Of a stretch of 35,830 bases of DNA, positions 1 through 35,830 are shown piece by piece; the first letter of the stretch is position 1, and each line of letters begins with the position of its first letter. The stretch spans positions 1 through 35,830 of the IMG/VR virus record IMGVR_UViG_3300018056_000004; one strand, written 5' to 3'. A model generated the notes under the pieces. It worked only from the letters and a program-made list of their open reading frames with translations. It did no database searches and was not told where the DNA came from. The DNA is from a virus. Position numbers and translations under genes: made by a program.

Positions 1-48
1 GTATGGGATGCGAGCTGTCTGCGTGACGTAGCGGCGCACTGCGAAGCG

Positions 49-420
49 ATGACGACGGCGCACGGACTTGAGGGGCCGGCGCTCCCAGCCCCGGAGCCGT
101 CGCCCCTGGAGCGACCCACGCTCTACTCGGAGATGCTTGAGGCCCTCGCATGGATGGCGAAGCTTGCAGAGACAGACGAAGGTGCAGCCATCGTCCTGAA
201 TCGCCTGCGGCAACGGGTAGCCGAAGTCCGTTCCTCCATCCCGGTCCGCGCAGCCCCAGAGCCGTGGGAAATCGTTGCCCGAAACGGTCGCGTGTGGGTG
301 GAGTCATCGCGCGGGCGGATTGACTGCGACTCGCTGCTTGATGCCGAGCGCATAGCGGATGCGTTGAAGGCTCTTGATCGAGTGGCGTCCGCTCCCCAGC
401 CCGAGAGGCCCCCAGCATGA
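49..420 (+). CDS. Hypothetical protein, possibly 5'-truncated by the window edge
   Basis: I do not recognise this 123-residue protein. The N-terminus is rich in Pro and Ala. Residues 28-60 look helical (leucine and arginine spaced along a helix). The C-terminal half contains a short beta-like stretch around EIVARNGRVWVES, then another helix. The reading frame stays open from 49 back to base 1, so the true start could lie outside the window; ATG at 49 is only the first visible ATG and has a weak ribosome binding site. Its stop overlaps the next start as ATGA, so it is probably co-translated with the next two small genes. Confidence is for a real coding frame, not for a function. Confidence 0.6.
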   Translation: MTTAHGLEGPALPAPEPSPLERPTLYSEMLEALAWMAKLAETDEGAAIVLNRLRQRVAEVRSSIPVRAAPEPWEIVARNGRVWVESSRGRIDCDSLLDAERIADALKALDRVASAPQPERPPA

Positions 421-608
421 GCGAGAAATTGAAGATTCAGTACGATGTGGTCGCTATCGACGACGTGGTCAACTACTTCGTGCGCGGCTACCAGAAGGAC
501 AAGGGGGAAATCACGAGCCACGAGTGGTTCATTGATCCAGCCAAGGGCAAGCTCGTTATTCGACTATACGTGCGTGTCGCCCCCGCGAAGGGAAGGGAAT
601 CTACGTGA
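417..608 (+). CDS. Small hypothetical protein (63 aa)
   Basis: This short protein of unknown function overlaps the previous stop by ATGA, and its own stop overlaps the next GTG start. It has no Cys pairs, membrane segment or signal peptide. It reads as a compact alpha/beta polypeptide with alternating hydrophobic residues (KIQYDVVAIDDVVNYF, then KLVIRLYVRV near the C-terminus). The tight overlaps on both sides are the main support for it being real, since overlapping start-stop pairs are the rule throughout this genome. Confidence 0.6.
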   Translation: MSEKLKIQYDVVAIDDVVNYFVRGYQKDKGEITSHEWFIDPAKGKLVIRLYVRVAPAKGREST

Positions 609-1213
609 GCGCCTTGGATATCGCCGCCATCCGGAAGCGGCTGGACGCCGCAACGCCGGGCGAATGGCAGCGCATCGGCTGGGACGTGACGGGGAACTGC
701 ACCTATTTGTTCTCCGTCTTGAGCGATCCCGAGAAGCGGGGGCGCGAAGATGTACAGCAGGCCACGCGCAATCTCAATTTCATCGCTGGGGCCCCGGAGG
801 ATATCCGGGTCTTGCTGGCTGAGGTCGCACGGCTTACCGCGTTGCCTGGAGGGGAAATGATCGAGCATCGGATGGCGCGCCCCGGCGCAATGGTCGGCTG
901 CGAGCGGTTAGATGGCACGCTCCATATTCACCCCAAAGCCGAGACCTGCGCTGTGTGTGGGCCGCGCCTCGTGTTGGAAAATGAGCAATTACGGGCTGAG
1001 GTAGAACGGCTGACGCAGCAGCTTGAGACCGCGCGCACCGCCTTGCAGGCGTGTGTCACGGCGTTCGGGGTGTTGAAGGAGGGCACATGCTGGTGCGCAT
1101 TTACTCGCGACTACCGTCAGCGCCACAGCGCGGCATGCGACGATGCGGGCGAAGCGCTGGCGGGTGCGCGTGCGGTGCTGGGGAGCGAGGCCCCGGAGGT
1201 TGCGCCCGAATAG
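605..1213 (+). CDS. Ead/Ea22-like phage accessory protein with Cys motifs
   Basis: The N-terminal part follows a pattern common in small phage accessory proteins: AIRKRLDAATPGEWQRIGWD, then a region ending NFIAGAPEDIRVLLAEVARL, similar in style to Ead/Ea22-type proteins. The middle has CAVCGPR followed by a predicted coiled coil (ENEQLRAEVERLTQQLETA). The C-terminal part has CWCAF and a HSAAC stretch, so metal binding is possible. The start is GTG at 605, chosen because it overlaps the preceding stop as GTGA. The molecular role is unknown. It is the last gene before the only real intergenic gap upstream of the packaging genes. Confidence 0.65.
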   Translation: MSALDIAAIRKRLDAATPGEWQRIGWDVTGNCTYLFSVLSDPEKRGREDVQQATRNLNFIAGAPEDIRVLLAEVARLTALPGGEMIEHRMARPGAMVGCERLDGTLHIHPKAETCAVCGPRLVLENEQLRAEVERLTQQLETARTALQACVTAFGVLKEGTCWCAFTRDYRQRHSAACDDAGEALAGARAVLGSEAPEVAPE

Positions 1214-1219
1214 CGTCTA

Positions 1220-1231
1220 CGCCATATTCGG
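1220..1231 (+). promoter_or_regulatory. CGCCATATTCGG box upstream of the packaging operon
   Basis: This 12-base string occurs again, identically, at 31250-31261 in the divergent region between the repressor and the early operon. Its core ATATTCGG also occurs at 31238-31245 and, on the reverse strand, at 19821-19828 just upstream of the reverse HNH gene. Lying between two genes and just before the packaging operon, it could be a repressor operator or part of a promoter. The repetition is seen directly; the function is inference. Confidence 0.4.
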
Positions 1232-1252
1232 CTAACTCCAAAGGGGTTAGCC
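1230..1252 (+). promoter_or_regulatory. Perfect short-loop hairpin covering a ribosome binding site
   Basis: Bases 1230-1239 and 1243-1252 form a ten-pair stem (one T.G wobble) around an AAA loop. The AAGGGG at 1241-1246, which would serve the GTG start at 1257, lies in the loop and the downstream arm. Folding would therefore hide the ribosome binding site. No T-run follows, so a classical intrinsic terminator is unlikely. Translational control, transcript-end protection or a weak terminator are the options. Confidence 0.5.
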
Positions 1253-1256
1253 CTGT

Positions 1257-1430
1257 GTGACGGAGCGCGACCTGTTCGCTGTCGATCCGCAAGCCGCATC
1301 TGACCTCTTCCTCGACGGCTACCACGCCGGCCAATCCCGCGTCCGCGATGAAGTCCCGACGGCGTGGAACCGTGGGTTTCTCTCCTGCCTCATCATCGCC
1401 GGCACGATCCTGCTCTGGCAGGCGCTCTGA
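1257..1430 (+). CDS. Small membrane protein (57 aa) at the head of the packaging operon
   Basis: This gene starts with GTG at 1257. It encodes a soluble N-terminal part (TERDLFAVDPQAASDLFLDG then YHAGQ) and a single C-terminal hydrophobic helix, about residues 39-57, starting GFLSCLIIAGTILLW. It is therefore probably a one-helix inner-membrane protein. The ribosome binding site AAGGGG lies ten bases upstream inside a hairpin. Its TGA overlaps the ATG of the small terminase gene (TGATG), so it should be co-translated with it. No function is recognised. Confidence 0.55.
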   Translation: MTERDLFAVDPQAASDLFLDGYHAGQSRVRDEVPTAWNRGFLSCLIIAGTILLWQAL

Positions 1431-1810
1431 TGGCCAAGCGCAACGGCCGGGGCAACAAGAACTTGCCCGCAAAAATCCCGCCCTATCAGCGTGGGCTTAA
1501 GCGTGGCGGAAACCCTGGCCCGCATCCTGGGGCAGGCCGCCCCGGTCTTGCCATTCGTCTCCGGGCGCAGAGTTACAGCCCCAAAGCACTGGAACTTGCC
1601 CGCAGTGTCCTTGAGGGTGAGGAGTTGGAGCCGCGCGTCGTGGACAAGGAAATCGTCTATACCGCGCCCACGAACCAAGCGAAGCTCGCGGCCGCTGAGC
1701 TTGTGCTCAAGGTGGCGGATGATCTGCCCCGTACGGGCGTAAACATCGAAGCTGGTGGCGATGTCACGATCAACGTGGTGCGTCTGCCGAAGGCGAACCG
1801 CGTTGCCTGA
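1430..1810 (+). CDS. Probable terminase small subunit (TerS)
   Basis: This protein of about 126 residues sits directly before the large terminase. The basic, Gly-rich N-terminus (MAKRNGRGNKN, then GGNPGPHPGAGRP) is typical of small terminase and related phage DNA-recognition proteins. It is followed by helical segments, including NQAKLAAAELVLKVADDL, and a short beta C-terminus with GDVTINVVRLP. Small terminases bind the packaging site and hand the DNA to the large subunit. I chose ATG 1430 because it overlaps the upstream stop as TGATG; a longer frame from 1364 would only add antisense-like residues. The call rests on position and general character, not on a specific diagnostic residue. Confidence 0.6.
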   Translation: MAKRNGRGNKNLPAKIPPYQRGLKRGGNPGPHPGAGRPGLAIRLRAQSYSPKALELARSVLEGEELEPRVVDKEIVYTAPTNQAKLAAAELVLKVADDLPRTGVNIEAGGDVTINVVRLPKANRVA

Positions 1811-3152
1811 ATGCACGGTTGAACTGATCGAGCTCCACCCCGGCCAGCAGAAGGTCCGGGATAGCCAGGCGCGCTTCCGCGTCGTGATGTGCGGCGGTCA
1901 GTCTGGTAAGACGACATTCGGGGTGGACGAGACCGCTGAGGCCATCCTTGCCGGCAAACGGGTCGGATGGTTCGCCCCGACGTTTCACTACCTCGCCGAG
2001 CCCCGCGACGAGCTGCACACCCGTCTCAGTGAGATCATCAAGGACCGCCAAAAGACCGAGAAGCGCACGACGTTCGTTACCGGGGGGCTGTTGGATCTCT
2101 GGAGTTGCGACGACCCAGACGCCGGCCGCGGACGCCACTATGATCTCGTCGTATTCGACGAGGCGGGGATCACACGGGAGTTGCAGGTTGTCTGGGAGCA
2201 GGCGGTCCGGCCGCGGCTCTCCACGCTTGAAGGCCGAGCACTCTTCCTCGGCACGCCGAAGGGGCGGACGCACTACTTCTCGCAACTCTTCGCCAAGGCT
2301 GAACAGGGCGAGCGGGACTGGGCAGCGTTCCGGTTCCGCACGATTGATAACCCGATCCAGAAGCCCGAGGAGATCGAACGGGCTCGGCACGAGCTGCCGC
2401 CTGCCGTCTTCGCGCAGGAGTACGAGGGCATCCCTGCGGACGATGGCGGCAACCCGTTCGGGCTCGACGCAATCATCGCTTGCACCATGACGCCGGAGGA
2501 ATGGATCAAGGCGCAGAAGCAAGAGACCATCGCGCGCGGTTGGGATTTCGGTCGTGCGCAGGACTACACCGCTGGCGTCGGCCTCGGGCGCAAGTACCAA
2601 GTCACGCGGTTCGACCGCTGGCAGCTCGTGCCGTGGCATGTCACCTACCAGAAGGTCACCGAGCAGACGGGTGGCGTGCCGGCGTGGGGCGACTCGACGG
2701 GCATCGGCGATGTGATCGTGGAGTCGCTGCAGACCATGGGCTGCCCGATCCAGGGCTATCTCTTCTCCCGCCCCTCGAAGCAACTCCTCATGCAGCGGCT
2801 CGCCTCGGTGATGCAAGGCCGACGGCTGAGGCTGCCGCCTCGCGAGCTGTGCCCGCTGGTGCCCGAACTGGAGACGTTCGGCTACGAGTACACGGCGAGC
2901 GGGGTGCGCTACACCGCGCCTGAGGGGATGCACGATGACACCGTGATGGCGCTTGCGCTGGCAGTCTACGGCCGCGACCAGTTTGGCGAACTGCCTGAGG
3001 TCAAGCCCGCGAAGGCGATGGGGGACGACGATCATCCCGGATTCCGGGAGAGCGGGGCACGCATTCGCCGGCCGACGGGATTGCCGGGCCGCAATCAACC
3101 GTCCCGCCCAAGCTTCATCCCCGGAACAGGTCCACTCGTGGAGGTCGAATGA
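1803..3152 (+). CDS. terL: Terminase large subunit (TerL), packaging ATPase/nuclease
   Basis: The motor that pumps phage DNA into the prohead and cuts it. The ATPase domain shows a Walker A, GGQSGKTT (about residues 31-38), a Walker B, YDLVVFDEAG, with D119-E120, and a coupling motif LFLGTPKG near 147-154. The RNase H-like nuclease domain supplies acidic residues D248 (GWDFG), D297 (WGDSTG) and D378/D379 (HDDTVMALAL). The length of 449 residues is normal. I chose TTG 1803 because GAAGG lies nine bases upstream and it overlaps TerS by only 8 bases. An in-frame ATG at 1755 would add 16 unconvincing residues and a 56-base overlap. The next gene overlaps its stop by ATGA. Confidence 0.95.
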   Translation: MPECTVELIELHPGQQKVRDSQARFRVVMCGGQSGKTTFGVDETAEAILAGKRVGWFAPTFHYLAEPRDELHTRLSEIIKDRQKTEKRTTFVTGGLLDLWSCDDPDAGRGRHYDLVVFDEAGITRELQVVWEQAVRPRLSTLEGRALFLGTPKGRTHYFSQLFAKAEQGERDWAAFRFRTIDNPIQKPEEIERARHELPPAVFAQEYEGIPADDGGNPFGLDAIIACTMTPEEWIKAQKQETIARGWDFGRAQDYTAGVGLGRKYQVTRFDRWQLVPWHVTYQKVTEQTGGVPAWGDSTGIGDVIVESLQTMGCPIQGYLFSRPSKQLLMQRLASVMQGRRLRLPPRELCPLVPELETFGYEYTASGVRYTAPEGMHDDTVMALALAVYGRDQFGELPEVKPAKAMGDDDHPGFRESGARIRRPTGLPGRNQPSRPSFIPGTGPLVEVE

Positions 3153-3358
3153 GGACTCCCGGCTCTGCTGCCTACGTCGCTGGCCTGCTCATCGAACTAC
3201 GCTACACGCCTGGCGGTCGTCTGATTCTCACCCCAGAACTCGCCGAACTCCAACTCGACGCCTTCCACGCCTCGCGTCATCAGTTCGCGCTCGACCAGCG
3301 GGCGCTTCGCCTCGCCCAGAGTCGTCGCGACAACCCAGCCTCAGAGGTTTGGGTATGA
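3149..3358 (+). CDS. Small hypothetical protein between terminase and portal (69 aa)
   Basis: This short gene of unknown function has ATGA overlaps on both sides. The first 25 residues are mildly hydrophobic with a beta-like character (YVAGLLIELRY, RLILTPE). The rest is helical and charged (HQFALDQRALRLAQSRR). There are no Cys residues or recognisable motifs. Its placement inside the TerL-portal block suggests co-expression with packaging genes but says nothing specific about its job. Confidence 0.6.
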   Translation: MRTPGSAAYVAGLLIELRYTPGGRLILTPELAELQLDAFHASRHQFALDQRALRLAQSRRDNPASEVWV

Positions 3359-3723
3359 GCACAGGGCGGTCGGCACGCAGTCGTCGCGTAAGCCCGTCTG
3401 AGCACGCGGGGCCGTCCTGCCTCACCTGCGCGGTATTGCGCGGGAAACTGGAGATGGCGGAGGGCGTGATCCGGCAGCTCATGGAGGTCGCCGCACGCCA
3501 CCCGGTGTCCGGCGTCGTCACGGGTCACGGCACGCCACCTGAGCCGCCGAAGCCCGAGAAGCCGCTGCCCTCGAAGGTGGCTCAGGCGATCGTGCTCAAG
3601 TTCCCGAAGCGCACCAGCGAACGCGCAGACCATGAGACGCTAGCGCGTGACCTGCTCGCCTCCGGGATGCAGGACGGTGATGTCGCGCGGATGATCGAAG
3701 ACGGACGGCAGATCGAGATATGA
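3355..3723 (+). CDS. Hypothetical protein with a CxxC pair (122 aa)
   Basis: I set the start at ATG 3355, which overlaps the previous stop by ATGA; the frame is open further upstream but only as antisense noise over terL. The protein has one CLTC pair near residue 24, a helix (RGKLEMAEGVIRQLMEVAA), a Pro-rich linker (PPEPPKPEKPLPSK) and a C-terminal helical part with RDLLASGMQDGDVARMIEDG, which looks like a small helix-turn-helix or helical hairpin. There is only one Cys pair, so a full zinc finger is not visible. Function unknown. Confidence 0.6.
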   Translation: MSTGRSARSRRVSPSEHAGPSCLTCAVLRGKLEMAEGVIRQLMEVAARHPVSGVVTGHGTPPEPPKPEKPLPSKVAQAIVLKFPKRTSERADHETLARDLLASGMQDGDVARMIEDGRQIEI

Positions 3724-6506
3724 GCGGCGAGAATCCATTCGAAATCTCCGAAGCGCCGCAGACGACCGCGCGCCCTGAGCAGGGCATCGCGGGCCCGAAC
3801 CTGTTGGAGATGGAGGAAGCCGACGCCGCCAAGCGGATGATGCAGGACTGGGACCAGTCCCATAAGTACGTCCGCAACGACATCGAGATGTGGAAGGTCA
3901 ACGTCCTGCGCTCCGAGGGCTACACGGGCGTCCGGCTCAACAAGGTCCAAGACGAAGCTCGGGCCTACATCCCGTGGACGGCCACGCCGAACCTCACGGC
4001 GATGAACCAGGCGGGGCGGCTCAAGCGCCGAGTCCGAGCGCTGCTGTTTGCCGACCCCCCGCGGCTTGAGGGGACGCCGTCGAGTGACGAGGACGAGGAC
4101 CGCGACGCTGCGGAGTTCGCGACCCGCGTGCTGGACGACCAGTGCTCGGAAGGCAACCTCAGCTACAACATCAAGGCGGCCGATGCGTTCGACTCCGCCT
4201 CGGACTATGCCTCTGCCTTCATTCGGTTCTGGGTAGACCCCACGGGCGGTGGCTGGCGACCGAAGGAGCTGCAAGCCGCTCCCGTCCCGCAAGCGACGGC
4301 CCAGGACCCGCTCTACCAGCCCGGCACCCGTATCCCGTGGGCGAAGGAGGACGGGACCATTCCCGATCCCGTCATCCGCTACGTCAAGCAGGACGGCACG
4401 CTCACCGACCAGAAGAACGACCCCGACATCGTGATGCAGTGGCTGCCGAAGATCCGTGAGGAAGAACTGGACGGTCGGCACGTCCGGCTGATCCCGCACA
4501 CCGCCCGCGACATCTGGGATGCGCAGGGTGCGATGGTCGGGGCGATGGTCCCGCTCGGCGTCTTGAAAGGCATCTTCCCGCAGCTGATGCAGATGGCGCC
4601 GGAGAAGTTGCGCGAGATCGTCAATGCCCGGCCGACCAGCGCCAGGGACCTGCTCCCGAAGAGCCAGCAGCAGACGCCGAGCGATATCTCGGACGCGACG
4701 CTCGTGTTCACGCTGTCGCGCTACCAGTACCACGGCAGCACCTATCCGAAGGGCGCCTATCTCTGCTGCGCTGGCGCCGACACCATGCTGCACCGTGAGG
4801 AACTGTGGGACGAGACGCACGCCGAACCGCTCGACATCCCGATCACCCAGTTCAAGCAGTTCAACCGCAAGGACAAGCCGAACGGCATCGCGCTCATGGA
4901 CTTCTTGGGCCCGGGCAACGAACTGCGCGCGTACCTGTTCGGCTATTACCTCGACCATCTCGAGCGACTGGCCAACCGGCCGATCTGGGCGCCCGTCACG
5001 GGGGTCTACACCGACGAGCAGTTGCAGAATCCCATGGGGCAGGTGTTCCGCATCGTGCCGGGGACAGAGCCCAAGTATGGCGAAGTCCCTGATCTCCCGA
5101 ACGACATCAAGGATCTCTTCGTCGCGGTCAAGGATGACCTCAACGACGAAGCGGGGGTCTACCAGGAAGCCGCCGCCGGGACCAATCCGCCGGGGGTCAA
5201 ATCGGGCCTGCACTTTCAGCAGATCGTGGAGCAGACGACGCAGGCGCTCTCGGATCTCCGGCAGAACACGGAGCGCGGCTTCGTCCGCGGCGGGCGGATC
5301 ATCCTGCAACTCATTCGCGCGCGGTTCTCTGTGCCGACGCGGGTCAAGTGGACGGGGGACGACGGCTCGTACAAAGAACAGGCGTTCGTCGGGGCGGATC
5401 TCGGCTCGACGCGCGACGTGCGGATGGCGAAGGGCAGCTTTACCCAACTTGCCCCGAGTGCCAAGGCGGCGATGGCCGAGCAGATGTTTGCGGTCCGGGA
5501 CCCCGTCACGGGCGAGGGGATACTCGGCATAGACGAACTCCGCTCGGTCATGTCGGGCAACGTCGGTGGGCAACTCGCGGTGCAGGACAATCCGCACGTC
5601 AACCGCGTGCGCCGGCAGATCAACATGTGGCGGAAGGGACCGCCGCAAGGCGCGCAGCCTCCGCCGCCGATGCTGGACCCGACCACGGGCCAGCCAGTGC
5701 AGCCGCCCGATCCCGTCGCGGCCGGCATCTTTGCCCCCGTGCCGGCAGACGACGAGCCTGCCGTGGCCCGGCTGCGTGCCTACGAGCTCGGCCGCGCTAT
5801 CGCGTCAACGCGATTCGGCCGCTGGCCCGCGCCGTGGCAGCAGGCGATCGCGGACGAGTACATCCGGATGCGCCAAGCGGCAGGGATACAGACGGTCGCA
5901 GAACAACAGGCGGCGGCGCAGCAGCAGCTGGATGCCCAGAACCAGCAGGCAATGGTGGCCGAGCAGGCCAAGGATCAGACCGCGCAGCAGCAGCAGAAAT
6001 TGGTGGCGGAGATTCAGGCCATTCAGCAGCAGATCAAGGCCACGCAGCAGCAACTCGCCCAGCTCCGGAAGGCGATCGAGCCGGCGATCAAAGAAGCCGT
6101 CGCCCCGATTGCCGAAGCCGTGGAGACGGTCAGCGGCGAAGTCCAGGAACTCGCCAAGGCCCAAGGGCAGGGTGCCGAGCAGTTGGCCAAGGTCGGGCAG
6201 AACGTGGCCGATGCGCTGGACGAGCAGGAGGAAGAACTGCGTGGCAAGCTCGAAGCCCAGCAGGAGAAGCTGGAGGAGCGGGTGCTCCGGCTGGCGGAGA
6301 CGCTGAAGCCGGGCGCGAACACCGTCAATCTGCCACCCGGCGAAGAGCACGCGACGGCGTTGTCGCAACTGGCGGACGCCGTGGAGAAGCTTGCGAATCG
6401 GCCGACGAGTTTCAAAGTCGTGAAGCGGGAAGGTGGCAAAGTCATCGAACCTATCGCAGCCTCGAATGGAGACGAGCATGGTGAAGCCGAAGAGCCCCTA
6501 TCGTAG
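3720..6506 (+). CDS. Portal protein with long Q-rich coiled-coil C-terminus
   Basis: This 928-residue protein follows terL and precedes the capsid genes, which is the usual portal position. The portal is the dodecameric ring through which DNA enters and leaves the head. The N-terminal two thirds have portal-like character, with long helices and sequences such as YIPWTATPNLTAM, GPGNELRAYLFGYYLDHLER and FQQIVEQTTQALSDLRQNTE. A Pro-rich linker (QGAQPPPPMLDP) leads to a C-terminal region of about residues 726-865 that is extremely Gln- and Ala-rich and almost certainly coiled coil. This may correspond to the extended barrel of P22-type portals, or it may be an added tail. It is clearly longer than common portals of roughly 500-730 residues. 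Its start overlaps the preceding stop by ATGA. Confidence 0.85.
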   Translation: MSGENPFEISEAPQTTARPEQGIAGPNLLEMEEADAAKRMMQDWDQSHKYVRNDIEMWKVNVLRSEGYTGVRLNKVQDEARAYIPWTATPNLTAMNQAGRLKRRVRALLFADPPRLEGTPSSDEDEDRDAAEFATRVLDDQCSEGNLSYNIKAADAFDSASDYASAFIRFWVDPTGGGWRPKELQAAPVPQATAQDPLYQPGTRIPWAKEDGTIPDPVIRYVKQDGTLTDQKNDPDIVMQWLPKIREEELDGRHVRLIPHTARDIWDAQGAMVGAMVPLGVLKGIFPQLMQMAPEKLREIVNARPTSARDLLPKSQQQTPSDISDATLVFTLSRYQYHGSTYPKGAYLCCAGADTMLHREELWDETHAEPLDIPITQFKQFNRKDKPNGIALMDFLGPGNELRAYLFGYYLDHLERLANRPIWAPVTGVYTDEQLQNPMGQVFRIVPGTEPKYGEVPDLPNDIKDLFVAVKDDLNDEAGVYQEAAAGTNPPGVKSGLHFQQIVEQTTQALSDLRQNTERGFVRGGRIILQLIRARFSVPTRVKWTGDDGSYKEQAFVGADLGSTRDVRMAKGSFTQLAPSAKAAMAEQMFAVRDPVTGEGILGIDELRSVMSGNVGGQLAVQDNPHVNRVRRQINMWRKGPPQGAQPPPPMLDPTTGQPVQPPDPVAAGIFAPVPADDEPAVARLRAYELGRAIASTRFGRWPAPWQQAIADEYIRMRQAAGIQTVAEQQAAAQQQLDAQNQQAMVAEQAKDQTAQQQQKLVAEIQAIQQQIKATQQQLAQLRKAIEPAIKEAVAPIAEAVETVSGEVQELAKAQGQGAEQLAKVGQNVADALDEQEEELRGKLEAQQEKLEERVLRLAETLKPGANTVNLPPGEEHATALSQLADAVEKLANRPTSFKVVKREGGKVIEPIAASNGDEHGEAEEPLS

Positions 6507-6879
6507 CGACGCGCACCGGGCGCTGGCCGAGCGGGAAACCGCGATCGTGGACGCGCACGCGGCCCAAGGGCTGGAGGCGCAGTTTGCCGCAGTCGCCGAG
6601 GACCGCGCCGCGCGGTGGGCCGCGCTCCTCAAGGACCGTGAGGAGTCAGCGGAGATCCGCGCTTGGGCAGGTCAGATGGCGGTCGTCCACCGCAATCCCA
6701 AAGTGCGGATCCATCGGAACACGCTGGACTGGATCACCGCGCTGTATGTCGCCCGGTACGGGGAAGCGGAGGACTTCTGGCCCTCACAGCTCGGGCCGTC
6801 CGACGTGCTGAAGGCGGGGCGCTGGCTCCGGGGCGAGAAGAAGCCGGAAGGCGTCGTCTATCTGCCGCAGGAGGGCTGA
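6478..6879 (+). CDS. Hypothetical protein after the portal (133 aa)
   Basis: This mostly helical, charged protein of unknown function overlaps the portal 3' end by 29 bases. Possible in-frame starts are ATG 6433, 6466 and 6478. I favour 6478 because GGAGA lies five bases upstream and the overlap is shortest. The sequence has a helical N-terminal half (ALAERETAIVDAHAAQGLE, RAARWAALLKDREESAEIRA) and a Trp/Tyr-containing second half (HRNTLDWITALYVARYGEAE). No known motif is visible. It lies in the packaging/head operon, so a minor head or assembly role is possible. Confidence 0.6.
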   Translation: MVKPKSPYRSDAHRALAERETAIVDAHAAQGLEAQFAAVAEDRAARWAALLKDREESAEIRAWAGQMAVVHRNPKVRIHRNTLDWITALYVARYGEAEDFWPSQLGPSDVLKAGRWLRGEKKPEGVVYLPQEG

Positions 6880-6882
6880 CCG

Positions 6883-7293
6883 ATGGCCGCGATGTCAGAT
6901 TTCCTTGAGGGCGAACTTCGCAAACACGTCTTTCGCACGGGCTCCTACACGAAACCGACCGTGCTGGCGGTCGCGCTCTACACCGCTGCTCCTGGGGATG
7001 CGGGCGGGGGGACGGAAGTCACGGGCGGGTCGTATGCTCGCGTCCAGCGGTACCCGTTGGATGCGAACTGGACAGCGGCGAGCGCGACAGACGGCCTCAC
7101 GGACAACGCGGCGGCGCTGACCTTTCCCGCGCCGACGGCGAACTGGGGCCTTTGCACGCATACGGCGGTCCTCGACGCAACCGCTGCTGGCAACTTCCTG
7201 TTTCACGGTGCGCTGACGGTGGCCAAGACGATCAACAACGGTGACCCCGCGCCGTTCTTTGCGATCGGTGCGCTGGATGTCACTTTCGCATAG
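6883..7293 (+). CDS. Virion protein of the widespread 'phage tail fiber'-annotated small family
   Basis: The pattern is characteristic of a small beta-rich phage protein family: SDFLEGELRKHVFRTGSYTK, then VLAVALYTAAPGDAGGGTEV, then SYARVQ, and a C-terminal HGALTVAKTINNGDPAPF. Members are usually annotated as tail-fibre or virion-associated proteins; the exact structural location is not established from sequence. The start at ATG 6883 has an excellent AGGAGGG at 6869-6875, seven bases upstream; an in-frame ATG at 6892 is less well placed. Position between portal and capsid genes suggests a virion decoration or accessory role. Confidence 0.7.
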   Translation: MAAMSDFLEGELRKHVFRTGSYTKPTVLAVALYTAAPGDAGGGTEVTGGSYARVQRYPLDANWTAASATDGLTDNAAALTFPAPTANWGLCTHTAVLDATAAGNFLFHGALTVAKTINNGDPAPFFAIGALDVTFA

Positions 7294-7305
7294 GGGGGAT
7301 GCACG

Positions 7306-7479
7306 ATGTATTGCGCTGAGCATACCACGAGTCCCGTCGCCACGCTGATGGCCGCGCCGCCGCTTGAAGCGGTGCCGGCTTCCGTGTGCCGCCATGCCAC
7401 GCCCATGGAAGGCCACGCCTACTGCGTGACCTGCTCGACGGCCAACGGCAGCTGCGCCTACTGCGGGAAGGTGGTCTAA
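7306..7479 (+). CDS. Cys/His-rich microprotein (57 aa), zinc-ribbon-like
   Basis: A 57-residue frame begins at ATG 7306, seven bases after a run of G at 7293-7298. It contains Cys3, His6, Cys28, His31, then CVTC and CAYCG pairs near residues 41-44 and 51-54. These paired cysteines strongly suggest a small zinc-binding fold. It ends one base before the next ATG, in keeping with the tight gene packing. The function is unknown; small zinc ribbons in phages can act in DNA or RNA binding or as protein-protein adaptors. Confidence 0.6.
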   Translation: MYCAEHTTSPVATLMAAPPLEAVPASVCRHATPMEGHAYCVTCSTANGSCAYCGKVV

Positions 7480-7480
7480 G

Positions 7481-7945
7481 ATGTACATCGTCCGAGGACG
7501 GACCGCGGCGACGGCGGCGACGATCGACCACGCAATCTTCCAGGTGTGGAACCCGCACAGCACGCAGCGCATCAAGCTGATCCAATGGTCGATCTTCAAG
7601 GAGGCCGTCGGCACGGCGGCCGACGGCCTCCGGTTCCGCCGCACCTCGGCGCGGGGCACAGCAGGCTCGACGGTGACCCCGACGATCGAGCATCACTCGG
7701 AGCGCGCCATCGCGCCCCCCTCGGGCTTCCTGCTCGATCTCTCCGCATTCTCGGTGCAGCCAACACTCGTGGCGGGCGAGCTGGGACAGGGATGGGTCGC
7801 GTCCGCCGTCGTCGGCTCGGGTGGGGTGATTGCCATTCCCGGCGGCCTCATCATTCCGCCCGGCACAGGCATCGTCGCGATTCAGACCAAGGCCACCATC
7901 TGGCCGATCTCCGAGGTGGGCGTGGTTGTCCTAGAGGATTGGTAG
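7481..7945 (+). CDS. Beta-rich virion-associated hypothetical protein (154 aa)
   Basis: This protein of unknown function is placed among the small virion genes. Its character is beta-strand rich with many Gly, Thr, Val and Ile residues (MYIVRGRTAATAATIDHAIF, GGVIAIPGGLIIPPGTGIVA), as expected for a jelly-roll or decoration-type protein. A well-defined C-terminal strand ends ISEVGVVVLEDW. The ATG at 7481 follows the upstream TAA by one base, with GGGAAGGTGG about ten bases upstream. There is no signal peptide or membrane helix. Confidence 0.65.
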   Translation: MYIVRGRTAATAATIDHAIFQVWNPHSTQRIKLIQWSIFKEAVGTAADGLRFRRTSARGTAGSTVTPTIEHHSERAIAPPSGFLLDLSAFSVQPTLVAGELGQGWVASAVVGSGGVIAIPGGLIIPPGTGIVAIQTKATIWPISEVGVVVLEDW

Positions 7946-7951
7946 CCAACG

Positions 7952-8188
7952 ATGCCGGGCGTTCGGACCGCCGCTGGTGCGCTCTTCTTTCAACTCTTCC
8001 CCGGCGAGGGCATGCTCCCGCATCCGGGGATCAATGTGGGCCATAGTCCGTTGCGCCCCATAGGCGACTATTACTCGCACCCCGAGATGCACGGCTTCCC
8101 CCTCCAGCCGAGTCCGTGGGGCTTCACGGAAGAGCGCCGCGCCACGCTCGCGCTCTATGACTACCGGAGGACCGATGCCGGGCTCTAG
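7952..8188 (+). CDS. Small hypothetical protein (78 aa), Pro/His/Gly-rich
   Basis: This short protein of unknown function has a hydrophobic start (TAAGALFFQLFPGEGML) and many Pro, His, Gly and Tyr residues (HPGINVGHSPLRPIGDYYSH), suggesting an extended or loop-rich virion peptide. It lies six bases after the preceding gene and three before the next. No motif is recognised. Support comes from gene packing and an uninterrupted frame. Confidence 0.5.
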   Translation: MPGVRTAAGALFFQLFPGEGMLPHPGINVGHSPLRPIGDYYSHPEMHGFPLQPSPWGFTEERRATLALYDYRRTDAGL

Positions 8189-8191
8189 CGC

Positions 8192-8977
8192 ATGCGAGTA
8201 ATCGCGCCGCGCAGTTGGCGCACCGCCCTGATCTTCGGCCTCGATCAAGAAGTCGAGGCGGGAGCGGCGGAGTTCGAGGCTTCACTGACGGGCACCGCTA
8301 CCGTCGCGGCGGCGCTGACGACCGAGATCACGCTGGCCGCCAGCCTCACGGGCACGGCCACGCTCACCGCACCGCTCACGACCGCCATCACGTTGGAGAC
8401 CAGTCTCACGGGGACGGGCACACTCACCGCCGATCTGACGACGGCCATCAGTCTCGCCACCAGTCTGACCGGCACCGCCACCGTGACCGCCGACCTCACG
8501 GGCGCAGGGGCCGCCGCGCAGTTGGAGGCAACGCTCAATGGCACGGCGAACGTCACCGCCGATCTCAGCACCGCCATCACGTTCGAGGCGGTCCTGTCCG
8601 GGATGGCGAGTCTCAGCGCTGATCTCACCGCCGAGGCACCGCCTGCGCCCGTCGAAGTGGAAGTGGGTCGCGGCGGTTCGGGACTGCGGAAGCGTCGTCG
8701 GCGCTATCCCATCGAAGTCGAGGCACCGGAGTTGGGCGAGCGGGCCGAGCCCGCACCGTCGGCTGTCGGAGAGTCACCGACTCCCGATGTCGCACCGCCC
8801 GCCTCTCCGCGCAGGATTCCACCGAAACCCCATCCCGTGGTGGCGGGTGCGGTCGCCCGGCCGCAAACCCAGGCTATCGAAGGCGCTACGGAGAGCATAG
8901 TAGGCATTAGCCGCGTCCCGTGGGAGGACGCCGAAGATGACGAGTTGCTGCTTGCTGTGACCGCGATGTTCAGTTGA
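8192..8977 (+). CDS. Tandem-repeat beta protein with basic patch (261 aa)
   Basis: Residues about 30-150 consist of six imperfect copies of a roughly 20-residue unit with consensus close to SLTGTATLTADLTTAITLE. Alternating Thr and hydrophobic residues make this look like a beta-solenoid, stacked beta-hairpins or a fibre shaft. After the repeats comes a strongly basic patch (GLRKRRRRYPIEVE), then a Pro-rich, probably disordered region and an acidic C-terminus (WEDAEDDELLLAVTAMFS). It lies between small virion genes and the scaffold, so a head fibre or decoration is plausible. The start ATG 8192 has no strong ribosome site next to it; GGAGG at 8166-8170 is rather far. Confidence 0.65.
   Translation: MRVIAPRSWRTALIFGLDQEVEAGAAEFEASLTGTATVAAALTTEITLAASLTGTATLTAPLTTAITLETSLTGTGTLTADLTTAISLATSLTGTATVTADLTGAGAAAQLEATLNGTANVTADLSTAITFEAVLSGMASLSADLTAEAPPAPVEVEVGRGGSGLRKRRRRYPIEVEAPELGERAEPAPSAVGESPTPDVAPPASPRRIPPKPHPVVAGAVARPQTQAIEGATESIVGISRVPWEDAEDDELLLAVTAMFS
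8279..8641 (+). repeat. Six imperfect ~60-bp coding repeats
   Basis: This segment encodes six copies of an about 20-residue repeat, each around 60 bases, marked by recurrent ctcacgggcac/g and accgccatca blocks. Copies four to six are more diverged, with the fourth longer by a few codons (GAGAAAQ). Such DNA repeats allow copy-number change by recombination or slippage. Confidence 0.7.
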
Positions 8978-9014
8978 CGCCAGCTTCACCTTGCGCCATT
9001 TGGAGGAATTGCCT

Positions 9015-10178
9015 ATGATGGAAACCAGCCCGGGCTCGCCCGATTTCAACACGAAGGACGCTGGTGCGTCGTTCGATCACGAAATCGAGACGATGTTCGA
9101 GACGCCGGCCCCAGCTCCTGCGGAGCCCGCCCCGACCCCTCCAGCACCAGCGGAGGAACGGCCCGCGGAACAGGCAGAGAGCGGTCCACCGCGCGATGAC
9201 AAGGGCCGATTCGCCCAGAAGGCCGCGCCCCCGGTTGAGCAACCCGCCGCTCCCACGGCTCCCGCTCCCGCAGCGCCCCAAGCCCCGACAGCGACCACGG
9301 AACCAGCGGCGATACCGCCTGCTGAGACCCCGCTCCCCGAAGCGAGTTATCGCGCCGACGGGAAGGACTTCACGATTCCCGGCTCGAAGATGGGTGAAGA
9401 CGGCGTCTTCATTCCGACCGAGCAGTGGGACGGGGTCCAGCGGCTCATCGGCCAGGGACAGGTGCATCAAGGCTCCTTCCAACGTCGGCTGTCTGAATCG
9501 GCGCAAAGCGTTCAGCGCGAGAAGACCCGCGCCGACGCCGCCGAAGCCTCCAAGCAGGCCGTCTTTGACAAACTGATGGCGATGGCGAAAGACGGCACGA
9601 TTGGGAACTGGATCGACGAGAATCTCGTCCAGAATCTCGAGGTGCTCCTCGCCCGCTCAGAGGCAGAAGGCCAAAAGCTCCGCGTCAAAGAGTACGAGGA
9701 GCGCGAAGCCGCGCGGGACCGGGAAGCCGCAGAAGCGGCTCGTGGGCCACAGATGGAGAACGCGCTGGCCAACGCCATCCTGCACTTCGGCGGCAAGGCT
9801 GGACTCACAGACGCGCGGATGCAGCAGCTCTACGCGCGCCTGAATCAACCCGAGTTTCGGCGGGCCTTGTACTCCGAGGCCACCGAAGACGATCCGATCA
9901 ACGGGATTCGCAAAGGCGAGACGGTGATCGCGCTGGGATTGATCGAGCAAGAGGTCGCGTGGGCGGGACCAGGTACCACGCAGCCCGCCACGGACAAGGT
10001 CGCTGCAGCAGCAGCAGCGAATGCGAAAGCGGGTGTCACCGCTGTTGCGCCGCCGACGGTCGGTGCACGCGGCGGACCAGCACCAGGGACGAAGACACCG
10101 CCGAAGCAGTTCAAGAATGCGGCAGAGGCGGACGATCACATTTGGGGCGAGGGATTTAGGGACCTCGCTCAACGCTAG
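9015..10178 (+). CDS. Probable capsid scaffolding protein (387 aa)
   Basis: This lies immediately upstream of the major capsid gene, the standard place for a scaffolding or prohead assembly protein. The N-terminal third is Pro/Ala/Glu-rich and probably disordered (APAPAEPAPTPPAPAEERPA). The middle and C-terminal parts are highly charged and helical (QREKTRADAAEASKQAVFDK, LRVKEYEEREAARDREAAE), and a Thr/Pro-rich tail ends KTPPKQFKNAAEADDHIWGE plus a short helix. The start is ATG 9015, preceded by GGAGGA at 9002-9007; an upstream in-frame TTG at 8991 is less likely. No protease gene was seen. The scaffold role is inferred from position and composition. Confidence 0.65.
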   Translation: MMETSPGSPDFNTKDAGASFDHEIETMFETPAPAPAEPAPTPPAPAEERPAEQAESGPPRDDKGRFAQKAAPPVEQPAAPTAPAPAAPQAPTATTEPAAIPPAETPLPEASYRADGKDFTIPGSKMGEDGVFIPTEQWDGVQRLIGQGQVHQGSFQRRLSESAQSVQREKTRADAAEASKQAVFDKLMAMAKDGTIGNWIDENLVQNLEVLLARSEAEGQKLRVKEYEEREAARDREAAEAARGPQMENALANAILHFGGKAGLTDARMQQLYARLNQPEFRRALYSEATEDDPINGIRKGETVIALGLIEQEVAWAGPGTTQPATDKVAAAAAANAKAGVTAVAPPTVGARGGPAPGTKTPPKQFKNAAEADDHIWGEGFRDLAQR

Positions 10179-10190
10179 AACGGGGCGCCC

Positions 10191-10211
10191 GGTCACGGGT
10201 CGCCCGTGACC
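10191..10211 (+). promoter_or_regulatory. Perfect hairpin just before the major capsid gene
   Basis: Bases 10191-10199 and 10203-10211 are exact reverse complements (nine pairs, mostly G/C) around a TCG loop. The capsid ribosome binding site AAGGAG at 10214-10219 begins three bases after the stem and stays single-stranded. No T-run follows. A hairpin here could stabilise a processed capsid mRNA or act as a partial transcription barrier. The structure is read directly; the role is inference. Confidence 0.55.
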
Positions 10212-10224
10212 ACAAGGAGTACCG

Positions 10225-11511
10225 ATGGCGCTCGCAACCTACGGCGTCGAAACAGGCGGCAGTACCCTCAAAGAACTGGGCCGCAAGGTCCAGGCGGGGG
10301 TGTTCAAAGCCGCCCAGTATGGCGTCGAAGAAGTGACGTGGATCAAGGCGCTCGAGAAGTACGACGCGCCGATCTCGCTGCGCGAGATCACGCACGAGTT
10401 GGACGTCCTGCAGGCGACCGGTGCGGCGTTCATTCCCGAAGGCGGGAAAGAAGCGCGGCCGAGCTCGCCGACTGCCGTCACGGCGACGGTCAGCACCCTG
10501 CTCGTCAACAAACGGTTCACCATCTCCAAGACCATGCAGATGATCCTGCAGAAGCAGGGCGTCCGCGGCGTCCTGGAGTCGCAGTTCAAGTGGCAAGGAC
10601 GCAAGGCGGTCGAAGCCCTGCGCGCGCGCCAAGGCGACACGTTCTACGGCTTCTCCACGGGCACGCTCGCGCTCATCTCCTCGGTCGCGGGTGCCGTCTA
10701 CACCCTGAAAGACCTCTACGGGATCGCGGGACTTGGGTCCCTGTCCCACAATCGGCGCGTGGTGGATCAGTTCGTCGCTGCGGCCTCAGGCAACAACGCC
10801 GACTACATCGCGGCGCTGAACCCCTCCGGCCCGGCGCTCCGTGACGTGCCGCGCAAAGTCATCGCCAAAGACCGTGCTCTGAATACCGTGACCACCGATG
10901 TGGCGATCACGGGCGCTGTCGCGAACGATCTCATCGTCTACGCCCAGAACGTGGAGAACACGACGCTGGCGGGCGGCACGGAGCGGGATCTCAACCCCCC
11001 TGGCCTGCTCGATGGCCTGACCTCGGTCTCGCTGCACGGCGTCTCGGGAGCGACCTACGAGAAGTGGAACGCCGCGCTCAACGATGCGTCGGGCGGGCGG
11101 TTCACGGGCATCAAGCTGATGAAGGCCAAGGACGCCATCACCAACCTCGGCGGCGGGACGGCCAACCGCGTTATCTGGGCGCAGGGCGTGAAGAACGATG
11201 TCGTCGCCCAACTCCAGGCAGGCCTGCGGTTCGCCGACGCCTACGGCATGGAGATGGACGGCAGCCCGAAGTCGAAGGGTATCGAGTTCAAGACCAGCCG
11301 GCGCGTGCCCGATGGGTACACGTTCGTCATGGATGACTCGAACTCGATGCGTCGGCTGATGCTGACCCCGGACGTCGATACGCCGGGCATGGACGAAGGC
11401 GACAAGCTGCAAGATGACAGCGGCAGTATATTTTCGGTAGACTTCCTCTTTACCTACCCTTGGACCAACAGGGGTAACCTGGCCGGGTTTAGTGGCCTCA
11501 CGCAACAGTGA
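10225..11511 (+). CDS. Major capsid protein (428 aa)
   Basis: This is called the major capsid protein because it follows the scaffold-like gene, has a typical size, and has a strong ribosome binding site (AAGGAG five bases before ATG). Sequence character fits a coat protein: an N-terminal helical arm (STLKELGRKVQAGVFKAAQY), a central region with a long helix (VRGVLESQFKWQGRKAVEAL), Gly-rich loops, and a C-terminal beta-rich part ending DFLFTYPWTNRGNLAGFSGL. There is no signal peptide or membrane helix. HK97-type fold is expected for a tailed phage but cannot be proven by eye. A hairpin lies on each side of the gene, which sets it apart from its neighbours. Confidence 0.8.
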   Translation: MALATYGVETGGSTLKELGRKVQAGVFKAAQYGVEEVTWIKALEKYDAPISLREITHELDVLQATGAAFIPEGGKEARPSSPTAVTATVSTLLVNKRFTISKTMQMILQKQGVRGVLESQFKWQGRKAVEALRARQGDTFYGFSTGTLALISSVAGAVYTLKDLYGIAGLGSLSHNRRVVDQFVAAASGNNADYIAALNPSGPALRDVPRKVIAKDRALNTVTTDVAITGAVANDLIVYAQNVENTTLAGGTERDLNPPGLLDGLTSVSLHGVSGATYEKWNAALNDASGGRFTGIKLMKAKDAITNLGGGTANRVIWAQGVKNDVVAQLQAGLRFADAYGMEMDGSPKSKGIEFKTSRRVPDGYTFVMDDSNSMRRLMLTPDVDTPGMDEGDKLQDDSGSIFSVDFLFTYPWTNRGNLAGFSGLTQQ

Positions 11512-11544
11512 TCTTAAGTAGCGTGCTGGCAACATCATGCGCTT

Positions 11545-11579
11545 GCTCCAGCGGTCTTGCTTTCACTGGCCGCTGGAGC
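11545..11579 (+). terminator. Hairpin after the capsid gene (possible weak terminator)
   Basis: Bases 11545-11554 and 11570-11579 form a perfect ten-pair, GC-rich stem with a 15-base loop, inside the 90-base gap between the capsid stop and the endonuclease start. There is no T-run after the stem, so efficient intrinsic termination is doubtful. It may act as an attenuator or protect the 3' end of the capsid mRNA. The inverted repeat is certain; the role is inference. Confidence 0.45.
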
Positions 11580-11601
11580 GGTGCGGTGGTAGCTTCCTAG
11601 C

Positions 11602-12180
11602 ATGACGATAAACTTTAAGATATGCACTCGGTGCAACGAGTCCAAACCGCTGCGCGAGTTCTACAAGCGATCGCAGAAAGCCACGCGCCAGTCGTGGTGT
11701 AAGCCCTGTCTCAAAGCACTGGCGCGGGAGCGAGGCAGAGATCCTGCTGTGCGGGCGGCTCGGGCTGAGTACCATCGGCGCTTTTACAAAGTGCGGCGCG
11801 AAGAAATCCTCGCCGCAATGCGGATGCGCCACGCGAAGCTAAAGGGGACGCCCGCCTACGATGCGGCCCGCTATCGCTGGAGCCACAAGACGCAACTCAA
11901 GAAGTACGGGCTAACGCCAGAGGACTACCAGCGCATCTGTGACTCGCAAGGTGGCCTCTGTGCGATCTGCGAGCGCCCCGAAACGAAAGTAAAGCGCGGG
12001 CGCGTATGCCGACTATCAGTAGACCATCACCATGGCACTGGTCTCGTGCGCGGGTTGCTCTGCGATACCTGCAACAACACGCTCGGCACTTCGCGAGACA
12101 GCCCGACCATCCTCCGACGTGCGGCCGACTATCTCGAACGTCAGCGACTCCCGCTCGGGCTCGTCGCTGAGGAGAACTAA
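11602..12180 (+). CDS. Endonuclease VII-type HNH nuclease, probable free-standing homing gene
   Basis: The C-terminal half is a clear recombination-endonuclease VII domain. It has YGLTPEDYQRICDSQGGLCA, zinc cysteines C120/C123 and C154/C157, and the active-site region DHHHGTGLVRGLLCDTCN (D141-H144). The N-terminal part has two further Cys pairs (C8/C11 and C33/C36) forming a likely extra zinc finger, then a basic helical linker. Such enzymes cut branched DNA (T4 gp49) or act as homing endonucleases. Placement between the capsid gene and small head genes, after a hairpin gap, favours a mobile homing gene over a replication function. A role in resolving DNA before packaging remains possible. 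Confidence 0.88.
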   Translation: MTINFKICTRCNESKPLREFYKRSQKATRQSWCKPCLKALARERGRDPAVRAARAEYHRRFYKVRREEILAAMRMRHAKLKGTPAYDAARYRWSHKTQLKKYGLTPEDYQRICDSQGGLCAICERPETKVKRGRVCRLSVDHHHGTGLVRGLLCDTCNNTLGTSRDSPTILRRAADYLERQRLPLGLVAEEN

Positions 12181-12182
12181 TC

Positions 12183-12563
12183 ATGCGAGCAACGCAGAAC
12201 ATCTCGATCGCGGGCGTGGCGACGCTTGCCCCGATTCCCATTCACATCGCCGAGCAGGATGGGTACCTGCGGGCAGCGGATTGGAGCTGCTTCGGCGCGA
12301 CGGACGGCGTCAAGACGGCGCTGATTCGCAACGCCACGCAGAACATCGCCCTCTCGGCGGCGCTGACGATCAACGGGTTGGCGGCACTCGCGCGGACGCC
12401 GTTCGTCTTGGCAGCGACCAACGCGCTCATCAAAAAGGGCGATGTCATCACCGTGACCTACACCGTCTCCACGGCCGGCACCGTCGCGCCGGGGGAAACC
12501 AGCATCGGGCTGATCGTAGATGATCCGGTCGGCGCTGGGGCAGGACCGGCCTGGGCGGGCTGA
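12183..12563 (+). CDS. Small beta-rich virion protein (126 aa)
   Basis: Function is unknown. The protein is Ala/Thr/Ile-rich with regular beta-like alternation (VKTALIRNATQNIALSAALT, KKGDVITVTYTVSTAG). It resembles in style other small virion proteins here, such as the genes at 7481 and 14098. A ribosome site of GAGGAG lies about eight bases before the ATG, inside the 3' end of the endonuclease gene. Its TGA overlaps the next start as TGATG. A head decoration or structural accessory role is plausible by location only. Confidence 0.6.
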   Translation: MRATQNISIAGVATLAPIPIHIAEQDGYLRAADWSCFGATDGVKTALIRNATQNIALSAALTINGLAALARTPFVLAATNALIKKGDVITVTYTVSTAGTVAPGETSIGLIVDDPVGAGAGPAWAG

Positions 12564-13396
12564 TGACGGTCACTGCATCACCGTTCGTGGCTTCCCGCGC
12601 CGTCCCGCCCGAGTGGCAGGCGGCGCTGGAAGCCATCGTCCCGAAATCCGACCGCGTGCCGTGGCTCCAGTTGGCTTGGATGAGCGGTATGCCCTACGAG
12701 GTTGTCGGTCGCTGGACGATCTACGAAATGGTCCCGCTCATCGACTTGCCGGGCGGCGTGGCCAATGTGCCGCTCGATCGGCTGCACGATATCCGGGGAA
12801 TCTCGCCGCGGGAGCGCGGTCGATGGGTGCTCGACCCAGGTATTCCCGAGCACCTAGGCGGGAAGCGCTGGGTCTCCGACTCCCTGCACTCGCTATTGCA
12901 ATGGGAACTGTTCCACGCGACGGGTGGAACAGCCTATCCCCTGTTGTTCTGGATCATTCAGGGCGACAAGGGCGGGCATGTGTGGCGGCTGGACAGCGTC
13001 ACGCGAAACTTCCGGCTCACCATGGACGAGTACGACGTGCCGAATCCCGGCGAGTTGCCGTATGCCGAATGGGACAACCGCGTAGCGGAGCAAATCGGCC
13101 GCTTCGACCGACTGCGGCGCTGGCACCAGATGATGCAGACGCCGTGGACGGATCGCCAACTCAACAAAACGGATGCCGGACTCTGGATCGACCGGGAGAC
13201 ATGGGACCTCGAGAAATACTACGCCGCCGAAATGCTGCGCTTCCTCGACGCGCAAATCGAAGATGTCGTGCGCGACATCCCGCGACGGTTGCTGCCCGGC
13301 TGGAGCGATCTGCCGCCCGGCGACACGCACTACGACAAAGACCGTGATGAACTGGAGCGCCACCTGCTGGAAGACACGTCTCATAGCCTGAACTAG
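12563..13396 (+). CDS. Hypothetical head-region protein (277 aa)
   Basis: I do not recognise this protein. It is rich in Trp and aromatic residues: WLQLAWMSGMPYEVVGRWTI, GKRWVSDSLHSLLQWELFHA, FDRLRRWHQMMQTPW. It ends with a charged helical segment. There is no membrane segment, signal peptide or Cys pair. The start overlaps the previous stop by TGATG. Position between capsid and adaptor genes suggests a head or assembly protein. Confidence 0.65.
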   Translation: MTVTASPFVASRAVPPEWQAALEAIVPKSDRVPWLQLAWMSGMPYEVVGRWTIYEMVPLIDLPGGVANVPLDRLHDIRGISPRERGRWVLDPGIPEHLGGKRWVSDSLHSLLQWELFHATGGTAYPLLFWIIQGDKGGHVWRLDSVTRNFRLTMDEYDVPNPGELPYAEWDNRVAEQIGRFDRLRRWHQMMQTPWTDRQLNKTDAGLWIDRETWDLEKYYAAEMLRFLDAQIEDVVRDIPRRLLPGWSDLPPGDTHYDKDRDELERHLLEDTSHSLN

Positions 13397-13404
13397 GGGG
13401 GCAC

Positions 13405-14097
13405 ATGGAAGAGATCAAAAGCCAACGCGACTACCGCGGCTCGTTCAACGGCACCGACCAGCACGGCCGCGAATGGCTCTACGAGCTGGAACTAAAGACG
13501 ATGGACCAGACGGCGGAGATGCGGCCGGCGGGATGGACTGATCCGCTGCGCACGCCAATCAAATACGTCCAGCTCCTGCGCCAGCCGAAGACCAAGCAGC
13601 GCATCTTCGACAAGGTGCGCATCCTGTGGCGCGAATGGGCGAGCGAAGCCCGGCGGGCCCTGGAAGACTGGAAACTGAACCTCTGGAACGTCGGCCAGGA
13701 TCTCTCCAGCGGGCTCCTGACCACCGCGCAACTCGAAGCCGATCCGCGCATCGTCAAGATGGCGGGGCCGCGGCCGTGGCCACCCGTCGAAGCGATCGAG
13801 CAGGCCGCGAACGGGCACCAGGGCCTGCTGGGCATCGTGCCGACGCATCTGCCCGATGGCCGTCCCAATCCCGACCCGCTCGCCGTGGAAGCGCGCAAGG
13901 TGCTGGGGATCGTGTACCTGGAAGATTTCGACGGGCCGACGGACGGGGAGTCTCAGCCAGACGCGCCAGCGGTCAATGAACCGATTCAGACGGTCAGCTA
14001 CGCCGAGTTCCTGAAGGACTGCTTGAAGCGCGGGATGTCGATGGTCGAGGGCGCCGAGTTGTGGAAGAGCCACAAAGCCGCAATGAAGGAGGGGTAA
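13405..14097 (+). CDS. Hypothetical head-region protein (230 aa)
   Basis: A charged protein of unknown function, translated from ATG 13405, seven bases after a GGGGGG tract. It has a beta-like N-terminal region (RDYRGSFNGTDQHGREWLYE), long helices in the centre (FDKVRILWREWASEARRALE), a Pro/Gly-rich linker (THLPDGRPNPDPLAVEA) and a C-terminal helical segment resembling a short DNA- or protein-binding module (SYAEFLKDCLKRGMSMVEGA). No motif was recognised. It is directly adjacent to the next gene with no gap. Confidence 0.6.
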   Translation: MEEIKSQRDYRGSFNGTDQHGREWLYELELKTMDQTAEMRPAGWTDPLRTPIKYVQLLRQPKTKQRIFDKVRILWREWASEARRALEDWKLNLWNVGQDLSSGLLTTAQLEADPRIVKMAGPRPWPPVEAIEQAANGHQGLLGIVPTHLPDGRPNPDPLAVEARKVLGIVYLEDFDGPTDGESQPDAPAVNEPIQTVSYAEFLKDCLKRGMSMVEGAELWKSHKAAMKEG

Positions 14098-14487
14098 ATG
14101 CCACCACTCGCCGTGGATGCGAGTCCTGCTGGCGCGGTACGGCTCCGCGGGGCGCTGAAACCGGGCACCGTCGTCGGTGCCTCCACGACCGCCAAGCAAC
14201 GGGTACGCATCGGCGGGGCCGTGAGCGTGACGGTGATTCACAAGCTGTCGGCCATCACCTTGACCCCGGACCTCAACATCCGCGGACTCGGGGGTGACGC
14301 GACGATGGACGAGGCAAACGCCGCGACGGCCAACACGTCGGGGACTGCGACGGCGGTCATGGCGACAGCCGAAACGGCGACGGTCTACACCACTCGTGGC
14401 GAGGAGTACATCGAGGTCGAAGTTGCCTCGATTGCTGGAGAAAGCGCCACGATCGACTACATCGACGTGCTGACCAAGAGGGCCTAG
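14098..14487 (+). CDS. Small beta-rich virion protein (129 aa)
   Basis: The sequence is dominated by Ala, Thr, Val and Gly in beta-like alternation (RVRIGGAVSVTVIHKLSAIT, TSGTATAVMATAETATVYTT, EEYIEVEVASIAGE). It is a compact beta protein, with no helix-rich region and no Cys. It starts immediately after the preceding stop with AAGGAGGGG as ribosome site. Function unknown; likely a head decoration, spike or accessory structural protein by composition and location. Confidence 0.6.
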   Translation: MPPLAVDASPAGAVRLRGALKPGTVVGASTTAKQRVRIGGAVSVTVIHKLSAITLTPDLNIRGLGGDATMDEANAATANTSGTATAVMATAETATVYTTRGEEYIEVEVASIAGESATIDYIDVLTKRA

Positions 14488-14490
14488 CGC

Positions 14491-15186
14491 GTGGCGCTTT
14501 GGGACGCTGCCGACCTGCTCTTGCGCGCCAAGCGCATGGCCGCACGGCCTGCGGCGGACGAGGTACCGCCACCGGACAGCAACGCCGACGATTTCTGGTA
14601 CGCCCTGCTCACGGAAGCGCAACAATTCTGGTTCAACAAGTTCGTCGCGCATTTCCCGTGGGTGCTCTACGGCCCGCCCACGCTCATGACCAGCGCCGAT
14701 GGCGGGCTCACTTACACGTTCGCGGGCGGGATCACGCCGATGAAGGTGGAGATCTACCGCACGCGGACGGGTGACTTGCTCTGGCCGGGTGCCTACTGGG
14801 ACAGTTCCAAGGACATCGTCTGGGAAGGCAACCGTATCCGCTTCGCGCGCGGTGCTTCACGGACCTTCGGCGATGGTCCCTACGCGCGCTACGTCATTCC
14901 GCCGGGCGAGATCAACGCGACGACGGCGCCGACGCTGGCGCCGGACTGGACGCGGCTACTGCTCGTCTACCACGCGGTGAAGTTGTGGGCGGAACGCGGC
15001 GGCATGCGCGATCCCCAGCCCTTCGCCCGGCTGGAGAACGAGTTCTGGTACGATCCGGAGACAGCGGGCGGCGTGCTCATCACCATCAAGACGCAGCATC
15101 CCTACTCGGGGCTCGGGGCGATCCCGAACGCGCCGATTGCTGGCAGTCTGGCCTACATCGCGCAAGCCGGGAGCTATCCGCAATGA
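14491..15186 (+). CDS. Putative head-tail adaptor/connector protein (231 aa)
   Basis: The start is GTG 14491, three bases after the previous stop. The protein has helices in the N-terminal part (DDFWYALLTEAQQFWFNKFV), a beta region (GGLTYTFAGGITPMKVEIYR) and a helical C-terminal part (DWTRLLLVYHAVKLWAERGG). This arrangement and its place just upstream of a nozzle-like beta-propeller gene match the adaptor that sits under the portal in short-tailed phages (T7 gp11-like or P22 gp4-like by role). The assignment is by context; no specific signature residue was identified. Confidence 0.5.
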   Translation: MALWDAADLLLRAKRMAARPAADEVPPPDSNADDFWYALLTEAQQFWFNKFVAHFPWVLYGPPTLMTSADGGLTYTFAGGITPMKVEIYRTRTGDLLWPGAYWDSSKDIVWEGNRIRFARGASRTFGDGPYARYVIPPGEINATTAPTLAPDWTRLLLVYHAVKLWAERGGMRDPQPFARLENEFWYDPETAGGVLITIKTQHPYSGLGAIPNAPIAGSLAYIAQAGSYPQ

Positions 15187-16820
15187 GCCCCGCGCCCTCG
15201 CAGACGTTCGACCAGGCGCCCTTCGACGGGATGCGCGACTCGCTCGATCCCACGACGTCCGATGCGCGCAAAGCGCTGCTGCTCCAGAACTGCTATGCGG
15301 TGCCCGGTCCCGATGGGTCGGAGGTCGTCGGCCGGCCCGGCTTCACGGTGCTCGGCGCGCAGCTCGGCGCTGGCGCGACTCGCCGGGTCCAAGGCTTCCA
15401 CCAATACACGAAGGTCGATGGCACGGAGCTGACGGTCGCGTTCTGTGGTGGGCTGATGTACACGCTCAACTGGACGACGCGCGTCTGGACCAACGTGGCG
15501 CTCGTTGGGGTCTCGCTCTCGACCACGGCAAAAGTCCGGTGCGTGACATTCGCCGACGTGATGGTGGTCTCCGATGGCGTCAACCGGCCGTGGACCTATG
15601 ACGGCACGACGTTCGTGGACCTGACCAACGCGCCCGTCGCCTACGGGCCGCCGACCGTGTTCTACGCCAAACTCTTCCTCATCAAGAACGCCGACCGTCG
15701 AACGATGGTCTGGAGTGAGGAGAACGCGCCGAACACGGGCTACGAGGCGGGTGGCTTCGCCAACGCGTGGACGCTCGCGCAGACGGGTTCGGCCGGCCTC
15801 GAGCGGTTGCTCGGCACGAACGAAGCGCTCTACTACTGGAGAGCCCGGTCAACCGGCCGGATCACGGGGACGGTGACGCCGGATTTCGTGAGCGCGGGCA
15901 CGCGGGAAGGGGTGTCGGATACGATTGGGACAACGGCACCGGACGCAGTGACGATCTACGACGACATCATCTACTTCCTGTCGGCCGATGGACAGCCGTT
16001 CGCTCTCCCGACGGCGGGGAGTCTGATTGACCTGTGGAAGGAATTGCGCGAGACCTCGCCCACCTGGCCCAGAGCGCAACTCGCGAAGGCGCAGAGCGTC
16101 ATTCTCACCGACATCAACGCCGTGCTGATCGGCGTGCCGGGGGCGAATCAGACCGAGATGACGAGCTACGTCGCGTTGCGCCATCCAGCCAGTGTGGTCA
16201 TGGGCCTCTGGGACGGCTGGACCGCGACGGCGATGGGTGTCGTCAAAGACGCGTCGGGCAACATGGTATTTCTGCACGGCACCGCGAACGGCTATGCCTA
16301 CGATCACGGGAGAGCCGACGGGACGTACTGGGACAACGCGCATACGGCGCTGGACGGTGGGCCGACGGGCGTGGCACATACGGTCACAGGCACACCGCTC
16401 GGCTACTCGGTGCAGCATGAGAAGATGTGGGACCGCCTGGACGCGACGTTCCGGCTGGACACCGACCTGACGGCGGTGCAGTTCGACTACGAGACGCCTC
16501 GGGGCCAGCGAGCCCCGCTGCTGCTTGATCTGACCGGCGTGGGCGCGGCGATGTGGGACGTGAGCTTGTGGGATGAGGGCCGGTTCAGCGCTGGCGCGTT
16601 AGAGCGCCAGCAGAGCATCGGGCTTGCGGGCTACGGTCGCTGGATGCGGCCCCGGTGGCGGCATCAGGTGCTCGGGGAACGGTTAGGACTGGTGGCGATT
16701 GCGGCGAGCGGATTCCTGCAACCCGGTGAGGCGAGTCGGGTGACCGAAGCGACGGCGGTGTTCGACGGGTTCTTCTACGACGGGGTGCTCACCCATGATG
16801 GTGCGGCACTGTACGGATAA
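15183..16820 (+). CDS. Tail nozzle / DNA-stabilisation protein (beta-propeller type, 545 aa)
   Basis: The pattern matches nozzle or packaged-DNA stabilisation proteins of short-tailed phages (T7 gp12-like and P22 gp10-like by role). The N-terminus has QAPFDGMRDSLDPT, LLLQNCYAVPGPDGS and VVGRPGFTVL. Many blade-like repeats follow, such as VAFCGGLMYTLNWTTRVWTN and VMVVSDGVNRPWTYDGTTF. These proteins close the tail tip and prevent DNA leakage before ejection. The start overlaps the adaptor stop by ATGA and the stop overlaps the tailspike start by TAATG. The frame is open upstream to 14985, but that extension only shadows the adaptor gene. Confidence 0.78.
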   Translation: MSPAPSQTFDQAPFDGMRDSLDPTTSDARKALLLQNCYAVPGPDGSEVVGRPGFTVLGAQLGAGATRRVQGFHQYTKVDGTELTVAFCGGLMYTLNWTTRVWTNVALVGVSLSTTAKVRCVTFADVMVVSDGVNRPWTYDGTTFVDLTNAPVAYGPPTVFYAKLFLIKNADRRTMVWSEENAPNTGYEAGGFANAWTLAQTGSAGLERLLGTNEALYYWRARSTGRITGTVTPDFVSAGTREGVSDTIGTTAPDAVTIYDDIIYFLSADGQPFALPTAGSLIDLWKELRETSPTWPRAQLAKAQSVILTDINAVLIGVPGANQTEMTSYVALRHPASVVMGLWDGWTATAMGVVKDASGNMVFLHGTANGYAYDHGRADGTYWDNAHTALDGGPTGVAHTVTGTPLGYSVQHEKMWDRLDATFRLDTDLTAVQFDYETPRGQRAPLLLDLTGVGAAMWDVSLWDEGRFSAGALERQQSIGLAGYGRWMRPRWRHQVLGERLGLVAIAASGFLQPGEASRVTEATAVFDGFFYDGVLTHDGAALYG

Positions 16821-18688
16821 TGGCCCCCCTACCGTGGATCACCAGAGGCGAGCGGGTCGTCGCAAAGGACTCTCCGCTCTTTGCGGACGTGGCGAATCGG
16901 CCGCTCCGCGCACTCCTCACGGAATCCGGCTACGACCCCGACGCGAGTCCGTTCCCCGGCCTCATGGGACCCGTGTTCAACGTCAAGGCGTTCGGCACGT
17001 TCGCAGATACGGCGGCGACGCGCGCGGCGTTCGCCACGGCGTTTGCGGCTGTAGCTGCTGCTGGTGGCGGAACCGTCTGGGTGCCCCGAGCGACGTACAC
17101 GTTCAACATCGCCAGCGATAGCGACACGCTCCTCCTGCCGAGCAACTGCGACATGCTGTGCGAGCCGGGGACGATCCTCCGGTGGGGGCAGCTCGGCTCG
17201 CCGCTGTTTGCTGCGGTGAATAAAGAGAACATCAACATCGTCGGGCCGATCTTTGAGTGGAACGGCACACTGGTCGATGTAGCGGGCGGGACGGCTGGAC
17301 GCTTCGGACAGAGCATGAATATCAATAATCGCGACTACTGCTGCCATGTGCTCAGTCTTGGCAGCAACAACGTGCGCATCGTCCGTTCCACCTCTCGCAC
17401 GCAGGGGGACGCTCCTACGCTGGCGACTCAGGCGTTCGTGATTTTCGGCGGGTTCTATCCCTCTACCGATGGCACATCCAATACTGGAAATGGGATGGAG
17501 GATTGCAAGATTGACGATGTAATCCAAGGCTGCCTGACAATCAATCAACACAACTTTCGGTTCGAGAATATTGCATCGCGCCGGTTCCCAGGCGACAACC
17601 CGATTGGGGGCGGTGTAGGAACCAATGGTCACCTGTTCTACAATTCTTGGAGTGCCACCCCGCAACGGTCCCAGAATATCACCATCCGCGACATTACCGA
17701 TTTCGGTGTGCCGTTTGGGACCATTGATGCGTCTCGCGCCGATACCTCCATCCAGGCCAAAGCTATAGATGGTGGGATCATCACGGGCGTATTGTCTCGC
17801 CGTCCGACCGGGCTGTTCTCTTTTGACGGGACTATCAATTGTCGGATCACTAATTCAGCGCTCATTATCCCCACCGCGACCGTGGGCGGTCAGGCTGGCA
17901 TTTCCTGTTCTACCTCTTTCGACGGTGTTGGAATGGCGGACTGTACGATGGAGGGAATCACGGTCATTCTACCGGACAACACTGATCGTCCAGCATTAAG
18001 CGTGAACGGGATGCAGCGTTGCCAAATTAGTATGTACGTCTCGGCTTCACATACAACGGAGTCCATTGGATCAGTCACGCTGAATAATAGCTGCATAGAC
18101 AACATTGTACGGGTCGATTACTTGGCGCGGACAATAAACTCTGTTCAACCTGGCAAAGCCACAACCACCTCACATCGCAATCAGTTCTATGTGAATTTGG
18201 TTGGTCAGAATCATAAAGTGCGCCCCTTTGCCGAAGATGGCTGTCTTGACAATGTGATGCAGGTCAGGGACAACGTTATCGGGAAGTGGACTGAAAAGTC
18301 ATGGTGGGTGACGGAGGCGAACAGCCCGGCAATGGGCTACGAGTCGATCAAGAAATCGAAGGTCTATCGCATTGGGACGAGCACCAATCCCACGACCACA
18401 CTCCAACTTCCCCGTGCGGGGGTGTGGGTTGGCACGGTCCAGATCATCGAGGCGTCTGGGGCACACCTCCGGGGAGGCTTCTATCGCATCGTGTGGGATG
18501 CCGGTGCGTTGCAAAGCGTCGAACTCCTCGGCACGCAGTGGACGGTCGGGGCGAGCCCGCCCAGCGTCTTGAACTTGGCGGTGTCGGCGGCTGGCGTAGT
18601 GACGGTGACGACGACCGCCCCGAATGCGGCGTGGGATATCGTCTATGACTTCCAGAGTCTCGGCAACAACCGCTATGCGGACTACTAG
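16820..18688 (+). CDS. Tailspike/tail fibre with right-handed beta-helix (622 aa)
   Basis: Receptor-binding protein candidate. The N-terminal region (about residues 50-95) shows the pectate-lyase-like fold entry often seen in phage tailspikes: VFNVKAFGTFADTAATRAAF and AAGGGTVWVPRATYTF. A long series of beta-strand repeats follows (NINIVGPIFEWNGT, ITIRDITDFGVPFGT, CRITNSALIIPTA), typical of a parallel beta-helix. The C-terminal part from about residue 490 returns to a compact beta module (TTTLQLPRAGVWVGTVQIIE). Base composition falls clearly in the middle of the gene, by hand count 45% GC in 18181-18240 against 67% in 16921-16980. Enzymatic depolymerase activity is possible but no catalytic residues can be assigned. 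Confidence 0.82.
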   Translation: MAPLPWITRGERVVAKDSPLFADVANRPLRALLTESGYDPDASPFPGLMGPVFNVKAFGTFADTAATRAAFATAFAAVAAAGGGTVWVPRATYTFNIASDSDTLLLPSNCDMLCEPGTILRWGQLGSPLFAAVNKENINIVGPIFEWNGTLVDVAGGTAGRFGQSMNINNRDYCCHVLSLGSNNVRIVRSTSRTQGDAPTLATQAFVIFGGFYPSTDGTSNTGNGMEDCKIDDVIQGCLTINQHNFRFENIASRRFPGDNPIGGGVGTNGHLFYNSWSATPQRSQNITIRDITDFGVPFGTIDASRADTSIQAKAIDGGIITGVLSRRPTGLFSFDGTINCRITNSALIIPTATVGGQAGISCSTSFDGVGMADCTMEGITVILPDNTDRPALSVNGMQRCQISMYVSASHTTESIGSVTLNNSCIDNIVRVDYLARTINSVQPGKATTTSHRNQFYVNLVGQNHKVRPFAEDGCLDNVMQVRDNVIGKWTEKSWWVTEANSPAMGYESIKKSKVYRIGTSTNPTTTLQLPRAGVWVGTVQIIEASGAHLRGGFYRIVWDAGALQSVELLGTQWTVGASPPSVLNLAVSAAGVVTVTTTAPNAAWDIVYDFQSLGNNRYADY

Positions 18689-18689
18689 G

Positions 18690-18749
18690 ATGACCGTTCT
18701 CTCTCCGATCTGTCGCGCCCTCCACTACGCCGGACCGTATGCCGCGTAA
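18690..18749 (+). CDS. Possible 19-residue leader ORF before the second fibre gene
   Basis: ATG 18690 begins one base after the tailspike stop and encodes MTVLSPICRALHYAGPYAA. Its stop at 18747-18749 overlaps the start of the next gene at 18739. The next gene has no convincing ribosome binding site, so translation of this mini-ORF could deliver ribosomes to it. It may equally be chance, because the frame is only 20 codons. Confidence 0.2.
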   Translation: MTVLSPICRALHYAGPYAA

Positions 18750-19170
18750 GCCGGTATTCGCGCCGACGCCGCTGCCCGACGACATGGCGGGGAAGCCGTT
18801 GGTGCGCGAGCTCAACCGGCGGTTCGGGCTCGTCGGCCAGGCTTTGGCCGCGTTCAGTGTCCCGTTCCTGCTCACCTACAGCGCCAGCATCGCAATCGAC
18901 GCTCGTGCCTCCACCTACTTCCGCCTCATCGTCACGAACGGGAGCGCGTTCACGTTCCAAAACCCCACGTTCCTCGCCCCCGGCCAACCGCTGTTCCTTG
19001 ACATCCTGAACAGTTCAGGTGGGGCGATGGGGGCGATCACCTGGGGCAGTTTCTTCCAGCGTGACGCATCGTGGGCGAATCCGGCGAATACGAAACGGCG
19101 TGTGATCGGGTTCACGGCGGTAAGCATTAGCTCGCTGGTGCAGGTGGCGCCAGCTACAGGAGACATGTGA
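18739..19170 (+). CDS. Fibre-type virion protein, receptor-binding region (143 aa)
   Basis: After a short helical N-terminus (LVRELNRRFGLVGQALAAF) comes a beta-sandwich-like region: SIAIDARASTYFRLIVTNGS, FLAPGQPLFLDILNSSGGAM, GAITWGSFFQRDA and KRRVIGFTAVSI. This series is typical of small C-terminal domains and proteins in phage tail-fibre regions. Its place between the tailspike and another fibre gene supports a virion or host-recognition role. No good ribosome site is next to ATG 18739. A reverse-strand nuclease gene ends six bases after it. Confidence 0.62.
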   Translation: MPRKPVFAPTPLPDDMAGKPLVRELNRRFGLVGQALAAFSVPFLLTYSASIAIDARASTYFRLIVTNGSAFTFQNPTFLAPGQPLFLDILNSSGGAMGAITWGSFFQRDASWANPANTKRRVIGFTAVSISSLVQVAPATGDM

Positions 19171-19175
19171 GCGTG

Positions 19176-19808
19176 CTACGGTTTCCGCTTGCGCTTCGCG
19201 TCTGGGTGGGCGCGCTGCCAGCTACGGCGCTGCTTATCTCGCATCCCTTCCGGGTCCGTTTCCCACTTCCGGCGCTGGTAATTGCGGGCCTCTTTGCGGT
19301 AGTGCTCTACGTTCGCCCAGTATTTGGCGCGGTTCTTGGCCCGGACCTTCTCGGGATTCAACCGACGCTGGCGCCGCTCCAAGAGTCGTACACACGTCCG
19401 GCAGATGCGCCGACGACCTTTGAGGCGCAGATTGACGCCGCTCAGCGAATGGCCGCGTGGACAGCGACGTTTGCGGGCATTGATCGCTGTGATTGTATGC
19501 CCGCGCAACACGTTGACCCGAGGCGTGACTGGCTCCATGTGGTTGGGATTCAGGCAGCGACGCTTTCGGCAGAGGTGGTCAATGTGCAGGGCTGGCGGGA
19601 TCGGACCGATGAGCAGTTCGTAGGCGACCCGATGCGCCAAGCGCGTATGTCCGTTGACGCCGATGCTGACGTAGCCAGTGTGGGGATTGTAGCGCCCCGG
19701 CCATATCCAGCACGGACGGGCGCCGTAATGATAGCCCATCAGGTGAAGTCGTCGCAGGAACGGCATCGGGGCAAGATACCGACGCATGGCAAATGGGCTT
19801 TCTGTCAT
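19176..19808 (-). CDS. Reverse-strand HNH homing-type endonuclease (210 aa)
   Basis: The central domain is a textbook HNH_3-type homing nuclease: ARPCWIWPGRYNPHTGYVSI, then RLAHRVAYELLIGPIPPALH, IDHLCRKRRCLNPNHMEPV and NVLRG, with H75-x-D77-H78, C80, C85, N87 and H90. A second Cys/His part (CPRGHSLSG ... CRTC) follows and suggests a DNA-binding zinc module, then a very basic helical tail. The gene runs against all surrounding virion genes and fits neatly in the space between two fibre genes. It lies 5 bases from the end of one and 43 from the start of the other. The overlapping + strand frame 19167-19850 is its antisense shadow. Confidence 0.88.
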   Translation of the reverse strand: MTESPFAMRRYLAPMPFLRRLHLMGYHYGARPCWIWPGRYNPHTGYVSIGVNGHTRLAHRVAYELLIGPIPPALHIDHLCRKRRCLNPNHMEPVTPRVNVLRGHTITAINARKRRCPRGHSLSGVNLRLKGRRRICRTCVRLLERRQRRLNPEKVRAKNRAKYWANVEHYRKEARNYQRRKWETDPEGMRDKQRRSWQRAHPDAKRKRKP

Positions 19809-19820
19809 GCGTTCAGTTTA

Positions 19821-19828
19821 CCGAATAT
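19821..19828 (-). promoter_or_regulatory. ATATTCGG box upstream of the reverse HNH gene
   Basis: Read on the reverse strand, this is ATATTCGG followed by TAAACT, ending 12 bases before the ATG at 19808. The same core lies upstream of the packaging operon and twice between the repressor and early genes. On the reverse strand a weak promoter could be drawn as TTGTTC, 17 bases, TAAACT. The motif is seen; operator or promoter function is inference. Confidence 0.35.
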
Positions 19829-19851
19829 TCACACCGGGAACAAGGTGTAAT

Positions 19852-20592
19852 ATGCCATACCCAGCGACCCTTATAGCGTTCGCCCCAGGGACGATTTTGA
19901 GATCCGCTGACGCGAACTCCAACAACGACGTCTTGAGAAACTCGCTCTTGACCGCCGTCCTAAAGGACACCGCCGCAACGATCACGGTTGGGCATACGAT
20001 CAATCCCACGGCTGGCGACGTCCTGACGGCCACGCCGTTCGTCGGCGGCAAGGGGATCGTCATCAACGCGGCGATCCAAGTGACGAGCCAGCCGCTGCTC
20101 GACTTCGCACAGACGTGGAACGCGGCCGGGGTGACGTTCACCGGGCTCAAGTTCAATGTCACGGATACCGCCAGTGCGGCGGCCAGTTTGCTGATCGACC
20201 TCCAGGTCGCGACGGTCAGCAAGTTCAAGGTGGACAAAGCAGGCGCCATGACGATTGCTGGAGGACTGACGATCGCTGGCGCGCTGGCGGGCGTGACGAC
20301 AATTGCCGGGACGCTTTCAACAGCCGCCCAGCCGAACGTGACATCAGTTGGCACCCTGACGAGCCTGACGACCGCCGGGGACATCAGCATCACTAGCCTT
20401 GGGAACCGCGTCAACATCAGCGGGAATCAGATTATTGGCGTTCGCAAGACGGGTTGGGCGACGGCAACCGGAACCGCGACGCGCACCACCTTCGATACCG
20501 CTAGCGTGACGTTGCCGCAGTTAGCCGAACGGATGAAAGCCTTGCTTGATGATCTCCACGCTACCGCCGGTCACGGGCTGATCGGCACGTGA
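19852..20592 (+). CDS. Tail-fibre-like protein (246 aa)
   Basis: Residues about 130-190 carry a fibre-shaft pattern that recurs in phage and other viral fibres: GGLTIAGALAGVTTIAGTLS, PNVTSVGTLTSLTTAGDISI. The C-terminal segment IIGVRKTGWATATGTATRTT followed by LPQLAERMKALLDDLHA and GHGLIG is a recurrent ending of phage fibre-region proteins. The N-terminus (LIAFAPGTILRSADANSNND) matches the proximal part of many fibres. I chose ATG 19852 with AAGG six bases upstream over ATG 19786, which lies inside the reverse HNH gene. It is the last fibre-type gene of the host-recognition block. Confidence 0.75.
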   Translation: MPYPATLIAFAPGTILRSADANSNNDVLRNSLLTAVLKDTAATITVGHTINPTAGDVLTATPFVGGKGIVINAAIQVTSQPLLDFAQTWNAAGVTFTGLKFNVTDTASAAASLLIDLQVATVSKFKVDKAGAMTIAGGLTIAGALAGVTTIAGTLSTAAQPNVTSVGTLTSLTTAGDISITSLGNRVNISGNQIIGVRKTGWATATGTATRTTFDTASVTLPQLAERMKALLDDLHATAGHGLIGT

Positions 20593-20594
20593 AC

Positions 20595-20963
20595 CTAGAA
20601 CCGAATCGGGATCTTCAGCGACACACTCCACGAGATCGCGGTCACTTCAAGCAGTGTGCTCGTTCCCCACAAGAAGTTGCGGGCCCCCGCTTCGTGCAGC
20701 AGCAGGCCAGCGGCGAGCTGCGCAACGCCAACGGCGGCGATGTAGGTATTCAGCTGACCGACGCTCGGGCGGGGTCCGATGATGGGGTTCGCCTCACCAC
20801 GCCCATGTCGGAGGGCGTGCTCCGTCATGCCGCGGTCGATCAGCAGGAGGACGGATGCGCTGACGGCGAGCGCGACGTTGGTGCGGGTGATCGGTTCACG
20901 CTGGGCAGACAGTGATGCGGCGATGGCGGGGTTGAGCAGCAGGGCAAGGAGTAGGACGCGCAC
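20595..20963 (-). CDS. Reverse-strand secreted/membrane protein with signal peptide
   Basis: With GTG 20963 as start, the protein begins MRVLLLALLLNPAIAASLSA, a convincing signal peptide with cleavage near ASLSA. A TTG at 20999 would add 12 residues; neither has a good ribosome site. Two further hydrophobic helices follow (NVALAVSASVLLLI and TYIAAVGVAQLAAGLLLH), separated by DRGMTEHALRHGRGEANPII. It resembles host-type membrane proteins rather than a virion component, so it could be a lysogenic-conversion or superinfection-exclusion gene. Its stop lies two bases from the fibre gene stop, so the two genes converge. The opposite-strand frame 20589-20915 lacks these features. Confidence 0.6.
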   Translation of the reverse strand: MRVLLLALLLNPAIAASLSAQREPITRTNVALAVSASVLLLIDRGMTEHALRHGRGEANPIIGPRPSVGQLNTYIAAVGVAQLAAGLLLHEAGARNFLWGTSTLLEVTAISWSVSLKIPIRF

Positions 20964-21036
20964 AAAAAAGACGGTATGTTGAAGCTGACGTGGGCGCAAC
21001 GAGAACGTTTCCCGAAAGGGACGCTGTGGGATACGC

Positions 21037-21045
21037 TGCTAGAAT
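21037..21045 (+). promoter_or_regulatory. Extended -10-like element TGCTAGAAT
   Basis: TGCTAGAAT is a good extended -10 (TGn plus TAGAAT) about 25 bases before the next forward gene, in the gap after a reverse-strand gene. No matching -35 is seen. A similar element, TGCTATCAT, occurs at 28477-28485 in the same kind of context. Promoter function is inference. Confidence 0.25.
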
Positions 21046-21070
21046 CAACCGTGAACGGAGGCTGCGCCGT

Positions 21071-21295
21071 ATGGCGGACGAGCCGAAGCAGCAGGAACTG
21101 GAAATCACCGAACAGACCTACGCCTTGCTCAATGCGGCGAATGCCAGCGTGACGGCCGCGAACGATCGACAGCAGGCCATTCTCGCCGCGACGCTGGCGA
21201 TGGCCAACGTCGGGAATGCGGAGATTGCAGGCGTCGTGCGGCGTGACGGAAGGCTCTTGCTGCTGTACACCGTGCCGAACGGCAAGGGAGGGTAA
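21071..21295 (+). CDS. Small hypothetical protein before the ejection proteins (74 aa)
   Basis: ATG 21071 has GGAGG nine bases upstream; the frame is open further upstream, but that part overlaps the region before the reverse gene and has no good start. The protein is helical and Ala-rich (TEQTYALLNAANASVTAAND, ILAATLAMANVGNAEIAGVV) with a short C-terminal beta hairpin (RRDGRLLLLYTVPNG). No motif is recognised. It begins the ejection-protein block and ends one base before the next gene's GTG. Confidence 0.6.
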   Translation: MADEPKQQELEITEQTYALLNAANASVTAANDRQQAILAATLAMANVGNAEIAGVVRRDGRLLLLYTVPNGKGG

Positions 21296-21296
21296 C

Positions 21297-22031
21297 GTGG
21301 GTGCTCAGAAATCTCGGCTCGCCAAAGCCGGTGGCGACTACAATGCCGCGGTGCGTGGACTGCTGGCTGAGAATCATCCCGATGTCGAGAAGATCAAGGC
21401 GCAGCTCGGCAGCGGTGATCCGAGCGCCCAAGCGGCAGGGCAGGCGGCGCTGGATCGCAAGATCAATCAGAGCACGAAGGGCAAGTATTCCGGCATCGTC
21501 GGCACGATCGGCAAGGGACTGGGCAAACTCGCGCCCATCGCCGCGCTCGCGATTCCGGGGCTCGGCCCTCTGGCGGCGGCAGGGATCGCGGCGGGTGGGT
21601 CAGCGGCTGGGCGTGCGTTGCAGGGGAAGTCGGTCAATGTCGGGAACACGCTGCTCCAAGGCGCCGGGGCCTACGGAGCGCGCAAAGTCCTCGGAGGCGG
21701 TACGGACGCGGCTGATGCGGCCTCCGGTGCGGCCCCCGCCGTGGCGGGTGCTGGAGGGAAGGGCGTCATCGGACGACTCGGGGACTGGGTCTCGAACAAT
21801 CCGCTGGAAGCCGCGCAACTCGGCCTCGGCGCGGTGAACGCCATCCAGGGAGCGAAAGCGCAGAGTGAAGCGGATCGCGCACGCCGTCGAGCCCTCGGTG
21901 CAGTGAACCAGCCGCAACGCGAGGATTTGTCGGGTCTGTACGGGGACAGCGGTAATCCCTACGCGGGGCCGACGGGACCGAACCGCGCGAGACGGGCCGC
22001 CGTGCGCTCACTGTCGGGAGGTAGCTACTAA
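21297..22031 (+). CDS. Probable internal virion/ejection protein A (244 aa)
   Basis: The start is GTG 21297 with GGGAGGG five bases upstream. The centre is strongly hydrophobic and Gly/Ala-rich (LAPIAALAIPGLGPLAAAGI, AAGGSAAGRALQGK), which would suit insertion into a membrane. This is flanked by charged helices and a Gly-rich tail. Small, Ala/Gly-rich hydrophobic proteins encoded just before a giant virion protein are a feature of ejection proteins in short-tailed phages, which form the trans-envelope DNA channel. The assignment rests on composition and order. The stop overlaps the next ATG by one base. Confidence 0.6.
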   Translation: MGAQKSRLAKAGGDYNAAVRGLLAENHPDVEKIKAQLGSGDPSAQAAGQAALDRKINQSTKGKYSGIVGTIGKGLGKLAPIAALAIPGLGPLAAAGIAAGGSAAGRALQGKSVNVGNTLLQGAGAYGARKVLGGGTDAADAASGAAPAVAGAGGKGVIGRLGDWVSNNPLEAAQLGLGAVNAIQGAKAQSEADRARRRALGAVNQPQREDLSGLYGDSGNPYAGPTGPNRARRAAVRSLSGGSY

Positions 22032-23113
22032 TGGCCACGCTCCGCACCGTGCAGGATCTCGTCAGAAAGCGCCCAGGTGGCACGTTCCCGGCGCGCCAGG
22101 CGAACCAGACGCTGCTCGGCCAAGTGTCGGGCCTCGTGCGGCCGCCGGTGAAACCGCCCACGCCCGGCATCACCGCGCCGATGATTACGCCAGCACAGCA
22201 GTCTGTCGGGGGTACCCGTGGCGGCGTGGGACCGACGCCCGGTGCTGGTGCGGGGCTCGCGACGGCAGCGGGCATTTCCCCAGAGCAGCAGGCTGCCATC
22301 AAACAGCAGGCGCAGGCGCAGATCGGATTGCGACCGCCGACTGCTGGAGGGCCCAACATTCAGCCGCCAGTTCCGCAGCCAGAGGACGACGGGCCGATTA
22401 CCGAGTTTGGGCCGGGCAACGATCTCCGGTCCTCGCAAATCAATCCGCTGGCGTCGAATCGGCTCCGCGGGTTGCAGACGGGTGTGGATCGGAGTGCCGG
22501 GGCGTTGTCGGAAGCCCCGAGTCTCCGCACGGCGGCCTTGGATCGCTACGCCGAAATCGGGCAGGGGATTGACGAGGATCGGCGTCGTGGCATTCAGGAC
22601 ATCGGGCGCGCCAACGCCACGCTCGGACGCCTCGGCTCCGGCATGGTCACCGGCCAGCTCGGAGACTTGGAAGCACTGCTTCAGAAACGCAGCACGGCAG
22701 CCCAGCGCGGTCTCGCTGGCGAAACCGCATTCCAAGAAGCCGAGGATCGGCGCGCCAACGTCGGGACCCTGAGCGGGCTCGAGCGCCAACTGTTCGGTCA
22801 GGAGACGGGCCAGCGCGACGAGTTGCGTAGCGAGCGCGGGTATCAAGCCGACACGGCGAACCAGGCCGTCCAGAACCGCGTCCAGCAGCGGCTCTTGGAA
22901 GAGCAACTGCTCAACAGCGGGTTCAACCGCAATCTGGCCGGGGCGGATCTCGGGTTGCGTGGCGCCGAGCAGTACGGGGACGAGGCAGCGGCGTCGGGCG
23001 ATATCACACAGCAACTGCTCGCCGAGTTGGGGCGCGCGCGGGCTGGCAAGAAGCGGACGAGTACTGGAACGCCGGCCAGTGATGCGTCCTACGCTGGTGC
23101 GGGCTACAGCTAA
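22031..23113 (+). CDS. Probable internal virion/ejection protein B (360 aa)
   Basis: The N-terminal third is Pro/Gly/Gln-rich and probably disordered (PVKPPTPGITAPMITPAQQS, ISPEQQAAIKQQAQAQIG). The remaining two thirds are long charged helices (RYAEIGQGIDEDRRRGIQDI, QRGLAGETAFQEAEDRRANV, DTANQAVQNRVQQRLLEEQL). It ends with a Ser/Gly-rich tail. The composition matches the second of several consecutive ejection proteins. There is no catalytic motif. Overlaps by a single base on both sides tie its expression to its neighbours. Confidence 0.6.
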   Translation: MATLRTVQDLVRKRPGGTFPARQANQTLLGQVSGLVRPPVKPPTPGITAPMITPAQQSVGGTRGGVGPTPGAGAGLATAAGISPEQQAAIKQQAQAQIGLRPPTAGGPNIQPPVPQPEDDGPITEFGPGNDLRSSQINPLASNRLRGLQTGVDRSAGALSEAPSLRTAALDRYAEIGQGIDEDRRRGIQDIGRANATLGRLGSGMVTGQLGDLEALLQKRSTAAQRGLAGETAFQEAEDRRANVGTLSGLERQLFGQETGQRDELRSERGYQADTANQAVQNRVQQRLLEEQLLNSGFNRNLAGADLGLRGAEQYGDEAAASGDITQQLLAELGRARAGKKRTSTGTPASDASYAGAGYS

Positions 23114-23811
23114 TGGGCGTCGCCAAGGGACTCGTCACTGCGCTGAGTCGGGGCTTGATCGGATACCAGCAGGGCACGCGGCTCGGTCGCGAAGAGGAAC
23201 GCGCACGCGGGCAGGAAGAGTCGGATCGCGCTGTCCAGGCGCGTCGCCAGATTCTGGAAGAGCGGCTGCTCAACGAACGGCTCACCGATATCTCCAGCAC
23301 ACGGGAAGTGGCGGGCACGAAGCTCCGACAGACGAGTGAGGCGGCGGCCCGGCTGCGCCAAGATCCGCGCTACAAAGCTCTGCACGGCTTGCCGGACGAG
23401 GACTTGGTTGGGGCAGCGGCGGAGGTTGCGACGCATCCCGAGCGGCGGCAGCGCCCCGACGCCACGGGCCGCACTGGCGCGGGCGGCGTCGATGAGCGCG
23501 CGGTCGTCAACATGGCCAACCGCCTGTTCGAGAACGACGAGTACCCGACCTGGGACGAAGCCTACTCGGAAGCGCTCCGGCGGATGCAGTCGGCGGGACG
23601 ACTCCGCGGGCTCGACCCGGGCAAGCAGACACACGACGCACGCCGGCCGATTGACGTGCCCGATACCGTGCGCTCCTATATCGCGGGGCAAAATCGTGGC
23701 CCCACGCGCACGAAGTCGCCAGCGCAGTGGGTGAGCGAAGTGCGCACCGAGCATCCCGACTGGAGTCCTGAGCAGATCGCGGATGAGGCCCGCCGCCGGG
23801 CGGGTCGGTGA
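23113..23811 (+). CDS. Probable internal virion/ejection protein C (232 aa)
   Basis: A short N-terminal helix (GVAKGLVTALSRGLIGYQQG) is followed by highly charged long helices (REEERARGQEESDRAVQARR, RQILEERLLNERLTDISST), then a loop-rich region and a C-terminal helical segment (SPEQIADEARRRAGR). No enzyme motif is visible. It lies in the ejection-protein block, between the Gln/helix-rich protein and the giant protein, and overlaps the latter by GTGA. Structural or ejection role by context. Confidence 0.55.
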   Translation: MGVAKGLVTALSRGLIGYQQGTRLGREEERARGQEESDRAVQARRQILEERLLNERLTDISSTREVAGTKLRQTSEAAARLRQDPRYKALHGLPDEDLVGAAAEVATHPERRQRPDATGRTGAGGVDERAVVNMANRLFENDEYPTWDEAYSEALRRMQSAGRLRGLDPGKQTHDARRPIDVPDTVRSYIAGQNRGPTRTKSPAQWVSEVRTEHPDWSPEQIADEARRRAGR

Positions 23812-26800
23812 GTCCCCTCCAAGACGACGACGATTTTCTCGCTGAGGCCAAGCGCCAAGCGGGGGAGCAGGATGATCCCTTCCTTGTAGAAGCGGAGCGC
23901 CAGCACCGCGGTCTCGGGGCAACCATCAAGCGCTCTGCTCGGGCAACCCTGCGCAACACCATCGCTCTGCTGACGGAAGGCCCGAAGCAGTTCACCGGCG
24001 GGTTGGCCCAGTCGGGCCTCGCCACGCTGCGTGGCGCGGAACGTCTGCTGACGCCCGTCACGCCCAGCGCTGGCGGATTTGGGGCGTTCGCGAGCGAGCC
24101 GCCGCCACCCGACCGGACGATCCAATCGACGCCCGTGCAGCGACTCACCGAAGAGATCCGCGAGACCTATGGCGAGCCGGAGTCTACGCCAGGTACCGTT
24201 GCGCAACTGGCGGGCCGGTTAACGGGTGATGTTGCCCAGTACGCCAGCGGAGCGCGTGCGCTCGGCGCCGTCGGGGCGCTGCCCAAAGGGACGGGCGTCG
24301 GGGCGCGGGTCGCTCGCGGTATCGTCGGCGCTGCGCCGGTGGACGTGGCGCAGTCGGCGGCGGGACCCGAGCAGTCGAGCCTCGGCGCCGTGGCGGAGCT
24401 CGCCGACTCGCCAACGCTGCGGCGGGCTGCACGGTCCACACCGCTCCGGGTCGCGACGGAAGTCGGCATCGGCGGGTTGCTCAACGTTGGGGCCGAGTTG
24501 ATCGGCGACCTGCTGAAACGGGCGCGGGATGTCCAGAAGGCCGCACGCCAAGCGGGGCGCCCTGAAACCATCACCGAAGTAGACGCCTTGGCGAACGAGG
24601 CGCGGGACTTGTCGCTTAAGACGGATCGCACGCCGGAAGATGTGGAGCGCGTCCGGTTGCTCGGCCGACGGATTGAGGAACTGAGTGCCGATGTCCCGGC
24701 CGCCCCCCCTGTGGAAGAATCGGCACTGGCGCGGAGCGCTGAGCCCGAGCCGTTGCCCACGGACATCATCGAGCGGGAGCGTCGGCGCTACCCCGTCACG
24801 GAAGCGAGCAACCTCCGACGTCGGGCGACCGATGTTGCGGGCGATGAGTTTGATCGTGCTGCCCGGGAAATGGCGGCTACGCCACCTTCGGTTACCCCAC
24901 TTGAGCAGTCTCTTGAGATCGGCCCAATGGGTGCCCAACTGCTCCGCGCGATCAAGCGGAACCCGAAAATGACCATTCCAGGCATCTTCGAGGCATTTCG
25001 GCGGCGTGCGCGCGGTGGTGCCGGTCCGACTATGAGCGAAGTGCAGCAGAAGGTCGCCGAGCTTGAATCGCGCGGCCTCATATCCCGCTCGTGGGACGCG
25101 CAGGGCAATCCACGCTATCGTGCCGCCTCGCCTGCCTCCACGGCGCGCGCGCCTGGTGCCCCCGCCGATGAGGCGGCCGTACAGCAAGGGCTCTTCGGGG
25201 AGCGCACACTGGCTGGCCGTGAGCAGACCGAACTGCTGTCCGAGACGGCGGGCGTGCCGACGGCGCGACTCCGGGAGACGAAGATCCAGCCGGACGAAGT
25301 AGCCCGCGTGCGGCGTGAGGGCGCGGAACCGGAAGGCGCGCAACCCATGGCGCTGCCCCTCGGGGAGCGGTCGAAGAAGTTCACGAAGATGGACGATCCC
25401 GGGCTTGAGAGTCGGTACTTCCAGATCCTCGACCGGATGCAGGAGAGTGGTCGGGTGGCGTGGGAAGGCACGACGCCGTGGGTACGCAAGGCGGAGCGCT
25501 CGGCGGATGCTGGCACGAGCGGCGCCGGTCGCGGCTTCGGCGGCTACTCCCGAGAGAAGCCCGTCCTCTCGGGCAACGCGGTGAGTAACAAAGCGGGCCG
25601 CGCCATGGGCCGGATGAAGGACGACTCCCGCATCGCCGCTGAGCTGGAAGCCGAGCTCGCCGCGCGCGGCATCAGTCACGACGACGTACTGGAGCGCTAC
25701 CTCGTTCGCCAGAGCCCGCAGGAGACAGCCGACGAGGCGATAGAACGGGCGGCCATTGAAGCCGAGGGAAAGGGCGAGATGGGGGCCGCGAATCGGCGGC
25801 TCGTGGCCTTGCTCGCTCGGACGGGGTTGGGCGGTACGGCAGGCGGGACCGTCGGTGCACAGATCGGAGGCACGCCGGAAGAGCGCCACCGCAACGCCGT
25901 CATCGCCGCCATCGTCGGCGCTGGCGGTGCCGCCGTCGCGCCTCGGCTGCTGCCCAAGAGCCGTGCAGGCATCACGAGCGCCGTCCCCGACGTCAGTCGC
26001 GCAGCTCGGGGCGCCTTCGCCGAAGGGCCGCAAGCGGCCAAGGCCGCAGCGGGGCCGATCAATCCTGACGACTATGTGAACGTGGCCAAGTTTGCGCTCG
26101 ACCCCGGCGGCGAGAAGCGGCTTCGCAACGAGGTCACGCGCGTCGTGGAGGCGGAAGGCCTGCATCCCAAACAGCGGATCTCGTGGACCGAGACGAAGCG
26201 CATGGCGGCGACCATCGGCCTGCGCCCGCAGGACCTCGTGCAGCGGGAAGCCGCACGGCTCAACGGCGCGGAGATGCTGGCCATTCGCAACATCGTCTCG
26301 ACCAACGTGGATGCGATCGAGGGCATGTCCAAGCGGCTGGGCGATGCCACGCTAACGCCCGAGCTCAGGGAACGCTTCGAGCGCGCCATCTCCGGGCTCG
26401 AAAGCCAGAACGACGCCCTGCTGGGCAAGTTCGTCCAAGCGCGTTCCGCTGCCGGCCGGGACCTGAACAACCTGAAGATCCTCGCCAACCGCACACTGGA
26501 CCCCGTGACGTGGCTGGTGAAGACGCAGCGCCTCACCGGAGACGCGGGGTTCACGCCCGAAGTCCGTACCAACGTCCTGCGGCTGATCCACGAGGGCGAT
26601 CGAGCGGGGCTCGTCCGGTATCTCGCCTCCGTCCGGCAGACGCCCTGGTACGAGAAGATGACCACGCTCTGGAAAGCCGGGCTGCTCACCAACCCCAAGA
26701 CCCACGCCGTCAACATCACGTCGAACACGACGATGGCGATCCTCGAGACGGCGAAGGATAACCCCGCCGTCGTCTTCGACCGACTGATGAGTCTGTGGAC

Positions 26801-28301
26801 CGGGGAGATCACGAAAGCCCCGACCACACTGGCGACGCTCGCGGCCTCGGCCAAAGGCGCGCGGCAGGGCGCACGGGATGCGTGGCAGATCCTCAAGGGT
26901 CAGGGCAGTGCCGACGCGCTCCAGCGCTTCGACATCCCGCGTGAGGTGAACTTTGACAACGCGATCCTGGACACGTACACGAAGACCGTCTTCCGGCTGC
27001 TCGGGGCCGAAGACCGTGTGTTCCGCGGCGCTGCCCTCCAGCGTTCCCTGTCCGAGCAAGCGCGCATCTTGGCCAGTCGGGAAGGGCTGAAAGGCCGCCC
27101 CCGCTCGGCCCGGATCGTGGAGCTCTTGGAGTCGCCGACTGACGAGATGGTCCTGACCGCGATCCGCGATGCGGAAGTGGCGACATTCACCGACGTCACC
27201 GAACTGTCGCGTGGTATCAGCGGGTTCTTCGGCCAGCTCAAGAGTCCCGCCTTCAGGACGGCTGCGGAGTTCGTGCTGCCGTTCAAGCGCACACCGGCGG
27301 CTGTGGCGACGCGGGTCTTCGAGTATTCGCCGTTCGGCTTCGTCGGTGGGGCTGCCGATGCGTGGAAGGTGTTCCGCCAAGCAACCAAAGGGCACACCGT
27401 CACCGCGCTCCAGAAGCGCGCGGCTGAACGGCTGGGCCGCGCCACGACCGGAGCCTCAGCGATCCTCGTCGGCATGTGGCTCTACGAGAAAGGGCTTGCG
27501 ACGGGAGCGGCGCCGTCGTTCAACACGCGCGAACGCGAGCAGTGGCGGACCGAGGGGAAGCAGCCGAACAGCATCCTGATCGGTGGGAAGTGGCGCAACG
27601 TCGGCCGCTTGTCGCCGCTGGGCAACGTCATCGCCTTGGGCGCGAACATGGCCCACGCGCTGGATGCGAACAAAGAGCAGACCGTGGCAGGGCGGTTCGC
27701 CGAACTGGCGGCTGGGACCGTGCGCACCGTGGCGGATCAACCGTTCGTCACGGGCATCCGCCAAGCCACGGAAGCCGTGCTGAGTCCTGAAGAGGCGGCG
27801 GCCGAGTTCGGGACGAATCTCGCCGCCTCCGCCGTGCCGGCTGGTGTTGCCGCCATCGCCAGAACCGTAGACCCGACCATCCGCCGCAGTCAGGGTGTCG
27901 GCCAGCGGATTCAGAGTCGCATCCCCGGGGCGTCGAAGGGCCAGCCCGCCGTGCGTGATGTGTTCGGTAAGGAAGCCACGCGAGAGCCGGGCGTCATCGC
28001 CAACATCTTTGACCCGACGAGTCCTAGCTCCGACCGTCGTGTAGACGACCCGCTGATTCGCGAGATGAGCCGCGTCGGCGCGGCGATCGGGCGACTGAAG
28101 CGGGACAGTGACGAGACGCCAGAAGCGTTCGAGCAGCGGCAGATCACCTACGGTCAACGGTTGCGGACTAGGCTCGAGCGCGTCGTGCGTGGGGAGGTCT
28201 ACCGTCGCGGGGATGCAGAGAAGCAGGCAGAGATGCTCGAGGACGCCGTCACGGATCTGCGTCGCCAGATGTCGCGGCGCCGCCGGAAGCGGAGCGCTTA
28301 A
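23808..28301 (+). CDS. Giant internal virion/ejection protein (1497 aa)
   Basis: The largest gene in the window, starting with GTG 23808 in a GTGA overlap. Features in order are an acidic start (QDDDDFLAEAKRQAGEQDDP), amphipathic and hydrophobic stretches, and a winged-helix-like segment near residues 365-440 (TMSEVQQKVAELESRGLISR followed by WDAQGNPRYR). A Gly/Ala-rich hydrophobic segment lies around 660-720. The signature AGLLTNPKTHAVNITSNT near residue 956 is a pattern typical of large polyvalent virion proteins. A hydrophobic helix (ASAILVGMWLYEKG) is near 1205 and a charged C-terminal tail ends RRQMSRRRRKRSA. No transglycosylase or protease motif was found. By size and position it plays the role of the T7 gp16-like ejected core protein. 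Confidence 0.75.
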   Translation: MSPLQDDDDFLAEAKRQAGEQDDPFLVEAERQHRGLGATIKRSARATLRNTIALLTEGPKQFTGGLAQSGLATLRGAERLLTPVTPSAGGFGAFASEPPPPDRTIQSTPVQRLTEEIRETYGEPESTPGTVAQLAGRLTGDVAQYASGARALGAVGALPKGTGVGARVARGIVGAAPVDVAQSAAGPEQSSLGAVAELADSPTLRRAARSTPLRVATEVGIGGLLNVGAELIGDLLKRARDVQKAARQAGRPETITEVDALANEARDLSLKTDRTPEDVERVRLLGRRIEELSADVPAAPPVEESALARSAEPEPLPTDIIERERRRYPVTEASNLRRRATDVAGDEFDRAAREMAATPPSVTPLEQSLEIGPMGAQLLRAIKRNPKMTIPGIFEAFRRRARGGAGPTMSEVQQKVAELESRGLISRSWDAQGNPRYRAASPASTARAPGAPADEAAVQQGLFGERTLAGREQTELLSETAGVPTARLRETKIQPDEVARVRREGAEPEGAQPMALPLGERSKKFTKMDDPGLESRYFQILDRMQESGRVAWEGTTPWVRKAERSADAGTSGAGRGFGGYSREKPVLSGNAVSNKAGRAMGRMKDDSRIAAELEAELAARGISHDDVLERYLVRQSPQETADEAIERAAIEAEGKGEMGAANRRLVALLARTGLGGTAGGTVGAQIGGTPEERHRNAVIAAIVGAGGAAVAPRLLPKSRAGITSAVPDVSRAARGAFAEGPQAAKAAAGPINPDDYVNVAKFALDPGGEKRLRNEVTRVVEAEGLHPKQRISWTETKRMAATIGLRPQDLVQREAARLNGAEMLAIRNIVSTNVDAIEGMSKRLGDATLTPELRERFERAISGLESQNDALLGKFVQARSAAGRDLNNLKILANRTLDPVTWLVKTQRLTGDAGFTPEVRTNVLRLIHEGDRAGLVRYLASVRQTPWYEKMTTLWKAGLLTNPKTHAVNITSNTTMAILETAKDNPAVVFDRLMSLWTGEITKAPTTLATLAASAKGARQGARDAWQILKGQGSADALQRFDIPREVNFDNAILDTYTKTVFRLLGAEDRVFRGAALQRSLSEQARILASREGLKGRPRSARIVELLESPTDEMVLTAIRDAEVATFTDVTELSRGISGFFGQLKSPAFRTAAEFVLPFKRTPAAVATRVFEYSPFGFVGGAADAWKVFRQATKGHTVTALQKRAAERLGRATTGASAILVGMWLYEKGLATGAAPSFNTREREQWRTEGKQPNSILIGGKWRNVGRLSPLGNVIALGANMAHALDANKEQTVAGRFAELAAGTVRTVADQPFVTGIRQATEAVLSPEEAAAEFGTNLAASAVPAGVAAIARTVDPTIRRSQGVGQRIQSRIPGASKGQPAVRDVFGKEATREPGVIANIFDPTSPSSDRRVDDPLIREMSRVGAAIGRLKRDSDETPEAFEQRQITYGQRLRTRLERVVRGEVYRRGDAEKQAEMLEDAVTDLRRQMSRRRRKRSA

Positions 28302-28485
28302 TCATATGCAACCCCAGCCACAGCGCCCCGACGCCGAGCAGGAACAGGGTCCCGCCCCCGCCGTACAGCGGCCCGCGGCTGTAGTGCCACACCACCAAGG
28401 CCACGAGGCCCAGGCCCAGTGCGCCGACCGCCACGCCGCCCAAGCGCCAGAGCAATATGCGGAGAACCGAATTGGATGCTATCAT
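28249..28485 (-). CDS. Reverse-strand two-helix membrane protein, holin-like (78 aa)
   Basis: From ATG 28485 the protein has two hydrophobic helices (GGVAVGALGLGLVALVVW and GGTLFLLGVGALWLGLHM) joined by a Gly-rich loop (HYSRGPLYGGGG), with a basic N-terminus and a polar tail. An in-frame TTG at 28491 would add two residues. Third codon positions are almost all G or C on this strand, while the + strand frame reads as a Gln/Pro/His-rich antisense product, so I take the reverse gene as real. Its 3' end overlaps the giant protein gene by 53 bases. Two-helix topology next to the lysis genes suggests a holin, antiholin or inner-membrane accessory. No ribosome site is obvious. Confidence 0.55.
   Translation of the reverse strand: MIASNSVLRILLWRLGGVAVGALGLGLVALVVWHYSRGPLYGGGGTLFLLGVGALWLGLHMIKRSASGGAATSGDADP
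28477..28485 (+). promoter_or_regulatory. Extended -10-like element TGCTATCAT before the lysis genes
   Basis: TGCTATCAT matches an extended -10 (TGn plus TATCAT), 45 bases before the forward gene at 28530. It lies opposite the start of the reverse membrane gene. No clear -35 is present. It resembles the element at 21037-21045, which also follows a reverse-strand gene. Function is inferred only. Confidence 0.25.
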
Positions 28486-28529
28486 CGTCAAGGGTACGGG
28501 GCAATCTGGCAGTCCGCTAGGGGGTCTCC

Positions 28530-29003
28530 ATGAAGCTGCTTCCTGGGCCGTTCCTGATCCCGTCGCTCGCGGTTGGCGCCGGGGCGCTGGTCGTCCAAGC
28601 GGCCGTGTCCGCAGGCACGGACTGGCCCGCGATTATCATGGCTCTCGGGGCGCTCATCACGGCGGGCACGGTCGGTTTCGTGCTCGTCTGGAAGGCCATC
28701 AAGGCGGTCGCGACCGAGGTGAAAGCGAACACCGTCATCACGACGCAAACTCGGGACATGGCCGATGGCCGGTTGACGGATGTGACCAAGCAGCTCGCCG
28801 AGAGCCGGGGAAACGTCGAGCGGTTGGTCAATGAAGGCGTCACCAGAGCCTCCCAGGACCTCTTGGCGAAAGCGGAGGCGGCTGGCTACGCCATGGTTAC
28901 GAAGGCTCAGGAGACGGCGGTGGAATTACTGGCCGAGGCGCGGAAAGAAGCGGCGGCGGTGCTGGCGGCGGCGGCCGAGCGCGATCCCCCACGGCGCCGC
29001 TAA
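28530..29003 (+). CDS. Membrane-anchored coiled-coil protein of the lysis region (157 aa)
   Basis: Two N-terminal hydrophobic helices (FLIPSLAVGAGALVVQAAVS and IIMALGALITAGTVGFVLVW) precede a cytoplasmic-type charged region with coiled-coil character (RLTDVTKQLAESRGNVERLV, LLAEARKEAAAVLAAAAERD). The ATG follows a TAGGGGG ribosome site. Two helices plus a charged tail fit a class II holin or a holin-like membrane protein, but the long coiled coil is unusual for a simple holin. It lies directly before the endolysin gene. Confidence 0.6.
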   Translation: MKLLPGPFLIPSLAVGAGALVVQAAVSAGTDWPAIIMALGALITAGTVGFVLVWKAIKAVATEVKANTVITTQTRDMADGRLTDVTKQLAESRGNVERLVNEGVTRASQDLLAKAEAAGYAMVTKAQETAVELLAEARKEAAAVLAAAAERDPPRRR

Positions 29004-29023
29004 CTCAACATGGGAGCGGATCG

Positions 29024-29467
29024 ATGACACCAACCTCCTTGCGAGATGCCGCGTTTTTCGTCTGGGAGTCATTCCTCAACCAGCCCTACCGTTGGGGCGG
29101 GGATGATCCGCTGGAGGGCGTGGATTGCTCGGGCCTGGTGCTCGAAGGCTTGAAGGCAGTGGGCCTCGTGCCCCGAGAATTCGACACGACTGCGGACGGC
29201 TTGCTCACCCAGACCTTCAAGGACGCGCCCCGGGTGACGAACCCCGCCGAGCTCCGCCGCGGAATGCTGGTGTTCTGGGGCTCGCTGATTCGGCACGTCG
29301 AAATCGTCTGGGCGGTGTTCCCTGATCGCGTGCTGACGATCGGTGCCAGCGGCGGAGGGAGCGCGACGGTAGACCGTGCGGCTGCGGTCAAGGCGAACGC
29401 CTACGTGAAGATTCGCCGTGTGAGTCCCAATTGGGTGGCCGCGGTGTACCCGTTCCCCGATGAGTGA
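29024..29467 (+). CDS. NlpC/P60-family endolysin (147 aa)
   Basis: The protein matches the NlpC/P60 cysteine peptidase pattern. There is YRWGGDDPLEGVDCSGLVLE with catalytic Cys35, a second block LRRGMLVFWGSLIRHVEIVW with His91, and a third polar region after ASGGGSATVDRAA. Such enzymes cleave peptide bonds in the peptidoglycan stem. With no signal peptide, it needs a holin to reach the cell wall. It is surrounded by membrane protein genes, so it is the probable endolysin; a virion-associated peptidase is the alternative. The ATG 29024 follows a GGGAGCGG-type ribosome site. Confidence 0.85.
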   Translation: MTPTSLRDAAFFVWESFLNQPYRWGGDDPLEGVDCSGLVLEGLKAVGLVPREFDTTADGLLTQTFKDAPRVTNPAELRRGMLVFWGSLIRHVEIVWAVFPDRVLTIGASGGGSATVDRAAAVKANAYVKIRRVSPNWVAAVYPFPDE

Positions 29468-29645
29468 ACGGACCGCGGTTGGCAATCCGTTGCTGGTGGT
29501 CAAGGAGCATCTGCCTGCGCACGTCGCGGAGTTGCGGGAGAAGCGCGACAAGCTCGTCGCCCAGATTCGGGAGTTGAACTATCAGATCGCGGAAGCGGAG
29601 ACGCTGATGCAGGTCGCTCCCGTGCCAGAGCCGGAGGTCACCTGA
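29460..29645 (+). CDS. Small coiled-coil protein of the lysis region (61 aa)
   Basis: A short protein that overlaps the endolysin gene by 8 bases. Residues about 15-50 form a continuous charged helix with heptad-like Leu, Val and Ile spacing (HLPAHVAELREKRDKLVAQI followed by RELNYQIAEAETLM). The tail is Pro/Glu-rich. There is no membrane helix or Cys. It may bind or regulate a neighbouring lysis protein; no function is recognised. Confidence 0.55.
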   Translation: MSERTAVGNPLLVVKEHLPAHVAELREKRDKLVAQIRELNYQIAEAETLMQVAPVPEPEVT

Positions 29646-29664
29646 AACCCACACTGGAGGTTCT

Positions 29665-29865
29665 ATGACGTTCTTTAAGACGCTGATGCGGACCCTCGCC
29701 GCGGCTGGTGCGGCGGCGCTGTTGATCCTGATCCCGCAGCTCATCGCCGTGTTCCAAGGCCCGGCGCCGTCAGATATCTCGCCCGTGGTCTGGGGCATCG
29801 TGGGGACGGTGGCCGTGTTCATCCTCAATCTCGTAGTCGGCAAGATTCCGAAGCCCGCCGCGTGA
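29665..29865 (+). CDS. Holin candidate, two transmembrane helices (66 aa)
   Basis: A small hydrophobic protein with a basic N-terminus (MTFFKTLMR), a first helix (TLAAAGAAALLILIPQLIAV), a short polar turn with FQGPAPSDISP, a second helix (VVWGIVGTVAVFILNLVVGK) and a short tail. Size, topology and position just after an NlpC/P60 endolysin are those of a class II holin, which opens the inner membrane for the endolysin. GGAGG lies six bases before the ATG. Confidence 0.7.
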   Translation: MTFFKTLMRTLAAAGAAALLILIPQLIAVFQGPAPSDISPVVWGIVGTVAVFILNLVVGKIPKPAA

Positions 29866-29895
29866 AGCGCGTCTGAAGGTACGGCTTTGGGGGCC

Positions 29896-30063
29896 ATGAA
29901 GAGCCGGGGCGGGACCCAACGGGCCGAGCTGCTGCGCATCCGCGCCGATCGCCTGGCGCGCCGGCTCTGGCCGGGGCTTGTGCAACCGCCGGCGACGTGC
30001 GGCAGTATGCGTGCGCTCGTTCCCACGCCGCCCATCGGGCCGAGACGGCGGAAGGCACGGTGA
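29896..30063 (+). CDS. Small basic protein (55 aa) overlapping the spanin-like gene
   Basis: ATG 29896 follows a GGGGG ribosome site. The frame encodes an Arg-rich peptide with a helical first part (TQRAELLRIRADRLARRLW) and a Pro-rich tail ending PIGPRRRKAR, with one Cys. Its TGA overlaps the next GTG start, so translational coupling is likely. No motif is recognised. It is not an obvious outer-membrane lipoprotein spanin, since there is no lipobox. Confidence 0.45.
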   Translation: MKSRGGTQRAELLRIRADRLARRLWPGLVQPPATCGSMRALVPTPPIGPRRRKAR

Positions 30064-30590
30064 AGGTGCGCCTCCGTGTGCCCATCGTGGCCCTGCTCGT
30101 CGCGGCGCTCGCGCTGTACCTGTTCGCCCAGTGGCAGCAGCGGCAGGCGACAGAGGACCGCACCATCATCCAGGCGGCGCACAACGCCCTGTCGGCGGGG
30201 AAAGCGTACCGGGTGCGACAGGACAGCCTCCGCAAACGCGCCGAGCGGGCCGTGGTCACTGTCCGGGTGCGGGATACGGTGATCATCCGGCTCGACGCCC
30301 GGTTGGCTCGCGATACCAGCGCGCGGGATAGCGTCCAGACGCTGCTCCTCAAGGCGGATACGCTCACCGCCCAGCGGGACTCGCTCCGCACCGCTGTCCG
30401 GCTTCTGACGGTGCGGGCGGAACGCGCCGAGCTGCGGGTGGCCGATCTGGAGCGCCACCTCGCCACGACGCTCACGGTAGCGGAGTGCCGTCTCTTGGGG
30501 GCGCGCTGGCTTCCCAGGTGCCCGAGTCGGACGGTGGCGTTCGTGGTGGGCGTGACCGCCACCACGGCCGTTGTAGTCGTCGCGCAGTAA
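30060..30590 (+). CDS. Spanin-like (Rz-type) membrane coiled-coil protein (176 aa)
   Basis: GTG 30060 overlaps the previous stop. One N-terminal helix (VPIVALLVAALALYLFAQW) anchors a long charged coiled-coil region (RQDSLRKRAERAVVTVRVRD, ADTLTAQRDSLRTAVRLLTV, RAERAELRVADLERHLA). A Cys pair (VAECRLLGARWLPRCPSR) and a second hydrophobic stretch (TVAFVVGVTATTAVVVVAQ) end the protein. Membrane anchor plus periplasmic coiled coil at the end of a lysis cassette is the layout of an inner-membrane spanin subunit. The C-terminal hydrophobic stretch is atypical for classic Rz, so a unimolecular or divergent form is possible. Confidence 0.6.
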   Translation: MKVRLRVPIVALLVAALALYLFAQWQQRQATEDRTIIQAAHNALSAGKAYRVRQDSLRKRAERAVVTVRVRDTVIIRLDARLARDTSARDSVQTLLLKADTLTAQRDSLRTAVRLLTVRAERAELRVADLERHLATTLTVAECRLLGARWLPRCPSRTVAFVVGVTATTAVVVVAQ

Positions 30591-30625
30591 GTTCGAACTG
30601 GACGCTTTCCTCCGGAGGACTACCC

Positions 30626-30955
30626 GTGCTCGGAACGTTCGTCGTTATCGCCCCCATTCCGTTCCTGAAGGCAGACATTGGTGACCATCTTGTCGTGCGA
30701 CCGGAGGATGAGTGCGTGGATGTGGTGAAGCACTACAGTTTGCGGGACGCCCTGCCCTTCGTGGGGGATGCGCGGTTTACGAGCCCTTGCTTCGACGGCG
30801 CCGGGCCGATGCCTCTTTCGCTCGTTCCACCCGGGACACTGCGTCAGAACTCTCCCGTGCCCCTTTCGCTCCATCGGCCTGTTGCTTCTCCCAGCGCGTC
30901 CGCAGGTCCCGCAGGAGCACGTCCAGCTCGTCTAAGACGACGCGCCCGCCAGTAA
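30626..30955 (+). CDS. Small hypothetical protein running into the antisense repressor (109 aa)
   Basis: GTG 30626 has a strong GGAGG seven bases upstream. The first about 50 residues look like a genuine compact protein (GTFVVIAPIPFLKADIGDHL, RPEDECVDVVKHYSLRDALP). From about residue 51 the frame lies opposite the 3' half of the repressor gene and becomes Pro/Arg/Ala-rich (PVPLSLHRPVASPSASAGPA), like an antisense shadow. It may be a real gene whose 3' end was replaced by insertion of the repressor cassette, or a real but long overlap. Function unknown. Confidence 0.4.
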   Translation: MLGTFVVIAPIPFLKADIGDHLVVRPEDECVDVVKHYSLRDALPFVGDARFTSPCFDGAGPMPLSLVPPGTLRQNSPVPLSLHRPVASPSASAGPAGARPARLRRRARQ

Positions 30956-31214
30956 CGTAAGCGCCGGCGTCCTTGCCACGGGTCGGCACTGTCCGTGCGC
31001 TTGAGGGCACGAGATCCTCGGGGCGTAGTTCCAGCACCCGCGCCACCGCCGTCAGCTTCTCCCCTGAGGGGATCGAGCGCTCGTGCAGCCAGCCATGGAC
31101 GCTGGAGGGCGTCACCCCGACCAGTTTCGCCAGCTCGTACTGCTTGAGCCCCTTCACATGGAGGGCGGCCGCCAGCGCTGCCCGGAACACCAGCCATAGC
31201 TCCTGATCGGCCAT
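30777..31214 (-). CDS. XRE/Cro-CI-type repressor (145 aa)
   Basis: The N-terminal helix-turn-helix is clear: LHVKGLKQYELAKLVGVTPS, SVHGWLHERSIPSGEKLTAV, ARVLELRPEDLV (about residues 18-69). The C-terminal part is a linker, a charged helix (LDVLLRDLRTRWEKQQADGA) and a basic Ser/Arg tail, without the LexA-like autoprotease domain of lambda CI. It is divergent from the early operon and separated from it by about 100 bases with repeated boxes, the classic arrangement of a lysis-lysogeny switch. AAGGGG lies twelve bases before ATG 31214. It could be an immunity repressor or an early-gene regulator in a virulent phage. Confidence 0.85.
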   Translation of the reverse strand: MADQELWLVFRAALAAALHVKGLKQYELAKLVGVTPSSVHGWLHERSIPSGEKLTAVARVLELRPEDLVPSSARTVPTRGKDAGAYVTGGRVVLDELDVLLRDLRTRWEKQQADGAKGARESSDAVSRVERAKEASARRRRSKGS

Positions 31215-31237
31215 AGACGGCGAGACCCCTTGCGCGG

Positions 31238-31291
31238 ATATTCGGCGTGCGCCATATTCGGTACAGGTAAGACGCGATACCTACTCGGTAC
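31238..31291 (+). promoter_or_regulatory. Divergent operator/promoter region with three related boxes
   Basis: Between the repressor (reverse) and the next forward gene, ATATTCGG occurs at 31238-31245 and 31254-31261. A close relative, TACTCGGTAC at 31282-31291, differs by one base from TATTCGGTAC at 31255-31264. The first two are exact direct repeats 16 bases apart, about one and a half helical turns, flanking GGCGTGCGCC. This is the natural place for the repressor operators and divergent promoters. The repeats are seen; binding is inference. Confidence 0.55.
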
Positions 31292-31315
31292 GTACCCGCA
31301 ATCGGAAGAGTCTAT

Positions 31316-31534
31316 ATGGCGAAAGCTGGTAAGCGCAAGGTCAAGAGCCAGAAGTGGACGGCCCGCGAATACCAGGTACTGACCCGAGCGGCGCGCATCA
31401 AGGGAATCCCTGTAGGCACGCTCATCCGCTCGTGGTCTCTGCGGCAGGCTCGGCAGTTCCTCAAAGAGTACGACGAACGCCAACGCACCATTCGGGCCGC
31501 AGAACTGGCGGCCGAGTACGCCGAGCCATGCTGA
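31316..31534 (+). CDS. Small DNA-binding protein, ribbon-helix-helix-like (72 aa)
   Basis: First gene of the rightward early operon, divergent from the repressor. The basic N-terminus (MAKAGKRKVKSQ) leads to KWTAREYQVLTRAARIKGIP followed by VGTLIRSWSLRQARQFL. A short strand-like start and two helices resemble ribbon-helix-helix or Arc/DUF1778-type DNA-binding proteins. This location is often occupied by a Cro- or Arc-like early regulator. GGAAGAG lies upstream of ATG 31316. The fold call is tentative. Confidence 0.6.
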   Translation: MAKAGKRKVKSQKWTAREYQVLTRAARIKGIPVGTLIRSWSLRQARQFLKEYDERQRTIRAAELAAEYAEPC

Positions 31535-31743
31535 GCCCCCGCACGGGTCTTCCCGTTCCCGACCCCGACCTCCTTTACGCGCGCATGGCGCAGCACACCA
31601 AGGACTGCGTTGCCTGTCAGGGGGGCCAGCAGTGTACGGAGGCGAGCGATCTGCTGCGGGCGTGGTTTACCGCAGACGGGGAAATGGCTGTGATCGAAGC
31701 CGATCTCGACGCGCAACTCCGGGGTGCTGCCAGTGGTGAGTGA
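31528..31743 (+). CDS. Small Cys-containing early protein (71 aa)
   Basis: ATG 31528 overlaps the previous stop by 7 bases; the frame is open to 31354, but only as an antisense-like extension. The N-terminus is Pro-rich (SPRTGLPVPDPDLLYARM), followed by HTKDCVACQGGQQCTEASDL, a His/Cys motif (H-x3-C-x2-C-x5-C) suited to a zinc-knuckle, and a helical C-terminus. Similar short zinc-like proteins are common in phage early regions. Function unknown. Confidence 0.55.
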   Translation: MLSPRTGLPVPDPDLLYARMAQHTKDCVACQGGQQCTEASDLLRAWFTADGEMAVIEADLDAQLRGAASGE

Positions 31744-31921
31744 CGAAACGCCGGCGGGGCTGGCCCGCCATGCGATTTCGTTGCTCGTCGCGAGTGGCGA
31801 GCCCTACGTCGGGCCGGATGGGAAGCGAATCGGCTTTGCGGAAGACGACGTGACGGCGATGAAGACGTGGCTCTGGCGAGCCATAGACCAACTGGAGGGG
31901 AAGCCCCATGGACTTGGATAA
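31736..31921 (+). CDS. Small hypothetical early protein (61 aa)
   Basis: I chose GTG 31736, overlapping the previous stop by 8 bases; GTG 31733 and GTG 31724 are in frame and possible. A CCGGGG sequence about eleven bases upstream may serve as the ribosome site. The protein is helical with one short beta part (RHAISLLVASGEPYVGPDGK, DDVTAMKTWLWRAIDQLEGK). It has no motif. Its 3' end overlaps the next ATG by 14 bases. Confidence 0.5.
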   Translation: MSDETPAGLARHAISLLVASGEPYVGPDGKRIGFAEDDVTAMKTWLWRAIDQLEGKPHGLG

Positions 31922-32252
31922 ACAAATCGCCGAGCGGTTGGACACTTGGGCGCTGGTCGAACTGTTCGGCCACGCGCGCATCGCAGGAAAGGTGAGTGAG
32001 CAGACCATCGCTGGCGGAGCGTTTCTCCGGGTAGACGTGCCGACCGTGGATGGCCAGGCGGAGTTCACGCGGTTTTTCGGCGCTGGCGCGGTCTACTCAA
32101 TCAGCCCCTGCTCGGAGGAGGTCGTGCGACTCGCCGCGAGGCAACTGCGGACGTCGCCGATCTCGGTCTACATCCCCGAACTGCGCCAACTGCCACCTAG
32201 TCCTGACTACGAGCCAACCAGCGAGGACGACGATGACGAGCTGCCGATATGA
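31908..32252 (+). CDS. Conserved-type phage early protein, function unknown (114 aa)
   Basis: The pattern LDTWALVELFGHARIAGKVS, then GGAFLRVDVP, then FTRFFGAGAVYSISPCSEEV resembles a small alpha/beta protein that recurs in many phage early regions without an assigned role. A strongly acidic tail follows (PTSEDDDDELPI), which could bind a basic partner. AGGGGAAGCC lies before ATG 31908. Its stop overlaps the next start by ATGA. Both this and the next gene begin with nearly the same residues (MDLDKQIAERL and MNLDKQISALQ). Confidence 0.6.
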   Translation: MDLDKQIAERLDTWALVELFGHARIAGKVSEQTIAGGAFLRVDVPTVDGQAEFTRFFGAGAVYSISPCSEEVVRLAARQLRTSPISVYIPELRQLPPSPDYEPTSEDDDDELPI

Positions 32253-32614
32253 ACCTCGATAAACAAATCAGCGCACTGCAGGCCGTGCGCATTGACATTG
32301 CCGACCGCAACCGGACGCTGACGTTCCGTGAGTTGGAGGGCCGGCTGCTGCGGACGCGCCTGACCTTCGAGCTGCGCACGGGGCGGCGGAGCGCCGACGG
32401 GAAGGACTGGGCCATCGCCCCGATCAGTTCGAACGATGCGGCGGAGAAGGCCGCGAAGGTGCATCCCGACTACATCGAGCACGAGCGGGAAACCGCGCAG
32501 CAGACCTACGAGCGCGACGTCAAGTACGCCGAGGCGGAGACGCTGGTGTTCAGCCTCCGCGTGGCCCTCGACGCTATGCCCGAATCGGAGACCGTGCAGC
32601 ACGCCACTTCCTAA
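32249..32614 (+). CDS. Hypothetical early protein (121 aa)
   Basis: This charged protein of unknown function follows the previous gene with an ATGA overlap. It has a helical N-terminus (NLDKQISALQAVRIDIADRN), a beta-like central region (TLTFRELEGRLLRTRLTFEL) and long helices in the second half (EHERETAQQTYERDVKYAEA). There is no Cys pair or membrane segment. It immediately precedes the possible annealing protein, so a recombination-accessory role is conceivable but unsupported. Confidence 0.55.
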   Translation: MNLDKQISALQAVRIDIADRNRTLTFRELEGRLLRTRLTFELRTGRRSADGKDWAIAPISSNDAAEKAAKVHPDYIEHERETAQQTYERDVKYAEAETLVFSLRVALDAMPESETVQHATS

Positions 32615-32641
32615 GTCCCTGACCAGCTCTGGAGGACTTGT

Positions 32642-33601
32642 ATGACCGACACGAAAGAGAAGGCCCCCGCTTCAACGGCAGTCGCCACACGCGCACCTGC
32701 GACCCTGTACGAACGGCTCCTCGCCCTCTCCAAGACGCCTGCGGAGCGGGAGCGGGCGTTTGCTCTCGCCGAGAAGTATCAGCAGCAGCAGCTCGTGCAG
32801 GAACTCGTCGCTGAAGTCAAAGCCAAATCGTGGGGCAACAACGTCAGCCCAGCTCTGCGTGTTGAGATCGTGCGCTGGACGCTCGAGAACGGCGGCGATC
32901 CGGTGACCGAGGTCGATATCCTTGGCGGCTCGCCGTACCTCAATGCGCGCTACTGGATGCGACTCGTCGCGGCGGAGCCCGACTTCGTGAAGGCAGAGGA
33001 AGTGTGGGTCCATCCCGACCCACGCGCGACGGACGAGGAGAACGCGAAACGGAAAGACCTGCGCATCCAGTATGCGATTCCCGACGAGATCGCGGCAACG
33101 GTTGGCGTGTTCGGCGACGACAAGCGCGCTGCGGCAGCGAAGCGCCCGCCCGTTCCCATCAAGGCAGCGGTGCTGGTGTTCCTCTACTTCCGGGGGCGCG
33201 GGCCGTTCATCGGGAAGAAGTGGAGTCCGTCGCGCGCCAACGACGACGTCGGCATGGACCATCCCGAGGCGAGTGCGCTCACGCGGGCATGGCGCAAGGC
33301 GGCGCTCGGAGGCGTGCGCCGGACTCCACCGTTCAGTAACAAGCTCACCAATCTCATCGTCGCGCAGCGCGTCGCCGACCAGGCTGGTGGGCAGGAACCC
33401 GTCCTCGGCGTCCCGGCCGCGAAGCCGTTGGACGGGATCGGCGGCGAGGCGGTGCCAGCGATGACGAGCATCGGGGCTGGCGACAGCCGTGACCCCTACA
33501 GCGACGAAATCATCATGACGAAGCACAACCCGAACGCCTTCTGTAACCGGGAAGGCGATCACCCGATTGACGAATGTCCGCTGGGCAAGACGAAGCCGTA
33601 G
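32642..33601 (+). CDS. Possible RecT/Erf-like single-strand annealing protein (319 aa)
   Basis: ATG 32642 follows GGAGG. After a low-complexity start and a Gln-rich helix (AEKYQQQQLVQELVAEVKAK), the segment ALRVEIVRWTLENGGDPVTE, DILGGSPYLNARYWMRLVA recalls the core of phage annealing proteins (a helix, then a beta element leading to 'Gly-x-x-Tyr-Leu-x-x-x-Tyr'). A GRGPFIGKKWSPSRANDDVG loop and helices follow. The C-terminus has AFCNREGDHPIDECPLG, a C-x5-H-x4-C pattern that could bind zinc. Position in the early region next to a HerA-like ATPase fits DNA recombination. It is a weak call by motif style; a different DNA-processing role is possible. Confidence 0.4.
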   Translation: MTDTKEKAPASTAVATRAPATLYERLLALSKTPAERERAFALAEKYQQQQLVQELVAEVKAKSWGNNVSPALRVEIVRWTLENGGDPVTEVDILGGSPYLNARYWMRLVAAEPDFVKAEEVWVHPDPRATDEENAKRKDLRIQYAIPDEIAATVGVFGDDKRAAAAKRPPVPIKAAVLVFLYFRGRGPFIGKKWSPSRANDDVGMDHPEASALTRAWRKAALGGVRRTPPFSNKLTNLIVAQRVADQAGGQEPVLGVPAAKPLDGIGGEAVPAMTSIGAGDSRDPYSDEIIMTKHNPNAFCNREGDHPIDECPLGKTKP

Positions 33602-33954
33602 ACGGTCGCCCTGCGGGGTGGCAAGGCCAGTGGGGGACCGGACTGCTGAAACGGTGGTTCGGTCCCTGGCATCCTGAGTTTGGCCCGTGCTGCAAGTGCG
33701 GCATAGAGACGGATCGCTGGTTCATCGGAGCGAGCAGCGGGAGTCCGGTGCGATCGACGCTGCACATCCTCGAAGCGTGGCCGTTCTGCGAACGGTGTGA
33801 GCGGCGTGCGGACATCGTGAGACTGGAGCAGCGGCAATTGAACTTGGAAATCTACCCTGAGCAGAGGGCGCGCGAAGCGGTGTATCTCGCGGAACTAAAG
33901 GTAGCGGAGGCCAACGTCCAGGCGATCCTCAACGGCGTGCCGGGCGTCGTGTGA
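33574..33954 (+). CDS. Cys-pair early protein, zinc-binding type (126 aa)
   Basis: The gene overlaps the preceding one by 28 bases; ATG 33574 is the only clear start. Two Cys pairs, PCCKCGIETDR and PFCERCERRADIV, separated by about 30 residues, form a likely zinc ribbon. A helical C-terminal part follows (EQRAREAVYLAELKVAEANV). The N-terminal segment is Trp/Gly-rich (GWQGQWGTGLLKRWFGPWHP). The role is unknown; zinc-ribbon proteins in early regions often contact DNA or RNA polymerase. Confidence 0.55.
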   Translation: MSAGQDEAVDGRPAGWQGQWGTGLLKRWFGPWHPEFGPCCKCGIETDRWFIGASSGSPVRSTLHILEAWPFCERCERRADIVRLEQRQLNLEIYPEQRAREAVYLAELKVAEANVQAILNGVPGVV

Positions 33955-34301
33955 TTTGGCTCGTCTACATCATCGGCGGCTGCATCTGCCTTGGGCTCGT
34001 CATTGCCGTGTGGGAGCAGGTCACTGGTAAGGCGATGGGCGACTTGTTCCCGCAATCGGGGCTCAATGAGTTGCCGCTCCCCGGTTCCAAGTACATCCCC
34101 ATCGGCACCCCCGTGCTCAGGCTGAAGGACGAGGGAGCCCAGCGCGACCGTGGCGACGAGAACACGGACATCGTGACCGAAGGGTTGGGCCGCTCCCGGA
34201 AGCGCTTCGAGCCGCCGCTCGATCCCGGGCACGTCACGAATTGGGCGCTGCTGAAGCCCGAGGAACGAGCGCTGTGGCTCGAAGCCATGGAGCACCAGTG
34301 A
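33951..34301 (+). CDS. Single-helix membrane protein (116 aa)
   Basis: GTG 33951 overlaps the previous stop by GTGA. One N-terminal hydrophobic helix (WLVYIIGGCICLGLVIAVW) is followed by a soluble region with PLPGSKYIPIGTPVLRLKD and a charged segment, ending in a helix (LKPEERALWLEAMEHQ). It should be anchored in the inner membrane with the bulk on one side. There is no signal cleavage site. Its role is unknown; small early membrane proteins may affect host physiology or superinfection. Confidence 0.6.
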   Translation: MIWLVYIIGGCICLGLVIAVWEQVTGKAMGDLFPQSGLNELPLPGSKYIPIGTPVLRLKDEGAQRDRGDENTDIVTEGLGRSRKRFEPPLDPGHVTNWALLKPEERALWLEAMEHQ

Positions 34302-34495
34302 ATCTCACTGAGGGCGAAGCTTCGGGACTCTCGGGCCCCGACGTGTTGCGGCTCTTCATCGAAGTCGCGGACGCGGAACGAGAACGGTGCGCGGCGCTGG
34401 CCGAGGAGTACGGCACCCGACTGACAACGAGCGGGAAACACAACGAGGCCATGGTAGCTATCACCATAGCCGCACAGATCCGAGCGAGGAAATGA
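34298..34495 (+). CDS. Small helical early protein (65 aa)
   Basis: GTG 34298 overlaps the previous stop by GTGA. The sequence has one long helical region, with ADAERERCAALAEEYGTRL and ITIAAQIRARK, resembling a short 'ERERCAALAEE...AAAIRAR'-style element found in many phage early proteins. The function of that element is not established. It has a single Cys. The stop overlaps the next ATG by ATGA. Confidence 0.55.
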   Translation: MNLTEGEASGLSGPDVLRLFIEVADAERERCAALAEEYGTRLTTSGKHNEAMVAITIAAQIRARK

Positions 34496-34758
34496 CCAAG
34501 GCGACACTTGAAGCATTGGCCGCGCACCTGGAGGGCCGCGACGTGCGCGCGATTGTGCGGGGCCAACTCGATGGCAAGACGTTTTGGGTGCTGTTCGGAC
34601 CGGCCGACTCTGGCAGCGGGTACCGCGTGGACAATTACGTCCGGAAGAATGGGAAGTGGCAGCCTGGCGGGGACAGCATCGAGGCCGGTGATGAGGTGAG
34701 CGATGGATGGGACCTGCTCGGCTCGCTGTTCGTCCGCGCGTTCACGGCGGCCGCGTGA
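34492..34758 (+). CDS. Hypothetical early protein (88 aa)
   Basis: ATG 34492 overlaps the previous stop; AGGA lies just upstream. The protein has a helical start (TLEALAAHLEGRD) and a mostly beta C-terminal body (VRAIVRGQLDGKTFWVLFGP, GYRVDNYVRKNGKWQPGGDS), with no Cys or membrane segment. No motif is recognised. It directly precedes, with a GTGA overlap, the HerA-like ATPase and may be its partner. Confidence 0.55.
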   Translation: MTKATLEALAAHLEGRDVRAIVRGQLDGKTFWVLFGPADSGSGYRVDNYVRKNGKWQPGGDSIEAGDEVSDGWDLLGSLFVRAFTAAA

Positions 34759-35830
34759 CCGGCTCTGTGCGGTTCGGGTACGAAGTCGGCACGGGGAAGC
34801 CCGTCGAAATCCCGATTCACCACATGGTCATTACCGGGCAAACCCAGATGGCCGGGAAAACGACCGCGTTGGAAGCCCTCGTCGCGCGCTCCGGGGTGCA
34901 GGCCGTGGCGTTTATCACCAAGCGCGGCGAGGGCTCCTTCGGCGATGCGCGGATCATCCGCCCCTACTTCGAGGAGCATACCGACTGGAAGTTCGTCGCG
35001 GCCGTGCTGGAGGCGAGCCGCGGCGAGAAGCTGAAGTTTGAGCGGCCGTGGATCGTGCGGGCGTGCAAGGGCGCGCGGACGCTGGCCGACGTGCAGAAGA
35101 ACGTGCGGAAGGCGATGGAGACGGCCAAGGGTCTCGCCGGCGACGTGTACCTGATGCTCAACGCCTATCTCGAAGATGTCGTCCCGCAGATCGGGCGGAT
35201 CAAGTGGGCCGACACGGTGGACCTCGCCCCCGGGGTTAGTGCGATGGACCTGACGGGCGTGGGGACGTCGATGCAGCACCTCATCATCCGCTCAACGCTG
35301 GACTGGGTGCTGGAGCACGGCGTTGACACGGTGGTCGTCATCCCTGAGGCGTGGAACTTCATTCCCCAGCGCTACGGGACGCCGGTCAGGCTTGCGGCCG
35401 AGCGCTACATCCGGCAGGGCGCGGGGCTCGGCAACTACCTGTGGCTGGACAGTCAGGACATCGCGGGCGTCGATAAGGCGATCCTGAAGCAGGTGCCGGT
35501 CTGGATTCTCGGCGTGCAGCGTGAGTCAAACGAAGTGAAGCGCACGCTGGCGCAGATTCCTACGGGCATCAAGGAGCCGAAGCCCGAAGCCATCGCGACG
35601 CTGAAGCTGGGCGAGTTCTACGTCTGCCACGGCACGAGCATCACCAAGACCTATGCGCAGCCCCGGTGGATGGGTGACGCAGAGGCAGAGGCGGTCGCAC
35701 GTGGACTCGTCCCGGCGGCCGGGGCGACGACGCGCGCACGCATGGAGAAGCGCCTGAAACCGGACCCCGAAATCGTGGAGGACGACGTGACGCCAGAACG
35801 TGCAGAACAGTTGGAGCGCGAGAACGCCGA
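34755..35830 (+). CDS. HerA/FtsK-superfamily ATPase, truncated by the window edge
   Basis: GTG 34755 overlaps the previous stop, and the frame stays open to the last base, so the C-terminus is missing. The 358 visible residues show a P-loop, ITGQTQMAGKTTALEALVAR (G28 to T37), but with five rather than four residues between the first Gly and GKT. The Walker B-like stretch is VVVIPEAWNFIPQ, with E198 and Pro in the usual Asp position. A later SQD motif (S233-Q234-D235) lies in NYLWLDSQDIAGVDKAILKQ. This layout fits HerA/VirB4/FtsK-type motor ATPases that act on DNA or export. A role in recombination, resection or segregation is likely; packaging is not, as TerL is present. A charged, coiled-coil-like C-terminal portion begins at the edge. 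Confidence 0.75.
   Translation, partial: MTGSVRFGYEVGTGKPVEIPIHHMVITGQTQMAGKTTALEALVARSGVQAVAFITKRGEGSFGDARIIRPYFEEHTDWKFVAAVLEASRGEKLKFERPWIVRACKGARTLADVQKNVRKAMETAKGLAGDVYLMLNAYLEDVVPQIGRIKWADTVDLAPGVSAMDLTGVGTSMQHLIIRSTLDWVLEHGVDTVVVIPEAWNFIPQRYGTPVRLAAERYIRQGAGLGNYLWLDSQDIAGVDKAILKQVPVWILGVQRESNEVKRTLAQIPTGIKEPKPEAIATLKLGEFYVCHGTSITKTYAQPRWMGDAEAEAVARGLVPAAGATTRARMEKRLKPDPEIVEDDVTPERAEQLERENA

Follow-up and report, generated by a model that had tools for sequence, protein, structure and literature searches.

A HerA-type ATPase gene at the end of a phage contig

The window, an IMG/VR virus record that is linear and 35,830 bases long, ends inside a gene whose sequence marks it as an apparent member of an undescribed family of ring-type DNA motors carried by many uncultured bacterial viruses. 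The part of the gene that is present probably encodes the N-terminal two thirds of a HerA-type, ring-forming ATPase belonging to the replication/recombination module of a tailed phage, where the protein may act as a DNA translocase, possibly as a replication motor. The evidence that the protein serves phage DNA replication or recombination is moderate, and that for any single mechanism within replication/recombination is weak. A literature search for the family or its motifs retrieved no description.

The ATPase gene extends from a GTG start codon on the plus strand (34755..35830), and 358 codons are present; its 3' end is lost, because the reading frame is still open at the contig end. Its start overlaps by 4 nt the end of the preceding 88-aa gene (34492..34758, plus strand), which the first-pass annotation had termed a small partner gene and which could be assigned to no family. 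The ATPase gene is the last of a chain of four linked by three successive 4-nt overlaps, which also includes a 65-aa gene (34298..34495, plus strand) overlapped by 4 nt at each side and, at the head of the chain, a 116-aa gene (33951..34301, plus strand) with no family match. The window ATPase protein itself has no Pfam match.

The window phage encodes a classical terminase large subunit (TerL; 1755..3152, plus strand; phrog_2, 7e-37; Pfam Terminase_6N, 1.3e-9), and the HerA-like gene is therefore not its packaging motor. Besides the terminase, the phage has genes for a head protein and for a portal weakly similar to P22-type portals, as well as a repressor-like gene, and it is therefore tailed and probably temperate. 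No replication protein was recognisable in the window phage, whose contig ends inside the ATPase gene, and no tRNA and no Rfam match turned up in scans of the window. An Endonuclease VII-like gene (11602-12180; phrog_2633, 1.5e-33) lies directly after the head protein gene, and a 1,497-aa protein (23808-28301) resembles an internal virion protein family in its C-terminal part (phrog_6651, 5.7e-14).

Further upstream of the ATPase gene, a 319-aa gene (32642..33601, plus strand) had been termed a possible annealing protein in the first-pass annotation and was at first read by eye as RecT-like. It is conserved in three other contigs, the three relatives displaying 51-61% identity, but it has no Pfam match and no RecT-like profile match, and its best PHROG match reaches only E 0.12; the annealing identity is thus not supported. 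Members of this 319-aa protein family and of the motor family co-occur in the contig of L083/L099.

Discovery and distribution of the family

A scan of viral contigs with the window protein as single query revealed no relatives, and the family was first reached through a DNA pattern for the β4 motif GN[YF]LWLDSQD, which identified nine loci whose proteins are 41-67% identical to the window protein. An alignment of the nine-locus proteins led to 46 loci in viral contigs and five in GTDB genomes (L094-L097 among them), the latter all MAGs, titled Steroidobacter, Chloroflexi, Deltaproteobacteria, Ignavibacteriae and Proteobacteria. The search patterns contained neither the odd P-loop nor the Pro-Glu Walker B described below. 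Near-copies (L104, L124, L134 and L143) were removed before counts were made, leaving 47 loci, with L124 replacing L122 for the upstream analysis. Relatives were found by tblastn neither in 50,697 phage records (four queries: the window protein and three divergent full-length members) nor in 72,556 plasmid records (two queries: the window protein and one full-length member).

Most full-length relatives comprise about 510-610 residues: among the 45 loci with both gene ends in the contig, 37 encode proteins of 509-608 aa, seven of 78-429 aa and one of 704 aa. In L142, L143 and L144 the motor gene is interrupted after only 128 or 78 codons, through either sequencing error or decay, although the contigs otherwise resemble one another.

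Fold and domain architecture

The single-chain AF2 model of a relative, L099 (532 aa; mean pLDDT of 86.9), displays a HerA-type core fold with a helical bundle inserted after β2. HerA proteins were the best Foldseek hits of this model (3e-14), and VIA superposed its residues 1-336 on residues 117-475 of the S. solfataricus HerA chain (Z score of 26.9 and rmsd of 4.9 over 290 residues). Among the VIA matches listed, which cover mainly residues 1-336 of the model, the same fold was recognised in the C-terminal domain of DndH/DptH (Z score of 23.0 and rmsd of 3.5 over 284 residues), the conjugation ATPases VirB4 (Z score of 23.0) and TrwB (Z score of 17.6), STIV B204 and further HerA-type ATPases that package viral genomes (Z score of 18.3) and the FtsK motor (Z score of 17.6). 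By hhalign, the family aligned with a profile of 13 HerA rows over 231 columns (score of 58.9, E 1.9e-6); a TerL profile aligned over 20 columns with a score of 16.8, and the scores of five shuffled HerA profiles were 13.3-15.5. Fold and profile comparison thus provide strong evidence that the family lies on the HerA branch of the HerA-FtsK ATPases, and the first-pass reading of a HerA/FtsK-type motor is supported.

Broad profiles (FtsK_SpoIIIE, AAA_10, NCBIfam HerA and CedB) match the 38 aligned members only weakly. NF040937 (HerA) matches 7/38 members (best 2.3e-4), far under its 800-bit cut-off, which is also missed by all 16 bacterial genomes matching that profile; the CedB model matches two of the 38 (3.4e-5) and PF01935 another low count (2/38, best 0.37). 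Defining features of HerA were tested for and not found, and the proteins are therefore filed, from their sequences, as a putative new family on the HerA branch rather than as HerA proper.

The family shares with archaeal and bacterial HerA (HerA-NurA, SIR2-HerA and DUF4297-HerA) the RecA-type core, the helical-bundle insertion and basic residues near pore positions. In contrast with HerA, the family lacks the HAS barrel, which docks NurA in D. radiodurans HerA according to the excerpt of PMC9960219 consulted here: the protein begins about 27 residues before the P-loop Gly, in agreement with the alignment of model residues 1-336 with HerA 117-475. A second difference is found C-terminal to the core, where a coiled coil (345-381) leads through a disordered stretch to a winged helix in the relatives. 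The winged-helix domain is modelled with a pLDDT of 92, and its best VIA rows are Fur-type regulators with a moderate Z score of 9.9 (rmsd of 2.1 over 70 residues); Foldseek gave no match for this domain at E 0.001 or better, and the MCM_C profile matches 6/38 members (best 6.6e-5). Two members, L127 and L128, end at about 348 aa and have neither coiled coil nor winged helix. The likeness to DndH/DptH includes a short profile match (E 0.11), but DndH/DptH belongs to a DNA-modification restriction system, genes of which were not seen near the family. Likewise, no conjugation genes that would recall VirB4, TrwB or CedB appear in the 25-family tallies of the family neighbourhoods.

A rebuilt ATP site

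The evidence that the ATP site is rebuilt identically in all members is strong. Translation from the GTG at 34755 confirmed the P-loop GQTQMAGKTT (residues 28-37; 34836..34865), in which five residues separate Gly from GKT, so that the loop is one residue longer than usual; this G-x5-GKT arrangement is present in 50/50 family loci that hold the region. The Walker B motif PEAW, in VVVIPEAW (residues 197-200; 35343..35354), carries Pro in place of the first acid, and PEA[W/R] was found in 47/47 loci (46 by regular expression plus L127). Kept across all these loci, the two features are not due to chance. The SQD pointed out in the first-pass annotation is likewise present, within β4 WLDSQD (residues 230-235; 35442..35459), where the sensor Gln 234 is kept, D232 is a new invariant residue and D235 is near-invariant. 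Two further catalytic changes, which that annotation had not listed, were identified: at the β2 tip, TKRGE (34917..34931) replaces the HerA D-x-x-GE with Thr in the Asp position, and residue 223, where HerA has a trans-acting Arg, is Ala (invariant R220 to residue 223, 35412..35423). All these motifs are on the plus strand.

In an alignment of 38 members, K35, T36, K56, P197, E198, R220, D232 and Q234 are each conserved in 38/38, and E59, the Glu of the GE motif, in 37; T55, at the Asp position of HerA D-x-x-GE, is Thr in 37/38 and residue 223 (E+25) is Ala in 36/38. The Walker B Glu and the sensor Gln are 36 residues apart both in the family and in HerA, and this part of the alignment therefore needs no gap. 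R220 lies at E+22 and D232 at E+34; in the aligned HerAs the E+34 position is occupied by a hydrophobic or small residue. The consulted excerpt of PMC9960219 lists K175, T176, D220, D487, E488 and the trans R513 as the working residues of D. radiodurans HerA. E488 corresponds to E198, D487 to P197 and R513 (E+25) to residue 223, with the placement of D220 and R513 resting on the text of that excerpt (C-terminus of β2) and on residue spacing, as the D. radiodurans sequence is outside the alignments.

The first-pass annotation had described the Pro as standing in for Asp. An acid is indeed replaced, but solved HerAs usually have Glu at this position (EEAH in 5/5 alignments listed), while D. radiodurans HerA has Asp there according to the same excerpt. 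According to the portion of PMC9599734 consulted, the Walker B acid is an almost strictly conserved Asp that gives way to Glu in several cases, and the Pro of the family falls outside that description. Activity is not certain, because three HerA catalytic positions are lost, including the near-strict Walker B acid. Nevertheless, dN/dS values of 0.04-0.21 among the close pairs listed, where dS is not saturated, indicate purifying selection, and the change of the ATP site is therefore not one of decay. These values and the changed but conserved site residues support, at the level of sequence, the earlier proposal of a protein that is likely functional but specialised. We infer that D232, K56 and R220 compensate for the lost residues.

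Genomic context and candidate functions

A replication initiator is located within 3 kb upstream of the motor gene, on the same strand, in 10 of the 39 loci with enough DNA, and none was recognised in the remaining 29. The count comprises loci with an O-like profile match, to which L110 and L113 were added, as were L109 and L107 by PHROG; L111 (fragment only), L096 (other strand) and L125 (downstream) were left out. The O-like profile is confined to one part of the tree (one label change; support 56/42). Two contigs of 45.0 and 42.7 kb display a lambda-like order of integrase, repressor, small genes, O-like gene, motor and late genes; no gene for DnaB, DnaC or a polymerase was recognised in them. 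All 10 initiator-adjacent records lack both DnaB_C and IstB/DnaC, which is not a significant exclusion since the other records mostly lack them too: DnaB_C was found in 2/41 records (a set including the record of L084 and not the window) and IstB/DnaC in 2/41 (a set including the window and not the record of L084). L101 has DnaB after the motor gene.

No single partner gene recurs throughout the family. PHROG matches near some members include RusA, RuvC, primase, RecT-like and Ku-like genes, and Pfam matches include integrase, ParB, resolvase, AAA_24 and methylases. These neighbours were scanned among 112 of the 135 proteins called downstream and among 137 proteins upstream (161 called with at least 100 aa, 202 in all) plus four relatives of the 32642 gene product; one L138 and one L144 range were re-cut for the upstream scan, L131 and L140 were left out of the tallies besides the four near-copies, and the SbcD, RusA (L084), VRR-NUC and GpA-terminase readings were made by eye from translations. 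Ku-like DNA-end-binding genes are encoded on the opposite strand at L106 (16069-16920; PHROG Ku-like match, 2e-45), L111 (5958-6809), L112 (14511-15914) and L114 (8719-9573). At L116, a second HerA-like gene (5180-6451), with a standard P-loop, GASGAGKS, and a DPEGEF motif, was recognised by eye about 3.5 kb ahead of the family member in the same phage contig.

Several of these neighbours would suit an end-processing motor that works without NurA, in which the ring would feed the ends of phage DNA to an unrelated nuclease and an annealing protein, yielding recombination substrates. They include the RecT-like gene upstream of the motor (545 aa) in L102, RusA and RuvC resolvase-like genes in L107 and L103, a gene in L099 that comes directly after the motor and reads by eye as VRR-NUC-like, the Ku-like genes near the motor in four loci, one of them PHROG-confirmed, and SNF2 or Pif1-like neighbours. 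However, the NurA-like partner nuclease that the first-pass annotation had proposed to look for was absent, PF09376 matching 0/41 virus records, which may be fragments, against 7/14 positive controls; the barrel to which NurA docks is missing, no nuclease is constant, and the annealing protein of the window is unsupported. A dedicated end-processing role therefore appears doubtful. What survives of the suggested recombination or resection machine is the context, which points to a replication/recombination module; its NurA and annealing partners do not.

The order of parts recalls FtsK, in which the motor is followed by a winged helix (FtsK γ). A sequence-directed pump of the FtsK/TraB type, whose winged helix would read a polar motif on phage DNA while the ring lines up or partitions genomes or powers a site-specific recombinase, would also accommodate the ParB-like genes near some members, the integrase gene that overlaps the motor gene in L099 and the PF01580 (FtsK_SpoIIIE) profile, which matches 12/38 members weakly (best E 0.021, below its cut-off). 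In contrast, the fold of the core is nearer to HerA than to FtsK (Z scores of 26.9 and 17.6, respectively) and most loci have no adjacent integrase or ParB, which makes such a pump unlikely. The family might instead be a catalytically dead or slow nucleotide switch, an ATP-binding ring that serves as clamp or scaffold and does not translocate, as the replacement of the β2 Asp, the first Walker B acid and the trans Arg finger could suggest. Against this, little or no variation is seen in the Walker A Lys and Thr, the Walker B Glu, the GE Glu, the sensor Gln and the basic pore-loop residues, and the new charged residues are invariant, a degree of conservation that exceeds the needs of binding alone; a switch is thus improbable.

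A genome-packaging ATPase is suggested by the name of phrog_2666 ('terminase large subunit'), which matches 30/38 members (best 2.2e-7), and by the frequent location of the motor gene on the strand of TerL, 3-8 kb ahead of it: TerL is on the motor's strand in 23/24 records (window excluded) and 2.7-7.8 kb downstream of it in 11 of the 24 (linear distance, two near-copies included). The phrog_2666 name is not specific, since the profile also matches 14/14 control genomes; the motor has no profile match to TerL, and a true TerL is encoded separately in 25/41 records, the window included (17 and 10 by two models, two shared). A terminase identity was rejected on these grounds and on the TerL profile score of 16.8, and packaging is very unlikely. 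The presence of TerL also separates the family from STIV B204 and similar proteins, which are viral and share the fold but package genomes without a terminase, as the consulted part of PMC7824862 describes for tecti/cortico-like viruses. An anti-defence role, for which the first-pass annotation had allowed and on which no evidence was found either way, or one in superinfection exclusion, is scarcely credible: HerA rings do partner effectors in defence systems (SIR2-HerA and DUF4297-HerA are among the structure matches), but the family has no HAS barrel, no effector gene was recognised alongside, and it sits in a replication block.

Proposed mechanism

As a motor of the replication/recombination module, the protein would assemble as six subunits that form a ring on duplex DNA, with the DNA held by the basic pore-loop residues R/K207, K/R212 and K/R298. 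The winged helix would tether or direct the ring to phage DNA, at an origin, fork or end, in place of the docking of NurA or defence effectors on a HAS barrel. ATP would be bound via K35 and T36 and hydrolysed with E59, E198 and Q234, while D232 in β4, together with K56 and R220, would take over from the lost Walker B acid, β2 Asp and trans Arg finger. The ring could then move or open duplex DNA during phage replication and recombination. Set against this explanation are the three lost HerA catalytic positions, the 29 of 39 loci without a recognised initiator, the lack of a constant partner, the absence of the winged helix from L127 and L128 and a window phage without recognisable replication protein.

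A more specific form of the proposal is tentative at best: a HerA-core phage replication motor that follows an O-like initiator in place of a DnaB/DnaC gene in lambda-like genomes, with a winged helix acting like the C-terminal one of MCM, the Mg-binding acid shifted from β3 (Walker B) to β4 (D232), and R220 as the new trans Arg. A replication role is plausible and not new in principle, because HerA-like genes of archaeal mobile elements have already been placed with replication genes, at least in the portions of the sources consulted: arCOG00280 is annotated as a 'possible viral DNA pumping ATPase or viral helicase' (PMC4158269), and the HerA-like helicase of the casposon AceAut-C1 is grouped with replication genes beside a DnaC-like loader (PMC4046053).

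The replacement of the Walker B acid, the β2 acid and the Arg finger of HerA under strong purifying selection constitutes a natural test of what ring ATPases need, and the family could show how a ring motor works without the textbook parts of the ATP site. If the family does drive phage replication, HerA rings would gain a role beyond end resection, packaging and defence, and the missing replication helicase of many uncultured temperate phages would be explained.
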